A stretch of DNA of 64,000 bases from the NCBI RefSeq assembly GCF_020034665.1, contig NZ_JAIQDI010000002.1:2604001-2668000 (forward strand), in the 5' to 3' direction. Below the pieces are notes generated by a model. That model ran no database searches. It had not been told where the DNA came from and saw nothing but the letters and a program-made list of their open reading frames with translations. The DNA comes from Niabella beijingensis. Lineage in GTDB: Bacteria; Bacteroidota; Bacteroidia; Chitinophagales; Chitinophagaceae. Both the position numbers and the translations under genes were made by a program. Position 1 is the first letter of the stretch, and every line of letters starts with the position of its first letter. Positions 1-64,000 of the stretch are shown piece by piece.

Positions 1-96
1 TTCATTGGTATAATTGGTTTGCAACCACCAGATCTGAAACCCGGTGAGCACCAGAAATGCAATGATCATTAAAAATAGTAAACCCCGCATTTTCAT
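1..96 (-). CDS. Sensor histidine kinase, N-terminal fragment cut by the window edge
   Basis: Reading leftwards from the ATG at 94-96, 32 codons are open to the window edge. They give one strongly hydrophobic segment followed by FQIWWLQTN. A membrane helix followed by an aromatic-rich F-Q-x-x-W-L motif is the usual start of Bacteroidota sensor histidine kinases, where it leads into the periplasmic sensor. That is family knowledge; no kinase motif lies inside the window. The gene is divergent from the GLPGLI gene at 262, and the space between holds phased TTAACC repeats that may bind its cognate response regulator. It could instead be any other membrane-anchored protein. Confidence 0.45.
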   Translation of the reverse strand, partial: MKMRGLLFLMIIAFLVLTGFQIWWLQTNYTNE

Positions 97-185
97 CAGC
101 TTATCCGTTCCGATACATAAAGAAAAAAATACCGCTGCCGGTAATGTGTCAAAATTAGCCATTCTGCACCGGACGTCTAAAAACT

Positions 186-222
186 TTAACCTTTATTAAC
201 CTTAGAGCAAGACGGATTAACC
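186..222. promoter_or_regulatory. Three phased TTAACC direct repeats between divergent genes
   Basis: TTAACC occurs at 186-191, 196-201 and 217-222, all in the same orientation, with 10 and 21 bp between starts, so the copies lie on the same face of the helix. Direct repeats at one helical turn are typical of OmpR-type response regulator sites. The position between a likely sensor kinase and a secreted-protein gene fits, but the assignment is inference. Confidence 0.4.
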
Positions 223-243
223 TGTTATTGCCATTGCCGAAAC

Positions 244-251
244 TACTTTTG
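244..251 (+). promoter_or_regulatory. Bacteroidota -7 box of the GLPGLI gene
   Basis: TACTTTTG matches TAnnTTTG exactly and ends 10 bases before the ATG at 262, so the mRNA would have almost no leader. No good -33 TTG lies 19 bases upstream. Activation from the TTAACC repeats could compensate for that. Confidence 0.4.
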
Positions 252-261
252 AAAAAAAATC

Positions 262-1119
262 ATGAAGAAAATATTCTTTACGGCCGCCGCTATTTCAATA
301 GTAGTCGTGGTATGGGGCCAGCAACAGCAGGGTATGATAACCTACCGCAGTACGATCCAGATGCAAGGTGCCGGTACATTGCGCGTAGCCGGTGGCAGGG
401 AAATACAGGGACCGGAAGCAGCGGCTTTGCAAAAACAGCTGGACCAGCCACGCATCAGCCACTTCGAGCTCCTGTTCGGCAATAATAAAACACTGTGGCA
501 ATCGGCAATAGAACAGCCGGAAGCCGCCGAACCGGCCCCGCAGGCCGGCAATACGCAGATCCGGTTGAATTTTATTGGCGGTGATGACGCCGTCATGTAC
601 ACTGACCTTACGACAGGCCTGCTTACAGAGCAACGGGAACTCAATGAAAAAAAATACCTGATCCGGGACACGGTGATGCCGCTAAAATGGAAAATAGAAG
701 GCATCACGAAAACCGTACTCGGCTATACCTGCCAGAAAGCCACCGCTATCCGCTATGGCAAACGGATGGTCCCCAGGATGCAGGACGGAAAATTCGAAGA
801 GAAAGAAGTAGCGGATACCACCAGTATCATTGCCTGGTTTACCGGCAGCATACCGGTAGCGGCCGGCCCTGCCTCCTTTCAGAAGCAGCTGCCCGGAATG
901 ATCCTGGAGATGGATATCAACAACGGAAGACAGGTATACACGGCTGTCGCTATTTCGTCAAAAGTGGCGGTGGATAAGATCCGGGAGCCCTCAGGAAAGA
1001 CCCGGATTTCCCGCGCTGCATTTAAAGCCGAAATGGAACGGTCAAGAAAAAGAATGATGGAACAGTTTAAGAATACGGACAGGAGCGGGAATATACACAT
1101 CCAGGCGGTGGGTATGTGA
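262..1119 (+). CDS. GLPGLI family secreted protein
   Basis: A 285-residue protein with an N-terminal signal peptide (about residues 1-20), so it is probably periplasmic or on the cell surface. The GLPGLI family is Bacteroidota-specific and of unknown biochemical role. Its hallmarks are visible: GMITYR just after the signal peptide, a central segment about a displayed residue being cleaved or modified, LGYTCQKA, IIAWFT, and the name-giving motif in degenerate form as LPGMILEMD. A TAnnTTTG box lies just upstream. The LytTR regulator follows after 27 bases on the same strand and may be co-transcribed. The family call is firm; the function is unknown. Confidence 0.85.
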   Translation: MKKIFFTAAAISIVVVVWGQQQQGMITYRSTIQMQGAGTLRVAGGREIQGPEAAALQKQLDQPRISHFELLFGNNKTLWQSAIEQPEAAEPAPQAGNTQIRLNFIGGDDAVMYTDLTTGLLTEQRELNEKKYLIRDTVMPLKWKIEGITKTVLGYTCQKATAIRYGKRMVPRMQDGKFEEKEVADTTSIIAWFTGSIPVAAGPASFQKQLPGMILEMDINNGRQVYTAVAISSKVAVDKIREPSGKTRISRAAFKAEMERSRKRMMEQFKNTDRSGNIHIQAVGM

Positions 1120-1146
1120 AACCGCACAACCATAAAGACGTTATCC

Positions 1147-1911
1147 ATGCAAGTAGTTATTATAGACCGGGAACCATTTGCAGCGGAACAGCTGCAAGAC
1201 ATCCTGGATAGCCTGGACCCGGGCATCCGGGTAGTCAAACAACTTTTTACAGTGGCCGAAGCCACCGCCTACTTTGATAAGAACGGGGCACCCGATCTCA
1301 TATTTTCCGATATTGAACTGGCAGATGGTACCAGTTTTCATATTTTTGAAAAGACAGCGATATCTGCTCCTATCGTATTTATAACCACCGGTACCCAATA
1401 TGCATTGCAGGCTTTTAAAACAAACGGCATTGATTATATTTTAAAGCCCTTAAATAAAAACAGCATCAGTGAGGCTATTCATAAATATGTCCTGATACAG
1501 ACCGCCATATTTAAAAAGCTGGCATACGATCAGTCCCATATTACAGGACCGGGTTCCGCCAAAAACAAAACAGAGCTTCCCACGCGGCTGCTGGTAAAGT
1601 ACTGCGACCGGATCACACCGGTACAGATAACGAATATTGCATTCTTTGAATGCCGGAACAAAACATTACAGCTGACCACAATGGAAAACAGAAGTTATCC
1701 GCTGAGTAAAACACTGGAAGAAACAGAAAAGATCTGCGGCGGGAAGTTTTACCGCGTAAACCGGCAGCTGCTGCTAAACAGGGAAGCCATCCGGGAGGTA
1801 CTGCAGGGCTATTCCCGGAAACTGGTGGTAAAACTAAAGACCAGTGCATTGCCGGACATTGTCATACACAAGGCAAAGGCAACGGAGTTCCTTACCTGGT
1901 TAAGCGCCTGA
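1147..1911 (+). CDS. LytTR-family response regulator
   Basis: A 254-residue cytoplasmic transcription factor. The receiver domain (about 1-120) has the acidic pocket near D7, the likely phosphoacceptor D55 in FSDIELADG, T80/T81 in FITTG and K100 in ILKPL. The LytTR DNA-binding domain (about 150-250) contains a degraded N-Y-T block (CRNKTLQLTT), the SKTLEE segment and FYRVNRQLLLNREAI. Such regulators are normally phosphorylated by a LytS-type kinase, and none is adjacent here. The gene ends 23 bases before a 21-bp-spaced direct repeat that leads into the TonB receptor operon, so regulation of that operon is a reasonable inference. Confidence 0.92.
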   Translation: MQVVIIDREPFAAEQLQDILDSLDPGIRVVKQLFTVAEATAYFDKNGAPDLIFSDIELADGTSFHIFEKTAISAPIVFITTGTQYALQAFKTNGIDYILKPLNKNSISEAIHKYVLIQTAIFKKLAYDQSHITGPGSAKNKTELPTRLLVKYCDRITPVQITNIAFFECRNKTLQLTTMENRSYPLSKTLEETEKICGGKFYRVNRQLLLNREAIREVLQGYSRKLVVKLKTSALPDIVIHKAKATEFLTWLSA

Positions 1912-1934
1912 TCCCCGTACAGCGGCTCCGCAAA

Positions 1935-1972
1935 ATTCCCGATCTCGTAAATGGTATTTCCGATTTCGTAAA
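1935..1972 (+). promoter_or_regulatory. LytTR-like direct repeat upstream of the siderophore receptor operon
   Basis: Two 17-base copies lie at 1935-1951 and 1956-1972, exactly 21 bases apart: ATTCCCGATCTCGTAAA and ATTTCCGATTTCGTAAA, 15 of 17 bases identical. LytTR proteins bind pairs of about 9-bp direct repeats with roughly two-turn spacing. The site follows a LytTR gene and precedes the TonB receptor at the distance expected of an activator site. Binding is inferred. Confidence 0.55.
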
Positions 1973-1986
1973 ACCTCACACCATAT

Positions 1987-4383
1987 GTGGTTCTAAATTC
2001 GCGCAAATTTTTTGTTTTGCAGGAAAGAATCATAACGTTACTGACTACTTTACTGTCTCTTGCATTTGCTGAAGCTGCTGTTGCGCAGGAGGTCAAATTA
2101 AAAGGCCGTGTTCTCACAGAGAACAACAGCCCTGCTGCGTTTGCAACCATCATTCTGGACAGCACGGACTATGGCACTACAACCAACGAGAACGGGAATT
2201 ATGCGATCAACAATTTAAAACCCGGTCACTATAAGATCATTGCTTCTGCTGTTAACAACAATCCACAACAGCAGGAGATCGATTGCCGGGCCGGAGAAAC
2301 GGTCGTTATCAATTTCACCCTGAAAAAACAAACCGGCAGCCTGGATGAGGTAAAAGTCTCCTCATCCTCCGCACATCAGGAACTAAAAACACAGATCATT
2401 AACACGGCCGCCTTTAAAGAGCAGCCCTCCACCCTCATCGAATTAATGAACCGGAGCGCCGGCATAAGGATACGGCAGACGGGAGGATTGGGAGGAAGAA
2501 GCGACCTGATGCTTAACGGATTTCAAAACCGCTCGATAAAATTCTTCAAGGATGGGATCCCGCTGGATTACCTGGGTTCGGGCTTTGATATTTCCCTGGT
2601 GCCGGTCAACATGCTGGACCGTGTTGAAGTATATAAAGGCGTGCTGCCCTTTTCCCTGGGTGCAGATGCATTGGGAGGTGCCGTTAATATGATCGGCAGG
2701 CATACCTTTACAAATTTCCTGAATGTTGCTTACGAGTTCGGTTCGTTTAATACACACCGGGTCTCTTTAAACACATACCACACCAACAGATCGGGCCGGT
2801 TCTTTGCCGGCCTCAACGGTTTCTATAATTATTCCGACAACGACTACCGGGCGGATGTTCAAACGCTGGACCCCGAAACCGGCATCAAGGAAGATTACCG
2901 GGCAAGGCTCTTTCATAACAAGTTTTCAAATGACTATCTTGAAGGATATACCGGTGTAAAAAATCTGTCATGGGCAGATGAATTAAAACTGTCCGTCACC
3001 GCTTTTTCCATCAACCGGCAGCTCCAGTTCGGCAGTACCATGGACCAGCCCTTTGGTGCGGCAAAAGGATTGCAGAACGCCGTTGTTCCTGCGCTCAATT
3101 ACAAAAAACAACTGTGGAATGATCAGTTCTCCATTAACCAGTTCGTTGCCTATAGCGCTATCCGTTCAAAAACCATCGACACAGCACACGGCTCCTACGA
3201 CTGGAGAGGCGTCTACACTTATAACCCTTCAGGTATCGGGGAGCTCTCTGCCAAAGGCAGTTTGTCGGATATCCTTTTTCAAAATTATATTTCAAGATCC
3301 AATCTCACCTATGCCCTGAACGGGCATCACCGGCTGAACCTGAATGCCGTTTACAATAAATACCGCAGAACCGGTGAAGATCCTTATGGCAACAAATTCA
3401 AAAACGGAGTGGATGCACTTACCCCTCCGGCCGGTTATGAAAAGTTCATTGTGGCATTGGGCCTCACCTCAGACTTTCCCAGCAAAAAATTGCAGAACAG
3501 TTTTGCCCTGAAATGGTTCCGGTACCAGACAAATGCCACAGATGCCGACTTTCAGGGCAATGAAGTGACCACACAAAATAAAAGAAGTGCCTGGGGCGTA
3601 TCAGAAGGGCTACGCTTTAATGTAAGTCAGTACGCCTCCTTTTACCTTTCGGGGGAGTCGGCCCTGCGGCTGCCGGAGCTGGATGAGCTTTTTGGAGATG
3701 GTAATCTGAAGCTCTCTAATTTCAACCTGAAACCCGAACGCAGCATTAACATCAGTTTAAGTTACAAAGTCGCTGTTCCCGGCAATTATTCAGCAGAGAT
3801 CAATACTTTTTACCGGCGTACAAAGGACATGATCCTGCTGATGCCCCACAACCTCCTGTTTTCCCAGAGTCAGAATGTGGAAAATGTACATGGCTACGGA
3901 CTGGATGCGGATGGTCGTTATTTTATTACCCGCTGGCTGGATGCATCCGCCAATTTTACTTATCAGAACCTGAGGGTATTTAATACCGGTTACCAGCTTA
4001 CTGAAGGTGCCCGCCTTCGTAACACCCCTTATTTTTTCGCTAATGCCGGGCTGAATGCAAAATTCCGGCATGTCGCTTTAGCCGAAGATAACATCAGCAT
4101 CTACTGTTACTATTCATTTGTAAGGGAATACTACCTGGACTATATTCCCAGGGACCTGGAGCCGGATGGCTTCCTGGGATTGTTCGGCAGGGCCAATCTT
4201 GATGCACGGAATATCATTCCCAACCAGCACCTGGTAACGGCCGGTTTCACCTATTTCCCTTACAAGAGCCGTTATTCGATCGGCCTGCAGGTAAAGAACC
4301 TGTTTAACGAAGCCATTTATGACAACTTTAAAATACAAAATCCCGGAAGGAATTTCTCAGTAAAACTCAATTATTCATTATAA
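1987..4383 (+). CDS. TonB-dependent outer membrane receptor (XusA-like)
   Basis: An outer membrane gated channel of about 798 residues. After the signal peptide (ending AVA-QE) come a carboxypeptidase-like domain (about 35-115), a plug (about 130-235, with DGIPLDY and VEVYKGVLP..GADALGGAVNMI), and a 22-strand-type barrel ending in the usual aromatic C-terminus. It heads an operon with a DUF4374 lipoprotein and a PepSY protein, the order of the Bacteroides XusABC xenosiderophore system, so an iron-siderophore substrate is likely. The start is uncertain. The GTG at 1987 gives the longest reading, while a TTG at 2017 gives a compact signal peptide and leaves room for a promoter below the LytTR repeat. 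Confidence 0.88.
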   Translation: MVLNSRKFFVLQERIITLLTTLLSLAFAEAAVAQEVKLKGRVLTENNSPAAFATIILDSTDYGTTTNENGNYAINNLKPGHYKIIASAVNNNPQQQEIDCRAGETVVINFTLKKQTGSLDEVKVSSSSAHQELKTQIINTAAFKEQPSTLIELMNRSAGIRIRQTGGLGGRSDLMLNGFQNRSIKFFKDGIPLDYLGSGFDISLVPVNMLDRVEVYKGVLPFSLGADALGGAVNMIGRHTFTNFLNVAYEFGSFNTHRVSLNTYHTNRSGRFFAGLNGFYNYSDNDYRADVQTLDPETGIKEDYRARLFHNKFSNDYLEGYTGVKNLSWADELKLSVTAFSINRQLQFGSTMDQPFGAAKGLQNAVVPALNYKKQLWNDQFSINQFVAYSAIRSKTIDTAHGSYDWRGVYTYNPSGIGELSAKGSLSDILFQNYISRSNLTYALNGHHRLNLNAVYNKYRRTGEDPYGNKFKNGVDALTPPAGYEKFIVALGLTSDFPSKKLQNSFALKWFRYQTNATDADFQGNEVTTQNKRSAWGVSEGLRFNVSQYASFYLSGESALRLPELDELFGDGNLKLSNFNLKPERSINISLSYKVAVPGNYSAEINTFYRRTKDMILLMPHNLLFSQSQNVENVHGYGLDADGRYFITRWLDASANFTYQNLRVFNTGYQLTEGARLRNTPYFFANAGLNAKFRHVALAEDNISIYCYYSFVREYYLDYIPRDLEPDGFLGLFGRANLDARNIIPNQHLVTAGFTYFPYKSRYSIGLQVKNLFNEAIYDNFKIQNPGRNFSVKLNYSL

Positions 4384-4400
4384 AATTTATACACGTGATT

Positions 4401-5624
4401 ATGAAACTATTTCGCCGACATACTTATTGGGCACTGCTGTGCAGCCTGTTTTTTGTTTCATGCAGTAAGAGCGACAGTCCGGAAACAGACGATGCTTCAG
4501 GCAAAAAATCCGATTATGTATTGTTCACCAATTCGCAGGATCTGGCAACAACCGGATACATGACGGCTTACAACAAAATGCCCGAAGGGGATTTTAAAAA
4601 TGCGGGGAGCAATACGGTTCAGTTCAAATCCGCATTTGGGTTTACCAAATTCGGCAGGTGGATCTTCACCCGGTCAAACATTTCCGGTACGGCAGGGATC
4701 CAAAAACTTACCGTCGACGGAAGCGGCAAGATCACAGAAGCCGGCTTCCTGGCCAACGGGCAGATGTTCCATATCGTAAATGAAACGGCCGGGTACTACC
4801 TGGACCCCACGCGGGGAACGATGAAGCTGCAGCTCTTCAACCCCACAACCATGCAACGTACCGGGGAGATCGACCTTTCCTCCCTCGGCATCGATCCTTC
4901 CACGGCAGCTTACCAGGCAGTAGGCCAGCATACACTGGCATCAAAAGAGGGCAAACTCTATGCGGGCATTACCTACGGGGCCTCCCTGCAACGCGGAGGT
5001 TATGGCGATGATGTATTCAATTATACAGAACTGGCGGTAATAGATATTGCCACCAATAAACTGGAAAAGAAGATCCGGTACGATGGTCTTAAAGGTTTCG
5101 GATGGGGTTCAAGCGCCAATAAAATGTGGTCGCTGGGCGATGACGGGGCGCTTTACTTTTATGCATCAGGTCTGTCGGAGGGTGTTACCAATTCCGCCAT
5201 TGTCCGTATCAAAAAAGGTGAAACAGATTTTGACAGGACCTGGATCTACAGGGCATCCGCCTTACAGGCCAAGAACTCGCTGGTGACCGCCCTTGTAAAA
5301 AACGGCAAGCTTTATATCCAGTCCCCTTCCGAGCCATTAGCTGCGGACTACAGCAACCTCGCCGATCCTATATGGAGTTATTACGCCGTAGACATGAACA
5401 CCATGCAGGCCTCCAGGATCACCGGCACGCCGGCCAGCAGGTATGCCCATTCCAACGAACAGGCGATCACCGAAATTGACGGAAAGATCTACTTGTGGAT
5501 CGGCAACTCCGCCACAGGAGAACATGGTTATTATTTACTGAATACAGCAAACAATACAGCAACAAAAGCATTTGACGTTACCGATGCCGGACTGATATCC
5601 GGCTTTATAAAACTAGACGACTAA
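4401..5624 (+). CDS. DUF4374 surface lipoprotein (XusB-like siderophore binder)
   Basis: About 407 residues starting at the ATG 4401 (a GTG two codons upstream is possible). A lipoprotein signal ends at C21, followed by an acidic stretch (SKSDSPETDD) that resembles the Bacteroidota surface-export signal. The remainder is rich in blade-like beta repeats with GK.Y..I patterns, consistent with the beta-propeller fold reported for XusB. It sits 17 bases after the TonB receptor and 11 bases before the PepSY gene. In Bacteroides thetaiotaomicron the equivalent lipoprotein captures enterobactin-type siderophores. The substrate here is inferred from gene order and family only. Confidence 0.82.
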   Translation: MKLFRRHTYWALLCSLFFVSCSKSDSPETDDASGKKSDYVLFTNSQDLATTGYMTAYNKMPEGDFKNAGSNTVQFKSAFGFTKFGRWIFTRSNISGTAGIQKLTVDGSGKITEAGFLANGQMFHIVNETAGYYLDPTRGTMKLQLFNPTTMQRTGEIDLSSLGIDPSTAAYQAVGQHTLASKEGKLYAGITYGASLQRGGYGDDVFNYTELAVIDIATNKLEKKIRYDGLKGFGWGSSANKMWSLGDDGALYFYASGLSEGVTNSAIVRIKKGETDFDRTWIYRASALQAKNSLVTALVKNGKLYIQSPSEPLAADYSNLADPIWSYYAVDMNTMQASRITGTPASRYAHSNEQAITEIDGKIYLWIGNSATGEHGYYLLNTANNTATKAFDVTDAGLISGFIKLDD

Positions 5625-5635
5625 TTTTCAACAAT

Positions 5636-6781
5636 ATGAAAGTAGCTACTGCCAAAAAATGGTTCTGGTGGCATAAGTGGACCAGTCTTATCTGTACTCT
5701 TTTCTTATTGATGTGGTGTATTACTGGATTACCACTTATATTCCATCACGAGATTGAGGAATGGCTGGAGCCGGAACATCATCCGGCTGTTGCCGCCGGA
5801 ACGCCAAAGAGTCTCGACTCCCTGTTACAGGAAGGCCGGAGGAACAACCCGGACAAAATTCCCCGGTATATTTTCTGGGATGATGAGGTACCTGAAAAAG
5901 TAACCTTCGATTTCGCACCCAGTATGGATGCCGAATATACAAAAAGCAGTTACGTTTCATTTAACCGGTTCACCGGTGCCCCCATGCCGTCACTGAACCC
6001 GAATGGCATCATGACAAAGATACTTCGGATTCATGCCGATCTGTTCCTGGGTATCGGCGGCAAACTGTTCCTGGGCCTGGTGGGCATCATTTTTGTCATT
6101 GCCATCATCAGCGGCGTGGTATTGTATGGCAGTATTATGAAGAAGTTTGATTTCGGGATGGTCCGCAAGTATAAATCAAAAAGACTGCAGTGGCTGGACA
6201 CCCATAATCTTATCGGCATCATCACGCTTTGCTGGGCTGCAGTTGTGGGGCTTACCGGTATCATCAATTGTTTGTCGGATGTGGTGCTGGCGTTATGGCA
6301 GCGCGGACAGCTGGCAGAAATGACAGCGCCCTATGTTCATCAAAAACCGGTTGAAGGCAAACTGGCATCACTCGACAGCACAGTGGCAGTGGCACAGCGT
6401 GCAGCACCCGATATGGAGATGAGGATCATCGCCTACCCCGGCAGCATTTTTTCCAGCAAACACCACTACGCCGTGTTCATGAATGGCAAAAGCCCTGTCA
6501 CCTCCCGCTTACTGAAGCCGGCGCTTATTGACGCCAAAACAGCACAGCTGACGGATATCCGGGCGATGCCCTGGTATGTGAACGGGTTATTCATTTCGCA
6601 ACCACTGCATTTTGGTGATTATGGAGGCCTGCCGCTCAAGATCATCTGGACCCTCTTTGATCTTGCCACCATCATTGTGCTGATCACAGGGCTGTATTTA
6701 TGGATCAAACGGCGCAAGGCCGCCAGACAACAGTGGTCACTTATTGAAGAAAAAGAAGCAATTGATTATGCCAAAGAATAA
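5636..6781 (+). CDS. PepSY-associated membrane protein (XusC-like reductase)
   Basis: An inner membrane protein of 381 residues with four predicted helices: about 12-35, 135-160, 190-215 and 340-362. The periplasmic loops carry PepSY-type segments (FNRFTGAP, and a second block before MPWYVNGLF). Histidines near helix ends (WWHKWTS, RIHADLFLG, DTHNLIG, LHFGDYGG) fit the heme-binding arrangement proposed for PepSY-TM ferric reductases. As third gene of the receptor operon it probably reduces siderophore-bound iron in the periplasm. That role is known for relatives and inferred here. Confidence 0.85.
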   Translation: MKVATAKKWFWWHKWTSLICTLFLLMWCITGLPLIFHHEIEEWLEPEHHPAVAAGTPKSLDSLLQEGRRNNPDKIPRYIFWDDEVPEKVTFDFAPSMDAEYTKSSYVSFNRFTGAPMPSLNPNGIMTKILRIHADLFLGIGGKLFLGLVGIIFVIAIISGVVLYGSIMKKFDFGMVRKYKSKRLQWLDTHNLIGIITLCWAAVVGLTGIINCLSDVVLALWQRGQLAEMTAPYVHQKPVEGKLASLDSTVAVAQRAAPDMEMRIIAYPGSIFSSKHHYAVFMNGKSPVTSRLLKPALIDAKTAQLTDIRAMPWYVNGLFISQPLHFGDYGGLPLKIIWTLFDLATIIVLITGLYLWIKRRKAARQQWSLIEEKEAIDYAKE

Positions 6782-6959
6782 ACAACCGCTTTTCCTCCGG
6801 TTATGGGGCAAGCCGCTCCTGCTTTTCATACTGACACTTGCAGGTCTTGTATTATGCCTGGTCAAAGAAGGCGTCTGGGACCTTTTGTCCTGGATTCTTC
6901 TTGCAGTTCCATTGATCCTGATCCTCAGGCATTACTGCTGGCAAAAAAAGCAGGAATAA
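6768..6959 (+). CDS. Small two-helix inner membrane protein
   Basis: A 63-residue protein starting at the ATG 6768, which overlaps the last 14 bases of the PepSY gene and so suggests translational coupling. The sequence is a basic N-terminus (MPKNKQPLFLRLWGKP), two hydrophobic helices (about 16-33 and 38-54) separated by EGVWD, and a basic C-terminal tail. It matches no family I can name. Its fixed place at the end of the operon suggests an accessory subunit of the PepSY reductase. Confidence 0.65.
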   Translation: MPKNKQPLFLRLWGKPLLLFILTLAGLVLCLVKEGVWDLLSWILLAVPLILILRHYCWQKKQE

Positions 6960-7163
6960 GCGAAAAGAGATCCGGACCAGAAAGCTCCGCATTTTTGCAG
7001 GAAGACCAGCGGAGGCACAATGCCAGCTACCGGGCTGTTTTTGATCATTCGATTACACCGATCCGATTTTAATCCGGAGCAGTATAACAGGATGAACGCA
7101 GAATTTCTTTATTTTGCATTCAGAAGACCCAATATATCAAAAACAGCAAAACAACACTGCCTT

Positions 7164-7766
7164 ATGAGCAAAGGACTGGATCCCGGACAGGTACGGGAAT
7201 ACTATCAGCAACTGGACAATCATGAACTGATGCGCATCGCGCTGCACGATGCTGCCGGACTGACACCTGAGGCACAGGAAATCGTAAACCAGGAGATAGA
7301 AAAACGTAACCTGGGCACTGCGGCTGCCGATGCCGTACGTGTACAGAATAAAACACACAGCCTGGAAGAAATCGACGCTTACTGCGCACTGGCCCGTCAT
7401 TTAAATTGCCCGCAATGCGGAAGCGCCGCTGTGCCGCTCAATGGCGCGCTGATCAGCAGTACTATCAGTGTTCTAATAGTAACGATCCAGAATAAAAAAC
7501 TGAAGATCGCCTGTCCCGGCTGCCTGGACAGGGCGAACGGTAATGCCATTACAACCACCTTACTGCTCGGCTGGTGGGGTATCCCCTGGGGACCGATAAG
7601 GACCATCCAGTCATTAGGTCACAATAACAAAAGTAAAACAACCAACCACGAAGAAGGACCGAACGATTATTTAAGAAATTTTGTAATGGCCAATATCGGA
7701 GCTTTTGAAATGTATAAAAACAATAAGGCACAGTTGCAGCAACTGATCTCCGTTGCATTAGAATAA
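7164..7766 (+). CDS. Zinc-ribbon membrane protein of unknown function
   Basis: The reading frame is open from 7020, but the ATG at 7164 (MSKGLD) is the likely start, giving 200 residues. The N-terminal half is helical and acidic (about 1-75). It is followed by CPQC (about 90) and CPGC (about 124), a pair of CxxC knuckles likely to bind zinc. Between them lies a hydrophobic stretch (ISSTISVLIVTI), and after them a second one (TTLLLGWWGIPWG). An amphipathic helical tail with NKAQLQQL follows. Bacteroidota proteins of this layout are unnamed. It stands alone, convergent with the methyltransferase. Confidence 0.7.
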   Translation: MSKGLDPGQVREYYQQLDNHELMRIALHDAAGLTPEAQEIVNQEIEKRNLGTAAADAVRVQNKTHSLEEIDAYCALARHLNCPQCGSAAVPLNGALISSTISVLIVTIQNKKLKIACPGCLDRANGNAITTTLLLGWWGIPWGPIRTIQSLGHNNKSKTTNHEEGPNDYLRNFVMANIGAFEMYKNNKAQLQQLISVALE

Positions 7767-7836
7767 CAGCGCGGACCTTTTACTGCGGCGTACAAGCGCT
7801 TTCTGTGAGGATAATGACCGGTGCCCCTCCGGTGGA

Positions 7837-8511
7837 TCATTCTTTTTTACCCACCATGACAACAAAAGGCCGCATCACCGGTTTGCCGGTATTGCTGACG
7901 ATCTGCTCTTCATGACGAATGGTGGTAATGCCGGCAAATCCCGCTCCGGCAAACAACTGTTCCACTTCATCGGCTTCATAAAGGGTGAACCCGAACCGGG
8001 TAAAAGGCAGCGTTGCTCCAAAGGATCGCTCGATAAAGGCCAGTGCCATGCGCCCGCCTGCTGTCAGTACGCGGTAACAGCCGGCAAACTGATGTTCCGG
8101 AGCAGGCCAGAAATAAAGGGTATTGACGCTGAAGATCGCGTTAAAATGATCCGCCTCAAAAGGCAGGGGCATTCCAGCCTCCGTTTTGAGAAATACAGCC
8201 TTGCCGGCAGCGGTCAGCTGCTGATTGCCGGCCTGCGCGGTCTCCACCATCAGATCGGAAATATCCACCCCATGGTAGCGCAGGCTGGTGTTGGTTGCAA
8301 AAAGGTCCGGCACATGCAAACCGCTTCCAAAACCGATCTCAAGAACCTCCTGCACGGCAGAAAGTTCCAGGACATCCACTGTTTTCCCGATCATGTTCCT
8401 GTTTGCTGCAAACATCTGTGCCGCCACTTCGGATCCGCCGGCACCCGAAGGACAACGGAGCTGCGCCGCCAGTTCCCGGAAATCCGTTTCGTGCCCGGAG
8501 TTTTTTTCCAT
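7837..8511 (-). CDS. Class I SAM-dependent methyltransferase
   Basis: The chosen start at 8511 (MEKNSG) gives 224 residues; the frame extends to 8541, but a -7-like box lies inside that extension. The SAM-binding motif I is VLEIGFGSGLH, followed by the acidic end of strand 2 (YHGVDIS), FNAIFSVNTLYFW (motif II region) and GGRMALAFIE (motif III), the order of UbiE/COQ5-like small-molecule methyltransferases. The substrate cannot be told. It is monocistronic between a convergent and a codirectional gene. Confidence 0.85.
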   Translation of the reverse strand: MEKNSGHETDFRELAAQLRCPSGAGGSEVAAQMFAANRNMIGKTVDVLELSAVQEVLEIGFGSGLHVPDLFATNTSLRYHGVDISDLMVETAQAGNQQLTAAGKAVFLKTEAGMPLPFEADHFNAIFSVNTLYFWPAPEHQFAGCYRVLTAGGRMALAFIERSFGATLPFTRFGFTLYEADEVEQLFAGAGFAGITTIRHEEQIVSNTGKPVMRPFVVMVGKKE

Positions 8512-8523
8512 AACTATTTCCTG

Positions 8524-8556
8524 CAAAGGTCCCGGTTTCATTCGTAATCTGATTAC
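8524..8556 (-). promoter_or_regulatory. Promoter region with GTAATC-T-GATTAC palindrome
   Basis: A perfect 13-base palindrome, GTAATC-T-GATTAC, lies at 8544-8556. Immediately downstream on the minus strand is GACCTTTG (8531-8524), one mismatch from the TAnnTTTG box, ending 12 bases before the methyltransferase start at 8511. A palindrome in the -15 to -35 zone is a plausible repressor operator. The cognate factor is unknown. Confidence 0.35.
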
Positions 8557-8698
8557 AAAAAGCGGAAGATTTGCTGTCCCTCCGCAGCGCTGCCATTCCC
8601 GCGGTATTTTTATTTTGCTGGGGTTGATCCAACCAACCGGCTTCGGTACATATGATCGAACAGACCCTTTTTTTATGACCGGATATACTGCGAAGCTG

Positions 8699-10117
8699 TT
8701 AGTTCCCCGCCATCACACCCGTTGCCTGCAGCATGAGGTGATGCAGGTCTGTATTCTTTACAAAAGGTTTCAGCAGCTCCTTTCCCGGGCCGTACATGGC
8801 CAGTTCCACATAGTCTGCCGAATGGTCCATGGCTCCCCAGCCAATGGATAAGTACTCCTGCTGTATTGCGGCCAGTGGCCGGAACGGCAGGTGTTTGGTA
8901 TTATAAACACCGGTCTCATTCAGTTGTGTGTAATGCTTCAGCAGCTGTGCCGCTTCTTCTTTCTTTAAGGCAAAGCCCTGTGCCGCTTCCAGTCGCTCCA
9001 TTACCTGCGCTTCGGTAAAATCGCGCGTGATGCCGTTCAGGATCCAGTCATTGGTATGCTGAAACTGCTGCAGCCGGTCAAAATCGCGGTTGGCCTCTTT
9101 TCCGTAGAACAGACCGGGGTTGGCGTTCCCGTGATCGGTAGTCATGATCACCAGTGTCTGTCCGTCCGCCGCTGCAAAATCGATCGCCACCTTTATGGCT
9201 TCATCAAAAGCGATCTGATCGTACAGCATCGCTGCCGCATCATTTGAATGGGCACCCCAGTCCACCTTTCCGCCTTCCACCTGCATGACAAACCCGTTAG
9301 GATTACGCTTTAATTTTTCGATTGCTTTTTTGGTCATCTCTGCAAGTGTGGGTGTTTGTTGCTGCAGGGCAGTATCATGCTCGCGATCCAGTGCATAAGG
9401 CAGTCCCCCGTCATAGAATACGCCCAGCAGCGGCGCACCGGTAACCGCCTGTTGCAGCAATCCGTTCCGGTCGGTCACCACCGTATATCCTTTTTGCCGG
9501 TATTGCTGCAACAGGTCGGTCTTGTCTTTCCGGGTGTCTGCCCTGAAATTGTCTGCACCGCCGCCCAGCATGACATCAAATTTCAGATCGAGGTATTGCA
9601 CTGCGATCTCGTCCATATCACCGCGGCTGCCGTTATTCACACAAAAACCTGCGGGTGTTGCATGTCCGATAGGCACCGTGGTAACACAGCCTACCGCTTT
9701 ACCCGTGGCCTTAAATTTTTGAAGAATCGGTTTGTATTGCTCACCGTTTGCACCTACATTTAGTTTGCCGTTGGGCACGCGAACTCCCCCGCCCCAGGCA
9801 GAGCTGCCGGCTGCGGAATCTGTTACCAGCGAATTGGCCGAAGCCGTATCCATCAATGCGCGCACCGCTTTTTGTTCCTCATACAATTGCAGCCAGGTGC
9901 TTCGTTTGCCGTATTTCCGTTGCATCAGCAGGTCGGCCATATTCAGTGTACCGGTACTCATTCCATCACTTACCATGAAAATGATATTTTTAACGCGACC
10001 TGCAGCGCGGGCAGTTTTGATACCGGCTTTTTGTCCGAACAGGTTTCCTGATAATACCGTCCCGGCCAGCGCCAGCGAGCTGTTTCTAAAAAAATGTTTA
10101 CGGTTCATTGCTTTCAA
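8699..10117 (-). CDS. Alkaline phosphatase (PhoA family)
   Basis: A 472-residue exported phosphomonoesterase. The N-terminus (MNRKHFFRNSSLALAG) looks like the Tat-like signal common in Bacteroidota; M1 or M4 may be the start. The metal-binding D51 lies in FMVSDGMS. The catalytic serine is S101 in VTDSAAGSSA. GHATPAG, the metal ligands in MQVEGGKVDWGAHSND and TTDHGNANPG, and HSADYVELAMYGPG follow in family order. It releases phosphate from organic esters in the periplasm or outside the cell. It is transcribed alone; I saw no Pho-box-like repeat in the 210 bases upstream. Confidence 0.92.
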   Translation of the reverse strand: MKAMNRKHFFRNSSLALAGTVLSGNLFGQKAGIKTARAAGRVKNIIFMVSDGMSTGTLNMADLLMQRKYGKRSTWLQLYEEQKAVRALMDTASANSLVTDSAAGSSAWGGGVRVPNGKLNVGANGEQYKPILQKFKATGKAVGCVTTVPIGHATPAGFCVNNGSRGDMDEIAVQYLDLKFDVMLGGGADNFRADTRKDKTDLLQQYRQKGYTVVTDRNGLLQQAVTGAPLLGVFYDGGLPYALDREHDTALQQQTPTLAEMTKKAIEKLKRNPNGFVMQVEGGKVDWGAHSNDAAAMLYDQIAFDEAIKVAIDFAAADGQTLVIMTTDHGNANPGLFYGKEANRDFDRLQQFQHTNDWILNGITRDFTEAQVMERLEAAQGFALKKEEAAQLLKHYTQLNETGVYNTKHLPFRPLAAIQQEYLSIGWGAMDHSADYVELAMYGPGKELLKPFVKNTDLHHLMLQATGVMAGN

Positions 10118-10264
10118 TATTGTGCTTGTTGATAATTATGATTTCAGATGCGCCGCAAAATAGCGGTTCTCACTACGAAGCATACAATCCTTGCGGCAAA
10201 ATTTATCCTCGTTTCCTGTTATCAAATTGTATCTATTCCATAAAAATAAATAAAAAATATTTTT

Positions 10265-10279
10265 TGCAACAAAGTTGCA
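10265..10279. promoter_or_regulatory. Zur-like operator 1 (TGCAAC-N3-GTTGCA)
   Basis: A perfect 6+3+6 palindrome, TGCAAC-AAA-GTTGCA. It covers the -33 region of the promoter upstream of the small-protein/CobW operon. TGCAAC-type palindromes with this half-site are what I would expect for zinc-sensing Fur-family (Zur) sites in Bacteroidota. The assignment rests on the operon content. Confidence 0.5.
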
Positions 10280-10304
10280 TTTTATTTTTATAATCCTATA
10301 TTTG
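10274..10304 (+). promoter_or_regulatory. Consensus promoter of the CobW operon
   Basis: GTTG at 10274-10277, exactly 19 bases of spacer, then TATATTTG at 10297-10304. This is nearly the ideal Bacteroidota promoter (TTTG-N19-TAnnTTTG). The start codon at 10330 is 25 bases downstream. Both elements lie inside the two Zur-like palindromes, so bound repressor would block RNA polymerase. Confidence 0.65.
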
Positions 10305-10317
10305 CAACATTGTTTCA
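10303..10317. promoter_or_regulatory. Zur-like operator 2 (TGCAACA-T-TGTTTCA)
   Basis: A 7+1+7 palindrome with one mismatch, overlapping the end of the -7 box and the transcription start. Its centre is 38 bases from that of operator 1. The half-site TGCAACA is shared by both. Confidence 0.45.
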
Positions 10318-10329
10318 TAAATAAAATAA

Positions 10330-10536
10330 ATGATCCCCCATACCTACCATGCATGGCGGCATTGCCTCGAGCAGGATTGCGGTATCCGTCTTACTGAGGC
10401 ATTTGCACAGAAACGGCTGAGGATCTATCGTGATGCAACACATCCGGAAACAAAGCGGTTCGCAGACCGGTATGGTGCCGGCCATCTGCGGCAGGTGATT
10501 CGATGGTTTGAAACTTTTTTAAATCAACAGCCATGA
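10330..10536 (+). CDS. Small protein heading the CobW operon
   Basis: A 68-residue soluble protein: Y-H-A-W-x-H-C-x-E near the N-terminus, then IRLTEAF, a helical middle, and RQVIRWFETF at the end. Aromatic, His, Cys and acidic residues at the start (HTYHAWRHCLEQDC) could bind metal, but no named domain is visible. Short proteins of this type are found beside zinc-related genes in Bacteroidota, as far as I recall. It is the first gene behind the Zur-like promoter, and its TGA overlaps the next ATG (ATGA). Confidence 0.65.
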   Translation: MIPHTYHAWRHCLEQDCGIRLTEAFAQKRLRIYRDATHPETKRFADRYGAGHLRQVIRWFETFLNQQP

Positions 10537-10679
10537 AGAACTGTATCCGTTATGCCGCGCTTTTCTGGTACTGCTGCACCCTCGGTTGCAGTTGCGGACA
10601 CCATCATGCAAAAGAACAGCATTCAAAACCACAAAAAGAAAACCATGTCCTTATCCACAAAAAGCACAACGGCCATTGA
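10533..10679 (+). CDS. His/Cys-rich mini-lipoprotein
   Basis: A 48-residue ORF whose ATG (10533-10535) overlaps the stop of the preceding gene in an ATGA junction, a strong sign of coupled translation. The first 18 residues form a hydrophobic signal, followed by T-L-G-C-S-C-G-H-H-H, so C19 or C21 could be lipidated. The mature part is almost entirely His, Lys, Gln and Asn, with 8 His in 48 residues. It would make a metal-binding lipoprotein. Its last 35 bases overlap the preferred CobW start in another frame. No family is recognised; the call rests on coupling, composition and operon context. Confidence 0.55.
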   Translation: MKNCIRYAALFWYCCTLGCSCGHHHAKEQHSKPQKENHVLIHKKHNGH

Positions 10680-11889
10680 ACCTTATCCTTCAAAAAAATT
10701 ACCCGTTACCGTTCTGAGCGGTTTTCTGGGTGCCGGGAAAACCACCCTGCTCAATCACCTGCTGCACAATAAAAGCGGCCTGAAAGTAGCCGTTATTGTA
10801 AATGACATGAGCGAAGTGAACATCGATGCACGGCTGGTGGAAGAAGCCGGCGTGCTTTCCCGTACGGAAGAAAAACTGGTAGAACTTTCCAACGGCTGTA
10901 TCTGCTGCACCCTGCGTGCCGACCTGATGGCAGAAGTGCAACGACTTGCGGCGGAGGACCGGTTCGACTACCTGCTGATCGAAAGCACGGGAATCAGCGA
11001 GCCCATACCTGTGGCACAAACCTTTTCCTATGCCGATGAAGCTTCGGGGATCGATCTTTCCCGTTTCAGTTATATCGACACAATGGTAACGGTGGTGGAC
11101 TGTTATAATTTCCTCCGGGATTTCGGAACAGATGCGCTGCTGGCCGACCGCGCATTGGCCAACAGCGATGCGGATGAACGCACTATTGTGAACCTGCTTA
11201 CCGACCAGGTGGAATTTGCAAATGTGATCGTGCTGAACAAGACAGATATTGCCGGGGGAAAAACCACCGGACTGATAAAGGCATTGCTCCGAAAACTCAA
11301 CCCCGGCGCGCGTTTTATCGAAACAACATTCTGCCGGGTTGATCCTTCCGAAATACTGAATACACAGGCGTTCGATTTTGAAACAGCACAATCGGCTGCA
11401 GGCTGGCAACAGGAATTACAGGCAGCCCATCATACCCCTGAAACGGAAGAATACGGCATTGGTTCCTTTGTATTCCGCGATCCGCGGCCCTTCCATCCGC
11501 AGCGGTTCTGGGAATATCTCCGTACGGATTATCCTTCCAATATCATCCGTGCCAAAGGCTTGTTCTGGCTGGCCTCCCGTCCGCAGGACGCGTTGAATTT
11601 TTCCCAGGCAGGCGGCAGCTCCCGGCTGGAACGCGCCGGCATCTGGTGGTGCAGTATGCCCTTTGCGGAACGCATGCATTTTCCATCTTTCAGATATCAT
11701 CAAAAGGCCATTGAAGGCCGGTGGCACCCGCAATGGGGCGACCGCATGAATGAGCTGGTCTTTATCGGCCAGGAGCTGGACGCTGACAAGATCAGTGCCG
11801 CGCTCAGGGCCTGCCAGTTGCAGGATACGGAGCTCGGACAGCTGGAATGCCGGCAACCTTTTTCCGACCCTTTTCCGGAAACACTGTAA
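10645..11889 (+). CDS. CobW/COG0523-family GTPase, probable zinc chaperone
   Basis: 414 residues from the ATG 10645 (MSLSTKS); the frame is open to 10552. The P-loop is GFLGAGKT (26-33). The metal-binding NGCICC motif, the ESTGISEP switch, a TMVTVVDCYNF Walker B-type segment and VLNKTD (G4) follow. The CobW_C domain occupies about residues 270-400 (FVFRDPRPFHPQRFW, then GIWWCSMPF and DRMNELVFIGQEL). Members controlled by Zur deliver zinc to client enzymes during starvation. The operon's Zur-like sites make that role more likely than cobalamin synthesis, and no cob genes are nearby. Confidence 0.9.
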   Translation: MSLSTKSTTAIEPYPSKKLPVTVLSGFLGAGKTTLLNHLLHNKSGLKVAVIVNDMSEVNIDARLVEEAGVLSRTEEKLVELSNGCICCTLRADLMAEVQRLAAEDRFDYLLIESTGISEPIPVAQTFSYADEASGIDLSRFSYIDTMVTVVDCYNFLRDFGTDALLADRALANSDADERTIVNLLTDQVEFANVIVLNKTDIAGGKTTGLIKALLRKLNPGARFIETTFCRVDPSEILNTQAFDFETAQSAAGWQQELQAAHHTPETEEYGIGSFVFRDPRPFHPQRFWEYLRTDYPSNIIRAKGLFWLASRPQDALNFSQAGGSSRLERAGIWWCSMPFAERMHFPSFRYHQKAIEGRWHPQWGDRMNELVFIGQELDADKISAALRACQLQDTELGQLECRQPFSDPFPETL

Positions 11890-11921
11890 CAGCCCATGGT
11901 CCGGTCTGATTGGGATGATTT

Positions 11922-14900
11922 CTAATAGATCTCCACTTTCTTCATTCCCGCTCTTCCATAAAAAACGGGGAAGTACATCAGCTCGGCTTTAGCCGGGTTC
12001 AGCACGTAGCTGCCCGTATAACGCGGTGTCAGCAGGATGTCGAACGTATAATTACCCTGTGGCATTCTGGTACAGAATATCGCTGTTTTATTTTTAAAAT
12101 ATTCCCGATGGGTCTCCACACCCCAGAACCGCTGCATTTTGTTTTCATAGCTGCAGCCTGCGGGTATAGGCACTTCGATCATTACATAGTCTGCATCCGC
12201 CCTGGCGGCCACCTCCACCCGCAGCAGCGTGGTTTTGCCGGCCTTTAATGTTTGTACCTCCCGGCCTTCCTGCATCAGGGTTGAGGTGACGGTAAAATCC
12301 CTTGACACAGCCTGTGGTGCCCTGTTCTGGAATTGCTGGTAGGCGGTAAAATACACGGGCATATCTCCTTCTTTTCTTATCTGCAAACTGGCACCGGCCT
12401 CATATTGTTGTTCAAACGGGAACTTTTCAAAGCGGGTATTGTTGATCGCCACCGCCGCCGGCTTTGGCTTCCGGTTACTATCGAACAATTCCGGCAGGAT
12501 GGTTTCCAGTATCAGGGAGGATTCGTAAGTATTGCGCCACTGACCATCTTTACGCTGCTCCAGGAAGTATTGCCGGATGCGTCCCAGTTCACTACTGTGC
12601 CCCCCGTTACGCCGCAGTATCTTATACATCAGCAGGGTGTTCTGGATGCTGTTGTTCCAGAACCGCCAGCCTTCCTCACCCCAGTACATACCACCAAACA
12701 TCGATTGCCGGTGTTGCTTTAATAAAGAATCCACACTTACTTTTAGGCCTGCCTGCTGCTTCAGATCCATTAGCTCCAGTTGTTCATACAAGGTCTTTTT
12801 CCGTTTTTGATAAAGGGTATCTGCTTCTTTCAGCTGTACCCAGTCGCGGATCACATGATTGCCCTTCAACTGTGCCAGCAGCCGTACCAGCTTGGGATCG
12901 GCTTTGGCCCCCTGATCGGCGACCCGGCCTTGCAGGTAGCGATAGAGCAGATCGGCATTCAGCTGGGTAGCATACCCCTGGCGTTGCGCCTCCAGCAGGG
13001 CTTCTACCACATGCAGACTGATCCAGGGTTCTACCGCTGTGCCCTGCCACCAGCCCCAGAGCCCGTCCAGGGATTTATTTTCATTCAGTTTTTTCAGCAC
13101 CGTCCCGATATTCCTTTCATAGGGGAACGGCTCTTTGAGATAGGTCCGCAACTTTTTCTCCAGCAGCAGGGATTTGAGTTTGGATGCCAGCTGTTCATTA
13201 CACAGGTATTCATAATCGCGCAGGCGGGCCATCTCATCCAGCAGCACGGGAAATACAGAGGTTTCTGCCCGTATGGTACCAACCCCTTTATTCTTATCAA
13301 AATGATACCGGACAGTAGTGTCGCCGGTCCATACGGAAAACCAGCCAACGGTTTCCTTTACTCCGGCGGCGTATAATGGTATACTCCTGCGTTCACCGTC
13401 GAAATAACCGTTCGGCTGTTTCAGCGTGTATTCAAAATGCAGACTGTCGGTACCCCTCGCCGCGATCATTATGGTATCCAGGTGGGCGTGAGTAATGGTG
13501 AGCTCGCTGTTACGCAACGTGGTATCCATGAACTTAAAGGTGCGCACCAGTTTCTCTGCTGTGGGTGTATAATTCATCAGCTTGCCGATGACGTTCATAC
13601 TGTCGCCCTCCACCGCAAACTGCGGCGAAACAAAATTGGCGCTGAGTGTTTTAAAAGAACGGATGGACCGCTCCAGGTAACCACTTTGCCGTTGGTCTGT
13701 AATAGCGATCAGGCGGGTCTTCCAGCTGGTAATATCATCCGGGAAGGTAACGGTAAATGAGGCCGCACCGTTCTCATCAGTTACCAGGCGGGGTTGCCAG
13801 AACCCTTCATCGGAAAAGCGGGTACGCAGGGTTTGTCCGCCCTCCTGCAACACACCGGCTTCATTGACCACGCTATTCCCCTTCCTGGTTTTTATAAGGA
13901 TCGCTCCGTCAGCGGCTCTTGCGCCGTAAATGGCAGTGGCATCGGCCGCTTTAAGAAGGTCCATGTTTTCAATATCATCAGGGTTCAGCGAATTGATATC
14001 CCCCTCAAAAGGCACGCCGTCCACAATGACCAGCGGCTTTTTACCCTGCAGCGTCCCGCTCCCCCTGATCAGCAGTTGTTTTTGATCCATAACAGAAAGG
14101 CCCGCCACCCGTCCGCTTAATGCAGTGGAAAGCCGGTTGCCGGAGATGGTACTAACTGCTCCTGTAAGGTTCTGCTTCCTTTGCATACCATAACCCACCA
14201 CCACTACTTCCTCCAGCTGTCCCTTCGCCTCTTCCAGTACGATGGTGTCCGTTGCGGTGCTTAATGCATCGATCCGTTTTGTGATAAAACCCACGGCTGA
14301 AACCGCGAGTATACCCCTCGTGGGCACCTTTAGTTTAAAGCGGCCTTCGTTGTCGGTAACCGTGCCGGCCTGCCGGTCCATACCGGCGATCTCAACGGCA
14401 GCGCCGGGAACGGGTTTCCCCTCCGGTGTTATAACGATGCCTGCTATTTCTTCTTCCAGCACGCGGAGATCAAAGTACGACTTATTGAACAATTTTATGA
14501 TCGTTTCAGGTACCGCCGACCTGGAATACCCATAGCGGGAGCCGTGCTCCCCCTTGATGTACTGGTCCAGCAAAAATGTAAACCGGTCTGCTGCCTGCAC
14601 CTTAAACGAAGACCAGGAAAAATAGTTGATCCCGTGTGGCAGCACCTGTACACTATCTGCTTTAAAAGAACGGTTATCCTTTAACAGGAATAAAAGACTG
14701 TAGCGTCCCGGCGACAATGGCGCGAACTCTGTGGTGGATCCGCTGTACACCAGCAGGAAATGAGGCCGTGAGGGATCGGTAAGTATAATGTTTTTTATAT
14801 ACGGAAGCTTATTAGTAAATGCCGTATCGATATAAAAGCGCAACCTGCCGCTGGCAGTATCATCCACGGACCGCGTCGAAAACAATTGTGTGGTGCGGCT

Positions 14901-17711
14901 GCGCAGGTCAAAAAAATCATTCCATATGCTGTCAATATCCGCATCCCGCAGCACCTGCTGGTGGTAATTCCTGCTCAGGGCATTCCCGCCTGTAAGAAGC
15001 GTGTCAAAGGTATACAGCCCCGGGTAAGACTTCTGCCGGATCAGTCCCGGGGAGAATGTGTATACAAATCCCGGCTCTTTTGTAAATAACTGATCGACCG
15101 GCGCCGATTGAAAAAACAGGCGGTCGGGGCGGATGGGCCCTACCAGCATATCGCTGCCCCAGCGACTCCGTACATCGGGCGGATTCAGCAACAGCCGGGT
15201 GGAATCATAGCTGATAAATGCCTGATCGCCCCCAAAATTATTCTGCACACGCAGGAAATATTGATTGAGCCGGTGCCGTTCGCCGGAACTCAGCACCTGC
15301 TTCAGCGGCGTTACCCTTGCCTGTGTATTCAGGGTGTCTGCAAGCACACTGAATACGGTCCGCGTCCCTTTTTTGAAATAAAAATCCCGCATCCACACCT
15401 CATGTTCCGGTGTTCGCAGGCGGATACTGTGCGTGCCCGGCCTGATACGGAAAGCATAGCGCTGCAATTGTTCGGCCTGTTCAAAATAGACCGGCACCTC
15501 ATCCACATAAACAATACTTACCGGTTCGATTGCGCCTCCCTTTACCACAAACGGTGCGAACTGTGTAATGCTGTCCTGTGCCGGTTCTGTAAACAGGTAG
15601 ATACTTTTGGGGGTTACAAAACGGTAATATTCGATGGTGTCGAGTCCGAGCTGCCGGCCCCATTTCTGCCAGTTCATATAAAGAGCACCCGTGGCCGTTA
15701 TCGTTTCGCTTTTAAACTCAAACGGGCGCGTGTTCCGTTGATAAAAAGAGCGGCCAAAATAGGGCACCTGCGGCGCGGGGCTGTCAAACTTGGCCGTATG
15801 GGCATATGCCGTAACATCCACATCTCGAACAGGCTGGTTCCGGGCATCTGTTACTTCCACTTTCATCCGCACCCGCTGACCGGGATACACTACATCCGGT
15901 GCTGTCAGTTTTACATTCAGCCCCTGCGCATTGTAAAAACTGTTCACTTCCTTTTGTTTTTCCTCGCCGCCCCAGAAATAATTGATGCGGAAATGGGCGG
16001 CATCCCTGTTGTTATGTTTTATCACGGTATCAAGGGAAGTGGCATAACCTTTTACTAAAACAGTGTTGCCGGAGAACACGGTATACCAAAAAGGGATCCG
16101 GTGTTCATTGGCCACCACCAGGTACAGTTGTTTTTCGGTTTGGGCGGCACCGATCTCTATGGCATCGTTGAACCGGTAAGGCGATGTTTCCGTTTCCACC
16201 CCATTATCCAGCACCACTTCATATTCCGAAGCCTGGTAGTTGAGCTGAAGGGCCAGGGGCAGCCGCACCCGCTGCGAGTCTACGATCGCTTCTCCGGCAC
16301 TGGTGTAAAGCCAGCCCTCCTGTGGTTTCAGCAGGCTGTCTTCCCGGTATTCCAGGTACAGACTGTCCTTCACAAAGCGCGTGTCAATGGTTCCTTTTTC
16401 TTTCTTCTTTTGTGCATTATAGTTCAGATACAGCTGTGCAGTCCGCATTTCGTTATTGGTGTTCAGCATCCTGAAACGAATATTATAAGAAAGCGCTGCC
16501 TGCGGAAAAATGCTGTCCGGAACCGGCAGTTTGGTCTCACCCACCGGATCCAGGTTCAGGGTGGTCCTCCAGAGGGTGTCAGGTATAAAAACAGAATCCC
16601 CGTAATAAGCGGTAACAGTCCGCGTGCGGGCCGTTACCTCCACCCGTGCATCGGGCACGGTGAGCTCATTCTCGTCCGTTGCCTTCATAAAGATAGTGAG
16701 CGGCACCCCGGGATACTGTATTTTTTTATCTGCACGTACACTAAAGCGCAGGGATTTTAGTTCATACTCTTCATACTGAAAATTGCCGGAGGCCCAGGTA
16801 ACCGGGTGACCGGTCACTGAATCCACCAGCAGGATACCGTATTGCCGGTCCAGGATCAGTTGCAGCGAGTCTGCCAGTACAAACTGGTACTCATAGCCCC
16901 CGTCCCGGTAAGGCCGGAGCGTGGCCAGTTTCTTTTGTCCGAACGGCCCATTGAGCATTACCTGTAACGGCCGGTCCTTTTTATAACTGTTTTTTTCAAA
17001 AAGCAGGTAGGCTTTGAATTTTACAGTATCATAGGGCTTGTATTTCGGCTTACTGAATACGAAGAAACTGCTGTGTGCGCCGCGCACCCCCTGCTGTTGC
17101 GGTTTCCCGGCAAAAAGTGTTCTCAGTTGTTTTACCGGAAAGACAGTGCGTATCCGCCTCCCGAGAGACGGCCGCCCCTCATCGTCCCGGTCATCCGCCT
17201 CGTAGGTAAAATAGCTGCTCACTCCCTTGTATACCACTTTCAGATAATCATCCTTACGGGGATAACGGCCTTTATACAAATGCGCCTGCTTATTGTAAAA
17301 CAGCCGCTTCCCCCGGGAGGTAAATACCTGTGCATCGGTTACCGGTTTGCCCGCCGGATCAGTGATCACGAACTGAAACTCCTTTTTATTGTTAATAAAA
17401 GAAAGGCGGGTGTTCCCGTTTGTTACCAGGGTGTAGTGTAACTGGTTACCATAAGCTTTGACGCTGAGGTAATTCCCATAGGGCAACGGCCGGGGTGTTC
17501 CGTTCTTTGTATCGTAGCGGTCTGCCCGTGTATGCAAAAAAGCTTCCGTTACTGCCCGGGGCTCCCGGATCAGCTGCTGTGTTTCCTTATCCGTAAGGCG
17601 GTAGACATCGGTAAGCGGGCCGTTGGTTTCGCTGGCAGTCAAACGATTTTGCGCGCGTAGCATTCCCGTAAGGAGCAATAAAGCAAGTAATAGTAGGTTC
17701 GTTTTTCTCAT
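11922..17711 (-). CDS. Alpha-2-macroglobulin family protein with inserted TonB-plug-like module
   Basis: A 1929-residue exported protein (signal peptide to LRAQ, about residue 21). The N-terminal half has macroglobulin domains (MG2-type KPKYKPYDTVKFKAY near 220). A carboxypeptidase-like domain is at about 1083-1155, and a SusC-like plug at about 1170-1277 (VVVGYGMQRKQNLTGAVSTISG, then KPLVIVDGVPF and ATAIYGARAADGAILIKT). The A2M domain follows (FPDDITSWKT). The thioester motif is C1504-N-E-Q, keeping the Cys and Gln needed for a thioester. Bacterial relatives trap proteases in the periplasm. The plug without a barrel is odd. It stands alone on the minus strand and is divergent from an HMA-AraC regulator. 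Confidence 0.9.
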   Translation of the reverse strand: MRKTNLLLLALLLLTGMLRAQNRLTASETNGPLTDVYRLTDKETQQLIREPRAVTEAFLHTRADRYDTKNGTPRPLPYGNYLSVKAYGNQLHYTLVTNGNTRLSFINNKKEFQFVITDPAGKPVTDAQVFTSRGKRLFYNKQAHLYKGRYPRKDDYLKVVYKGVSSYFTYEADDRDDEGRPSLGRRIRTVFPVKQLRTLFAGKPQQQGVRGAHSSFFVFSKPKYKPYDTVKFKAYLLFEKNSYKKDRPLQVMLNGPFGQKKLATLRPYRDGGYEYQFVLADSLQLILDRQYGILLVDSVTGHPVTWASGNFQYEEYELKSLRFSVRADKKIQYPGVPLTIFMKATDENELTVPDARVEVTARTRTVTAYYGDSVFIPDTLWRTTLNLDPVGETKLPVPDSIFPQAALSYNIRFRMLNTNNEMRTAQLYLNYNAQKKKEKGTIDTRFVKDSLYLEYREDSLLKPQEGWLYTSAGEAIVDSQRVRLPLALQLNYQASEYEVVLDNGVETETSPYRFNDAIEIGAAQTEKQLYLVVANEHRIPFWYTVFSGNTVLVKGYATSLDTVIKHNNRDAAHFRINYFWGGEEKQKEVNSFYNAQGLNVKLTAPDVVYPGQRVRMKVEVTDARNQPVRDVDVTAYAHTAKFDSPAPQVPYFGRSFYQRNTRPFEFKSETITATGALYMNWQKWGRQLGLDTIEYYRFVTPKSIYLFTEPAQDSITQFAPFVVKGGAIEPVSIVYVDEVPVYFEQAEQLQRYAFRIRPGTHSIRLRTPEHEVWMRDFYFKKGTRTVFSVLADTLNTQARVTPLKQVLSSGERHRLNQYFLRVQNNFGGDQAFISYDSTRLLLNPPDVRSRWGSDMLVGPIRPDRLFFQSAPVDQLFTKEPGFVYTFSPGLIRQKSYPGLYTFDTLLTGGNALSRNYHQQVLRDADIDSIWNDFFDLRSRTTQLFSTRSVDDTASGRLRFYIDTAFTNKLPYIKNIILTDPSRPHFLLVYSGSTTEFAPLSPGRYSLLFLLKDNRSFKADSVQVLPHGINYFSWSSFKVQAADRFTFLLDQYIKGEHGSRYGYSRSAVPETIIKLFNKSYFDLRVLEEEIAGIVITPEGKPVPGAAVEIAGMDRQAGTVTDNEGRFKLKVPTRGILAVSAVGFITKRIDALSTATDTIVLEEAKGQLEEVVVVGYGMQRKQNLTGAVSTISGNRLSTALSGRVAGLSVMDQKQLLIRGSGTLQGKKPLVIVDGVPFEGDINSLNPDDIENMDLLKAADATAIYGARAADGAILIKTRKGNSVVNEAGVLQEGGQTLRTRFSDEGFWQPRLVTDENGAASFTVTFPDDITSWKTRLIAITDQRQSGYLERSIRSFKTLSANFVSPQFAVEGDSMNVIGKLMNYTPTAEKLVRTFKFMDTTLRNSELTITHAHLDTIMIAARGTDSLHFEYTLKQPNGYFDGERRSIPLYAAGVKETVGWFSVWTGDTTVRYHFDKNKGVGTIRAETSVFPVLLDEMARLRDYEYLCNEQLASKLKSLLLEKKLRTYLKEPFPYERNIGTVLKKLNENKSLDGLWGWWQGTAVEPWISLHVVEALLEAQRQGYATQLNADLLYRYLQGRVADQGAKADPKLVRLLAQLKGNHVIRDWVQLKEADTLYQKRKKTLYEQLELMDLKQQAGLKVSVDSLLKQHRQSMFGGMYWGEEGWRFWNNSIQNTLLMYKILRRNGGHSSELGRIRQYFLEQRKDGQWRNTYESSLILETILPELFDSNRKPKPAAVAINNTRFEKFPFEQQYEAGASLQIRKEGDMPVYFTAYQQFQNRAPQAVSRDFTVTSTLMQEGREVQTLKAGKTTLLRVEVAARADADYVMIEVPIPAGCSYENKMQRFWGVETHREYFKNKTAIFCTRMPQGNYTFDILLTPRYTGSYVLNPAKAELMYFPVFYGRAGMKKVEIY

Positions 17712-17912
17712 AATATAGATGTGCTACCCACAGGATGCAGCCGGCAAAGAAATTACATAAGCGGTACAAAATATTTTTCTGACCACAGATCTCTGATCAT
17801 TTACTCCGTTTCATGCTCCCGGCAACCCAGGCAGTGTATCATGTGTTAAATGCTTAATTTTACCGGCCCCGGAAAAGACCGTATCTTTTCCGGAACCTTA
17901 AATAAGAAGCCA

Positions 17913-18473
17913 ATGAAGTTGTATATAAAGAATATGGTTTGTAACCGTTGTAAAATGGCGGTAAAAACCGAACTGGAGAAATTGCATCTGCAACCTGTTT
18001 CCGTGGAACTGGGCGAAGTGGAACTGGAACGGGATATTACCCCGGGTGAAAAACAAAAGCTGGAAGCCGGACTGAATGAGCTGGGTTTTGAACTGATCGA
18101 CGATAAAAAAAGCCGGATGATCGAGAGCATTAAAAGGCATATCATCCAGCTGGTACATCAGCAGGACGGGGAATTAAAAGTGAACCTGTCGGACTACCTG
18201 AGCAGCCAGCTGCATCATGATTATAATTATATGTCCAACCTGTTTTCCGAGGTCGAGGGGACTACCATTGAAAAATACTTTATCCACCAGAAAATTGAAC
18301 GGGTAAAGGAGCTGCTGGTATATGATGAACTTTCGCTCAGTGAGATCGCTTTTCAGCTCAACTACTCCAGCGTGGCCCATTTAAGCAATCAGTTTAAAAA
18401 AGTAACGGGGTTTACACCCAGTCATTTTAAAAATATAAGAGCGGAAAAACGCAAACCGCTGGATATGATATAG
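17913..18473 (+). CDS. HMA-like domain fused to AraC-type DNA-binding domain
   Basis: 186 residues from the ATG 17913 (MKLYIKNMVC). The first 65 residues resemble a heavy-metal-associated ferredoxin fold with C10-N-R-C13, the M-x-C-x-x-C metal-binding motif of copper chaperones. The C-terminal 100 residues form an AraC helix-turn-helix pair (LSLSEIAFQLNYSSVAHLSNQFKKVTGFTPSHFK). Such fusions are common in Bacteroidota and are thought to be metal-sensing regulators, though in many the HMA part may be structural. The targets are unknown. The gene is divergent from the macroglobulin. Confidence 0.85.
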   Translation: MKLYIKNMVCNRCKMAVKTELEKLHLQPVSVELGEVELERDITPGEKQKLEAGLNELGFELIDDKKSRMIESIKRHIIQLVHQQDGELKVNLSDYLSSQLHHDYNYMSNLFSEVEGTTIEKYFIHQKIERVKELLVYDELSLSEIAFQLNYSSVAHLSNQFKKVTGFTPSHFKNIRAEKRKPLDMI

Positions 18474-18605
18474 AAAAAACAGCCGGCATTATATGTCGCG
18501 GATGTAATCATCAAAAAAATCAAAAAGCCGGCAAACATACCGGCTTAACCTGGCTGAATCCATCTCCTCAGGAGAAAAAATACAATGATATACTCCTTGC
18601 TTCCA

Positions 18606-18636
18606 TTGGCGGCCCGGTATTTGCTTTTTAGTTTTG
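18606..18636 (+). promoter_or_regulatory. Promoter of the esterase gene
   Basis: TTG at 18606-18608 and an exact TAnnTTTG box (TAGTTTTG) at 18629-18636, with a 20-base spacer. The ATG at 18685 lies 48 bases downstream. This excludes the longer reading frame that begins inside the box. Confidence 0.55.
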
Positions 18637-18684
18637 TACGATCAATTAATTTATCTGATTCATTCACCTTTAAACCGCCCGGTT

Positions 18685-19671
18685 ATGACACAGGAACAAG
18701 CGGCTGCCGACGCAGCAAACGATCCGAAAATCTATAAGGAGGTCCGCAGTTTTTTAAAAGCACTTAACACCGGCGACGGCAAACCCATAGAAGAATTGTC
18801 ACCCGCAGCAGCGCGGCAGGTATTGGTGGATGCTCAAAAATCAGTGAAGATGAATGACTCCGGTATCGAGGAACAGGAAAAAAACATTACGCAGAACGGG
18901 CTTAGCGTAAACATCCATATCGTAAAACCCAGGGGAGCAACCGGAGATCTGCCCGTATTTATCTTTATACACGGAGGCGGCTGGGTACTGGGCGATTATC
19001 CCACGCACCGGCGCCTGGTGCGCGACCTGGTGGTGGAAAGTGGGGCGGCAGCGGTATTTCCGGATTATACGCCATCGCCGGAGGCCCAATATCCCACAGC
19101 CATTAATGAAATTTATGCGGCCACACAATGGGTAGCCGAGCATGGAAGTGAAATTGGCGTGGACGGAAAGAACCTGGCTATTGCCGGTAACAGCGTGGGA
19201 GGTGATATGACAGCCGCCATTACCCTGATGGCAAAAGACAAAAATGGACCGGCCATAAAAGCCCAGGTACTTTTGTGGCCGGTAACAGATGCCGGTTTTG
19301 ATACACCTTCCTATAATCTTTTTGCGAAGGATCGCTTTCTTACCAGGAATATGATGCAATGGTTCTGGGATAACTACACCACAAATCCGGAGGACCGTAA
19401 ACACAAATATGCTTCACCGCTGCAGGCGCGGCCGGAAGAGCTGGAGGGGCTGCCCCCTGCCCTGGTACAAACTGCAGAAAATGATGTACTGCGCGATGAG
19501 GGCGAGGCCTATGCGCGCAAGTTGAATGAAGCCGGCGTACCTGTAACACACACCCGCTACCAGGGGATGATCCATGATTATGGGATGCTGAACCCGTTGG
19601 CACATATTCCCGCAGTACAAACCGCCGTATTGCAGGCTGCAGCATTTATCAAAAAGCAGTTGTTTGCTTAG
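18685..19671 (+). CDS. Alpha/beta hydrolase of the hormone-sensitive lipase family
   Basis: 328 residues from the ATG 18685 (MTQEQ). The oxyanion hole motif HGGGW, the nucleophile elbow GNSVGG (G-x-S-x-G), an Asp in ENDVLRDEG and the final His in GMIHDYGML complete the catalytic triad in HSL/type IV esterase order. No signal peptide is visible, so it is cytoplasmic. It should hydrolyse short-chain carboxylic esters or acetylated compounds; the natural substrate is unknown. It is a single gene with its own promoter. Confidence 0.9.
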   Translation: MTQEQAAADAANDPKIYKEVRSFLKALNTGDGKPIEELSPAAARQVLVDAQKSVKMNDSGIEEQEKNITQNGLSVNIHIVKPRGATGDLPVFIFIHGGGWVLGDYPTHRRLVRDLVVESGAAAVFPDYTPSPEAQYPTAINEIYAATQWVAEHGSEIGVDGKNLAIAGNSVGGDMTAAITLMAKDKNGPAIKAQVLLWPVTDAGFDTPSYNLFAKDRFLTRNMMQWFWDNYTTNPEDRKHKYASPLQARPEELEGLPPALVQTAENDVLRDEGEAYARKLNEAGVPVTHTRYQGMIHDYGMLNPLAHIPAVQTAVLQAAAFIKKQLFA

Positions 19672-19796
19672 ATGAGGGAACTGAAAATGGTACGACCGTA
19701 ATCTCATTTTCCGCAGGGCAGTGATAAGCGTTGCCACGGATGCATACCGGTACTGATGCTCCGGATAGTTGTCCGATCAGGAAACAACCGATAAAC

Positions 19797-20186
19797 TTAT
19801 ATCTTTTGCTGCACCTGCCAGTAATGCCCAAAGGGGTCTTTGACTACACCCTGCCGGTATCCGTATTCATAATCCTGTGCCGGATTGATTTCCACAGCAC
19901 CGGCGCTGATGGCATGTTTCATTACGGAATCCACATCAGCAACAAAAAGGCCGATACAAACCGTGGTACCGTTGTGTACATCAGGTGAAAAATAACAGGA
20001 GGCTGAGGTAGTTTCGTGCAGATGAAATAAGGTTCCGCTGATGCTTAGCTCGGATACATGAATGCTGCCGTCTTCATTGGAGAAGCGCCGCAGCTCGACA
20101 GCACCGAATGCCCTTTCATAAAAAGAAACATCGCGTACGCCATTGGGGATAAAAAGCTCGGGAGCAAAAAAGGTATCGTTGTTCAT
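19797..20186 (-). CDS. VOC (glyoxalase-like) family protein
   Basis: 129 residues with two beta-alpha-beta-beta-beta modules: APELFIPNG..VSFYERAFGA at the start, and VADVDSVMKHAISAGA then VVKDPFGHYWQVQQ at the end. This is the PhnB/YdeE-like branch of the vicinal oxygen chelate superfamily (bleomycin-resistance or glyoxalase-like). Metal ligands cannot be fixed with certainty. A TACTTTAG box (one mismatch to TAnnTTTG) lies a few bases before the ATG. The function is unknown beyond the fold. Confidence 0.85.
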   Translation of the reverse strand: MNNDTFFAPELFIPNGVRDVSFYERAFGAVELRRFSNEDGSIHVSELSISGTLFHLHETTSASCYFSPDVHNGTTVCIGLFVADVDSVMKHAISAGAVEINPAQDYEYGYRQGVVKDPFGHYWQVQQKI

Positions 20187-20243
20187 TACTCTAAAGTAAT
20201 AAAAAGAAATCCTGATTGCAAAAGAAGGTATTACCGTTTAAAG

Positions 20244-20266
20244 TGCCGGCAGACAGTCTGCCGGCA
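20244..20266. repeat. 23-base palindrome TGCCGGCAGAC-A-GTCTGCCGGCA
   Basis: Eleven bases pair perfectly around a single central A. There is no T-run on either side, so it is not an intrinsic terminator. It may be an extruded cruciform or the end of a lost mobile element. Confidence 0.5.
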
Positions 20267-20340
20267 ATCAGCAACCAGCCCGTATCGCCCGCCTCTGGTT
20301 TCAGTGTCCTCCTTTTAACCACTAACGCACCCTAAACATC

Positions 20341-20367
20341 AATGGCACAGAAGAACTCTGTGCCATT
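20341..20367. repeat. Inverted repeat AATGGCACAGA / TCTGTGCCATT
   Basis: A perfect 11-bp stem with loop AGAAC and no T-tail. It lies 350 bases before the MidA remnant. Function unknown. Confidence 0.5.
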
Positions 20368-20716
20368 TGAAAGTGGTGCATAAGTTGAGCTATGGACATA
20401 CTGATAGTAAATGCAAACTGCTAACCTTATAACCAATGAATCGAATGCTGTATGGATCATGTATCCATGCTGAATAACGCTAAGAGGTTAATATACTTTT
20501 AACAAATTCCTTGCCAGATTCATCTTCACAGCCAGGGGACATCAATAAAAAATTATTTTACGCTTAAAAAAAACAACTCCTGTGCTGCTGCCGTTCCTTT
20601 TGTTTTCGTCAAATGATCTTCAATACCCATTTAGGAGAAACGCCTTAATACGCCCTGTTGCGGCCAAACATGGCAATACCTGCTTGTTTTGGTGCTATTC
20701 TTGAACCCGGAAGGGT

Positions 20717-21112
20717 ATGGACCTTTCCGGTTTGATCATACAAAAAATAAAAGACACCGGCGCCATCTCCTTCAGGGATTATATGGAATTGTGTCTGTAT
20801 CATCCCCTGCTGGGCTATTACACCGCAGAGGAGCACCCCACGGCACCACAAGAAGATTTTTATACCTGCGCCACACTTACTCCTGCCTTCGGAATCATAA
20901 TAGCCAGGCAGCTGGAGGAAATTTGCGGTTTTACGCTTCAGTCGGGCTTCCTGTTGTCGCAAACAGTGCTTATGGGCATGGGCAGCCGCATGAAAGTACT
21001 GATACAGGAGAAAGGGGGCGGCTTCAAAAAACTTTCCGGACTAAAGATGGACCCTTCGCCGGAAGGTATACCTGCAGCAACAGTGTTAAAGGAATCGGTA
21101 AAACCGATATAA
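20717..21112 (+). pseudogene. Remnant of a MidA/NDUFAF7-type methyltransferase with internal deletion
   Basis: 131 codons that look like the two ends of a protein of about 370 residues. Residues 1-72 match the family start (GAISFRDYMELCLYHPLLGYYT, then EDFYTCATLTPAFGIIIARQLEE). Residues from about 75 look like its extreme C-terminus (MGMGSRMKVLIQEKG..LSGL). The SAM-binding core of roughly 230-250 residues is missing and the join stays in frame. It cannot act as a methyltransferase. The alternative is a new short protein, but a deletion relic is much more likely. The family call comes from motif memory, not a search. Confidence 0.65.
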
Positions 21113-21132
21113 ACAACCGTGCCTGACGGTAA

Positions 21133-21642
21133 TCATTCTTCACGCTTATTGTTTGAAGTCCGCAACATTCGTATGATCGTCCTTGCGATCTGTTCAATGG
21201 TCCCATCAATTATTTCATCCGCGCTGCCTTTAAAGATCTTGCACCGGTCGATGATATTTTTTTTAAATTCGATACAATAGAACATGGTACCCACAGGCTT
21301 TCCCGGCCTTTCGCTTCCGCCGGGGGTTGTAAGTCCGGTAACAGCCACGGAAATATCCGCCTTCATAAGCGCCCTGATCCGGAGGGCCATTTCGCGGGTC
21401 ACTTCTTTCGACTCGGGACTGTAGCGTTCCACCAATGCAACGGGCACTTTCAGGATCTTTTCTTTTATGGCAGCATCATAACTTATCAATCCCCCCTTCA
21501 ACACGGTCCCGGAATATTCCGTTTGTGAAAAAGCATAGGCCAGCTTACCTGCCGTAGCACTTTCAGCACTCGCCATAGTAAGTTGCTGTTCCGCCATCAG
21601 GCGGCTGCAGGTTTCAATAACCGTTTCATGCTGCTTTATCAT
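21133..21642 (-). CDS. CinA C-terminal domain protein (nicotinamide-nucleotide amidase, PncC-like)
   Basis: 169 residues covering just the PncC/CinA-C domain. The conserved ASAESATAGKLAYAF near the N-terminus, YSGTVLKGGLISYDAAIKEKIL, and AVTGLTTPGGSERPGKPVGTMF are all present. In the family it deamidates nicotinamide mononucleotide to nicotinic acid mononucleotide in pyridine-nucleotide salvage. It is cytoplasmic. Its first 17 bases overlap the end of the upstream iron-permease-like gene, so the two are co-transcribed, although no functional link is obvious. Confidence 0.9.
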   Translation of the reverse strand: MIKQHETVIETCSRLMAEQQLTMASAESATAGKLAYAFSQTEYSGTVLKGGLISYDAAIKEKILKVPVALVERYSPESKEVTREMALRIRALMKADISVAVTGLTTPGGSERPGKPVGTMFYCIEFKKNIIDRCKIFKGSADEIIDGTIEQIARTIIRMLRTSNNKREE

Positions 21643-22093
21643 CGCCGGTTACAGAGCTTTTAATTTTAAGCCGGTGCAGCGCTTCCGCAGCATCAATGGA
21701 ATGCGAGGTATGCAGGTCTTTTTCCTTTGCCATAGCATCTGCCAGTTTTTGATAGTACTTATGCAGCGTATCCAGTTCCTGCTCGTTCAGGTCTTCCACA
21801 TCTACCAGCCGGTTACTGGCCATCCTGCTGGCAGCGATCAGTTCATTCAGTTTTAACTGGATGGCTTTGGAATCTTTATTCTGTGTTTTTTGAATAAGAA
21901 ATACCATAAGGAAGGTTATAATGGTAGTGCCTGTATTTATGACCAGCTGCCAGGTATCGGAGAACCCGAACACCGGGCCCGAAATCCCCCATACCAGTAT
22001 CACGCCTGCCGCAATACCAAAGGCTGCGGACGAACCCGTCCAGCGGGTTACTTTATTAGCAGCACTTTCAAACCAGGAAGCTTTTGCTTTCAT
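21626..22093 (-). CDS. Low-affinity iron permease family membrane protein
   Basis: 155 residues starting MKAKASWFESAANKVTRWTGSS, the recognisable start of the family. Two transmembrane helices (about 20-40 and 50-70, IITFLMVFLIQKTQN) are followed by a cytoplasmic helical domain with D-x-KAIQLKLNELI and NRLVDVEDL. The name derives from yeast Fet4-like permeases; transport by the short bacterial forms is unproven. It overlaps the following amidase gene by 17 bases. Confidence 0.85.
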   Translation of the reverse strand: MKAKASWFESAANKVTRWTGSSAAFGIAAGVILVWGISGPVFGFSDTWQLVINTGTTIITFLMVFLIQKTQNKDSKAIQLKLNELIAASRMASNRLVDVEDLNEQELDTLHKYYQKLADAMAKEKDLHTSHSIDAAEALHRLKIKSSVTGDDKAA

Positions 22094-22441
22094 ATTGCAT
22101 GTTTCAAAAAGGCATTAGAAAATCATGCCATTCCTTTTTATAAATGACCGCAAAAAAAGACTCCGGAAGCCAGGAGCCGGAAGACCATTACCGGACGGAT
22201 GCGCTGTTTCCTGTTGCGCTGCCAGACCTGCCCGGCAAAAAATCTTTATCAGACTCGCAATCCCAAAGAACGCATCTACATTAAGATAAGCGGGCCTGAA
22301 AACCGGTATCCTCGGGTACGCTGTCAATAAAAACACACAGACGAGGGATATCCCGGAACTGTATAATGACCGGTGCGCCGCATCTGCATTATCTGTTATG
22401 GTCACTTACTTCAACGATCAGCCTGACACCGAACTATGGAG
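22094..22441. other. 348-base stretch without a credible gene
   Basis: It lies between two minus-strand genes and must hold the promoter of the iron-permease-like gene. Open frames in it have no family motifs. I see no clear operator or terminator. Confidence 0.4.
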
Positions 22442-23026
22442 TTATTTTGCCTTATCCAGACTTTTACTTTGTTCAAGATGGGTTCTCAATACAGGAAGCG
22501 TCTTATCAATAAACGCTTTGATATCGGCGTCCTTGACATTTTTCTGGCCGTCTTCAAAAAGTTTTACAGTCGCCTCATGATCTTTTACCATTTGTTTGAT
22601 GTAGGCCTTATCAAAATCGGCAGCGCTCTTTGAGGTCAGATCGGCCTCTGTCTTTTGATTTGCTTCACTGGGCGCAGCCGGCAGGGTTATATTCTTACTT
22701 GCTGCCAATGTTTTCAATTCTTCGTTGGCTTTGGAGTGATCGGTCACCATCATTTGACCGAACTCTTTTACTTTCGGATCCGTAGCCTTACTTTGGGCAA
22801 GCTGCCCCAGCTGTACTTCAGCCATTCCGCCGTTTGCTGCGTCCACTGCAAATTTAGCATCGTCCTCTGCAGGAGCTGCCATCGGTATACCGGCCGACTG
22901 CGCACTATCGGTCACCGCTTCATTCACACTGTCTGCCTTGGCTGCCGGGTCATTGGAGTTTTGTCCGCCGCAGCTCCATAGGAAAATTGCAGTGGCGGTG
23001 ATCAGGAGTTTGTTTGTTGTTTTCAT
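22442..23026 (-). CDS. DUF4142 lipoprotein
   Basis: 194 residues with a lipoprotein signal ending at C19 (FLWSCGG), a low-complexity acidic linker to about residue 60, and then the DUF4142 four-helix bundle: GGMAEVQLGQLAQSKA, VKEFGQMMVTDHSKANEELKTLA, FDKAYIKQMVKDHEATVKLFE. The domain is ferritin-like in shape, and the H-x-K/E pairs on helices are conserved. It is common in soil Bacteroidota and rhizobia. Its role is unknown, perhaps in envelope stress. It is anchored in the periplasm or outer membrane. Confidence 0.9.
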   Translation of the reverse strand: MKTTNKLLITATAIFLWSCGGQNSNDPAAKADSVNEAVTDSAQSAGIPMAAPAEDDAKFAVDAANGGMAEVQLGQLAQSKATDPKVKEFGQMMVTDHSKANEELKTLAASKNITLPAAPSEANQKTEADLTSKSAADFDKAYIKQMVKDHEATVKLFEDGQKNVKDADIKAFIDKTLPVLRTHLEQSKSLDKAK

Positions 23027-23189
23027 ACATATAATTTTTAAAATGCTTTAACGGGTCATCAAGAAGCAGGTACTGCTTAGCGATCCCGGCAATAGTAAAA
23101 TACAATTATCGTTCCTGTATACTACCGGCCTCCGGAACGCTTCCACTTATATTCACAGCCTAAAACATTCGCTTTTCCATACACATTCG

Positions 23190-23480
23190 TTGAAAAAACG
23201 GGGAATATATTCCACAGTTTCGTACGACCACATTAGCACTCCTGTTATTTTTTTTTACCTGACCGGGATGGATATTAGATCAAATACGACGCAAAAAATC
23301 GGTACACAAAAGATGGAAAGTATAAAGTGTTTAAGGCAAAAATCACCGATGATACTTCAGCAGTCCGAATCCACTCAGTATATTAAAGTGTACGGCTCAC
23401 ATGTAGATAACCAGCTAATGATTGTCTTCCCCTTGGGTAAAACGCTGAATGCATCGTTACCCTTCGGTATTACAAAATAG
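23190..23480 (+). pseudogene. Possible LytTR-domain fragment
   Basis: The last 45 codons of a 96-codon frame read roughly like the first half of a LytTR domain (TQYIKVYG, then QLMIVFPLGKTL and SLPF), but they stop where the FIRIHRSYL block should follow. The upstream part is unlike a protein. A weak call: it may be chance. Confidence 0.2.
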
Positions 23481-23769
23481 CATCTTTTTAATCAGCAGTT
23501 CGTTCCCGGCCGGTCAGCGGAAGCCCTTATACTGATGAATGCCAGGGCGGCGATAAGCAGAAATTGCAACAACTGCCCATAAAGGGACGCCCCATTCAGT
23601 ACTCCATGCCCGCTGCGTTGCATATAAATATTCTATATAAATAAAGCAGTTAACATTTTTTGTACTGGCCTTTAATAAGTTGTATACCAGTAAATGGTAC
23701 CGTACCCGCATTTTTCTTTTTTTTAATAAAAAAATACAATAATCTTCACCCCAGCGCGTTTAATAAGTT

Positions 23770-23848
23770 ACAAAGTCCGAAAATTAAATTTTCTCATAAG
23801 CAGTTAGTTTTGGTTGCGACCCCTGTTTCCACAGGGGTCTATCTTTTT
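23770..23848 (+). ncRNA. Conserved structured element, copy A (possible small RNA 3' end)
   Basis: A 36-base block (23783-23818) is identical to one on the minus strand near 34.3 kb. It runs into a 9-bp stem (23818-23826 with 23831-23839, loop TTCC) and a T-rich tail, which is an intrinsic terminator on the plus strand. The second base pair of the stem is A-T here and C-G in copy B, a compensatory change. A further shared block, ACAAAGTCCG, lies at 23770-23779. No plus-strand gene lies upstream, so an independent small RNA is the simplest reading. Confidence 0.5.
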
Positions 23849-23851
23849 ATG

Positions 23852-25000
23852 CTACTCTTCCTCTCCGGTATTTTTCATTTTCATCAGCAGCGAATAAGCA
23901 TTCCTGCTCACGATCTGTCCGGCGGGAAGCGTTGACTTTATTTCTGTATAATCGCCGTTAACACTGCCGACATCCACCGGCTCCATACGAAATTCGCCCT
24001 GGCCTCTAGCCATAAAAACGTAGTTCTTATTCTCCCACCGAACTACCGCATCGTTGGGTACAGCAGTTACCTTTGCATTATCCAGCTCCACTTCCGCATT
24101 CATAAACATACCCGGCAGCAAGCGTTTATCGTAGCGGTCAAAATGGCAATGCACCTCCGCGGAACGGTCCTGACCAATATTTTTCGTGATCAGGTGGATG
24201 CGTGCACCGTATTTCTCATTAGGATTATTATTGGTATAGCAGCTGACCCGCTGTCCTTTTACAAGGTCCAATACATCTTTTTCAAATACGGTAAGACTCA
24301 GATGAATATCTCCGGGGTTGATGAGTTCAAACAGCACATCGGTAGGACTTACATATTTGCCGGGATTCACATTTACTTTTGTTACAAAACCACTGAGCGG
24401 TGAATAAATGTTCACCCGGCTGGTAATGGTATGGTCCGTAAGGCGATCCGGATTGACATGGATCAATTGCAACTTTTCTGCCAGCGAGCGGACCAGCACC
24501 CGCTGACTTTCATAATCGCTTTTTACCTGTTGAAACACCTTATCGCTATTGGCTTTTGAAGCATTCAGTTCTTTCTGCCGGTTAAAATCGGTTTCCAGGA
24601 AGCCTAACTTGCTTCTGGCCATCAGGTAATCCTGTTGCAGTTGTATGTACTGCGGGTCCTCCAGCACGGCCAGCACCTGCCCCCTGCTCACCTGCATACC
24701 GGGCAGCAGCTTCATGCTTTTTAGATAGCCTCCCAGCGGCATGCTTACTGAAACAATATTCTGCGGCGGCACATCTATCACCCCGTTTACTTTTAATAAC
24801 GTATGCATTTCCTTTGCTTCCGGTCCGGCCAGTTCTATTCCGGCATTCCGGATCTGTTCCGCCGTTAAACGCACATTATTTTCAGACGGTGCTGCCGCGG
24901 TCGTTTTATTTTTTTCGTTTTGTTTTGACGCTGGCTGGCCCTGCTTACAGGCTGCAAACAAACTGCAAACACCCAATACCAGTAATAATATCTTTTGCAT
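23852..25000 (-). CDS. RND efflux periplasmic adaptor (CzcB/CusB family lipoprotein)
   Basis: 382 residues from the ATG at 25000 (MQKILLL). A lipoprotein signal ends at C18 (LFAACKQ). The membrane-fusion order is clear: a first beta strand set, a lipoyl half-motif (SMPLGGYLKSMKLLPGMQVSRGQVLAVLEDP), a long helical hairpin (about 120-185), the second lipoyl half (NIYSPLSGFVTKVNVNPGKYVS), the beta-barrel and membrane-proximal domains. It links the inner membrane pump to the outer membrane channel and may pass metal to it. It is the last gene of the efflux operon, 20 bases after the pump gene. Confidence 0.93.
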   Translation of the reverse strand: MQKILLLVLGVCSLFAACKQGQPASKQNEKNKTTAAAPSENNVRLTAEQIRNAGIELAGPEAKEMHTLLKVNGVIDVPPQNIVSVSMPLGGYLKSMKLLPGMQVSRGQVLAVLEDPQYIQLQQDYLMARSKLGFLETDFNRQKELNASKANSDKVFQQVKSDYESQRVLVRSLAEKLQLIHVNPDRLTDHTITSRVNIYSPLSGFVTKVNVNPGKYVSPTDVLFELINPGDIHLSLTVFEKDVLDLVKGQRVSCYTNNNPNEKYGARIHLITKNIGQDRSAEVHCHFDRYDKRLLPGMFMNAEVELDNAKVTAVPNDAVVRWENKNYVFMARGQGEFRMEPVDVGSVNGDYTEIKSTLPAGQIVSRNAYSLLMKMKNTGEEE

Positions 25001-25020
25001 AACGATGCTCTTTTTTATGA

Positions 25021-28000
25021 TCAATTGATTCCACTTAATTTTTCCACCGTAAAGGCCGATTGGTTGAGTTGCTCCACCATTTCAAAATAACGGCTGCGCG
25101 TTTCCAGCGCCTGGTTCACCAGTATCACCCAGTCGAGATAGCTGATCTCCCCGCTGTTCATTCTTTTGGAGGCCCCGTTAATAACGGTTGCTGCATTCCT
25201 TAATAACACATGCTGGTAGTTGCGCACCAGTCCGCTGTTGCGCGTATAAATACGTATTGCATTCAGCAGATCCGTATTCAGCTGCTGCCGCACCGTCTTT
25301 AACTCCTGTTCCCGTTGCTGCAACAGGATGGCCGCCGACCGTATACGGGAACGCTGTGCCCCTGCAAATAACGGGATGCCGATGCCTACATTTACCGCAG
25401 AGAAGCGGTTACCCCCATTAAAGTAGGTCTCTGCATCTCCTACCCGCTGATATCCGATGATGCTGGTATTACTATAACCCAGGTTCAGCGTGGGCAGCAT
25501 GCGGCTTTTCTCCAGCCGGTAAAGCTGCGCCGTGCGCTGCGTTTCAAACTGCTGTAGTTCTATGGTCGGGGTATGATCAATAACAGCCGTATCCGGAAGA
25601 TGATCCAGCCGGTAGTTAATATCATCACCAACCGGCACCAGGGGGGCTGCTGTATTTAAAACCATGCGGAACCGGCTCAGCGTTGCCTCATAATCCCCCC
25701 GCAGCAATGCCAGTTGATTGGCGACCTGGAACCGAAGGTTCTCTGCAGTGGATTTTTCCAGACTGTCCACGTCACCCAGCTTCAACCGTAAGTCAGATTT
25801 TTTCAACACTTCTGCATACATGCTGTCGGCCTCCAGCAGCAGCCGCTCTTGTTGTTGCATTACCAGCAGGGAATAGAACAACTGCTTTACCAACATCTTT
25901 ACTTCTGTTTCCTTAAGCCGGACGGCAGCCTGACTGATGTTGACATTGGTATTGTTCACATTCCGCTGATGCCGGTAAACCGCAGGAAACTGAAAAGCCT
26001 GCGATACGGTGAACCGGTTGTCATTGGCCCCACTGTTGATCTTTCCATATTCAACCCCCAGCTCCGTCTTATCTATATCCACGGCACTCCGTTCCAGCGC
26101 ACGGTAATATTGCACTCCCGTTTTTGACACCTGCAGGGAAAGATTGTTCTTGAGGGCCGTGTCCACCGCCTGTTGCAAACTAACGGACTGCTGCGCCGGG
26201 GCCGCAGCGGGAAGCAGGAACAGTACCAGCAGACCAACCGCAACGGATCGTTTTACGAGCCGGAAATAGCGGAATCCTTTTTCAAACAGGATATAAAGTA
26301 CCGGCAGAACGAAAAGGGTGAGCAGCGTAGAAATAATGAGACCTCCTATTACCACCGTCGCCAGCGGTTTCTGCACCTCGGCACCTGCACCCTGGCTAAC
26401 GGCCATCGGGATAAAACCCAGCGAAGGCACCAACGCCGTCATCAGCACTGCACGCAGCTTTGATTTTGTGGCATGCATAACGATCCGCTTCACATCATCC
26501 CAGCCCTCTTTTTTCAACCGGTTAAATTCTGTTACCAGCAGGATCCCGTTCAGCACCGCCACTCCAAAGAGTGCTATAAAACCAACTCCTGCAGAAATAC
26601 TGAAGGGCATGTCCCGGATCCACAACGCCAGGATCCCCCCGATCGCCGAAAGCGGGATGGCGGTATAGATCAGCAGCCCCTGTTTTACCGAATTAAATGC
26701 AAAGTATAATAACAGGAAGATCATGATAAGCGCAATAGGCACCACGATGCCCAGGCGTTGTTTGGCAGCTGTCAGGTTTTCAAAGGCTCCGCCATAAACA
26801 ATAGAATATCCCAATGGCAGTTTGAGCTGCGTTGCCACTTTTTGCTGAAGCTCTGTAACCATACTTTGTACATCCCTTCCATTAACATTAAATCCTACAA
26901 TGATCCGTCTCCGGGTGTTTTCCCGCTGGATCTGGTTGGGGCCTTCTATCTCCGACACACGGGCCACCTGTTCCAGCGGAATCTGCAGGCCATTGGCAGT
27001 GGGGATCAGCAGTCGCTGCACATCTGTAATATTCTTACGGGATTCGCCAGCCAGGCGTACCACCATGTCAAACCTTTTTTCACCCTCGTAAACCAATCCC
27101 GTGGTCTGCCCTGCAAAAGCGGTATTTACCACGCGGTTGATGTCACTTACATTCAGCCCGTAGGTAGCCATGGCATCGCGGTCGTAATGTATGACCACCT
27201 GCGGCATACCGGTAACGGTTTCCACATACAGGTTGATCGCGCCCTCCACTGTCTTTATCACTTCGCTGAGCTGGTGTGCATACCATGCCAGGGAGTCCAG
27301 GTCTTCTCCAAATATCTTGCAGACCACATCCTGTCTTGCACCCGTCATCAATTCGTTAAAACGCATTTGCACCGGGAACTGGAAGCCCACGCTTACACCG
27401 GGCACTACAGACAGTTCCTTTGTCATCTTTTCTGCCAGTTCATCAAAGGAATGCGCAGAGGTCCATTCCTTTTTATCTTTCAATATCACCATCATATCGC
27501 TTGCCTCCAGCGGCATGGGATCTGTTGGGATCTCAGCACTGCCGATCTTGGTCACCACCTTTTCCACTTCAGGAAATTTTTTAAGCAGGATACCCGCTGT
27601 CTTTTGCGTCGCATCAATGGTCGTGTTCAGATTGCTTCCGGTAAGCAAACGGGTTTCTACAGCAAAGTCGCCCTCTTCCAGCTCCGGTATGAACTCCCCG
27701 CCCATTTTGCCAAGCAGATAAACAGCGATCGCAAAGAGCACCAGCGTGGTAGCGATAACCGTTCGGGGTAACTGCAGCATACGTTTCAGCAATGGCTGGT
27801 AGCGGCGTTCCAGCCAACCCATCATCCGGTCGGCCAGGGTACGTTTGTGGCGGATCTTTTTGCTGAGGCATAATGCACTCATCATCGGTACATAGGTCAC
27901 CGACAGGATAAATGCCCCCAGGATGGCAAAGGCTACCGTGAACGCCATCGGTTTGAACATTTTGCCTTCAATGCCCTGGAGGGAGAGTATGGGGAAGTAT

Positions 28001-29385
28001 ACGATCAGGATAATGATCTGACTGAAGACAGCAGATTTGATCATATTTCCGGTTGAGGCGTTCACCTCCGCATCCATGGTATGCTGGGTAATCACACCTG
28101 TGTTCCTGAAATGCCGGGAATGGGAAAAGCGGTGCAGGATGGCCTCCACCACGATGACCGTACCATCAACGATAAGACCGAAATCGATCGCACCGAGGCT
28201 CATCAGGTTACCTCCTACCCCAAACTTATTCATAAGTATGATGGCGAACAGCATGGACAGGGGGATAACGGAAGAAACAATAAGCCCTGCGCGCAGATTG
28301 CCCAGGAAGAAAACAAGGACAAACACCACGATTAACGCGCCTTCGACAAGATTGGTTTCCACCGTCTTTATCGCATTATTCACCATCTTGGTACGGTCGA
28401 GGAAGGGTTCAATCACCACACCCTCGGGCAATGATTGCTGTATTTCCGCCACTTTTTCCTTTACCCGTTTTATCACTGCCGACGAGTTCTCCCCCTTCAG
28501 CATCATCACCACAGCTCCGGCCACCTCCCCTTTGTCGTTAAAGGTCATGGCACCATACCGGGTAGCCGCTCCCAGCCCTACGGCAGCCACATCCCTTATC
28601 AGCAGCGGCATGCCGTTGTCCAGGTTCTTTACCACGATCTTTTCGATATCTTCCAGGCCGGTGGTAAGTCCTTCACTGCGTATATACAATACGGTAGGCC
28701 CTTTTTCAATATAAGCACCACCGGTGTTCTGGTTGTTCTTTTCCAGCGCATCAAAAACAGCGCCGATGGTGATATTGTACGCCTTAAGCTGTTCCGGCTT
28801 TACCGCTATTTCATATTGTTTCAGCTGACCGCCAAAGCTGCTCACATCTGCCACACCCGGCGTGCCCAGCAATTGCCGGCGCACTACCCAGTCCTGCAAA
28901 GTGCGTAGCTCCATGGGGCCGTATTTACCTTCATAGCCCGCTTTGGGCCGTACCACATATTGATAAATCTCACCCAACCCCGTGGTAACAGGCGCCATGG
29001 CCGGTGACCCTGCTCCCTCGGGAATCTCCTGCTGTACCTGTTGCAGCCGTTCACTGATCTGTTGCCGCGCCCAGTAAACATCCGTTGCATCATCAAACAC
29101 GATGGTGACCAGCGACAGGCCGAAACGCGAAAAGCTCCGGATCTGTTTCAGGCCCGGAATATTACTGCAGGCCTGTTCTATAGGGAAGGTGATCAGCCGC
29201 TCCACATCCGGTGCACCCAGTGCAGGGGAAACCGTGATAACCTGCACCTGATTGTCTGTTATATCTGGTACGGCATCGATGGGCAACCGGCTCACTTCAA
29301 AACTGCCCCATCCGATTAGCGCCAGTACCAGCAGACCAACAATCAGCTTATTCTTTACAGAAAAGCTAATAATCTTATTTAGCAT
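25021..29385 (-). CDS. Heavy-metal RND pump fused to its TolC-like outer membrane channel (CzcA-CzcC)
   Basis: 1454 residues. Residues 1 to about 1040 are a CusA/CzcA-type pump: the first helix with RLPIDAVPDITDNQVQVI, VERLITFPIE, the helix IV proton-relay acidic residues in GAIDFGLIVDGTVIVVEA, and twelve helices. A signal-like hydrophobic segment ending PAAAPAQ (about 1046-1062) then precedes a complete TolC/CzcC domain (VSLQQAVDTALKNNLSLQ onwards). The substrate is a divalent cation such as Co, Zn or Cd, or Cu; the sequence does not decide between them. The fusion is known in Bacteroidota. It sits between a small secreted-protein gene and the adaptor gene. Confidence 0.93.
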   Translation of the reverse strand: MLNKIISFSVKNKLIVGLLVLALIGWGSFEVSRLPIDAVPDITDNQVQVITVSPALGAPDVERLITFPIEQACSNIPGLKQIRSFSRFGLSLVTIVFDDATDVYWARQQISERLQQVQQEIPEGAGSPAMAPVTTGLGEIYQYVVRPKAGYEGKYGPMELRTLQDWVVRRQLLGTPGVADVSSFGGQLKQYEIAVKPEQLKAYNITIGAVFDALEKNNQNTGGAYIEKGPTVLYIRSEGLTTGLEDIEKIVVKNLDNGMPLLIRDVAAVGLGAATRYGAMTFNDKGEVAGAVVMMLKGENSSAVIKRVKEKVAEIQQSLPEGVVIEPFLDRTKMVNNAIKTVETNLVEGALIVVFVLVFFLGNLRAGLIVSSVIPLSMLFAIILMNKFGVGGNLMSLGAIDFGLIVDGTVIVVEAILHRFSHSRHFRNTGVITQHTMDAEVNASTGNMIKSAVFSQIIILIVYFPILSLQGIEGKMFKPMAFTVAFAILGAFILSVTYVPMMSALCLSKKIRHKRTLADRMMGWLERRYQPLLKRMLQLPRTVIATTLVLFAIAVYLLGKMGGEFIPELEEGDFAVETRLLTGSNLNTTIDATQKTAGILLKKFPEVEKVVTKIGSAEIPTDPMPLEASDMMVILKDKKEWTSAHSFDELAEKMTKELSVVPGVSVGFQFPVQMRFNELMTGARQDVVCKIFGEDLDSLAWYAHQLSEVIKTVEGAINLYVETVTGMPQVVIHYDRDAMATYGLNVSDINRVVNTAFAGQTTGLVYEGEKRFDMVVRLAGESRKNITDVQRLLIPTANGLQIPLEQVARVSEIEGPNQIQRENTRRRIIVGFNVNGRDVQSMVTELQQKVATQLKLPLGYSIVYGGAFENLTAAKQRLGIVVPIALIMIFLLLYFAFNSVKQGLLIYTAIPLSAIGGILALWIRDMPFSISAGVGFIALFGVAVLNGILLVTEFNRLKKEGWDDVKRIVMHATKSKLRAVLMTALVPSLGFIPMAVSQGAGAEVQKPLATVVIGGLIISTLLTLFVLPVLYILFEKGFRYFRLVKRSVAVGLLVLFLLPAAAPAQQSVSLQQAVDTALKNNLSLQVSKTGVQYYRALERSAVDIDKTELGVEYGKINSGANDNRFTVSQAFQFPAVYRHQRNVNNTNVNISQAAVRLKETEVKMLVKQLFYSLLVMQQQERLLLEADSMYAEVLKKSDLRLKLGDVDSLEKSTAENLRFQVANQLALLRGDYEATLSRFRMVLNTAAPLVPVGDDINYRLDHLPDTAVIDHTPTIELQQFETQRTAQLYRLEKSRMLPTLNLGYSNTSIIGYQRVGDAETYFNGGNRFSAVNVGIGIPLFAGAQRSRIRSAAILLQQREQELKTVRQQLNTDLLNAIRIYTRNSGLVRNYQHVLLRNAATVINGASKRMNSGEISYLDWVILVNQALETRSRYFEMVEQLNQSAFTVEKLSGIN

Positions 29386-29469
29386 AATCTTTTTTCGTTA
29401 ATTCAAATAGTAAATAATTCCTTCCACCGGCCGGAGCCGGCAGAAAGCACAATAATGATCCTGTAAGAA

Positions 29470-29853
29470 TTAAAAATGGGTCCGCGGCGGACGAAAGAGC
29501 GCAGCAAGTGCAGGGTCGGGGATGTTATGGTCCTTTAAAAGAATATAAGGGACACACGAGGTTGTTATAGAAGTACAGTGAATCGAAACAGGTTTTGCAA
29601 GCGGTATAAAAGTGTGCTGAATGGTGCCGGACGTAATATTTTTATAGGGGAGCTGACGGTCCCTGTCATCATCATCATCGTTAATATCCGGCCCGCAGTA
29701 ATGCATACACAAAAACTCAGCTATACCAATACCTTCATTCCGCTGCTGGTGCTCCTGAAAATGTGCCACTAAAGTGGGGAGCTTTAATAATTGGTTAAAT
29801 GCCGTATTGTGTAACAGAAAAAGAAGCAATAAGAGGCCTGCTCTTTGTCTCAT
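29470..29853 (-). CDS. Small exported protein heading the metal-efflux operon
   Basis: 127 residues from the ATG 29853 (MRQRAGLL). An N-terminal hydrophobic signal is followed by NQLLKLPTLVAHFQEHQ, FLCMHYCGPDINDDDDD and a His/Cys-containing tail. Clustered H, C and D residues suggest metal binding. Unnamed proteins of this pattern often precede czcA in Bacteroidota. The gene is 84 bases upstream of the pump gene. An exact TAnnTTTG box ends only four bases before the start codon. Confidence 0.7.
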   Translation of the reverse strand: MRQRAGLLLLLFLLHNTAFNQLLKLPTLVAHFQEHQQRNEGIGIAEFLCMHYCGPDINDDDDDRDRQLPYKNITSGTIQHTFIPLAKPVSIHCTSITTSCVPYILLKDHNIPDPALAALFRPPRTHF

Positions 29854-29857
29854 CCGG

Positions 29858-29865
29858 CAAATATA
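29858..29865 (-). promoter_or_regulatory. -7 box of the metal-efflux operon
   Basis: On the minus strand TATATTTG, an exact TAnnTTTG match, ending 4 bases before the ATG at 29853. The transcript would be leaderless or nearly so. No clear -33 TTG is present, so an activator may be needed. Confidence 0.5.
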
Positions 29866-30054
29866 AAACATGTGGCTTAATGAAACCATCCCTTCTTTAA
29901 AAGAGGCGTATTATTTGTTGTTAAGAACATAATGTGCCGCATGCAGCATCGTTATACCAACGTTACTTTTCAATATACGATATATAGTTTATGTAAGATA
30001 CTGAAACAAGTTCAGAATGACCGCGCGTGTGTTTGTCATTACGGTGATCAACGG

Positions 30055-30101
30055 CAACTAAAAAAGGTTGTCATTCCGGCCCTGGTTCAGAATGACAACC
30101 T
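30055..30101 (-). terminator. Intrinsic terminator after the Gfo/Idh/MocA gene
   Basis: On the minus strand, a perfect 12-bp stem (AGGTTGTCATTC / GAATGACAACCT, 30065-30076 and 30090-30101, 13-base loop) is followed by TTTTTTAG. It begins 17 bases after the stop at 30118. Part of the right arm (GTTCAGAATGAC) recurs at about 30009. Confidence 0.7.
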
Positions 30102-30117
30102 CTGACTTGAAGCCGTT

Positions 30118-31455
30118 CTATACTGCTCCGCCTCCGGCTAAAAACTTATTGGCCTTATCTTCTTTGAAGCGGGCATTTTCGCCATCCCAGTGAAGCGTTT
30201 CACCCGGGAACCTTGCAGCGATCACACCCAGCAGGATCACTTCCGTAAGCTTGGCGGCATAAGAGAAGGGTGCGCTGCATTTGGTTGTACCCAGACAGGC
30301 ATCCACAAATTCATGATAATGCTTGGGGGTCTCCGCATCATAACTGGTAACCGGCTTTCCGGCAGTACCATCGGGATCATATTTCTTGATATCGATGGGA
30401 ACAAATTTGCCATCCACGATCAGTTTGGGCAGCTGCATAAAGTGCGGCAATAACAACCGCTGACCGTTTTCGCTGATAAACATGGCACCCTGGTCCGGTA
30501 AGGCTTCGCCTCCGGGAAGCTCCAGCTCGCTTTGCAGTTCCGGTGCTCCTTTACCATCATACCATACCCACTCCAATGTATCTGCTGTATAAGGTGTTCC
30601 GGGAAACACATAGCTTACATGATTTTTTTCCGGGTGACCAAAATCATTGGGAGCACGGCATTCGTTCTTAACGGTAAGCGGCACGCTTAACTTTAATGCA
30701 TTATAGGGCGTATCAAAAATATGTACGCCCATATCGCCCAGCGTACCACAACCATAGTCGATACATTTTCTCCAGTTACCCGGGTGATAGAGCCCGTTCT
30801 TATACGGCCGCTTTTTTGCAGTACCCAGCCACAGATCCCAGTTCAGTCCTGCGGGTACCGGATCGCTCCCCTGTGGTTCGGGGCCGTCATATCCCCAGAC
30901 CTTCGGCGACCAGGCGATCACTTTTTTTACTTTACCAATGATCCCTTTCTGGATCAGTATCGTAGCCAGCTTGTAATCATAAAAGGAGTGCACCTGGATG
31001 CCCATCTGGGTGATCAGGTTCTTTTCAGCAGCCACTGCATCCATTTTTCTTGATTCGGAAATATAATGGGTCAGTGGTTTCTGACAGTACACGTGTTTAT
31101 TCAGATCCATGGCCGCCAGGGAAACAGGTGCATGTGCATGGTCGGTTGTAGATACCACCACCGCATCGATCTGACTGCCCATGGCTTTGAACATCTCTTT
31201 ATAGTCGGCGAAAAGTTTTGCCTTTTTATATTTAGCCTTTACTTTATCCAGGGCATTGCTGTCCACGTCGCAAAGCGCCACGATCTCCACAGCCGGGTGT
31301 GAAGCAATGGCCATCAGATCACCGTTGCCCATGGCACCAAGTCCTACCTGGGCCACCCTTAATTTTTTATCGGAGTTAAAAGCCGAAGAAGAGAACGGCA
31401 GCATAAAAGCAACCGTTCCCGCAGCTGTGGTTTTTATAAAACTTCTTCTTTTCAT
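30118..31455 (-). CDS. Gfo/Idh/MocA family oxidoreductase, exported
   Basis: 445 residues. The N-terminus (MKRRSFIKTTAAGTVAFMLP) is the Tat-like signal usual for this family in Bacteroidota. The Rossmann dinucleotide motif is VGLGAMGNGD, followed by ALCDVDSN, VVVSTTDHAHAPV and HVYCQKPLTH (the EKP motif, here QKP). The C-terminal beta-sheet domain contains the CGTLGDMGVHIFD segment typical of these secreted sugar dehydrogenases. It should oxidise or reduce a sugar derivative with NAD(P). It is the second gene of an operon with a DUF1080 protein, a pairing frequent in glycan utilisation. Confidence 0.92.
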   Translation of the reverse strand: MKRRSFIKTTAAGTVAFMLPFSSSAFNSDKKLRVAQVGLGAMGNGDLMAIASHPAVEIVALCDVDSNALDKVKAKYKKAKLFADYKEMFKAMGSQIDAVVVSTTDHAHAPVSLAAMDLNKHVYCQKPLTHYISESRKMDAVAAEKNLITQMGIQVHSFYDYKLATILIQKGIIGKVKKVIAWSPKVWGYDGPEPQGSDPVPAGLNWDLWLGTAKKRPYKNGLYHPGNWRKCIDYGCGTLGDMGVHIFDTPYNALKLSVPLTVKNECRAPNDFGHPEKNHVSYVFPGTPYTADTLEWVWYDGKGAPELQSELELPGGEALPDQGAMFISENGQRLLLPHFMQLPKLIVDGKFVPIDIKKYDPDGTAGKPVTSYDAETPKHYHEFVDACLGTTKCSAPFSYAAKLTEVILLGVIAARFPGETLHWDGENARFKEDKANKFLAGGGAV

Positions 31456-31499
31456 ATGTGTCTTTTTGTTTTAGATTTTAATCTTTAGTAAATGGCTTA

Positions 31500-32297
31500 T
31501 TAAAGTGGTCGTACCTTTATGTTTTTAAACCACATAGAGCTTCCGTGATATTGAAAACCGATATAGCCGGTCTTAAATTTTCCGTAATCGGGGCTTTTTG
31601 CCCATTTGCCTGATTTTTTACGGGCATACCAGTCGTCCGACCAGGGTTTAAAACTCAATAGCTTTACACCATTCAGCCAGTGCTCGGTACGGCCGGGGGC
31701 GACCACGATCTTCGTGGTATTCCATTCACCAACAGGATGCAGCAATTTCCTGGCTTCGTCCGTTGTATGCATGGCATAATCGGCACCGGTCTTTTGCCAG
31801 TCCTGTAATTGCTCCGGATGCTCGGCTCCGAACTGAGCGTTGTAATCTTTAAGATCGCTGTGCAGGCGGGCATAGTTGGCATCATCGATCAGCTGGTACT
31901 CCGGACTGATGCTGGATGGGGAACCGTAGCCTTCCTTTACATGATAATAGATCCCGCTGTTACCTCCCTCTGCGATCTTCCAGTCTACTGTCAGTTCAAA
32001 ATATTCAAATTCCTGTCCGCCGAAGATCACGTCGCGTCCGCCTTTGTAGGCCGTATCCGGCTTTGCCGCGTCGTTCATCCACAACATACCGTCGCTGATC
32101 GTCCAGCCGGGAGACAGCGTTTTACCATTGTAGCCCCGCCATTTGGAGCTGTTTTGCGGAGCCAGTAAATCGATCACTTTCCCTTCCTGTACAGAATATC
32201 CGGCGATGGGTTTTGAGGTTGGTAAAGAGGTACTGTCTGTTCCAAAAATCATAAAAACGGGAGCCAGCAACAGCTGCACCAATGAGAATAACTTCAT
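31500..32297 (-). CDS. DUF1080 (3-keto-disaccharide hydrolase-like) exported protein
   Basis: 265 residues from the ATG 32297 (MKLFSLVQ); the frame is open to 32357. After the signal peptide comes a jelly-roll lectin/hydrolase domain with FNLF-like opening (APQNSSKWRGYNGKTL), GMLWMN, GGQEFEYFELTVDWKIAEGGNSGIYYHV, EYQLIDD, GEWNTTKIVVAPGRTEHWLNG and the final IGFQYHGSSMWFKNIKVRPL. Members cleave 3-keto-glycosides or 3-keto-disaccharides. It is 44 bases upstream of the Gfo/Idh/MocA gene; together they could process keto-sugar intermediates. Confidence 0.92.
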   Translation of the reverse strand: MKLFSLVQLLLAPVFMIFGTDSTSLPTSKPIAGYSVQEGKVIDLLAPQNSSKWRGYNGKTLSPGWTISDGMLWMNDAAKPDTAYKGGRDVIFGGQEFEYFELTVDWKIAEGGNSGIYYHVKEGYGSPSSISPEYQLIDDANYARLHSDLKDYNAQFGAEHPEQLQDWQKTGADYAMHTTDEARKLLHPVGEWNTTKIVVAPGRTEHWLNGVKLLSFKPWSDDWYARKKSGKWAKSPDYGKFKTGYIGFQYHGSSMWFKNIKVRPL

Positions 32298-32576
32298 AAA
32301 GGCAAAAAAGATTGATAAGCGATTAAATTGAAGAGCATGTATGCAATGTGGATACAACTGCTAAAATAATAAAATAATCAGTAAAACTATCAAACAAGTT
32401 GAACACCGGCGTCAGAACAACACACACATAGAACCCCGGCCATTCGTATTCCATCATCCCCGGTGGCCCGGCCGTTAGAAAAAGAAAAAGTTCCGGTTTT
32501 GAAAAAAGAAAAAGCAAAGAAGACCGCAAAAAGGATAAAACACCGGAAAAGATGCCCGCATCAACAGGCGGTGTAT

Positions 32577-32584
32577 TAGCTTTG
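32577..32584 (+). promoter_or_regulatory. -7 box of the Nudix gene
   Basis: TAGCTTTG, an exact TAnnTTTG match, ends 5 bases before the ATG at 32590, again a nearly leaderless arrangement. No -33 match at 19 bases. Confidence 0.45.
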
Positions 32585-32589
32585 TCATC

Positions 32590-33048
32590 ATGAAGACAAG
32601 CGCTGGCATATTATTATTTAAAAAAAATAAAAACGATCTGTTGTTTTTCCTAGTGCATCCCGGTGGCCCTTTCTGGAAAAATAAGGACCGGGGCGCGTGG
32701 TCGATACCCAAGGGAGAACTGGCCGCAGGTGAAGATCCGCTGGAACGTGCCTGCACCGAATTCAGAGAGGAAACCGGGCAGGCGGTTCATGGCATTTTTT
32801 TACCCCTGTCCCCTGTGCAACAGAAAGGAGGAAAACGGATCATTGCCTGGGCCCTGGAGGGCGATATTGATACGACGGCATTAAGCAGCAACAGCTTTAC
32901 CCTTGAATGGCCGCCGCGATCGGGCAGCATGATAGCGGTGCCGGAAGTAGACCGCTGGGAATGGTTCTCCGGCGATGAAGCCCAGCAACGGATCAACCCG
33001 GCACAGGTGCCACTCCTGAATGAAGTACAGGCCTTATCCACACAATAG
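32590..33048 (+). CDS. Nudix hydrolase
   Basis: 152 residues. The Nudix box runs from G42 to G63 (GELAAGEDP..TEFREETG). The usual Arg of REUxEE is Thr, which is tolerated in this subgroup, while the metal-binding E57, E60 and E61 remain. AGILLFKKN at the start and GGPFWKNKDRGAWSIPKGE are typical of the diadenosine-polyphosphate (Ap4A)-type branch. It hydrolyses a nucleoside diphosphate linked to another group; the exact substrate is unknown. It is convergent with the YihY gene. Confidence 0.9.
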   Translation: MKTSAGILLFKKNKNDLLFFLVHPGGPFWKNKDRGAWSIPKGELAAGEDPLERACTEFREETGQAVHGIFLPLSPVQQKGGKRIIAWALEGDIDTTALSSNSFTLEWPPRSGSMIAVPEVDRWEWFSGDEAQQRINPAQVPLLNEVQALSTQ

Positions 33049-33087
33049 CATTCCGGATACGGGGGAAAAGGACATCGACAACACCGC

Positions 33088-34029
33088 TTATGCCGCAGGT
33101 CCGGGCTCGATGGTTTCCACAACTGTTTTTAAATGAACCGCATATTTTGAGGGCCGGATGCGCATCTGGTAGCGTTCTGCATAGGCTTCCGTAAATTCTG
33201 CCCCAAAGTATAAGATCAATGCGGTATAATACACCCAAACCATAAACACTACAACAGAGCCGGCAGCACCAAATACAGCTCCCGTATTGGTTTGGGTAAC
33301 GTACAGCTGGATCAGGAATTTGCCGACCATAAACAGCACTGCGGTGAACCCGGCCCCCATCAAAGCCGGCTTCCATTTCAACTGTACATCCGGCAACACT
33401 TTAAAAATCACGGCAAACAAGAGGGTGATCACAAGGAAGGTGACCACCAGACTCACTACTTTGAAAATAGACAGAGAAGAGAAAGACAGGTATTGCTGTA
33501 ATTCGTGCTGCAGACCGGTGAGCACGGTGCTGATCACCAGCGACACCAAAAGCAGGAACCCCAGTGAAACGATCAGGGAAAAAGACAGCAGGCGGTTTGC
33601 AACCAGTTTCTTCCACCCTTTTTCAGGAACGGCCTTTACATTCCAGATGGTATTGATACTATCCTGTATCTCGGTAAAAACAGCGGTAGCACCTATAATA
33701 AGGGTAATTCCGCCAATGATCAGGGCAATCATGTTCTTTCCGCTAAGCTCCGCATTGGCTACAAACAATTCGATATCCCCTGCCAGCTTGGCGCCTACAA
33801 AACCGGTCAGCTCGGCGTGCAGTTTACCTTCGATCGCATCCTTACTATAGATGATACTTGCAGTAGCAATAACAATGGTCAGTAAAGGGGCGATCGAAAA
33901 CACCGTACAGTAAGCCAGCGAAGAACTGAGCTTGGGCACCTTGTCTTCTGAGAACCCTTTTGCAGACGCTTTCAGCAATGCAACGGCTTCCTTAAAAAAC
34001 AGTTTTATTTTTTTTACAAAGGCAGTCAT
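33088..34029 (-). CDS. YihY/BrkB family inner membrane protein
   Basis: 313 residues with five to six transmembrane helices. The family start LSSSLAYCTVFSIAPLLTIVIA, IEGKLHAELTGFVG, the pattern around SINTIWNVKAVPEKGWKK and RLLSFSLIVSLGFLLLVSLV, and the final AGSVVVFMVWVYYTALILYFGAEFTEAYA are diagnostic. Once called ribonuclease BN by mistake, the family is of unknown function, possibly a transporter or envelope factor. It is monocistronic. Confidence 0.93.
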   Translation of the reverse strand: MTAFVKKIKLFFKEAVALLKASAKGFSEDKVPKLSSSLAYCTVFSIAPLLTIVIATASIIYSKDAIEGKLHAELTGFVGAKLAGDIELFVANAELSGKNMIALIIGGITLIIGATAVFTEIQDSINTIWNVKAVPEKGWKKLVANRLLSFSLIVSLGFLLLVSLVISTVLTGLQHELQQYLSFSSLSIFKVVSLVVTFLVITLLFAVIFKVLPDVQLKWKPALMGAGFTAVLFMVGKFLIQLYVTQTNTGAVFGAAGSVVVFMVWVYYTALILYFGAEFTEAYAERYQMRIRPSKYAVHLKTVVETIEPGPAA

Positions 34030-34487
34030 AGTTATTACCTAAGGTTCTGAATGGATAGAAACAATATTTACCGGCTGCCGCATTCCTGCGGGAGCCACTT
34101 CCGGAAAAATCACCGGCCATACCCAACATTTACAACAGAAACCATACCGTTTATAGGTCCGTTGCAGCGCTGCCATACCCGGTGAGAAACCCGTCCGCAA
34201 AAATAAGCCGGCAACAGCACACCGTTGTATTTCTGTTAGAAACCGGATATTCTTCCCTTAATAAAATAGCCCCCTGTGGAAACAGGGGGCGCAACCAAAA
34301 CTAACTGCTTATGAGAAAATTTAATATCTTAACCGGTAACCCGGACTTTGTTCTTTGAATGATAACTTTATTATACAATAACCGTTCCATTTTTTATTTT
34401 CAATAAAAAATAATCATTTACGGCTTTCTTACCGGCATCAGCGGGTATGCCGGTTCTTCCGGAAACCACCCAGGGTCCGGAGCCGGT
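34030..34487. other. 458-base intergenic region
   Basis: It holds the second copy of the structured element (34265-34351, minus strand) and a weak 8-bp inverted repeat (34431-34438 with 34446-34453). No gene is visible. Confidence 0.5.
34265..34351 (-). ncRNA. Conserved structured element, copy B (possible small RNA or 3' UTR)
   Basis: It shares 36 identical bases with copy A (34290-34325 here). Its terminator stem (34269-34277 with 34282-34290, loop TTCC on the minus strand) is G-C at the position where copy A is A-T, and it is followed by TATTTTATT. The upstream block ACAAAGTCCG is also shared (34342-34351), but with 13 more bases of spacer than in A. On this strand it lies 137 bases after the stop of the polysaccharide lyase gene, so it could be that gene's 3' UTR, or a small RNA. 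Confidence 0.5.
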
Positions 34488-35363
34488 TTAATTTAACGCG
34501 ATGATCCGGATATCATCATGAAAGGCAATACGGGTAAGTACGTTATCGCCGATGATCACATTGCCGGCGGCGTCCTTGCCCGCCTCCCGGTACACACCCC
34601 ATTTGATATAGCCATGCTGTCCCTGGAGTCCCGTTCCGGTATAGGTGGCATAATTATTCCGTTCGAGCACCAGGTTATAGCTGGTCTGGCCCGGCAGCCG
34701 GGTATAGATCTTTAAATATCCTGTATTGGTATCGGCCCATTTTACATCGATCCGGAAATGGATCCACTGATTGATATAAGAGCGGAAGTCGGCCACCAGG
34801 TTATCCTGGAAACTGGTATTGCGTGTTACGATGGCATTGCGCTTGGTAAGGATGCGTACCGGTACCAGCGCCCCGCCTGAAACCTTTAACTGGAAGATAT
34901 TATCACCATATGCCGGGTTTGCGCTGTTCCACTCTTCCCAATCCTTCAGATAGACACTAAATTCGTACCGGCGTTCATCACCCGGTAAAAAGCGTGCGGC
35001 AGCCCCTGCCATATCCGCATCGGATTCACTGCGCCAGGCCTCATTGGAATAATAACCGGTATCTCCAAGGGTAACCTTATGTGCGATGGCATAGTTACTG
35101 TTGCCGCCCGGGGTAATCATATACGCCGCATCCGGGGCAGGCGCATTCGTTGGGTTGAGACCCGTAATACCCGAACTGGTCGTGCCGTTTTCATAACTAA
35201 CATTCAGTATCGTATCACCTGCGGTAAAAAAGGCTGTGGCGCGGCCCGTTGCAGTAATGCTGCCGGCAGCCTGCAGGGCGGCTGGATTGTTCGTTTTTGT
35301 ACAGGCAGTGGCAAAGGAAAGCACTACCAGGGGCGTTCCAAAGCAAAGGAATCGTTTGTTCAT
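34488..35363 (-). CDS. Heparin lyase I-like polysaccharide lyase lipoprotein
   Basis: 291 residues. A lipoprotein signal ends at C21 (FATACTKTN). The rest is a beta jelly-roll of the Polysacc_lyase type (PF14099): a nucleophile-region strand after the linker (AIAHKVTLG), the RRYEFSVYLKDWEEW strand, SYINQWIHFRIDVKWADTNTGYLKIY, and GYIKWGVYRE near the end. Heparinase I (PL13) and related lyases share this domain. It cleaves uronic-acid-containing chains by beta-elimination. Its neighbour is a HepC-like lyase, so heparin or heparan sulfate is the likely substrate. Family fairly sure, exact specificity inferred. Confidence 0.75.
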   Translation of the reverse strand: MNKRFLCFGTPLVVLSFATACTKTNNPAALQAAGSITATGRATAFFTAGDTILNVSYENGTTSSGITGLNPTNAPAPDAAYMITPGGNSNYAIAHKVTLGDTGYYSNEAWRSESDADMAGAAARFLPGDERRYEFSVYLKDWEEWNSANPAYGDNIFQLKVSGGALVPVRILTKRNAIVTRNTSFQDNLVADFRSYINQWIHFRIDVKWADTNTGYLKIYTRLPGQTSYNLVLERNNYATYTGTGLQGQHGYIKWGVYREAGKDAAGNVIIGDNVLTRIAFHDDIRIIALN

Positions 35364-35445
35364 GTTGCAGATTTTTATGTTTAGAAAAGGTTTAGATGCG
35401 TGCGCTTACCAGCCTGTTTACAAGGACTCCGGTCTCCCGGTGCGC

Positions 35446-37416
35446 CTAAAAGGATGCCGTTATCTTTTTACTTACGCCATCTACAATAAGCGTAAGATCG
35501 ATTTTCCCGTTCATAAGATCGTTGCCGGCCTGCTCCTTCACCGTTATAACCGGTACCACCGAACCACTGTAAGGATACAATACGGTCATAAAGATTTGTG
35601 CTGTTGTGTCTGCTTTCTGCTTTTCAAATGCAAAGGCAGGTCGTGGCTCTTCCTTTTGATATTCATACGACACAAAACTCTGCTCTTCCTTCATATCGAC
35701 CTTGTCCCTGTTAAAATTCTGAATCAGCAGGTTGTTCCCATCGCTGTAGGTGGTATAAGCCCTGTGAGTTTTATGGTCCAGCACGGGTTGACTGTCTTCT
35801 TTAAAATTAAAATGGATCCCCAGTTTACCGGTTGCCCGTCCAAAGGCTTTATCAATGATAATAAAACAGGTCCGGTCGATAAATAAAAAGGTCCGCTGGT
35901 GATTCAGTTCCCCATAGCCGGGGTTTACATAACTCAGTATTTCCGGTTCCGCGCAGGGCTCCCATTTTTTTAATGAAGCCTTATTGATGATCGTTTTATC
36001 ATCCAGGGTCAGTGTCTGGTGTGCCCTGGTACTGCGGTACCAGTCCCGTTTGGCATTTTCCTGATTGCCCACATTGGCATATACAAAACTGCCGGCATCG
36101 GGCGTAAAATCGCGGCCCTTCACCCAAAGTACAAAGTTGCCGTTATCGGGATGTGAATGAAACGCCGCGGGCGGTCCCGCCTTTATCTGCATTACAGTGG
36201 CGTTCCTGCCCCAGCCACTTCTGAAGGCATAAAAGCCGGCATCGGGCAGCACCGATGAAAGATAATCCGGCCGGGTGCCGGAAGCACCATCAGTCGCATA
36301 ATATTCGATCACCCTGTTTTTTGGAAAAACAGCCGCCCATGTCCGGTAGTTATCCAGCATCGCCTTTTTTGTGGTCTGGAAAGCATTTCCGTACAGCGGA
36401 TAGGTGTAATCCGGAAAAGAGTATTTACCAACCGCCAGCACCATTTTTTCCACCAGGCTCCGGTATTGTTCCGGGAATTCCTGTGCCACACCTCCGAGTT
36501 GCGCGATCTGTAAAGCATCCAGGAAAATTTTTATAGTGCCGATATGATAGCCCGGAGACAGCTCAAACTGCATGCCATCCGGCAACACCTGTTTTACAAT
36601 CTCCGCATTCAGTACTCCTATTCCGCTTTTACGCCAGCCTGATGCTGCCTTCAGCTCCGGAAAAGTACTTCCTGCGTACATCAGGTGAAGCGCCTCATAT
36701 AAACGGTGATTGCCCTTATCCGTATAATGGTGCATCACATAATCCGCCTGTTCATTATAGGAGTTCAGGAACTCCATTAAAAAAGCCGGCGTAAAATGGG
36801 AAGAGTGAAGGAACAGGTTGAAAAAACCCGACCAGTGATTCAGCCGGAAAGATACCACAAAGGCCTTCCAGGCATATTCCTGGTCATCCGGATAAGCCCC
36901 CTGCCGGTTCTTTCTGATCCAGTCGCGCACCTGGGACACCCATTCCTTCGCATATTTTTCATCACCGGTGGCCCGGTATACCAACCCCAGCGGTTCCCAG
37001 AAAGCGGTCCGGTGCAGGAATGTGGTCAGCAGCTGATCCTGCACCGGACGGTATTGCCAGTTAATGTCACGGCCATAGTCAAACATAGGATATCCTTTAT
37101 GCGGTTTAAACCGGTGCAGCAGCACATTATTGGCCAGGTACAGTGTATTGGAGTCTACTTTTCTGCCGGCGAACTGTTTTGCATCGGCGGCATTAAAATC
37201 CAGGTGACGCACTCCTGTCCTGCTCCTGTAATAATCCAGCAGGGCCGCAGCCGCCTCCCGGTATTCTCCCTCATTTACGCGGGCGTTTACTTTTTCCAGT
37301 CCGGGGAAGCCCAGGTTGATCTTTTCAAAACTTTCCCTGCTAATGGGCATTTCCTGGGCGGCCGGGTATTGAGCGGCCAGGATCAACAAACAAACGATCG
37401 CAATTATCTTATTCAT
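35446..37416 (-). CDS. hepC: Heparan sulfate lyase, PL12 (HepC-like)
   Basis: 656 residues with a signal peptide (to PAAQ). The N-terminal alpha/alpha toroid begins SRESFEKINLGFPGLEKVNA and contains KPHKGYPMFDYGRDINWQ, FTPAFLMEFLNSYNEQADY, GNHRLYEAL and DGMQFELSPGYH (catalytic Tyr/His region). The C-terminal beta-sandwich has GFYAFRSGWGRNATVM, FHSHPDNGNF, FTPDAGSFVY, LTLDDKT and TYSDGNNLLIQ. The whole length matches my memory of Bacteroides heparin lyase III (HepC). It depolymerises heparan sulfate in the periplasm. It lies 82 bases upstream of the second lyase and downstream of the hybrid regulator. Confidence 0.9.
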   Translation of the reverse strand: MNKIIAIVCLLILAAQYPAAQEMPISRESFEKINLGFPGLEKVNARVNEGEYREAAAALLDYYRSRTGVRHLDFNAADAKQFAGRKVDSNTLYLANNVLLHRFKPHKGYPMFDYGRDINWQYRPVQDQLLTTFLHRTAFWEPLGLVYRATGDEKYAKEWVSQVRDWIRKNRQGAYPDDQEYAWKAFVVSFRLNHWSGFFNLFLHSSHFTPAFLMEFLNSYNEQADYVMHHYTDKGNHRLYEALHLMYAGSTFPELKAASGWRKSGIGVLNAEIVKQVLPDGMQFELSPGYHIGTIKIFLDALQIAQLGGVAQEFPEQYRSLVEKMVLAVGKYSFPDYTYPLYGNAFQTTKKAMLDNYRTWAAVFPKNRVIEYYATDGASGTRPDYLSSVLPDAGFYAFRSGWGRNATVMQIKAGPPAAFHSHPDNGNFVLWVKGRDFTPDAGSFVYANVGNQENAKRDWYRSTRAHQTLTLDDKTIINKASLKKWEPCAEPEILSYVNPGYGELNHQRTFLFIDRTCFIIIDKAFGRATGKLGIHFNFKEDSQPVLDHKTHRAYTTYSDGNNLLIQNFNRDKVDMKEEQSFVSYEYQKEEPRPAFAFEKQKADTTAQIFMTVLYPYSGSVVPVITVKEQAGNDLMNGKIDLTLIVDGVSKKITASF

Positions 37417-37589
37417 ACAGCCTATCCTGTTTTATCCGGCACTAAACTAGCGCCCGGAAGACATCCGGGTTTTCAAAATCAATTAAAAAACTTTCAAATT
37501 TGATGAAGCGGGACTGTAATACAGCCAAAAACGGGATAAATAAGAGATCCACGGATGCTGATGCCCCGGAAAAAGTACCGGATGGCAGC

Positions 37590-40500
37590 TCACAACGGAT
37601 CGCTGCCATCCGGATCTCTTTTCCGTTCCAGGTACTCGGATGGCATGCACCCGTAGAACTGCCTGAATGCGGTGGAGAAATAAGACGCAGTATTAAAGCC
37701 GCATAAATAGGCGATTTCGCCAATGGTGTGTTTTCCCGATTCGATCAGCCCGGCGGCCTTGCCTAACCGGATACGGCGGATAAGGGCAGTGGCCGATTCG
37801 CCGGTTATCGCCTTTAGTTTCAGATACAGGTTGGTGCGGCTCATGCCCACCTCGCGGCTCAGCTTATCCACCGAAAAATCATAGGCATCAATATTCTCCT
37901 CTACAACGGAGATCACCTGTCTTAAAAATTCTTCATCGATCGTATTAAAGGTGATCTTGTCGGGCTCCACCGTTTTGCTGGCTGAATAATATTCTTTTAG
38001 CTGGCGGCGGGAACGGAGCAGGCTCTGCACCCGGGCATCCAGCAGGGCAATTGAAAAAGGTTTGGTCACATAGGCATCTGCTCCCATTTCAAAACCTTTT
38101 ATCTGCTGACGGGTTTCGCTTTTGGCCGTGAGCAGCAAAACCGGCAGGTGGCTGGTCTGGATATTTTGCTTGATGCGTCTGCAGAAATGCAGTCCGTCCA
38201 TCTCCGGCATCATGATATCACTGATGATCAGATCGGGTTGATAGGTCCGCAGGAGCTCCAGGGCTTCTTCCCCGTTCCCGGCGGTTTCCACGGTATATTT
38301 TGTACTGAAATATTCCTTTATATACTGCACCATTTCTTCGTTATCATCCACCACCAGTAAGGATGCCGCTGTTTCCATACCGTCCGATTCCTTATCGCCG
38401 GTCAGGGTCACCGGCTCCTCCACCTCACCGGCAGGATCATCACTTATTTGTTCTGCTGCAGCTCCTTCCACCTTGACATCCCCTTCATAAGCGGGGTCAT
38501 CCATGGGCAGACGGACAGTAAATACACTTCCCTGCCCCGGAACACTATTCACCTCTATGGTACCGTGATGCAGCTCCACCAGCCGTTTGGTAAATGCCAG
38601 CCCCACGCCGGAGCCCAGGTTTGTTTCCTGGCGGTCTACCTGGTAAAAGCGGTCAAAAATATGCTCCAGATGCCGCCGTTCGATTCCCGTTCCCGAATCG
38701 GTCACCTGTATCACCGCCTGCCCGGCTTCCTGCGAAAGCCCAAGGGTGATGTGGCCCTGCAGAGGCGTATATTTAAAGGCGTTCGACAACAGGTTGAACA
38801 GGATGTTTTCAAGCGCGTCCCTGTCGAAATAAAATACCAGTCCTTCCACCGGTGCCGAGAACCGGTAATCTGTTTCATTTTTTTCAGCCAGGGCATTAAA
38901 GGAACGGTACACTTCTTTTGCAAACCGGACGAGGTCGCTGCGCGACACCCGCAGCCGCCGGGTACCCATTTCTGTTTTCCTGAATTCAAAAAGCTGGTTC
39001 ACCAGCTGGTAAAGACGCCGGGTATTCATCAGCATCAGTTCATGCCGGCGGCGTATCTTTTTATCAGCGACCGGCTCACGTGTCATCTCCTCCAGCGGCG
39101 CCAGGATCAGTGTAAGCGGGGTTCGCAGCTCATGTGATACATTGGTAAAGAATTCCGTTTTTACCTGGTTGATATCATTTACTTTTTCCCGTTCCAGGCG
39201 CTCCAGTTTCAGCTGATGCATGGTCCGCATGCGCTCCGTAAAGATCCTGTACAAAAAGTAGGCAGCAGCGGCGATCAGCAATATCACAACAAGATAGAAC
39301 CAGGTACTCCGGTACCATACCGGCAATATCCGTATGCGCAGCAGGCGCTCCGGACTTACTTCTCCCTGCGGGCCCACTGCCTTTAGATGCAGCGTATAAT
39401 TCCCGGGCTGCAGGTTGGTATAGCTGACACGGGGTACCCCCTCTGTTTCCTGCCAGCCGTTATCAAACCCATCCAGCCTGTAGAAGTATTTTGTACGATT
39501 GGCAGACACATAGTTAAAGGTATTGAACGACACTGCGAATTGTTTATACTCGTGTCCGAAACGCAGCAGGTCTGCCTGGTTAATATGGGATTTTAAAATA
39601 CCGGTAGCATCCCCCGGAACCACCGTATGATCAAACACTTCCAGTCCGGTGAATGTTACACGCAGGGGCAACGCATCCTGCTTTAATGCGCGGGGATAGA
39701 AATAAGAGATCCCGTTAATTCCCCCAAACAGCAGCATTCCGTCTGCAGCGCGACAGGAAGCATAGGTATTGAACTGCCCGTTCTGTAGCCCGTCCCTGCT
39801 GTCGAAATACTGGAGCTTTCCTGTACCGGGGTGGTATTTGACCAGGCTTGTATTGGCAGCGATCCACAAGTTACCCTCGTCATCCGGTAGCATGCTGTTG
39901 ATATTGCCTCTTAAAAAGTCCTTGCGCTGGTTGTAATTTATAAAGGATTTTGCGGTCTCATCATAAAGATTGAGCCCGTCCCTTGTACCGATCCATATCC
40001 TTTTTTCCGGATCTTCCGCTATAAAATTGATCACATCGCTGCTGAGGGATGCCCGGGCAAGCGGTTCGAAAAGCATATTGTCCGGATAAAAAAGATTTAC
40101 GCCCCTGGTGGTGCCGATCCAGATCCGGTGGCGGCTGTCTTCCATCAAAAAAGTGATCTCATCAGAACTCAGCCGGCTGCCGGTCCGGTCGGTAAACAAT
40201 GGCGTGAATGCCGCTTCTTTATACTGAAACTGGCTGAACCCGCTACGTGTACCCACCCATATACGTCCGGAGTGGTCTTTTAACAGCGCATACACCATAT
40301 CGCCCGGTATGCTGCGGGGATTGCCCGGATCATGACGGAAATTTTTTCCGGTGCCGGTTGCGGGATCAAGAAGATCCAGTCCTGTATTGTGCATTCCCAG
40401 AAAAACAGTGCCGTTATCGCCAAACGCGATGGCCTTTATATTATTGGAGCTAAGCCCCTGCCCGTTTTCATTATGGGTATAATATCTGATCGAGTTAGTA

Positions 40501-41645
40501 CCCGGCTGCCAGTAATTGAGTCCGCGGTCGTTGGTACCAATCCAGAAACCGCCTTTATGATCCTGCCGGATCACATTTACCACCTTATCATTAAGGGCAG
40601 GTGTGCCGGAATTCTGGCTCAGCTGGTTAAAGCGTATCTGCTGACTGTGGTAATAGTTAACCCCGCCATAAAAAGTACCCAGCCACATGCCCGCCTGTTT
40701 ATCGCGGTAAATACAACGCACAGAGTTCTGGCTCAGCGTAAAGGGCAGATCGGCCTGGTGATAATAATTATGCATCCGGCCCTGTGCATCCAATATGGCG
40801 AGTCCCCTGAATGTACCGATCCATATATTACCTGTGGCATCCCTGCATATGCTGCGCACATCATCATCGGGAATACCGGAGGTCCCGCGGCGGTAATTCA
40901 CCGGCGGCTTACCTTTTGTATCCATGCGTATCAGCCCCGCGCCTTCTGTGCCGATCCACAGATCGCTTCCGTCTGCATATACCGTATTGATACGCACGTT
41001 TCCCACACCGGCATTGAATGGTTCGGTTTTTTTAGTATCCAGGTCCAGCAACCACAACCCGTTCCCTGTGCCCAGCAGCATTTTTTTGCCAACGGGGGTA
41101 ATGCTGTACAGTTCTTTTATACCATATGTCTCCCGGTCGAAGTCAACCGCCCGGAAGCTGGTGCCTGCCTTATCGGACCGGTACAACTCTCCGGAATTAG
41201 AACAGGCCCATAAGATCCCCTGCGGATCCTGGATCACAGCGGAGATATACCATTCTCCCGGATGAGGCGTGATGTTATAATTATTAAAGCTATCGCCTTC
41301 GTAATTATAGGAGCTGATGCCTCCGTTGCCACCGATCCATAAGCGCCCTTCCCGGTCTGTGAACAGGCATTTTATATAATAGGAGCCGATACTTCCCGGC
41401 AGGTTCTTTACGGGCCGGTAGATCCTGAAACTTTTGCCGTCATACCGGTTCAGTCCATCCTGTGTGCCCATCCACATAAAACCCAGAGAATCCTGAACAA
41501 CCGCAAACACCGTGCTTTGAGAAAGGCCTTTATCTACCGAAATATTACCGAAATAGCGGGCCGGTGGCTGCGCCGCTACCTCACAAAAAAGCAGCAATGT
41601 AACCAACAAACAGCCTGTACGTCTTAAAATATTCCGCCCTTTCAC
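37590..41645 (-). CDS. Hybrid two-component system regulator (HTCS)
   Basis: 1351 residues combining sensor and transcription factor in one inner membrane protein. After the signal peptide come repeated reg_prop (two-bladed-propeller) units with W-IGT pattern to about residue 690, and a Y_Y_Y domain (FYRLDGFDNGWQETEG) to about 780. A transmembrane helix follows (about 785-805). The HisKA domain has H838 (NVSHELRTPL), then the ATPase (NILFNLLSNAFKYTP, GSGVGLAF). The receiver has D1143 (DLIISDIMMP), and an AraC domain (about 1250-1345) ends the protein. Such regulators sense glycan fragments in the periplasm. The HepC-like lyases 170 bases downstream suggest heparin or heparan disaccharides. 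Confidence 0.95.
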   Translation of the reverse strand: MKGRNILRRTGCLLVTLLLFCEVAAQPPARYFGNISVDKGLSQSTVFAVVQDSLGFMWMGTQDGLNRYDGKSFRIYRPVKNLPGSIGSYYIKCLFTDREGRLWIGGNGGISSYNYEGDSFNNYNITPHPGEWYISAVIQDPQGILWACSNSGELYRSDKAGTSFRAVDFDRETYGIKELYSITPVGKKMLLGTGNGLWLLDLDTKKTEPFNAGVGNVRINTVYADGSDLWIGTEGAGLIRMDTKGKPPVNYRRGTSGIPDDDVRSICRDATGNIWIGTFRGLAILDAQGRMHNYYHQADLPFTLSQNSVRCIYRDKQAGMWLGTFYGGVNYYHSQQIRFNQLSQNSGTPALNDKVVNVIRQDHKGGFWIGTNDRGLNYWQPGTNSIRYYTHNENGQGLSSNNIKAIAFGDNGTVFLGMHNTGLDLLDPATGTGKNFRHDPGNPRSIPGDMVYALLKDHSGRIWVGTRSGFSQFQYKEAAFTPLFTDRTGSRLSSDEITFLMEDSRHRIWIGTTRGVNLFYPDNMLFEPLARASLSSDVINFIAEDPEKRIWIGTRDGLNLYDETAKSFINYNQRKDFLRGNINSMLPDDEGNLWIAANTSLVKYHPGTGKLQYFDSRDGLQNGQFNTYASCRAADGMLLFGGINGISYFYPRALKQDALPLRVTFTGLEVFDHTVVPGDATGILKSHINQADLLRFGHEYKQFAVSFNTFNYVSANRTKYFYRLDGFDNGWQETEGVPRVSYTNLQPGNYTLHLKAVGPQGEVSPERLLRIRILPVWYRSTWFYLVVILLIAAAAYFLYRIFTERMRTMHQLKLERLEREKVNDINQVKTEFFTNVSHELRTPLTLILAPLEEMTREPVADKKIRRRHELMLMNTRRLYQLVNQLFEFRKTEMGTRRLRVSRSDLVRFAKEVYRSFNALAEKNETDYRFSAPVEGLVFYFDRDALENILFNLLSNAFKYTPLQGHITLGLSQEAGQAVIQVTDSGTGIERRHLEHIFDRFYQVDRQETNLGSGVGLAFTKRLVELHHGTIEVNSVPGQGSVFTVRLPMDDPAYEGDVKVEGAAAEQISDDPAGEVEEPVTLTGDKESDGMETAASLLVVDDNEEMVQYIKEYFSTKYTVETAGNGEEALELLRTYQPDLIISDIMMPEMDGLHFCRRIKQNIQTSHLPVLLLTAKSETRQQIKGFEMGADAYVTKPFSIALLDARVQSLLRSRRQLKEYYSASKTVEPDKITFNTIDEEFLRQVISVVEENIDAYDFSVDKLSREVGMSRTNLYLKLKAITGESATALIRRIRLGKAAGLIESGKHTIGEIAYLCGFNTASYFSTAFRQFYGCMPSEYLERKRDPDGSDPL

Positions 41646-41782
41646 TTTATTGTATACTGTCCGTTTTTACCACGAAACAAACAAATGTAATGATAAGCTT
41701 TAATACTTTTTATAACGGGGATTCGGGGCACAGGTTTGGTGGTCCGGCAAATGCGTATTAATTTTAGTCAAACATTGTCAGG

Positions 41783-42169
41783 ATGCCTTCTAAAACAGCC
41801 ACCACCAGGATTGCCGCCGCATTCAGGGACTATGAAAGTTTTAAATCCGACATTAAAGAAATGGAGGATGAAGTAACGCAGATAAGAACGGTCCGGGATG
41901 AATTGCTGAAAACTGCGGCCCGTGAAATCACCGATCTGGCAGCCCAGGAAATCGTTGACCATGATGAACAGATCTACAAACTGGAAAACGAGATCAGCAG
42001 GTATGAATTTGAAATGGAGAAAGTGACCACCTACCTGGAATCGGTATTTAACAAAATAGGGATCGACAAAGCCATACGCATCGTGAGCATCAGCAATGAA
42101 AATGTGGTCATCTATCGGAACGATAAGAACAAATTTTCCACCGAAAAGGAACCCAAATCGATCCTTTAA
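41783..42169 (+). CDS. Coiled-coil protein of unknown function
   Basis: 128 residues, charged and almost wholly helical: heptad-like segments from about 12 to 90 (SFKSDIKEMEDEVTQIRTVRDELL, EQIYKLENEISRYEFEMEKV) and a short beta C-terminus (IVSISNENVVIYRNDKN). No signal peptide or family motif. Its stop is 97 bases upstream of the GNAT start on the same strand, so they may be co-transcribed. It is divergent from the hybrid regulator. Confidence 0.6.
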   Translation: MPSKTATTRIAAAFRDYESFKSDIKEMEDEVTQIRTVRDELLKTAAREITDLAAQEIVDHDEQIYKLENEISRYEFEMEKVTTYLESVFNKIGIDKAIRIVSISNENVVIYRNDKNKFSTEKEPKSIL

Positions 42170-42266
42170 CGGCAATGGCGCAGAACCGGTATTTTCCGGC
42201 TTTTCAGAAAAGTACGAAGCCGCCGCGGGAACAGCCGCGCTGTTATTTTTAAAACAGATACAAAAA

Positions 42267-42824
42267 ATGATACGAATAGCCCCATTAACAACAATAGAAG
42301 GCAACCCTACCGAACAGTTTGGACACAACGGTTATACCACAACGGAAATATATACGGTCACCGGCACCTATACGCCGGACATCACAGGGTTTGAACTGAA
42401 AAAAAACTTCAGAAAATACACCAAGACCTGGAACACTACCCATGAAGATATCAGCGTGTATAACAGCATCCTGCAACAGGGGCATTCGTTTGCAGCTTAT
42501 GAAGCAAATGAGCTCATCGGGTGGATCCTTTGTGAGCACCGGCAATGGAACAACACGTTATATATTGAGAACCTTCTTGTTTCCGAAAAATACAGGGGCA
42601 GGCAGATCGGCAAAAAGCTTCTTGCTGCGGCAATAGATCATTCAAGGATGCATCATTTCAGACTGCTCGAACTCGAAACCCAGAACACGAACCTGCCGGC
42701 GATCAGGTTTTACCGCAAGCAGGGGTTTGAAATAACCGGCTTCAGGCTGAAGCTCTACAACGGTGCGGACCAGGACGAAGTAGCATTGTATATGACCTTT
42801 GACCTTGCCTCCACTGTGGGCTGA
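42267..42824 (+). CDS. GNAT family N-acetyltransferase
   Basis: 185 residues from the ATG 42267 (MIRIAPLTT); the open frame extends further up but overlaps the coiled-coil gene. The acetyl-CoA binding motif A is LYIENLLVSEKYRGRQIGKKLLAAA (R-G-x-x-I-G-K). Motif B follows (LELETQNTNLPAIRFYRKQGFEITGF), as does a C-terminal strand DEVALYM. The combination resembles streptothricin acetyltransferase and related GNATs (Y-x-x-x-G-F fold end), but the substrate is unknown. Confidence 0.88.
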   Translation: MIRIAPLTTIEGNPTEQFGHNGYTTTEIYTVTGTYTPDITGFELKKNFRKYTKTWNTTHEDISVYNSILQQGHSFAAYEANELIGWILCEHRQWNNTLYIENLLVSEKYRGRQIGKKLLAAAIDHSRMHHFRLLELETQNTNLPAIRFYRKQGFEITGFRLKLYNGADQDEVALYMTFDLASTVG

Positions 42825-42841
42825 GGCCCGGCTGAAATGCA

Positions 42842-44410
42842 TCACGGGGCCTGCTTTCTGCGCCTGGACCGAAAATACAGCAGCAGCCCCACCACCACCA
42901 TGGCTATCTGCATTGCTGCTCCGAACAGGGTACTGATGTCGCGCGTCATCTTGCCCCCCCAATCCATAAAATGATGTTTGTGAAAAAAAGCAAAACTATA
43001 CCCTTCTGCCAGATCCCGGTCCTGTATCCTTGCGGCCAGCACGCCGGTTGTGGTTTCAATATAATAGCGTTCCCTGCCGTTGGTGGAATAGCCGACCCTC
43101 CAGACGGGCAGACGCTTATTGATGAATCCATACTCTTCTGTAAACTTTGTCACGGGCTGCACCAGCGGTGTATCAGCACTTTGCGGAGCACCCCGGAACT
43201 GTTCTGCAAGGTAACGGGCATATCGTTCATCTCCTTTTTGCAGGACCGTGTAATCATCCGCCCGGACATAAACCACATCAGGCATTGCGGCCGTCATTGT
43301 TTTCATCAGATCGGTCCTGCTTTCTGTAACACCCGGAGCCTTCTTTAAATAAAGCTGCCAGTACACAATACCATTCATCGTACAAAGCGATACGTCGCGG
43401 ATCGCATACCCTCCTGCTGCTGCTCCCAGCTTTTTAAAATCCGGATCAACGGCTGCCGTCAAAAATGTATGCGGCAGCTGCTCCGGCCTTACCTTCACCG
43501 GTAATAACTTTTCAAGCGCATGGTAGCCCCCGCTGAAGGTGAACATCAGTGTGAACACCGACGCTATCAGTGACGTGTACCGGTGGTTCCGGCGCGCTTT
43601 TACCAGCGGGTGTGCCGATCTTTTTGTTTTGGTAACAACGAACAGGTAGAGCCCCAGCAATGTGGTAAGAAAACCCAGGAGCGTTATCACAACCATGATA
43701 AAATATTTGGTGGTGCCTAGTGCATTCATCCATTCCCAGGTATGAAAGATCCCAAAGAAACGGTCAAAGGCCGCCCTGCGGTTATCCACGGCAAACCCGA
43801 ACCGTCCGGAATTGGTCGCTACATAAATACGGATGCCGTCCGGCCGGTCGAACGCCACTTTATAAACGGGCAGCAAGCGGTTGATGTATTTGTATTCACC
43901 ATCAAATCGGGTGATGCGCTCCACGCCGGTTATTTTTGCGCCCCGGCTGTCCATGATGCGGGCTGTGGCCATCATACAACAATCATGATCCGATAAGGCT
44001 TCGGGTTGGCCGGCGGTATAGCCCGGATTGCCTGTACCCTCCAGGAAGGCCCGCGCAAGAAAGCGGGCATACAGTGCATCTCCATCCTTAAGCAGGTTCC
44101 CCGTCTTCGTACTGAAATAGCGGGTATCCGATCCCCAGCCATCTATGATGACCTGGTAAAACTGCTGTCCGCCCATCTGAACGATATGCACATTATTAAA
44201 GGAATCCACCTCATTCTGCTGTAATGCCTGCTGCAACGGTACGATAAGCTGTGCCGTATCGATGCCTGGTGCAACATAGGATTGAGAGGCGATCTGCGGG
44301 CGCAGGTTCGTCATCATCGGATGCATAAAACCGCTGACCGCCCACAACAGCACCGGAAGAGCAATAACCAGTGAAAGTACCCGGTGCAGCTTATAAATTT
44401 TCTTACGCAT
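42842..44410 (-). CDS. PepSY-domain inner membrane protein (putative iron or copper reductase subunit)
   Basis: 522 residues, larger than the PepSY protein at 5.6 kb. An N-terminal helix (KLHRVLSLVIALPVLLWAVSGFMHP) carries a His, then comes a periplasmic PepSY pair, two helices near 225-300 (TWEWMNALGTTKYFIMVVITLLGFLTTLLGLYLF), a second periplasmic domain, and a final helix (about 492-512). Paired His residues at helix ends (LHRVLS, FHTWEW, RNHRY, HKHHFMDW) fit heme ligation. It is the last gene of a three-gene operon with a TonB receptor, so it probably reduces the imported metal complex. Confidence 0.85.
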   Translation of the reverse strand: MRKKIYKLHRVLSLVIALPVLLWAVSGFMHPMMTNLRPQIASQSYVAPGIDTAQLIVPLQQALQQNEVDSFNNVHIVQMGGQQFYQVIIDGWGSDTRYFSTKTGNLLKDGDALYARFLARAFLEGTGNPGYTAGQPEALSDHDCCMMATARIMDSRGAKITGVERITRFDGEYKYINRLLPVYKVAFDRPDGIRIYVATNSGRFGFAVDNRRAAFDRFFGIFHTWEWMNALGTTKYFIMVVITLLGFLTTLLGLYLFVVTKTKRSAHPLVKARRNHRYTSLIASVFTLMFTFSGGYHALEKLLPVKVRPEQLPHTFLTAAVDPDFKKLGAAAGGYAIRDVSLCTMNGIVYWQLYLKKAPGVTESRTDLMKTMTAAMPDVVYVRADDYTVLQKGDERYARYLAEQFRGAPQSADTPLVQPVTKFTEEYGFINKRLPVWRVGYSTNGRERYYIETTTGVLAARIQDRDLAEGYSFAFFHKHHFMDWGGKMTRDISTLFGAAMQIAMVVVGLLLYFRSRRRKQAP

Positions 44411-44460
44411 ATTTTTACAGGATTGGGGCCGGCGGGATCGGTATCCAACCGGCCGGTCTT

Positions 44461-46740
44461 TTATTTACCAAAACGATACGCGATCCCGATGGTAATTTCC
44501 CGCGGATCACCCAGACTGTAGGAATAGGCAGCATTCCCATTTGTTGTCGCATTCTTTGACGCGAATACAGAATAATAAACATTCGTTGCATTGAGGGCAT
44601 TCACCCATAGTTCAAACGCCTTCAGCCGGTAACCCGCCCTGAAATTCAGCACATCAAACCCTTTATAAGTATACAGGTCCAGATCGTCCATAAAATACCG
44701 GCCCTGGTGCTGCCATTCGGCGCTGATCCGAAAACCTTTTAAAAAGAAGGGTTTGTATATAACTTCCGCATTTGCTGTAAAACGTGGCGCTCCGCTCATC
44801 TCCTTTCCGCTGTAATCCACACCCCGAACGGTATTGCTGACAAACACATGTTTTGCATTGGTGCCGCTGAAGCGGATGGACAGGTCTTCAACCGGCTTAT
44901 AAGTGATGCCGTATTCAATGCCGGTATGTTTGGTGGCCCCCGCATTCTGATTGCTATAAGAATTATCCGGTTGTTTTACAGAAATGATCTCATTTGTTCC
45001 CTTCAGCCGGTAGAGGCTCCAGTCGAGATACAGTTTCTGTTTCAGCAAGGCGGCCCATCCGCCGATCTCGTAATTGAAGAATGTCTGCGGCAACAGATAC
45101 GGCGCTTCTTTTACACTGCTGTAGAGCTCGGTAAGCTGTGGCGGCACATACCCCTGGCTGTAGTTGGCGTACAGCCCCAGATACCTGAAGTTATAGGTAA
45201 GTCCCAGCTTGGGAGTGAATCGTCCGAAGCGGCTTATAGTAGATGCGGTGCTTACGCTTGAAGCCCCCGGGAGGTTATTGATGAAATAATACTGGAAGGC
45301 GTCGTAACGCAGGGCCAGCACCAGTTTCAGACTACGAATCGGTACCAGCTCATAGTTCAGGTAACTGGCCAGGTTGATGATACCCGTCTTATAATTACTG
45401 AGAAAGGAATCCACAGCGGGCGCAGCATAGCTGGTAAATTTTCCGCTGTTCAGGTCTTTATGCACCGAAATAAACCGGGCATCATATTGCTGCGGACTGT
45501 AGTCTACACTGGCGCCTGCGACGATCTTGCTTTGAAGCCAGTTCACCTTTTGGATATGCGTTGCAAACAGTGCATAGGTTTTAAAGGCGTTCTCATTGAT
45601 CTGCCCCCTGAAACGTGCCGGATCTGCGGTGCTCGCAATGGAATAAGAAGGGTTCTGTCCGACGGTATTATCACGGTACAACAAGGCCAGATCCGTATTG
45701 CTGTTGCTGTTCCATTCATGACGGAGCATGGACTTATAACGCAGTGCATATACTTTCCGGTAGGTAAAGGTCTGCAGTGATGTATAATCCCTTTTTGCAA
45801 ATTTGATGCTGTCGATCGATCCGGACATATCACTGTAGTAATCCACCAGGGCCAGCGTATTTGTCCAGGTCGTTTTATCATCGGGCCGGAAATCACTCCG
45901 CAGCGTTATTGCTTTTTTGCTGAAATCGCTGTATTCGATCGGTCCGTTGTGTTTATCAGCATAATACCCGCTGAGCAGTACTCCCCATTTACCAAAAGTA
46001 CTTCCCGCCTGAAGGTCTGCACGTTTGTATCCCCGGTCGTTCAGCTGCAGACTTGCCTGTCCGCTTGCAAAGGCCGGTGCGCTCTGCGTAATGATATTCA
46101 CCGCGCCACCTATAGCTTCCGAGCCGTATAATGCAGACGAAGGGCCTTTGATCACTTCGATGGATCGTGCTGCCGGCAGGTTCATTTCCAGCAGGGCATT
46201 ATGATTATAAACTCCTGTGGTGCGGATGGGGATACCGTCTTCCATATAAAGAAAGAGGCTTTTGGTGGTCATGGGCTGGCGGATGCTCATCTCGTGCTGC
46301 TCATTGCCCAGGCTCACCATAAACACGCCGCTAACCTTATTGAGCAGCTGATCCAGGCGCTGCGCCCGCGTATCCTCGATGGTCTGCTTATTAATGGTAG
46401 CAATGGCAACCGGGGCCTCGGTCCTTTTCTGCAGGGTACGGTCTGCACTGACGACCACCTCCTGCATTAAACCCGTATTCTTTTTTAGCCCGGCATTCAG
46501 GCTGCCGTCACTAAACCGCTGTGTCATGTACCCTGTAATGCTGGCGTCAATAGCATGTGCACCGGTTGCAATAAGGAAGGATCCGTCCGGTGCTGATTGT
46601 AATGTATCTGTCGTTGTCCGGATCGTAACACCGGATAAGGGTTCCCGGGTATCCGCATCATACACCATGCCCCTGCGCGACTGGGCAAAAACCGTGCATG
46701 CCATCAGGATACCAGGAAACAGTATAAGAACATGTTTCAT
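44461..46740 (-). CDS. TonB-dependent outer membrane receptor (metal or siderophore)
   Basis: 759 residues. A signal peptide (to VFAQ) is followed by a carboxypeptidase-like domain (MVYDADTREPLSGVTI), then a plug with the TonB-receptor features: RLDQLLNKVSGVFM, SLFLYMEDGIPIRTTGVYNHNALLEMN, IEVIKGPSSALYGSEAIGGAVNIIT. The barrel ends in GDPREITIGIAYRFGK, with terminal aromatic-basic pattern. The plug reads like receptors for iron or copper chelates rather than SusC. It lies 50 bases upstream of the PepSY gene and 113 bases downstream of a Cys/His-rich secreted protein gene. Confidence 0.92.
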   Translation of the reverse strand: MKHVLILFPGILMACTVFAQSRRGMVYDADTREPLSGVTIRTTTDTLQSAPDGSFLIATGAHAIDASITGYMTQRFSDGSLNAGLKKNTGLMQEVVVSADRTLQKRTEAPVAIATINKQTIEDTRAQRLDQLLNKVSGVFMVSLGNEQHEMSIRQPMTTKSLFLYMEDGIPIRTTGVYNHNALLEMNLPAARSIEVIKGPSSALYGSEAIGGAVNIITQSAPAFASGQASLQLNDRGYKRADLQAGSTFGKWGVLLSGYYADKHNGPIEYSDFSKKAITLRSDFRPDDKTTWTNTLALVDYYSDMSGSIDSIKFAKRDYTSLQTFTYRKVYALRYKSMLRHEWNSNSNTDLALLYRDNTVGQNPSYSIASTADPARFRGQINENAFKTYALFATHIQKVNWLQSKIVAGASVDYSPQQYDARFISVHKDLNSGKFTSYAAPAVDSFLSNYKTGIINLASYLNYELVPIRSLKLVLALRYDAFQYYFINNLPGASSVSTASTISRFGRFTPKLGLTYNFRYLGLYANYSQGYVPPQLTELYSSVKEAPYLLPQTFFNYEIGGWAALLKQKLYLDWSLYRLKGTNEIISVKQPDNSYSNQNAGATKHTGIEYGITYKPVEDLSIRFSGTNAKHVFVSNTVRGVDYSGKEMSGAPRFTANAEVIYKPFFLKGFRISAEWQHQGRYFMDDLDLYTYKGFDVLNFRAGYRLKAFELWVNALNATNVYYSVFASKNATTNGNAAYSYSLGDPREITIGIAYRFGK

Positions 46741-46853
46741 GGCTGACTTTAAATCAATAAGATGTTGAAAGGTTCATACGAAGGCCCTGCATACATAAGC
46801 ATACAACAGCTTGCAGTTATAACCTTTCCAATAAAAAACAGAAATGGCGATCG

Positions 46854-47231
46854 TTAGCAGATCGTGGACGGAGGGTGGAATATGGCTGAGGCATAGTTAA
46901 CAGGAACATTGCTGTCTGCGGCAAAGAATTGCCGGTTCTCTTTCTGCGGCAGCACTTCCAGCGATAACAGGAAAGCATTCCGGGAAGACAATACTTCCGC
47001 TTTGGCAGCCAGTTTCAGTTCCGGGGCCTGCCCTCTTTCCTTTTTTTCCTGCTCTTCGATCTTTTTCATCAGCTGGCATTTCCCGTCACAATGCATTTTC
47101 GGACGCGCCTTGTTCACACAGCGTTCCATGTATGCTTTCTTCTGCACCAGGTAATCCAGATAGAAGATCCCCTGGCTAAAAGATTGCCCGACAAAGGCGA
47201 GAAATAATATTACAGCAATAATTTTTTGCAC
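46854..47231 (-). CDS. Cys/His-rich small exported protein heading the second receptor operon
   Basis: The longest frame starts with a TTG that lies inside the -7 box, so the GTG at 47231 is preferred, giving 125 residues. A signal peptide ends near FSQG. The mature part has YLVQKKAYMERC38VNKARPKMH47C48DGKC52QLMKK, a likely metal-binding knot, then a charged helix and a variable tail ending HPPSTIC. Unnamed proteins with this C-x(8)-HC-x3-C pattern occur before TonB receptor genes in Bacteroidota. A role in handling copper or iron is inferred from context alone. Confidence 0.7.
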   Translation of the reverse strand: MQKIIAVILFLAFVGQSFSQGIFYLDYLVQKKAYMERCVNKARPKMHCDGKCQLMKKIEEQEKKERGQAPELKLAAKAEVLSSRNAFLLSLEVLPQKENRQFFAADSNVPVNYASAIFHPPSTIC

Positions 47232-47237
47232 CTGCGG

Positions 47238-47266
47238 CAAAGGTAGGGATTCGGTGTTATTTTCAA
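47238..47266 (-). promoter_or_regulatory. Promoter of the second receptor operon
   Basis: On the minus strand TTG (47266-47264), an 18-base spacer, then TACCTTTG (47245-47238), an exact TAnnTTTG box ending 6 bases before the GTG at 47231. It fixes the start of the Cys/His-rich protein downstream of the box. Confidence 0.6.
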
Positions 47267-47501
47267 TTCAAATACTTCATCTTTTGCAGGGCCGGCTGAA
47301 ACACAATACAGGCCCGCATTCCGGCTTGCGAAAAAAAAGAAGTCCGCCGGTATTTACTATGAAAAGACCCAGGCATCCTTCCTGGTGCGGACATCGCTTC
47401 CCCCTGTTGAAAAAGTGCCACACAAAATACAACCCTGGTTTCCGGTTCTCTTTGCAGTAAGCTTTTTTTTGCCGTAATTAGTACTACATTCAGAAAATAC
47501 A

Positions 47502-48050
47502 ATGGCAACAAAATTAAGAACCGGTCTGGAGCCCGATCTAAAAACCGCGGAAGCGCATTATCCCGTGGTATTGGAGGCGCTTTTAAAATATACCAGCTGG
47601 TGTGACGAGCACGGCGATGAGGAGCTGCATGCGTACAGGCAGCTGGAAGATGCACTTCACCAGCTTACAGGCAAAGACCTGTCGCTATACAACCTGGGCG
47701 AATGGTGGGAAGAGGAGGGTGCAGAAGTACTGGCGTTCCGGATCAGCCTGCCGGATCCGCTGCCGGCAAGGGATATCACAAAGGCGGAGTTAACAGAGAT
47801 CGTCACCCGTTTAAAGGATCCGGCCGCATACCGGCAGGAGCAAACAAATTTCTCCTCCCTGTTCTCCCTTTACCTCGATGAATATTATCATGTCTTGCTG
47901 AAGCTGAACTTCAACAGCTATCGCCGGCAGTTGTTTCAGCGAAATAAGGACCGGGACGGCCGCTGGTTTGAGTATACCACTGAAGAAATCATTAAACAAT
48001 TATGGGCTGACCATCTGCCTCCATCGGATACAGATCAGCCCGTTAATTAA
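47502..48050 (+). CDS. Hypothetical soluble protein
   Basis: 182 residues, acidic and mainly helical, with many aromatic residues (YTSWCDEHGDEEL, YNLGEWWEEEGAE, FSLYLDEYYHVLLKL). No signal peptide, membrane helix or recognised catalytic motif. It is followed after only 9 bases by a 53-codon gene resembling a bacteriocin immunity protein, so the two are likely one operon. I cannot name a family. Confidence 0.6.
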   Translation: MATKLRTGLEPDLKTAEAHYPVVLEALLKYTSWCDEHGDEELHAYRQLEDALHQLTGKDLSLYNLGEWWEEEGAEVLAFRISLPDPLPARDITKAELTEIVTRLKDPAAYRQEQTNFSSLFSLYLDEYYHVLLKLNFNSYRRQLFQRNKDRDGRWFEYTTEEIIKQLWADHLPPSDTDQPVN

Positions 48051-48059
48051 ACAAATAAC

Positions 48060-48221
48060 ATGGAGCAGCTGAACAGGGAACAACTCTTCCTGCTGGCGAA
48101 CCGGATCATAAATTCTGAAGGAGAAACAGCAGAAGAAAACGATGCTTTTTCAGACCTGTTTCCGGCCAGTGTACCCGCCCCCAATAAGATTCTTTTTTCA
48201 CGTTTCTCTGTTGTCACTTAA
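48060..48221 (+). CDS. Short colicin/pyocin-immunity-like protein, apparently truncated
   Basis: 53 codons from the ATG 48060. The sequence MEQLNREQLFLLANRI, then GETAEENDAFSDLF and VPAPNKILF follows the pattern of the first two helices and the V-P-x-P-N-x-(L/I)-x-F turn of the PF01320 bacteriocin immunity family (Im9-like, normally 85-90 residues). It then diverges and stops, so the last two helices are missing. It may be a relic. The nuclease toxin partner is not visible nearby. The call rests on motif resemblance alone. Confidence 0.4.
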   Translation: MEQLNREQLFLLANRIINSEGETAEENDAFSDLFPASVPAPNKILFSRFSVVT

Positions 48222-48314
48222 TTAAAAAAATATAGCTTCCCCTTGTTTCTTAAACCAGTTTAACCTGTATATCATTTACCTTGGTTAATTTTATCCTGCT
48301 CAAAAGAATCATCT

Positions 48315-48761
48315 ATGAATGCAAAAATGACAACTATGGCCCAGCTGTTTTTAAGGGTGGCCCTTTCCGCTTCGTTTCTGTCGGCTGTGGCAGACAGATG
48401 GGGCATCTGGGGAAAGCCGGGAGATGCCCATGTGGCATGGGGTAACTGGGCCAACTTCCTGGTCTATAATCACTCCGTAAATTCCTATGCCGGGCCGCAG
48501 TTAAATCAATTACTGGCCGTTATTGCAACAAGCCTGGAACTGCTGCTGGCCCTTCTGCTACTGGCGGGGTATAAAACCAGGTTTACGGCAGCAGCAACCG
48601 GCACCCTGCTGCTTTGCTTTGCACTGGCCATGACCTATAGTTTTGGCATCAAACCCAGCCTGGATTATTCTGTATGGACCGGCGCAGCCGCGGCCTTCCT
48701 GCTCAGCGGCACCGGCCGCTACCGATACAGCGTTGATGAGCTGCTGCGCAGGCGCGCATAA
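48315..48761 (+). CDS. DoxX family membrane protein
   Basis: 148 residues with four predicted transmembrane helices: AQLFLRVALSASFLSAVADRWG, NQLLAVIATSLELLLALLLLAGY, FTAAATGTLLLCFALAMTYSFG and YSVWTGAAAAFLLSG. These match the four-helix DoxX fold with its R-x-x-L-x-x-x-F start and E-L-L-L-x-L-L-L-x-G-x-x-T motif. Named after the quinol oxidase subunit of Acidianus, most bacterial members are of unknown function in redox or detoxification. It is a single gene, 93 bases after the immunity-like ORF. Confidence 0.88.
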   Translation: MNAKMTTMAQLFLRVALSASFLSAVADRWGIWGKPGDAHVAWGNWANFLVYNHSVNSYAGPQLNQLLAVIATSLELLLALLLLAGYKTRFTAAATGTLLLCFALAMTYSFGIKPSLDYSVWTGAAAAFLLSGTGRYRYSVDELLRRRA

Positions 48762-48982
48762 ACACGCACTGTTCCGGTCGGCCATTCCACGGATCCGGAA
48801 CGGTTATCAGTGTATGCCTGTTTTGCTTCATCGCTATATTCCTTTTACCCGGGATCATCTATTGATCCGGGTAGCCTGACGCTGTACCAATCCGTTTTCA
48901 GTATTTGTTAAACAACCGGGATTGACTGCATGGAAGGATCATTCTCTGTATTTTTAAGGGCAAAACAGCAATTCAAACAAAT

Positions 48983-50266
48983 ATGAAAACAGCCCGCCAT
49001 TTCAAAAAAACAAAAGCGACCCTGGTGTTCCTCATCATGGCCGCTTTACAGATCAGCTCCGCCCAGGAACAGTTGTCCCTGTTTAATGAAACCTACCGCC
49101 TGATACAGCAGAAAGATTTTTTTAATGCCCGCACCCTGTTTGAAACCAACAAAGAGCGCATCCCTGAAGACTACCGCAACTTTACAGCAGCAGTGCTGTA
49201 TAATGCCTTTAATAAACCCGGACTGTCGGAAAATAAGATAGCACCGCTGATCGCTGCAGGAAACCGCTTACCGGACTTCCTGATGCTGAAACTGTACCGG
49301 GTACATGAGGACAATGCCATGAAACAATATAATTACAGCAAAGCGAAGACGGCGCTGGAAACCCTTCTCCACCACTACAGCAGCCTGCTTTCAGCAGAAG
49401 AAAAGGATGACCTGCAGAACAACCTGAGGATCTGGACGGCACTGGAGCAACAGCCGCGACAGAAAACCGTCATTCAGAAAACCACTCATTTAAAAATGAA
49501 AAAAGACAAAGCAGGCCTGAACAATCTGACGATCGGAATGGGAACCGATTCCCTCGCTTTTATTTTTGATACCGGTGCAAATATGTCTACCGTTACGGAA
49601 TCAACCGCCCGCCGTTTGGGGATGAACATCATACCCGCATCGATCGATGTGGATGCCATTACCGGCGCGAAGATCAAAGCCGCTCTCGCTGTATGCAAAA
49701 AAATGACCATCGGCAATGTGATCGTCGAAAATGCGGTCTTTCTTGTATTTCCGGATTCTGCGCTGGCGTTCCCTCAGATAGATTACCAGATCAACGGGAT
49801 CCTGGGCTTCCCGGTGATCGAGTCCTTCAGGGAAGTACAGCTTACAAAGGACGGTTATTTTATTGTTCCGGAAGAAGAAACAGGTATCAGCTATCCCTCC
49901 AATATGGCCATTGACGGCCTCACCCCGATGATCACAATTGACGGTATGCACTTCAGCTTCGACACAGGTGCAGAGCAATCCATGCTTTACTATCCCTATT
50001 ATCAGAAGAACCGGCGGTTGATTGACACAACCTATAAAACCATTCCTGTCAGTTTCGCTGGTGCGGGAGGCAGCAAGACTTACAAGGGTGCTGAAATTGA
50101 AGGCAGTTTTGATATCCTGGGCAAGAAAGTCACCATCAGCAAACTGCGCGTATTGAAAGAGTCTATCAATTCGGAGCAGGTATATGGCAATTTGGGCCAG
50201 GATCTTATTACCCGTTTTCAAAGACTGACGCTGAATTTTGACCGGATGTTCATTCAATTCGATTAA
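48983..50266 (+). CDS. Exported aspartic protease with two retropepsin-like DTG motifs
   Basis: 427 residues, signal peptide to ISSAQ. A helical, repeat-like N-terminal domain (about 25-165) is followed by two retropepsin halves. The first has D196-T-G (FIFDTGANMSTV) and GILGFPVI, the second D327-T-G (FSFDTGAEQSML) and NLGQDLI. The two DTG motifs, 131 residues apart, would build one pepsin-like active site in a single chain; retroviral-type enzymes need two chains. Family: PF13650-like aspartyl proteases, widespread in Bacteroidota, substrate unknown. It is a single gene. Confidence 0.85.
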   Translation: MKTARHFKKTKATLVFLIMAALQISSAQEQLSLFNETYRLIQQKDFFNARTLFETNKERIPEDYRNFTAAVLYNAFNKPGLSENKIAPLIAAGNRLPDFLMLKLYRVHEDNAMKQYNYSKAKTALETLLHHYSSLLSAEEKDDLQNNLRIWTALEQQPRQKTVIQKTTHLKMKKDKAGLNNLTIGMGTDSLAFIFDTGANMSTVTESTARRLGMNIIPASIDVDAITGAKIKAALAVCKKMTIGNVIVENAVFLVFPDSALAFPQIDYQINGILGFPVIESFREVQLTKDGYFIVPEEETGISYPSNMAIDGLTPMITIDGMHFSFDTGAEQSMLYYPYYQKNRRLIDTTYKTIPVSFAGAGGSKTYKGAEIEGSFDILGKKVTISKLRVLKESINSEQVYGNLGQDLITRFQRLTLNFDRMFIQFD

Positions 50267-50302
50267 CAGCACCTGGAGGTATTGTCAATACATTGTAAAA
50301 GA

Positions 50303-50827
50303 TCAATAGCCGGGTGTCCGTCCGGCCTGCTGCATCTGTTGAATGGCGGTCCACCCTTCCGGTGTAATACCCATGATCTCGGTAACAACACCCAATGTCC
50401 GATAGGTATCGAAAAAAGCCATCCGTGCTATCGGATGATCCACTTCGCTGATAACCGCATATCCCTGATCACGTAATGTACCGGTGATCTGTTCAAAACG
50501 ATTCACCTTTGCCCGGAAAGCAAGATGCTGCGTACCGCCTTCCGGATGGCGGTTGAGGTAATCCTGAAACATGCTCTGACCGGAAAGCGGCTGAACGAGT
50601 TCGATAAAAGAGCCTCCGTTATAGGTTTGCGTGGTCAGCCATTCACCTGCCACAACCCTGCCGTAATAGGTCATGTTCAGGTCCTGCGCACAGATTTGTT
50701 CGGGTTCGGGAAAACCGGCAATACCCAGCGTACCGGAAAGGAACGCTATGGCCGCATGAATATCCGGGACCACCCAGCCGATCTGAGCCAGTTCCAGCCC
50801 GGTGATCGTATTGTGAATTTGTTTCAT
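50303..50827 (-). CDS. VOC family protein (glyoxalase/dioxygenase-like)
   Basis: 174 residues. LELAQIGWVVPDIHAAIAFLSGTLGI at the start and GTQHLAFRAKVNRFEQITGTLRDQGY then FFDTYRTLGVVTEIM are the two module signatures of the vicinal oxygen chelate fold; E in FIELVQP and TEIM and H in GGTQHLAF are likely metal ligands, as in glyoxalase I relatives. It is cytoplasmic. Substrate unknown. An exact TAnnTTTG box lies 29 bases upstream of the ATG. Confidence 0.85.
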   Translation of the reverse strand: MKQIHNTITGLELAQIGWVVPDIHAAIAFLSGTLGIAGFPEPEQICAQDLNMTYYGRVVAGEWLTTQTYNGGSFIELVQPLSGQSMFQDYLNRHPEGGTQHLAFRAKVNRFEQITGTLRDQGYAVISEVDHPIARMAFFDTYRTLGVVTEIMGITPEGWTAIQQMQQAGRTPGY

Positions 50828-51280
50828 AGTTATTTACTATTGATTTACTGATCATACAAAGTTAAAACCGATGCTTCTGCCTGCCCGGGGTATTCGCGCC
50901 AATACCAGGGCCGTTCACGACTCATCCATTCCCGAAAAGACCTGCCCGGATGCGGGGTTTTGATTTAAAAAGAATTTCCCATTTTTACTATTCAAACATG
51001 CGGATTACAACAGATATGTTACCTTTGACGGGAGAACGGCGGATTTACCCGCTTGTATAGCAATCAAAACATAAAGCCGGGCAACATAACAGAAAGATAC
51101 CGCACGATGATCGCATAACAATCAGGAACAATTAAAATATATTGCGGATTCGCTTTTTCAGCCACCGCAGCTCACTCCGGAAGAAAAAAGGCGATAAGAG
51201 GTCCGAAAGATCCTGGCTGAGCAGCAACAGGGAGGGGCCGCAGCAACGACCACGAGTTAACATTTTAACCGACAACCAAA
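50828..51280. other. 453-base intergenic region between divergent genes
   Basis: It contains the minus-strand box for the VOC gene (50857-50864) and an exact TACCTTTG box on the plus strand at 51020-51027 that may serve the AraC gene with a long (about 250-base) leader. No credible ORF. Confidence 0.45.
50857..50864 (-). promoter_or_regulatory. -7 box of the VOC gene
   Basis: On the minus strand TAACTTTG, exact TAnnTTTG match, 29 bases before the ATG at 50827. No clear -33 partner. Confidence 0.4.
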
Positions 51281-52105
51281 ATGCAGACAGCAACACAACT
51301 AACTGGCAGGCCGGGATTTTCCTATAACAACAAAAAATATCCGGGACGCGAACTATTTATTGATCAGCACCTCCTGGGGTTTCAGGTATCAGGCACAACC
51401 CATATATTGCATTCCCTGGGTCATGCCACAATTACGGCGAACACCGCTGTTTTGATCAGGAGGAACCAGATCATCAGGATCACTCCATATCTCCCCGAAA
51501 AGTGCCCCTGCCAATTCCTGTCGTTCGTTTTAAACAAGGAAATGTTGCAGCAGCTGGCTTTTGAAAACAGTGTTATTATCAACGGTCGTTACACGCCGGA
51601 GCAGAACCTGTTTTTTCAAGCCGGCGCCCGTCTTAAAGAAAACCTGATCGCGCTGGCTTCAAATCACCGTGGCGATAAACACAGTACCGTCCAACCGGTC
51701 CAAATCCGGGAAATCGTCCGCCTGCTTTTAGAAGACGACCCCGATCTTAAATATCTTTTATTCGATTTTTCCGCCCCACCCCGCACGGATGTGTCCGCAT
51801 TCATGAATCAGCATTTTATGTTCAACATGCCAATCAGCACTTTTGCCAGGGCTGCCGGTTATCGCCCCGCAGCATTTAAAAAGATCTTTTCCGAAAGATA
51901 CCACCGCCTGCCAAAGGACTGGCTCATAGAGCGCCGGCTGGCCGAGGCCTATCACCTCATAAGCCAAAAAGGACATAAGGCCGCAGCCATTTATCTGGAC
52001 CTGGGGTTCCGGAACCTCTCCCATTTTTACACAGCGTTTAAGAAAAGATATGGCACTACTTCTTCGGCAATACGGCAGTCAGCATGTGTAGAAGAAGCGT
52101 TGTAA
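51281..52105 (+). CDS. AraC-family transcriptional regulator (paralog 1)
   Basis: 274 residues: an N-terminal cupin-like effector domain (about 15-170), then two helix-turn-helix motifs (MPISTFARAAGYRPAAFKKIF and HKAAAIYLDLGFRNLSHFYTAFKKRYG) with the linking RLPKDWLIERRLAEAYHLI. It is similar along its whole length to the minus-strand regulator at 53.0 kb, including the shared LLFDF segment before the DNA-binding domain. It may control the nearby aldo/keto reductase or its own promoter. Effector unknown. Confidence 0.88.
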   Translation: MQTATQLTGRPGFSYNNKKYPGRELFIDQHLLGFQVSGTTHILHSLGHATITANTAVLIRRNQIIRITPYLPEKCPCQFLSFVLNKEMLQQLAFENSVIINGRYTPEQNLFFQAGARLKENLIALASNHRGDKHSTVQPVQIREIVRLLLEDDPDLKYLLFDFSAPPRTDVSAFMNQHFMFNMPISTFARAAGYRPAAFKKIFSERYHRLPKDWLIERRLAEAYHLISQKGHKAAAIYLDLGFRNLSHFYTAFKKRYGTTSSAIRQSACVEEAL

Positions 52106-52445
52106 CCCACAACAATGCATTATCCGGATATTCGCAAACCACGCTCCTGTTCCGGTTTACACTCCTGGGACCTTATTTAAAATATCCGGGAAGAAGGAGC
52201 ATTCATTGCCGGATGATCGCAACGCTGCGGGTATTGATCGCTCCCAGCCGTTTCCCGTTCCGGAATACAGCGGCATTCACGAGGCCTCTTCGGAGCCCGG
52301 TTGGTCAAAATGACACATTTGTTATAAACACAACGTTCCGCCGGAGTCAATCGATGCTGAAATCAGATGTGTTTGCCCTGATCCCCAGATTGGCTATTTT
52401 GCTAAAGTACCAGGAATTGGCATCTTTGAAGTAAAATATGAAATT
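52106..52445. other. 340-base intergenic region before the toxin-antitoxin pair
   Basis: No credible gene. The last 50 bases contain the parDE promoter. A plus-strand frame is open but has no protein-like features. Confidence 0.45.
52398..52428 (+). promoter_or_regulatory. Promoter of the parDE operon
   Basis: TTTG at 52398-52401, exactly 19 bases of spacer, then CATCTTTG at 52421-52428 (one mismatch to TAnnTTTG). The antitoxin ATG at 52446 lies 17 bases downstream. ParD antitoxins usually bind over such a promoter for autorepression. Confidence 0.55.
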
Positions 52446-52694
52446 ATGGCAAAGAATACCTCTATCTTACTAGGAGATTACTTCGACAACTTTATAAATC
52501 AACAAATTCAAACCGGGAAATTTTCTTCGGTAAGCGAAGTGGTGCGGGCTGCACTAAGATTGTTCGAGCATGAGGAAACTAAAAAAAATGAACTGGTAAA
52601 AGAATTGAAAAAAGGAGAAAGATCTGGTTTTGTAAAAGGGTTTAACCGAAAAATCTTCCTGAACAATTTGCATCAAAAGCATGCCGGCAAGTAA
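52446..52694 (+). CDS. parD: ParD-family antitoxin
   Basis: 82 residues. The N-terminal ribbon-helix-helix is clear: NTSILLGDYFDNFINQQIQTGKFSSVSEVVRAALRLFEHEE (ParD/CC2985 type). A helical C-terminal toxin-binding tail follows. The antitoxin neutralises ParE and represses its own operon. The stop codon overlaps the toxin start by one base (TAATG junction at 52692-52696), typical of these modules. AT content is higher than in the flanking genes, a possible sign of transfer. Confidence 0.92.
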   Translation: MAKNTSILLGDYFDNFINQQIQTGKFSSVSEVVRAALRLFEHEETKKNELVKELKKGERSGFVKGFNRKIFLNNLHQKHAGK

Positions 52695-52993
52695 TGAACT
52701 ATAAAATCAGTAACGAGGCTTCCAAAGACCTTGAAAATATCTGGCTTTACGCTTTCGAAACATGGCCTGTAGAACAAGCCGACCGATACTATAATTTATT
52801 ACTTGACGAAATTGAATACATTGCGGAAAACCCATATTCAGGAAAAGACTACAGCGCTTTACGGGAAGACTATCTAAGAACCCGTGTAAAATCGCATTTC
52901 ATTTTCTACAAAATAAATACAGGAGAAAAACGCATTGAAATAATCCGGATCCTTCACCAGCAAATGGATATTGAGAAACACCTGGACGATTAA
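52694..52993 (+). CDS. parE: ParE-family toxin
   Basis: 99 residues of the RelE/ParE fold: YKISNEASKDLENIWLYAFETWPVEQADRYYNLL at the start, IAENPYSGKDYSALREDYLRTRVKSHFIFYKI, then IEIIRILHQQMDIEKHL at the end. ParE toxins poison DNA gyrase, RelE toxins cut mRNA; the HFIFYKI and R-I-L-H-x-x-M-D features favour ParE. The toxin appears complete. It is immediately downstream of its antitoxin. Confidence 0.92.
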   Translation: MNYKISNEASKDLENIWLYAFETWPVEQADRYYNLLLDEIEYIAENPYSGKDYSALREDYLRTRVKSHFIFYKINTGEKRIEIIRILHQQMDIEKHLDD

Positions 52994-53038
52994 AAAGCGA
53001 TAATCTTATCCTTTTACCAATCCAACACCAGCATCCCC

Positions 53039-53851
53039 TTATCCCACCCGCTCTGTAGGAGCTCTTCCAAACCGCTTCTTAAATGAATGAGAGAAATGCG
53101 AAAGGCTTTCGAAACCCAGGTCGAGGTAGATGGCGGATGGTTTTTTATTCTTTTTTTCGATCAGGTGCTGTGCTTCTGCAAGGCGTCTTTCCAGTAACCA
53201 TTGGCGCGGTGCCATCGTGAATATCTTCTGGAAGTCGCGCTTAAAGCCCGCAAGACTCCTGCCCGTAAGCCGTGCAAATTTTTCAATGGGAACATTGTAA
53301 TGAAAATTGTTAAGCATGAACCTTTCCAGATCGATCTTATAAGGATCCGTAAAATCGAACAGGAAGCTGGTGAGCCCGGGCATAATATTCAGCAGGAGAT
53401 ATACGGCTTCTTTTATTTTCAGTGCACTTACTGCCTGGGTGATCTGCGCCTCCGGATGATGAACATACGAGACCATGGATTGAAAGAAACTACGCAGAAA
53501 ATCATCTCCGGGAATAAGAATGTTGGAGGGCCCCATATACTTTTGCCCCGTTTCGATCTGTTCCTCAAGGGCGATCTGCCGCAGCATCGCTTCCTGAAGC
53601 CGGATAACAATGGTCTGATAGTTTCCTCCATCCAGGGGTGTCTTTGTAATCTGCCCTAACTGGTTCTTGTGTATCAGCAGCATTTCACCGGGGCCCATTG
53701 ATAGCTTCTGACTGGCCGTCTCCAGTGTAAAAGTACCGGAGACCTGCATTACCAGTGTACTGTGTTCCATAAATGCACCTTTCTCCTTTCGCACAGAAGA
53801 GCTGTAAGAAAAAAAGATGTCCCCGGGGATAACTTCAGCAGGATTCGCCAT
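53039..53851 (-). CDS. AraC-family transcriptional regulator (paralog 2)
   Basis: 270 residues: a cupin-like N-terminal part (STLVMQVSGTFTLETASQKLSMGPGEMLLIHKNQ), LLFDF-type core segment (SFLFDFTDPYKIDLERFMLNNFHYN), and the AraC helix-turn-helix pair (VPIEKFARLTGRSLAGFKRDF, PSAIYLDLGFESLSHFSHSFKKRFG). It lies 38 bases downstream of, and on the same strand as, the aldo/keto reductase, so it may be co-transcribed with and regulate it. It is paralogous to the regulator at 51.3 kb, with the toxin-antitoxin pair in between. Confidence 0.9.
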   Translation of the reverse strand: MANPAEVIPGDIFFSYSSSVRKEKGAFMEHSTLVMQVSGTFTLETASQKLSMGPGEMLLIHKNQLGQITKTPLDGGNYQTIVIRLQEAMLRQIALEEQIETGQKYMGPSNILIPGDDFLRSFFQSMVSYVHHPEAQITQAVSALKIKEAVYLLLNIMPGLTSFLFDFTDPYKIDLERFMLNNFHYNVPIEKFARLTGRSLAGFKRDFQKIFTMAPRQWLLERRLAEAQHLIEKKNKKPSAIYLDLGFESLSHFSHSFKKRFGRAPTERVG

Positions 53852-53889
53852 TATGTAAAGATATAAAACTGCAGGGCTTTTCTCCTGTT

Positions 53890-54870
53890 TTACGACCGCT
53901 GCAGATAGGTGCTTCCCAGTATGGCACCCGGTGCAAAACAGGTGTTCAGCAGGCTCATCTCTTCCGGGGTGAACAGGATTTCCATTGCCTGGATATTTTC
54001 GGGCAGCCTTGATCTTTTACTCATACTAACCAGCGGCATGATATGAGCTCCCTGCGCATTCACCCAGGCGATCGCCAGTTGCACGGGCGTATACCCCTTC
54101 CTTCCGGCCAACTCCTTCAGCACTTCCACTTTCTCCAGGTTCTTTACCAGGTTCGCTCCCTGAAAACGCGAAAAATGATTGTGATAGGCGTTTGCCGGAA
54201 GCGGTGCTTTCATCTCCCCCGTAAGCAATCCCTCCGCAGTATTCGCAAATGCCACCACCCCGATCCCCAGTTCTCTGGCCACGGGAAGCAGTTCTGCCTC
54301 TATCTGGCGATCGGCCAGGGAGTATCCAATTTCCAGCGCGGAAACAGGATAAATGCTATTTGCCCGGCGCAGCTGATCCGCCGTTATCTCCGAAACACCG
54401 AGATGGCGCACTTTCCCTTCCCGGATCAGGTCGGCCACGGTACCGATCACCTCTTCATCGGGCACACTGCCATCAAGCCGGCACGGCTGGTAAAGATCTA
54501 TAACATCCACGCCCAACCGGACCAGGGAATAATTAATAAAATTCTTAATCGCCACGGGACGCAGGTCCAATCCGAGCATCTGGCCGCCATAGAAGATCGC
54601 GCCAAACTTCACGCTGATGAAAGCATCGTCTCTTCTTCCTTTGATCGCTTTCCCCACCAGCAGTTCATTATGCCCGCTACCATAAAAGTCACCCGTATTA
54701 AGAAAATTAATTCCGCTGTCCAGCGCTGCCCGGATGGTAGCGATACTTTCCTTTTCATCATTTACCGGTCCGCCCCAAACGGATGACATGCGCATGCAGC
54801 CTAATCCGAGTTTAGACACCTGCGGTCCGTTCTTACCTAATGCAATTTTTGTGATTGTTGTCATTGTCAT
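53890..54870 (-). CDS. Aldo/keto reductase with altered catalytic tetrad
   Basis: 326 residues of the (beta/alpha)8 NADPH-dependent aldo/keto reductase family. Compared with the usual Asp-Tyr-Lys-His tetrad, the sequence has N58 (INFLNTGDFYG), Y63, K88 (FISVKFG) and C130 (DLYQPCRLDG). So Asp is Asn and His is Cys, while Tyr and Lys remain. The subgroup with L-Y-x-P-x-R-x-D is known to lack the His. The protein ends with a canonical NADPH-binding region (IMPLVSMSKRSRLPENIQAMEI). Substrate unknown. Activity may be weak or specialised. Confidence 0.88.
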   Translation of the reverse strand: MTMTTITKIALGKNGPQVSKLGLGCMRMSSVWGGPVNDEKESIATIRAALDSGINFLNTGDFYGSGHNELLVGKAIKGRRDDAFISVKFGAIFYGGQMLGLDLRPVAIKNFINYSLVRLGVDVIDLYQPCRLDGSVPDEEVIGTVADLIREGKVRHLGVSEITADQLRRANSIYPVSALEIGYSLADRQIEAELLPVARELGIGVVAFANTAEGLLTGEMKAPLPANAYHNHFSRFQGANLVKNLEKVEVLKELAGRKGYTPVQLAIAWVNAQGAHIMPLVSMSKRSRLPENIQAMEILFTPEEMSLLNTCFAPGAILGSTYLQRS

Positions 54871-55082
54871 GATTTTTTAACCCTGCAAAGATCTGTGTTC
54901 ATTGCAGCGGCAGTTTGCCCGGGCGGCTCAATTTACTTGCCTGGAAAGCTCAGGCAATCCATCCTCGAACCAATCGGGACCACCAGGATACCCGGCTTTT
55001 ACAAATATAGGCGCCACCGGGTGCTGCCCTTAAAGGAGCAGTGCCCAGGTCCGGCTTAAGTATTTCTTTGGGGGCGGCTGGT

Positions 55083-55442
55083 TTACATAAAGAATTGCTC
55101 GGAAATAATCTTACCCTCCTTTACCGTATACACACATAGCTCCGACATCTTTTCCCGGTCTTTACCTTTCATTTTAAGATCCATAGTAAGCACAAAACAA
55201 AAGGCATTACCCGCAATTAACGGCTCAGAAACGGTGCTGCCATGCCGGGACTCCACCATGGCATTAAATTTCCGGTCCTTTTCCTTCAGGGCGGCCAGTC
55301 CTACCGTTTCTTTGTCAAAACCGGGAACCTCGAAAGGCTCAATGCTAACCGCAGCTGCGGCATACAATTCTTTTTGGGCCTGACTAAATTCTTCTTTACG
55401 GCAGTATTCGGCCAAACGGTAAGCGACTTGTTCTACTGTCAT
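55083..55442 (-). CDS. SnoaL-like / nuclear transport factor 2-like protein
   Basis: 119 residues: an N-terminal helix pair (VEQVAYRLAEYCRKEEFSQAQKELYAAAAVSIEP), GLAALKEKDRKFNAMVE, then a curved sheet (SEPLIAGNAFCFVLTMDLKMKGK, SELCVYTVKEGKIISEQFFM). This is the cone-shaped NTF2/SnoaL fold, common in small stress or polyketide enzymes. A promoter box TAATTTTG lies at 55465-55472 on the minus strand. No catalytic residue can be named. Confidence 0.8.
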   Translation of the reverse strand: MTVEQVAYRLAEYCRKEEFSQAQKELYAAAAVSIEPFEVPGFDKETVGLAALKEKDRKFNAMVESRHGSTVSEPLIAGNAFCFVLTMDLKMKGKDREKMSELCVYTVKEGKIISEQFFM

Positions 55443-55464
55443 AATTCTAGTTTTATTTGTTAAC

Positions 55465-55472
55465 CAAAATTA
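55465..55472 (-). promoter_or_regulatory. -7 box of the SnoaL-like gene
   Basis: On the minus strand TAATTTTG, an exact TAnnTTTG match, 22 bases before the ATG at 55442. No -33 TTG found at 19 bases. Confidence 0.45.
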
Positions 55473-55665
55473 CAGATTTGGCAGGTGTTGAATGCGGGGT
55501 CGCAAACGCACCCAACCCGCAGAAATATCAGGCGCCCTGACAGGTTTCAACACCCCACCCGGGAATTTATTAAACCAGGTTGCAATCAGGGTGTTATCCC
55601 CGGCGGCTCCGGTACATTTTACCGGCCCCCGCTAATGCTACATTTTTTCGTGTCGAATTCAGCCC

Positions 55666-55764
55666 TTAAACTCTGAAATATATCAGTAACATCAGGGAAA
55701 CTGCAATAAGGGCGAGCAACAGCAGCAGGATTATAAACCCGTTTCCAGGATTTGGGCGGGACAT
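55666..55764 (-). CDS. 32-residue single-helix membrane peptide
   Basis: The minus-strand ATG at 55764 opens a 32-codon frame: a short polar start (MSRPNPGNG), one 19-residue helix rich in Leu, Ile and Ala, and a terminal YFRV. Its composition is what a real membrane peptide would have, not random DNA. It lies in an otherwise empty stretch and matches no family I know. A chance ORF cannot be excluded. Confidence 0.4.
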   Translation of the reverse strand: MSRPNPGNGFIILLLLLALIAVSLMLLIYFRV

Positions 55765-56064
55765 ACAATTATTTTAGGTACAACAATATACGGAATATTT
55801 GTCACTAAAATTCGTTACAACAGGCCTCTTATATATTTTGTAAATTGCGGACTCTGTATCAACAGGTTTAAATACAATCTAACTGCCGGGGTTTCTACCT
55901 TGGCTTTTTTCTTTTTCCAGGTCCGGTTTTCCACGTATTATGACAGTTCCGGAGAATTGCCTCATCCCGGACGGCAGGGCTATCATATTATTTGCTATGC
56001 CCACAAATAAATCTTTAATTTGACCTGTTATATTGCATAGCCTGCCCACTAAACGCAGAAACAC

Positions 56065-57513
56065 ATGAAAGAAATCCGGATCAGGAATTATTACATACGC
56101 TTCCTCCTGGGCCTGGCGCTGATCGTCCAGGGTTGCAGCACTACTTCAAGATCAAACAGCGCGACAAACACAGATAAAGTCCCGGTCCAAGGGCTGTTTG
56201 CGATCCGGGATGTCACCGTCATTCCTATGACCCCTGAAAACAAAATCATCGAACATGCCACTGTTTTGGTTAAGGGCAATAAAATAGCGGCCATCAACGG
56301 AGCAATCCCTGATTCAGCTGAAATGATAGACGGCAAAGGGAAATGGCTGATTCCCGGGCTTATCGACATGCATGTCCATAACCTGGCAGCTATTAATTTT
56401 GGCACGAATTATCCAACAAAAGGCGCCTCTTTCTTCATGAACGATCAGGATTTTATGCTACTGTACGTCGCAAACGGCGTCACCACTGCATTCGAGTTAA
56501 GTGGCCGGGCGGAACATTTCGGACAAAGAAATGAAATAAGAAGCGGTGCAGTGATCGGACCGCGCATTGCCCTTGCGGCATTAATAGACGGAGGAAACGG
56601 TTCCGGCATGATTGCCAACACACCCGCTGATGGCCGTCAGATTGTACGGGTGGCCAAAGGAATGGGATACGAATTTATAAAGGTCTATTCGAGTCTTGAT
56701 ATCGAAACATACCGTGCCATCGTTGACGAAGCAAAGAAACAATCGATGAAAGTGGTAGGCCATATTCCAAATGCCTTCAAGGGCAGACTGGAAGAGGCCT
56801 TTGTACCCAACTTTGACCTCGTTGCGCACGCAGAGGAATATGCCAAGCAAACGGATGATTTCAGCGACCGGGATGCCCGGCGATTTGCCCGGTTGGCCCA
56901 AAAAAACGGAACCTGGCTTTCCCCCACGCTGATCACTATGGTACGGATTGCCCAACAGGCCCGTACGCTGGATAGCATCCGCAGTTTAAAATACCTCTCC
57001 TATGTCCATCCGCTCGTACAAAGCAAATGGTTAACATCCAATCAATACAATCGCAATACCAGCGCCGACCGTGTTGCCTACTTTGAAAAACTAAACGCAT
57101 TTCATATCCGGCTGGTAAAAGCGTTCAAAGAGGCGCAAGTTCCTATTGTAGCCGGAACAGATGCCGGAACTTCAGGTGTTGTATGGGGTTATTCGTTACA
57201 CGACGAACTGGAATTGCTGGTAAAGGCAGGGCTAACGCCCGCGGAGGCTTTAGCAGCTGCCACGCGACTTCCCGCAGCCTGGCTCCAGATAAGCGATAAA
57301 ACCGGAACCATTGAGGAAGGAAAATTTGCCGACCTGGTGTTGCTGGATGCCAACCCTATGATTGATATAAGGAATACCAGAAGTATTTCCGGTGCATTTT
57401 TCGACGGAAGATGGATCAAAAAAGAACAGATCAACCGCATGCTGTCTGTTTTGGCGGAAAAAAACAAGTCGGATTCCGGCAAATATGAGTGGTCCGAGCG
57501 AAATAAAAACTAA
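56065..57513 (+). CDS. Amidohydrolase-family metal-dependent lipoprotein
   Basis: 482 residues. A lipoprotein signal ends at C24 (LIVQGCSTT). The amidohydrolase barrel follows: small beta domain (VIPMTPENKIIEHATVLVKGNKI), metal-binding H-x-H in LIPGLIDMHVHN, K in YEFIKVYSS (likely carbamylated), H in VVGHIPN and LVAHAEEY, and D in VAGTDAGTSG, then the second small-domain strand (GTIEEGKFADLVLLDANP). The imidazolonepropionase-like branch contains dipeptidases and cyclic-amide hydrolases; the substrate here is unknown. It is outer-membrane or periplasm anchored, single gene. Confidence 0.92.
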   Translation: MKEIRIRNYYIRFLLGLALIVQGCSTTSRSNSATNTDKVPVQGLFAIRDVTVIPMTPENKIIEHATVLVKGNKIAAINGAIPDSAEMIDGKGKWLIPGLIDMHVHNLAAINFGTNYPTKGASFFMNDQDFMLLYVANGVTTAFELSGRAEHFGQRNEIRSGAVIGPRIALAALIDGGNGSGMIANTPADGRQIVRVAKGMGYEFIKVYSSLDIETYRAIVDEAKKQSMKVVGHIPNAFKGRLEEAFVPNFDLVAHAEEYAKQTDDFSDRDARRFARLAQKNGTWLSPTLITMVRIAQQARTLDSIRSLKYLSYVHPLVQSKWLTSNQYNRNTSADRVAYFEKLNAFHIRLVKAFKEAQVPIVAGTDAGTSGVVWGYSLHDELELLVKAGLTPAEALAAATRLPAAWLQISDKTGTIEEGKFADLVLLDANPMIDIRNTRSISGAFFDGRWIKKEQINRMLSVLAEKNKSDSGKYEWSERNKN

Positions 57514-57774
57514 GTCTGGTCAGGCTTCCCCAAAAGCAAATAGGATGAATAGCTATAAATGCCCGGCTATCTCCCGGCCGATCGGATGCCCCGGGAGAAA
57601 CAACAGTTACCGGTGATGCAACAACAGGTAGACATTATAAAATACACTTTCATATGCTGTAGACATTTTATAGACGTTTTGTATTAGGAATCCTGTTGTT
57701 TCTGCCACATCTTTATCCCCTGTTTCTTTCAGTACCTGTATGCACTCCTCATCAACCTGATAAATCTCCAGCCT

Positions 57775-59364
57775 ATGTCTATGCATGAAATCGAAGACCT
57801 GATCGAAGACACCACTTATCTGACTGACCGTGCTTCCGGCTATGATTTAAATACCAGGCGCGATATTTTATACAACCTGTATGAATTAATGGCACTTTTC
57901 GACACCAGTTACACGCATTTCCGGGTAATCGGTATTTTGCTTAAATATCGTTTTGTATATCAGATACCACTGGCAAATTATCCCCAGCTCGGCATAACCG
58001 ATGCGCAGTTACCTTCTGCCGGCGAAAGCGGATGGGTACATGACGGCGACACCACGATCGGCTATGCCGTAAATACAAACGGGGACGTGCAGCTGTATGG
58101 CGATGCCGGGGATGTACTCTGGGCACGTTTATGCAGCCTGCAGCTTTTGCCGGAAGCAGACCGGCAGATGCCCCAAAAAATGTCCGCTGTAAAACTGGCA
58201 ACCACCATTATGCTTGAGGCAGAAGAACAGCAGGACCTGACCCTGCTGGGAAAATGGTATAATTTTTTCACCAATGCGGTCTTTAATAAAGATTTTGGGG
58301 AAACGGAAGGCGTCCCGGCCACCTTTAACCGCCTGTTAACGGACGATGATTATACCCGGCTCCGCAATATCGCCCTGCGCAACCAGCTGAACAAACAGAA
58401 AACAGGGCACAACCAGGATAATTACCTGAGTTTTCCGGGCCTAAAATACCAATTGGATCTGGCAGCAGGAATAGAAGAGACCTATATCGTCCGCTACCTG
58501 CTGGAACTCTCAAAAAGCACCGGCCAGCTGCAGGCATTATATGAAAAAGATAAAAAGGCGCTTGAGAAAAGACCTGAAAAAATCGGGCTCATTCATAAAA
58601 TGATCGACGCCCGTTTAGGGCCTGCCAACTGGAACTACGTACAGATTGAAAAAGGAAAAACATGGAGCTGGTATAAGGATCTGGAAGACCGGAAATACGG
58701 AGGCCCGGGGCACCGGATATTTATACAGATTGATCTGGATGCAGCGGAAAGAGCGCTCTTTTGCAAACAGGCCATCCAGCACAGTCTTATTTTACAGTGG
58801 CAGGAAAAGCGGCCGACGCTTGCACCTGCCGACTGGCATTTCTATTATGATATCAATAACTGGCTCCCTGATGATTTTATCACCGGGAACAAACACTTAA
58901 ACCGTTTTGGCGTTTGGAAATTTGACGTAATGCAATCCGAAAAAATACTGCTTAGGCATTTAGAGAACCTGCTGGCCGGGCTGCAGTTATTGGGAAATGA
59001 TTATTTTGATTTTGTGCTGACGGAGTTCCCGGAAAAGTTTTCAAAACAGGACCCTCAAAAAATAGTGCACCTGCTGGAAGAAGGAGAAGACGGAATAGGG
59101 ATTATACCCAAACATATACTATTCGACAGCAAGATCACCACTTTGACAGCCTTTGCAAAAATTTATTCTGAACAAGGGGATCTTAAAAAGACAGAAAGCA
59201 TGATGACCCAGATCAAAAAAATTTCAGAAACAGAACGCATCAGTTCCCTGCAAAAAGATGCGGCGATCAATCCCGTCCTCGAATACTGGCAAAATGCCCG
59301 ACAGGTAGTTTTCCCCCCGGTATGGCATTATTACCTGATGCAGGCATTAAGACGAAAGGCGTAA
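57775..59364 (+). CDS. Hypothetical protein, 529 residues
   Basis: A large soluble, acidic-to-neutral protein without signal peptide or membrane helix. The N-terminal half is helical (SMHEIEDLIEDTTYLTDRA, RDILYNLYELMALFD); the middle has a beta-rich stretch (GDTTIGYAVNTNGDVQLYGDAG); the C-terminal half has aromatic-rich helices (FHYYDINNWLPDDF..type, then LENLLAGLQLLGNDYFDFVL). There are no recognised enzymatic motifs. It is flanked by an amidohydrolase and a small zinc-ribbon gene. I know no family. Confidence 0.65.
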   Translation: MSMHEIEDLIEDTTYLTDRASGYDLNTRRDILYNLYELMALFDTSYTHFRVIGILLKYRFVYQIPLANYPQLGITDAQLPSAGESGWVHDGDTTIGYAVNTNGDVQLYGDAGDVLWARLCSLQLLPEADRQMPQKMSAVKLATTIMLEAEEQQDLTLLGKWYNFFTNAVFNKDFGETEGVPATFNRLLTDDDYTRLRNIALRNQLNKQKTGHNQDNYLSFPGLKYQLDLAAGIEETYIVRYLLELSKSTGQLQALYEKDKKALEKRPEKIGLIHKMIDARLGPANWNYVQIEKGKTWSWYKDLEDRKYGGPGHRIFIQIDLDAAERALFCKQAIQHSLILQWQEKRPTLAPADWHFYYDINNWLPDDFITGNKHLNRFGVWKFDVMQSEKILLRHLENLLAGLQLLGNDYFDFVLTEFPEKFSKQDPQKIVHLLEEGEDGIGIIPKHILFDSKITTLTAFAKIYSEQGDLKKTESMMTQIKKISETERISSLQKDAAINPVLEYWQNARQVVFPPVWHYYLMQALRRKA

Positions 59365-59484
59365 GAACACTTTGACCTGCCGCGCTCCATTAACCGTACT
59401 CAACTGAAACGCAATATCCGCGTTCTGGAGGCAGCCGCCTGGCCGGATCTTTTTGTATTGCACATAATTTGTTGGTTCTGCCAG

Positions 59485-59667
59485 TTATATCGTCAGTGTA
59501 TAAGACTTTCGTTTGCATTTATAGCAGACGTACCTTCGCAATGGCAGGAAGAACAGAACCGTCTTTACCCATTTCGGCCGGTGTACCCGTTCGTCAAGCC
59601 TGCCCGTTTTACAGTATGGACAACGGCGCCTGCGTTTTTCTTTTTCAGAAACTGAGTTCTTATTCAC
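59485..59667 (-). CDS. Small basic zinc-ribbon protein
   Basis: 60 residues, on the minus strand. The sequence KEKRRRRCPYCKTGRLDERVHRPKWV, then PLRRYVCYKCKRKSYTL, contains two CxxC knuckles (CPYC and CYKC) separated by a basic linker with an FFLPL stretch. It resembles a family of small Bacteroidota proteins with one zinc ribbon, probably nucleic-acid or ribosome associated. Too short to be sure, but the pattern is too regular for chance. Confidence 0.7.
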   Translation of the reverse strand: MNKNSVSEKEKRRRRCPYCKTGRLDERVHRPKWVKTVLFFLPLRRYVCYKCKRKSYTLTI

Positions 59668-60092
59668 TTTTGCTGGTTTAACAGATAGAACCGCAAAGTT
59701 CAGTCTGTCAAATTACCCCAATGTTAAATCCGTGAAAATACTGTTAACGGAATCTTGTACCTGGAACAGTCCTCTATATGACGGCAAAAAAGCAGGAGCG
59801 TCCTGTTCAGCTCTCTTTCGTCACCGCTCATCTAAGGAAACGTCCGGACCAGCTAGTTTTTTGAAATCAGATCAATGACATTCATCATCGCCGGGATAGA
59901 ACCTTTTTTTAATCTTCATCAGCTCCGGCGGTATCGGAAACGCTGATGTGGAGATGACAATATCGATTACCAAATTGCCAATAAAAACGATTCCCATTTC
60001 AAAACGAATATTCATATTTGTCATCACTAAACAGTACATACACAGGTCATAGAAATAAGATACAAAGTTTAGCGACAATACAAAAAATCAAG
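59668..60092. other. 425-base intergenic region upstream of the cytochrome gene
   Basis: It lies between divergent genes. Open frames exist on the minus strand but show no protein-like features. No clear promoter match. Confidence 0.4.
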
Positions 60093-60554
60093 ATGCGGAA
60101 AATTTTCACCCTGGGTCTCTTTATCATTTCTTTTAACGGTTATTCGCAGGTGGCCAAAAAACCAATAGCCAGGAGACCGGTCGTCCACAAACCGGTTGCA
60201 CAGGTTTCGGAAACAACTCTGTCTATAAGAAGAGGTAAACTGGTCTATCAGAAATTCTGCCTTTCCTGCCATCAACCGGACGGTGGGGGCGTTCCGAATT
60301 TAAATCCGCCACTCGTTGGCACCAGCAACATTCTGGGTAAAAAATCCAGGCTTGTTAAAATAGTAAAGAACGGACTTCAGGAGCACGTTGAGATTGACGG
60401 AGAGTACTATTCCAACAACATGCCTCCTTTTAAAATGCTGACCGACCAGCAGATCGCAGATGTGTTAACCTATATACGAAAAAGCTTTGGCAACAACGCT
60501 GCTGCAGTGTTAAAAAGCGAGGTAACCCAATACTATGCAAAAGGGAAAAAGTAA
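60093..60554 (+). CDS. Secreted c-type cytochrome
   Basis: 153 residues from the ATG 60093 (MRKIFTLG); the frame is open to 60018. A signal peptide ends near SFNGYSQ. A basic proline-rich linker (KKPIARRPVVHKPVAQ) leads to one cytochrome c domain with C56-L-S-C59-H60 heme attachment and a likely Met ligand in YYSNNMPPFKML. The spacing (about 60 residues from CxxCH to the Met) is that of class I cytochromes. It could donate electrons to an oxidase or periplasmic dehydrogenase. The gene stands alone. Confidence 0.92.
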   Translation: MRKIFTLGLFIISFNGYSQVAKKPIARRPVVHKPVAQVSETTLSIRRGKLVYQKFCLSCHQPDGGGVPNLNPPLVGTSNILGKKSRLVKIVKNGLQEHVEIDGEYYSNNMPPFKMLTDQQIADVLTYIRKSFGNNAAAVLKSEVTQYYAKGKK

Positions 60555-60684
60555 CAGGGTTTGAAAGCCCCCCTGCATTATTGCTCACTCATACAATCAG
60601 CAATACCTTGTTATACCTCGGATCATCGGACGCCTGATGATGACCTGGACAGATGTCCCGTTCCCGGGAAATGCCATGCGTTCT

Positions 60685-61614
60685 TTATACCGTATGCGCT
60701 TTATGTTTCCAGCGTTTATGCGTCCATAGCCATTGATCGGGTGTTTTACAGATGGTTTGCTGCAGTTTATGGGCATAGACCCGGGTGATTTCGTGTACCG
60801 GCATTGCTGAGGGGTTCTCCGCCACCAGGGAAAAACTGACCTCCCAGTGTTTTTCAGAGGTACGGTTCAGCTCTAAATAGACAACAGCCGCACCGGTAGC
60901 CCGGGCCAGTTTTTCGGCACCATTGAACATCAATGTAGACTGATGCATAAATTCCACCCGGCATCTGGCATCCGGGTCGGGCGACTGGTCGGCGATAAAC
61001 AGATATAAGGCGGGATCCTGCTTATGTTGCAACATATACCGGGGAGCCTGCAACATGGGCAGCAATTTCATACCAAATCTGGAGCGTATGTAAAGCAGCA
61101 ACCGGTTCATCCCTTTATTGGATAAGGGCCGGTAAACGGCGTATACCTGCGAGGTAAAATACCGGGGTAATATACTGAGGCATTCCCAGTTGCCGCAATG
61201 TCCCATCATTGCAATAACCGGGCGGTTCTGGCGATGATAATATTCTATTAATTCAGGATTCCGGAGATGCAGCCGGGTTTTAAGTTCAGACTCACTTATC
61301 GACATCAGTTTTACAACCTCCACCAGCAATTTGCTGAAATGCCGGTAAAACCGGCTGGCAACTGCATCGATTTCCCTGTACGACATCTGCGGAAAGGAAC
61401 GTGACAAATTTTGAAAGACCACTGCGTAGCGGTATTTTAACAACCGGAAGAAAAGAAAATAAATCAGTCCCGCTACAGCATACAAAACGGTAAACGGCAG
61501 CAGGCTGCACAGGTATATCAGCAGGGCGGTTAACAGGTAAGTAAGGGAACGTTGTTTCCCGCCGGCTGCAACGCCTCTTGCTGTTTGTCTGGTGTGATTG
61601 ATGGCCTTTTTCAT
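60685..61614 (-). CDS. LpxL-type lysophospholipid/lipid A acyltransferase
   Basis: 309 residues, membrane anchored (two hydrophobic helices about 25-65). The catalytic HxxxxE motif is GHCGNWE (about 137-143). DARCRVEFMHQ, the partial block around MFNGAEKLARATGAAVVYLELNR, and the C-terminal region (TPDQWLWTHKRWKH) are typical of the HtrB/LpxL family that adds secondary acyl chains to lipid A. Bacteroidota use it in lipid A, sulfonolipid or ornithine-lipid assembly; the exact acceptor is unknown. Its ATG overlaps the TGA of a small upstream ORF by four bases (ATGA). Confidence 0.9.
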   Translation of the reverse strand: MKKAINHTRQTARGVAAGGKQRSLTYLLTALLIYLCSLLPFTVLYAVAGLIYFLFFRLLKYRYAVVFQNLSRSFPQMSYREIDAVASRFYRHFSKLLVEVVKLMSISESELKTRLHLRNPELIEYYHRQNRPVIAMMGHCGNWECLSILPRYFTSQVYAVYRPLSNKGMNRLLLYIRSRFGMKLLPMLQAPRYMLQHKQDPALYLFIADQSPDPDARCRVEFMHQSTLMFNGAEKLARATGAAVVYLELNRTSEKHWEVSFSLVAENPSAMPVHEITRVYAHKLQQTICKTPDQWLWTHKRWKHKAHTV

Positions 61615-61823
61615 CTTGAATAACCCTTAGACACAAACCAGCCGTTGGAGATACCGGCCATATTGTTCCTGTAAATAATCTGTTTAAAAAATGCGCGCTT
61701 CAAACCAAGTGCTGTAAAATGCCAGATATGCACTACAGCCAGCAATGACAAATATGCGGCATAGTTAATGTCATTTCTGATCAGTTGCTGCGCAATCCGG
61801 TTGTTTTGTATATTTTTTTTCAT
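61611..61823 (-). CDS. Small protein overlapping the acyltransferase gene
   Basis: 70 residues from the ATG 61823 (MKKNIQNN); the frame is also open up to 61847. Its TGA overlaps the acyltransferase ATG (ATGA), so translation is probably coupled. One hydrophobic stretch (INYAAYLSLLAVVHIWHFTALGL) could be a membrane helix, followed by a basic tail. No family. Plausible but small; it may be a leader peptide. Confidence 0.45.
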   Translation of the reverse strand: MKKNIQNNRIAQQLIRNDINYAAYLSLLAVVHIWHFTALGLKRAFFKQIIYRNNMAGISNGWFVSKGYSR

Positions 61824-62265
61824 GCTTCTTCCAGGAAATACAACCATCAGGAAGGTTCCCCCTATGCAGGCAAGCGTTTAAACATACTTTTAACATTCTG
61901 TAGGAATGATATAAAAGGAGGGCTGAAAAGATTATAACAGAGACGCTATTTCGCAACAGGCCAGACCGATATGCAGACTTCCGTTTGCCGCAGCGGTTCA
62001 AACCCGGCTTTTCCGGATTGTTTATCAGCGTGCAGTCATCGCAACAATGTCTCCCCGGAGCAGCATTTTCATTTTTTACCAAATGGTAATTCCGATACAA
62101 TTATTCTTTTTATTCTTTGCATAAGAGTAGAAACAATGAACAATACACCTTCCATATTACACATGCCCGCAGTGATCGTTTTTCCAGGCGCCGGGTAGCT
62201 TTACCCGCTTCCTTACAGGCATTCGTCTTACTAATAATCAACACACCTCGTTAAATATTAAAATT
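61824..62265. other. 442-base intergenic region between divergent genes
   Basis: No credible ORF. It must hold the promoters of the acyltransferase/small-protein operon and of the SDR gene. I found no exact TAnnTTTG box. Confidence 0.4.
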
Positions 62266-63294
62266 ATGAACAACAAAAGAATATTACTGACCGGCATAAC
62301 CGGTTTCCTGGGTGCACATACGGCTATCCGGCTTTTGAATAAAGGCTATGCCGTCGTCGGCACATTGCGCAACAGCGAACGAATAAATTCCATCCGGGAG
62401 GTCATCGGGAGACATACAGCAAACAGCAGCCGGTTATCCTTCGCTGAAGCAGATCTGAACGACGGAGCCATCTGGCCCCGGCTCACTAAAAACATAGATT
62501 ACGTGCAGCACATCGCTTCTCCTTTTCCACGAACATTGCCCAAGCATGAAAGCGACCTGCTCCTTCCTGCAAAAGAAGGAACCCTGCATATACTGAAAGC
62601 AGCAGCAGCCAATAACGTTAAAAGGGTGGTGATGGTGTCTTCTTTAGCGGCAGTTATATATGGAAAATCCAAAAGCGATCTGGACAAGGTCTTCAACGAA
62701 AAAGACTGGACAGACGAGACCTGTAAAAAAGATACAACACCTTATATCAGAAGCAAAGCGATTACCGAAAAAGCCGCATGGGACTTCATTCGGCAAAACA
62801 ACTCCGGCCTGGAATTAACGACCATTCTGCCCGGAGCGATCCTGGGGAGCGTTCTGGAGAGCGATTTTGGAACATCCGCTAATATTGTTATTAAAATTTT
62901 AGACGGCAGTTCTCCGGCGCTACCAAAAATAGGCTTTGACATTGTGGACGTCCGCTCCGTCGCCGACCTGTTAATTAAGGCAATGGAAATGCCACAGGCG
63001 GCCGGCAAAAGATATATTGCGTCTTCCGGCTATCTGACTTTTAAGGAGATCGCCTTTATACTCAAACGCGAATATCCCGGCAGAAAAATAGCCACCGCTG
63101 AGCTTCCCAATTTTGCCACCCGGCTGTTTTCGATTGTTGAAACATCCCTCAAACCGATCCTGATGGACCTGGGTGTAAAAAGAAAGACCGATATTAGCAA
63201 GGCAGAAAAGGAACTGGGATGGTACCCTTTGTCGCCACAGGAAGCTGTAACAACTTGTGCAAAAAGCGTTTTCGATAACGGAATAGTAAAGTAA
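62266..63294 (+). CDS. NAD-dependent epimerase/dehydratase (SDR, dihydroflavonol-4-reductase-like)
   Basis: 342 residues. The nucleotide-binding glycine motif is TGITGFLGAHTA (extended SDR), and the catalytic Y-x-x-x-K is in PYIRSKAITEKAAW, preceded by VVMVSSLAAV (catalytic Ser region). Substrate-binding region and LTTILPGAILG resemble dihydroflavonol reductase/anthocyanidin-type enzymes that reduce ketones or aldehydes with NADPH. The stop at 63294 is immediately followed by the ATG of a Crp-family regulator, so the two form an operon. Confidence 0.92.
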   Translation: MNNKRILLTGITGFLGAHTAIRLLNKGYAVVGTLRNSERINSIREVIGRHTANSSRLSFAEADLNDGAIWPRLTKNIDYVQHIASPFPRTLPKHESDLLLPAKEGTLHILKAAAANNVKRVVMVSSLAAVIYGKSKSDLDKVFNEKDWTDETCKKDTTPYIRSKAITEKAAWDFIRQNNSGLELTTILPGAILGSVLESDFGTSANIVIKILDGSSPALPKIGFDIVDVRSVADLLIKAMEMPQAAGKRYIASSGYLTFKEIAFILKREYPGRKIATAELPNFATRLFSIVETSLKPILMDLGVKRKTDISKAEKELGWYPLSPQEAVTTCAKSVFDNGIVK

Positions 63295-63873
63295 ATGGAA
63301 AAATTGAGATCAGTATTGAGTTTTGGCGGTATTCTTTCCAAAGATGCTATTGAACAGGTTGCCGCTCATTTCAAAAGAAGACTGTTAAAAACAAATGATC
63401 ATTTTCAGGAGGTCCACAAAACCGCCCGGGAAATCGCTTTTGTAGAAAACGGTATTCTGAGGGTGTATGCAGCCGATTGCAACGGAAACGAGGTCACCAA
63501 ATATTTCATAAGGGAAAATCAGTTTTTCGTTGACCTGGAAAGTTATTATACGGCAACACCTGCAACAGACGCCTGCCAGGCAGCCGTCCATTCAGAACTT
63601 TACACCGTGCACAAATCGGTTATCGAAAAATTAAGCGACGAGACACCAAATCTGTATATTTTCATTAAGACCCTGACTGAAGCGAGCCTGATGAACAAGA
63701 TCAAAGACAATGACTTTTTGAATTTCGGAGACAGCAAAACAAAATATCTGGAGTTTGTAAAACGCTATCCTAATCTGGCACAACAGGTACCCCAACAGTA
63801 CATTGCGTCTTATCTGAAAATTACGCCGCAATCGTTAAGCAGGATCCGGAAAGAGCTGGCTCATAAACAGTAA
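63295..63873 (+). CDS. Crp/Fnr-family transcriptional regulator
   Basis: 192 residues. The N-terminal cyclic-nucleotide-binding-like barrel (about 15-115) has RRLLKTNDHFQEVHKTAREIAFVENGILRVY and NEVTKYFIRENQFFVDLESY. The typical cAMP-binding residues are absent. The C-terminal HTH is QQVPQQYIASYLKITPQSLSRIRKEL. The gene starts directly after the SDR stop (TAAATG), so it may autoregulate that pair. Effector unknown. Confidence 0.9.
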   Translation: MEKLRSVLSFGGILSKDAIEQVAAHFKRRLLKTNDHFQEVHKTAREIAFVENGILRVYAADCNGNEVTKYFIRENQFFVDLESYYTATPATDACQAAVHSELYTVHKSVIEKLSDETPNLYIFIKTLTEASLMNKIKDNDFLNFGDSKTKYLEFVKRYPNLAQQVPQQYIASYLKITPQSLSRIRKELAHKQ

Positions 63874-63904
63874 CTAAAAATAACGGCAAAACAGCCGCCC
63901 CTGA

Positions 63905-64000
63905 TCATAAGCCGGGCAAACGGTCAGAATCAAATAAGTTCTTAGCTATTACTAACACCGCACAAATGCCGGGTACAGGTATACCGTCATTAGGTTGGCG
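63905..64000 (-). CDS. Possible C-terminal end of a minus-strand gene at the right edge
   Basis: One minus-strand frame is open from the edge to a TGA at 63905-63907 (31 codons, with PVPGICAVLVIAKNLFDSDRL). It would be convergent with the Crp gene. The fragment looks protein-like but is too short to name. Confidence 0.25.
   Translation of the reverse strand, partial: RQPNDGIPVPGICAVLVIAKNLFDSDRLPGL

Follow-up and report, generated by a model that had tools for sequence, protein, structure and literature searches.

A multi-copy family of structured, terminator-ended RNAs, probably small RNAs, in Niabella and other Chitinophagaceae

What is the structured element that occurs twice, in inverted orientation, in the 64-kb stretch of Niabella DNA analysed here (the window)? 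To our knowledge, most of what is known about RNA regulation in Bacteroidota comes from a handful of species, gut Bacteroides among them; the hosts of the Chitinophagaceae RNA family to which we assign this element are soil and water bacteria.

Results

A repeat search of the window found two inverted arms, 23783-23849 and 34259-34325 (67 nt, 94% complementary, spaced 10409 nt), at the places given by an earlier note, 23.8 kb (+) and 34.3 kb (-). The features listed there were confirmed in both copies: a 36-base identical run, and a stem of 9 bp that carries a TTCC loop and is followed by a T-tail (Table 1). The identical run is ATTAAATTTTCTCATAAGCAGTTAGTTTTGGTTGCG; the 9-bp stems are GACCCCTGT-TTCC-ACAGGGGTC in copy A and GCCCCCTGT-TTCC-ACAGGGGGC in copy B, and they differ by a single pair that is changed on both sides, A-T versus C-G, with pairing kept. 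A 24-base core pattern allowing up to 3 mismatches matched only copies A and B in the window, with 0 matches expected from 100 shuffles. Copy A has no same-strand gene just upstream, again as noted earlier: the nearest ORF on that side is on the opposite strand, 766 nt away, and on its 3' side a convergent gene follows at 0 nt. The core of copy B starts ~172 nt past the stop of the same-strand polysaccharide lyase gene.

Table 1. Features of the two copies and their neighbours in the window. R1 bit scores come from a model built with both copies included. The 5' end of copy A was inferred from an ACAAAG block common to copy A, copy B and L003; that of copy B is also inferred.
Feature	Position	Strand	Basis
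Copy A (L002), predicted small RNA	23770..23849	+	sequence; R1 match 96.9 bits
Copy A 27-nt conserved core TTTTCTCATAAGCAGTTAGTTTTGGTT, proposed seed	23789..23815	+	core conservation
Copy A covarying terminator hairpin, 9 bp, TTCC loop	23818..23839	+	covariation
Copy A T-rich tail TATCTTTTTA	23840..23849	+	sequence
Efflux adaptor (CusB/HlyD) gene, convergent, directly behind copy A	23852..25024	-	Pfam PF16576
Copy B (L001), predicted small RNA or processed 3' end	34259..34354	-	R1 98.8 bits
Copy B T-rich tail TATTTTATTA	34259..34268	-	sequence
Copy B covarying terminator hairpin	34269..34290	-	covariation
Copy B 27-nt conserved core	34293..34319	-	core pattern match, conservation
Weak sigma-54-like -24/-12 site TGGAACGGTTATTGT, 5' of copy B	34375..34389	-	fits TGG-N8-TTG
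Polysaccharide lyase gene, upstream of copy B, same strand	34488..35363	-	Pfam PF14099

Further copies, on which the earlier note had made its reading depend, were found: the genome holds six (E <= 6e-13; next best match, 0.29), four of them outside the window on the other large contig. All 17 Niabella genomes examined were positive, with 2-9 model matches each, a few of which are weak or from a related second family. In a class-wide sample, matches occurred in 5 of 7 Chitinophagaceae and in none of the 288 other genomes. The element is present, too, on 16 IMG/VR stretches, 14 of them distinct; these phage copies often lie directly behind phage genes. The sole match in annotated phages was judged a chance one, and a plasmid search found no copy. 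For the counts below we used a relatives set of 100 matches (105 model matches less the final 5, which scored under 30 bits) and a named set of 76 non-Niabella loci (80 of 119 named stretches, minus 4 from Niabella); the two sets are not wholly independent of each other, since 3 named loci have element rows identical to rows in the relatives set, and related loci within the counts are not independent counts. Copies A and B thus appear to be members of a multi-copy small-RNA family that, as far as sampled, is confined to Chitinophagaceae.

The family seems to be uncatalogued so far. In the Rfam check proposed earlier, nothing in the window reached a family's gathering score. Copy A has a weak PrrF-like alignment, at 23 bits (cut-off 90) and E 0.047, that was judged to be chance; of the eight weak matches listed for it up to E 10, none was a Bacteroides family. 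A tRNA/tmRNA search found none, a literature search with the core sequence listed plant papers only, and other literature searches gave nothing on this RNA family.

Each element starts with a short 5' leader, continues into a conserved core UUUUCUCAUAAGCAGUUAGUUUUGGUU that is largely unpaired, and ends in an intrinsic terminator. In the 76 non-Niabella loci, which were absent from the model, all nine stem pairs changed on both sides while 99.9% of cells stayed paired, a result that none of 500 shuffles equalled, so that the single covarying pair was rightly taken as a hint of an RNA. A second hairpin predicted in the core was rejected as not conserved, its two outer pairs forming in 52 and 47, respectively, of the 95 copies that have a core (the other 5 of the 100 were left out). 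A conserved RNA structure with an intrinsic terminator and T-tail, and several paralogous copies per genome with one common core, are both what is looked for in a multi-copy small-RNA family. The element is probably a structured small RNA that occurs both free-standing and in 3' UTRs; these were the two forms suggested earlier, and both free-standing and hsp20-linked copies were found.

The hsp20 link is a constant one in Niabella. The gene lies directly 5' of one copy type in 17 of 17 genomes (its frame is broken in two), a count that includes by exception G003 and G013, assemblies 72-83% complete, in which the Hsp20 frame ends ~178 nt before the core. hsp20 was just upstream of 20/100 copies in the relatives set and 12/76 named copies. 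It has a sigma-54-type promoter motif of its own: TGG-N7-TTTG precedes 27 of 28 readable starts versus 1.5% of background, and TGG-N8-TTG also precedes 27 of 28, with spacings one base off at 1/28 and 0/28 (28 of 32 loci; the 4 without a readable ORF were left out).

A sigma-54-type motif was also frequent before the element itself. TGGCA-N6-TTG was present upstream of 29/76 named loci and 24/100 relatives-set matches, compared to 0.5% of 13747 background windows, and the reversed pattern in 0 of 176; a first count had omitted 14 of the 100 relatives-set rows, those without the main core, which were restored in the final count. Spacings off by one occurred before 4/80 + 0/64 or 1/80 + 0/64 copies, with a background of 2.6-3.6%. 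In many free-standing copies the site lies ~40-66 nt 5' of the core. At the level of sequence, then, the RNA is preceded by a correctly spaced -24/-12 motif, and sigma-54 dependence is predicted; rpoN was present in 39 of 39 genomes. Among the six own copies the site is clear for L003 and, via hsp20, for L006; none was seen upstream of L002, L004 or L005. The site of copy B is more distant from the RNA than in most other members and weak when taken alone, since 4% of background windows fit TGG-N8-TTG too. ECF-type motifs were suggestive at most (AAC-N16-CGT in 5/100 and 8/76 versus 1.7%; N17 in 6 and 7 versus 1.8%). The canonical sigma-ABfr promoter that marks FopS was not a feature of the 100 + 76 copies: its motif, which we take to be TAnnTTTG, preceded 11/100 and 13/76, mildly over the 5.4% background, whereas the sigma-54-type motif was enriched far more.

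Pairing of the core with gene starts gave no general excess over 611 genes (218 at <= -10 kcal/mol versus 219 with shuffled cores). Enrichment among SusC genes was first noticed post hoc (13 genes) and was followed up with 44 further genes of this genome and 30 from relatives, where it held against shuffled cores. The 44 held-out SusC starts paired at -10.8 against -9.03 kcal/mol, and none of 250 dinucleotide-shuffled cores was as strong; for the 30 starts from six relatives 2/250 shuffled cores were as strong, with p 0.07 against other genes. In G022, a member of the Chitinophagaceae without an RNA match, 10 SusC starts (of 49 SusC matches) reached -11.05 (5/250). Because these starts pair as well, the signal may lie in the SusC leaders themselves; the pairing is not decisive, and the targets are left as a prediction. 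SusD-like starts gave no pairing signal (174/200 shuffles as strong).

Three non-family sites complement the core near-perfectly, with 3 mismatches, one of them at the start of a LuxR-type gene (L143), across which the best single site forms 20 pairs. This gene was rejected as a family target, being full-length in this genome only. A wobble pattern with at most 1 mismatch matched 21 sites, 6 of them the copies; the 15 others compare to 4 for the reversed pattern, and only L143 and perhaps L149 lie at the start of a long ORF. RRM genes were present in 27/30 genomes, and this one has 4 matches. The likeliest targets would be the SusC-type porins of the outer membrane, perhaps with an RRM protein as helper.

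Discussion

The six copies, the spread of the family, the fixed core with its compensating stem, the Niabella hsp20 copy and the sigma-54-type motifs are shown at the level of sequence. We favour, with a probability of about 0.6, a stress-induced family of trans-acting small RNAs that act at start codons, like FopS of Bacteroides. Stress, in the form of protein or envelope damage, would activate sigma-54; free-standing copies would be transcribed directly, and the hsp20 copy would be cut from the end of the hsp20 mRNA or started near that end. The common core would then pair with the start regions of target mRNAs, CUCAU to AUGAG starts, and stop translation. We raise more tentatively, and as a rather improbable elaboration, that the family supplies the RNA arm of a sigma-54 response to protein-quality and envelope stress, in which hsp20 is co-induced, the core silences SusC porins and phage copies use or blunt the circuit. 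If true, it would be a Bacteroidota counterpart to the sigma-E small RNAs.

The element might instead be a 3'-end module in which the core serves as a tag bound by a protein, for instance an RRM protein, just ahead of a terminator, and which stabilises or terminates the upstream mRNA with no action in trans. The hsp20 copies would fit this, as would the 10 of 16 phage stretches whose copy lies <=80 nt behind a same-strand ORF, the U-rich core, kept more strictly than a terminator requires, and the weakness of the evidence for specific targets. A mere mRNA end makes little sense, however, because the nearest upstream neighbour is an opposite-strand gene in 23/100 relatives-set and 20/76 named copies, and because sigma-54-type sites precede many free-standing ones; we consider this explanation unlikely. 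That the element is a cis-acting leader of the downstream gene is hardly credible. Attenuators can be structured elements ending in a terminator, but copy A faces a convergent gene and L003 overlaps one, an orientation that refutes such a role for both. The ORFs downstream of the own copies also differ from copy to copy, and the one further predicted hairpin is the poorly kept one described above.

A mobile or recombining DNA repeat (an IS end, a REP-like element or an inversion site) is very improbable, even though there are several copies, two of them near each other and inverted, others are on phage contigs, and none of the copy-bearing loci of sampled relatives has the flanks of the window copies. 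The element is directional with a terminator at its end, its stem changes are compensated on both sides, the upstream promoters are dissimilar, and matches are few, at 2-9 per Niabella genome. The insertion-sequence end that the earlier note had allowed for looks unlikely, as the copies sit in unrelated surroundings with little in common beyond the RNA itself. Nothing was found in support of its inversion of the 10.5 kb between the copies: the similarity extends over 67 nt, and a Pfam scan of the five larger ORFs there identified efflux, oxidoreductase, hydrolase and BrkB-type genes and no recombinase among them. Of the earlier reading, then, the structured RNA and probable small RNA stand, and the DNA inversion is without support.

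The preferred reading, a family of trans-acting small RNAs, would give cultured species a widespread and easily recognised RNA with a fixed core, a conserved hsp20 link and a sigma-54-type promoter. It makes testable an enterobacteria-like circuit from stress to the outer membrane under another sigma factor, and the reason for the core in phages. RybB, MicA and MicL of Escherichia coli are sigma-E-dependent envelope small RNAs; the logic proposed here is the same, a stress sigma factor driving small RNAs that halt outer-membrane protein synthesis, but sigma factor and phylum are different and the Niabella targets are predicted only. The Vibrio Qrr RNAs are RpoN-dependent and have several paralogues with one seed, but they are Proteobacterial and different RNAs. 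So are GlnZ and NrsZ, small RNAs under RpoN in Proteobacteria, GlnZ coming from a 3'UTR; the passages cited describe no hsp20 link for either (PMC9731577).

FopS and GibS are small RNAs of Bacteroides thetaiotaomicron, and according to the passages cited the Bacteroidaceae named there have 12-15 copies of FopS, which has canonical sigma-ABfr promoters and is bound by RbpB (PMC11697453, PMC7366714). RRM genes are present in Niabella too, and RRM binding of the Niabella RNA is putative. Compared to FopS as described there, the Niabella family has 2-9 matches, Chitinophagaceae hosts, sigma-54-type promoters and hsp20, and is set apart by description rather than by sequence. In Flavobacterium psychrophilum, also of the Bacteroidota, the passages cited on the sigma-54 regulon name no small RNA; they describe -24/-12 promoters and roles in protein quality control and the envelope stress response, which fit the presence of hsp20 here (PMC9723704).

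Two inverted copies and their relatives in the genome

Inspection of the window placed both copies of the element where the earlier note had them, copy A at 23.8 kb and copy B at 34.3 kb, with 36 bases as the longest run identical between them and a stem of nine pairs closed by a TTCC loop. As had been claimed, one stem pair is A-T in the first copy but C-G in the second, a difference on both sides. The inverted arms returned by a repeat search of the window are 94% complementary, and the two copies have a further block in common upstream, ACAAAGTCCG. When the 64 kb were scanned with a 24-base core pattern, allowing as many as 3 mismatches, only copies A and B matched (0 expected from 100 shuffles). 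For both copies, stretches with limits close to those of the predicted RNAs folded better as RNA than their shuffles did (z = –3.1 and –2.9). The two copies look like a recent duplication; their flanks were absent from every copy-bearing locus of the sampled relatives. Immediately upstream of a CusB-like adaptor, the window also holds a single ORF in which an RND efflux pump (ACR_tran) is fused to an outer-membrane efflux domain (OEP).

Coordinates of element copies and associated features
Feature	Sequence	Position	Strand	Detail
Copy A (L002), inverted arm	window	23783-23849	+	67 nt
Copy B (L001), inverted arm	window	34259-34325	-	67 nt
ACR_tran/OEP ORF	window	25021-29385	-	1454 aa
Tandem element pair	L049	1335-1573		spacing 166 nt
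Tandem element pair	L097	2001-2266		spacing about 192 nt
Second RNA-like family	L122, L123, L127, L128	about 2001-2077		TTCCTTAAGCAGATAGTTTTCGAGAGTGCACC
Second RNA-like family	L129	about 2001-2077		variant

Searching the block against the genome and its relatives, one of the checks proposed in the earlier note, recovered further copies in both. In the genome of the window (6.59 Mb, 3 contigs), six matches were strong, with E-values from 1.6e-42 to 6e-13 and the next at 0.29; the four beyond A and B (L003-L006) lie on the other large contig. In all six, TTTCTCATAAGCAGTTAGTTTTGGTT was letter-identical; the stems varied, with 4/9 pairs changed on both sides and 54/54 cells paired.

A covariance model built from these six copies (R1) matched 22 of the 39 genomes searched: 17/17 of the same genus, with 2-9 matches apiece, 4/7 other family members, and one weak match (E = 3e-4) among 15 genomes from the rest of the order. 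A class-wide sample searched with stricter filters gave matches in 5/295 genomes, every one a family member (5/7 of those listed, against 0/288 others). An exact-core scan of named genomes found at least 119 stretches; among the 80 listed, titles were nearly all Chitinophagaceae, Chitinophagales or Bacteroidetes (Niabella, Terrimonas, Sediminibacterium, Flavihumibacter, Segetibacter, Puia, Flavisolibacter and others), and a few, e.g. Sphingobacterium and Williamsia, are metagenome bins that may be misnamed. Tandem element pairs were seen in two Niabella genomes, and five carry a second, related RNA-like family with its own hairpin and T-tail after each copy.

The stem covaries and the core is fixed

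The structure test, run on data other than the six copies behind R1, used 76 loci from outside Niabella, which gave 77 matches and 76 distinct rows. All nine stem pairs were changed on both sides, and 99.9% of 682 stem cells were paired, in an alignment fitted to R1 and so biased in its favour; the loci, however, had been picked by core, not stem. None of 500 shuffles reached the observed values, and sliding the partner strand by 1-3 columns lowered pairing to 27-61%. The best measure of core conservation came from the relatives set, which comprises the 100 matches found with R1 in 17 Niabella and 4 other genomes. There, 95/100 held GCAG[AT]T-N-GTT, and at positions unforced by the search pattern the commonest letter occurred in 86-94 of the 95 through TTGGTT and in 47-51 beyond that.

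Predicted promoters

TGGCA-N6-TTG, the sigma-54 –24/–12 pattern, occurred in the upstream 130 nt of 24/100 relatives-set and 29/76 named copies (the loci picked by core) compared to 0.5% of 13747 background windows, and the reversed pattern in 0/176 copies. Orthologous loci make these counts non-independent, yet the motif is seen again in many genera and across several groups of dissimilar upstream sequence. Sites lay mostly about 40-66 nt before the core, with five relatives-set sites at 95-116 nt and two named ones at about 130 nt. rpoN was present in 39/39 genomes, and its presence is therefore non-discriminating. Within the window's genome, a clear site was seen for L003 and, via hsp20, L006, a weak one for L001 and none for L002, L004 or L005. 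The remaining copies have different upstream sequences. ECF-type AAC-N16-CGT spacing was mildly enriched upstream of copies; free-standing copies with this motif and no TGGCA-N6-TTG include L210, L207, L100, L102 and L103.

Copies behind hsp20

The element follows hsp20 in 20/100 relatives-set copies, with each of the 17 Niabella genomes represented (in two the Hsp20 frame is broken) along with G019, G020 and G023, and in 12/76 named loci. In the window's genome this copy is L006, its gene confirmed by Pfam HSP20. Among copies separated by at most 80 nt from a preceding ORF on their own strand, 18/21 (relatives set) and 11/13 (named) were hsp20-linked, and 0/34 had TGGCA-N6-TTG in their own upstream 130 nt. 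Of the 28 hsp20 start codons that could be read, 27 had TGG-N8-TTG upstream, usually at a distance of 43-53 nt (background 4.1%); requiring an extra T (TGG-N7-TTTG) still gave 27/28 (background 1.5%), and spacings one base off gave 1/28 and 0/28. The tightly spaced motif in 27/28 loci suggests sigma-54 control of hsp20 in Chitinophagaceae. The sigma-54 regulon of Flavobacterium psychrophilum (PMC9723704) includes protein quality control and envelope stress.

Copies on phage contigs

The core occurred in 16 stretches of IMG/VR contigs (14 distinct), all matching R1 including the stem (E = 3e-15 to 7e-6). For ten of the 16 copies, the preceding ORF was on the same strand and no more than 80 nt away; a sigma-54-type site was seen in none of the 16. 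PHROG matches among 10 proteins scanned from seven stretches included endolysins and a tail fibre. Annotated phage records gave one match, at chance level, and the plasmid records searched gave none.

Predicted pairing with SusC starts

Pairing of the 27-nt core was computed from –35 to +20 at the starts of 611 ORFs (longest ATG ORF taken) in 40 stretches of the window's genome plus the window, and it showed no general excess; 13 SusC-like genes stood out post hoc. For 44 other SusC genes of that genome, mean pairing was –10.8 compared to –9.03 kcal/mol for dinucleotide-shuffled cores, with 0/250 as strong, and for 30 SusC genes of six relatives 2/250 shuffled cores were as strong. SusD-like starts (42 genes) gave no signal (174/200 shuffles as strong). 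Counting against a SusC-specific signal, 10 SusC starts taken from G022, which belongs to the family but lacks the RNA and has core-like sites at control level, paired equally well (5/250), and SusC compared to other genes in the relatives reached only p = 0.07. As modelled, core pairing at SusC starts is suggestive and appears non-specific.

Comparison with FopS

Judged from sequence, the anatomy of the element is that of a predicted small-RNA family, since a variable 5' leader precedes a fixed open core and a compensating terminator, many copies have predicted promoters of their own, and free-standing and 3'-UTR forms both occur. The earlier note had suggested a small RNA for one copy and a 3' UTR for the other; both forms are predicted here. 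By analogy, the closest working parallel would most likely be FopS of Bacteroides (PMC11697453), which combines a seed with a terminator, has one member in a 3' UTR and a phage-borne copy, and targets a SusC start region. Compared with FopS the promoter type differs, and the likeness we propose is one of mode of working, with no claim of common descent.
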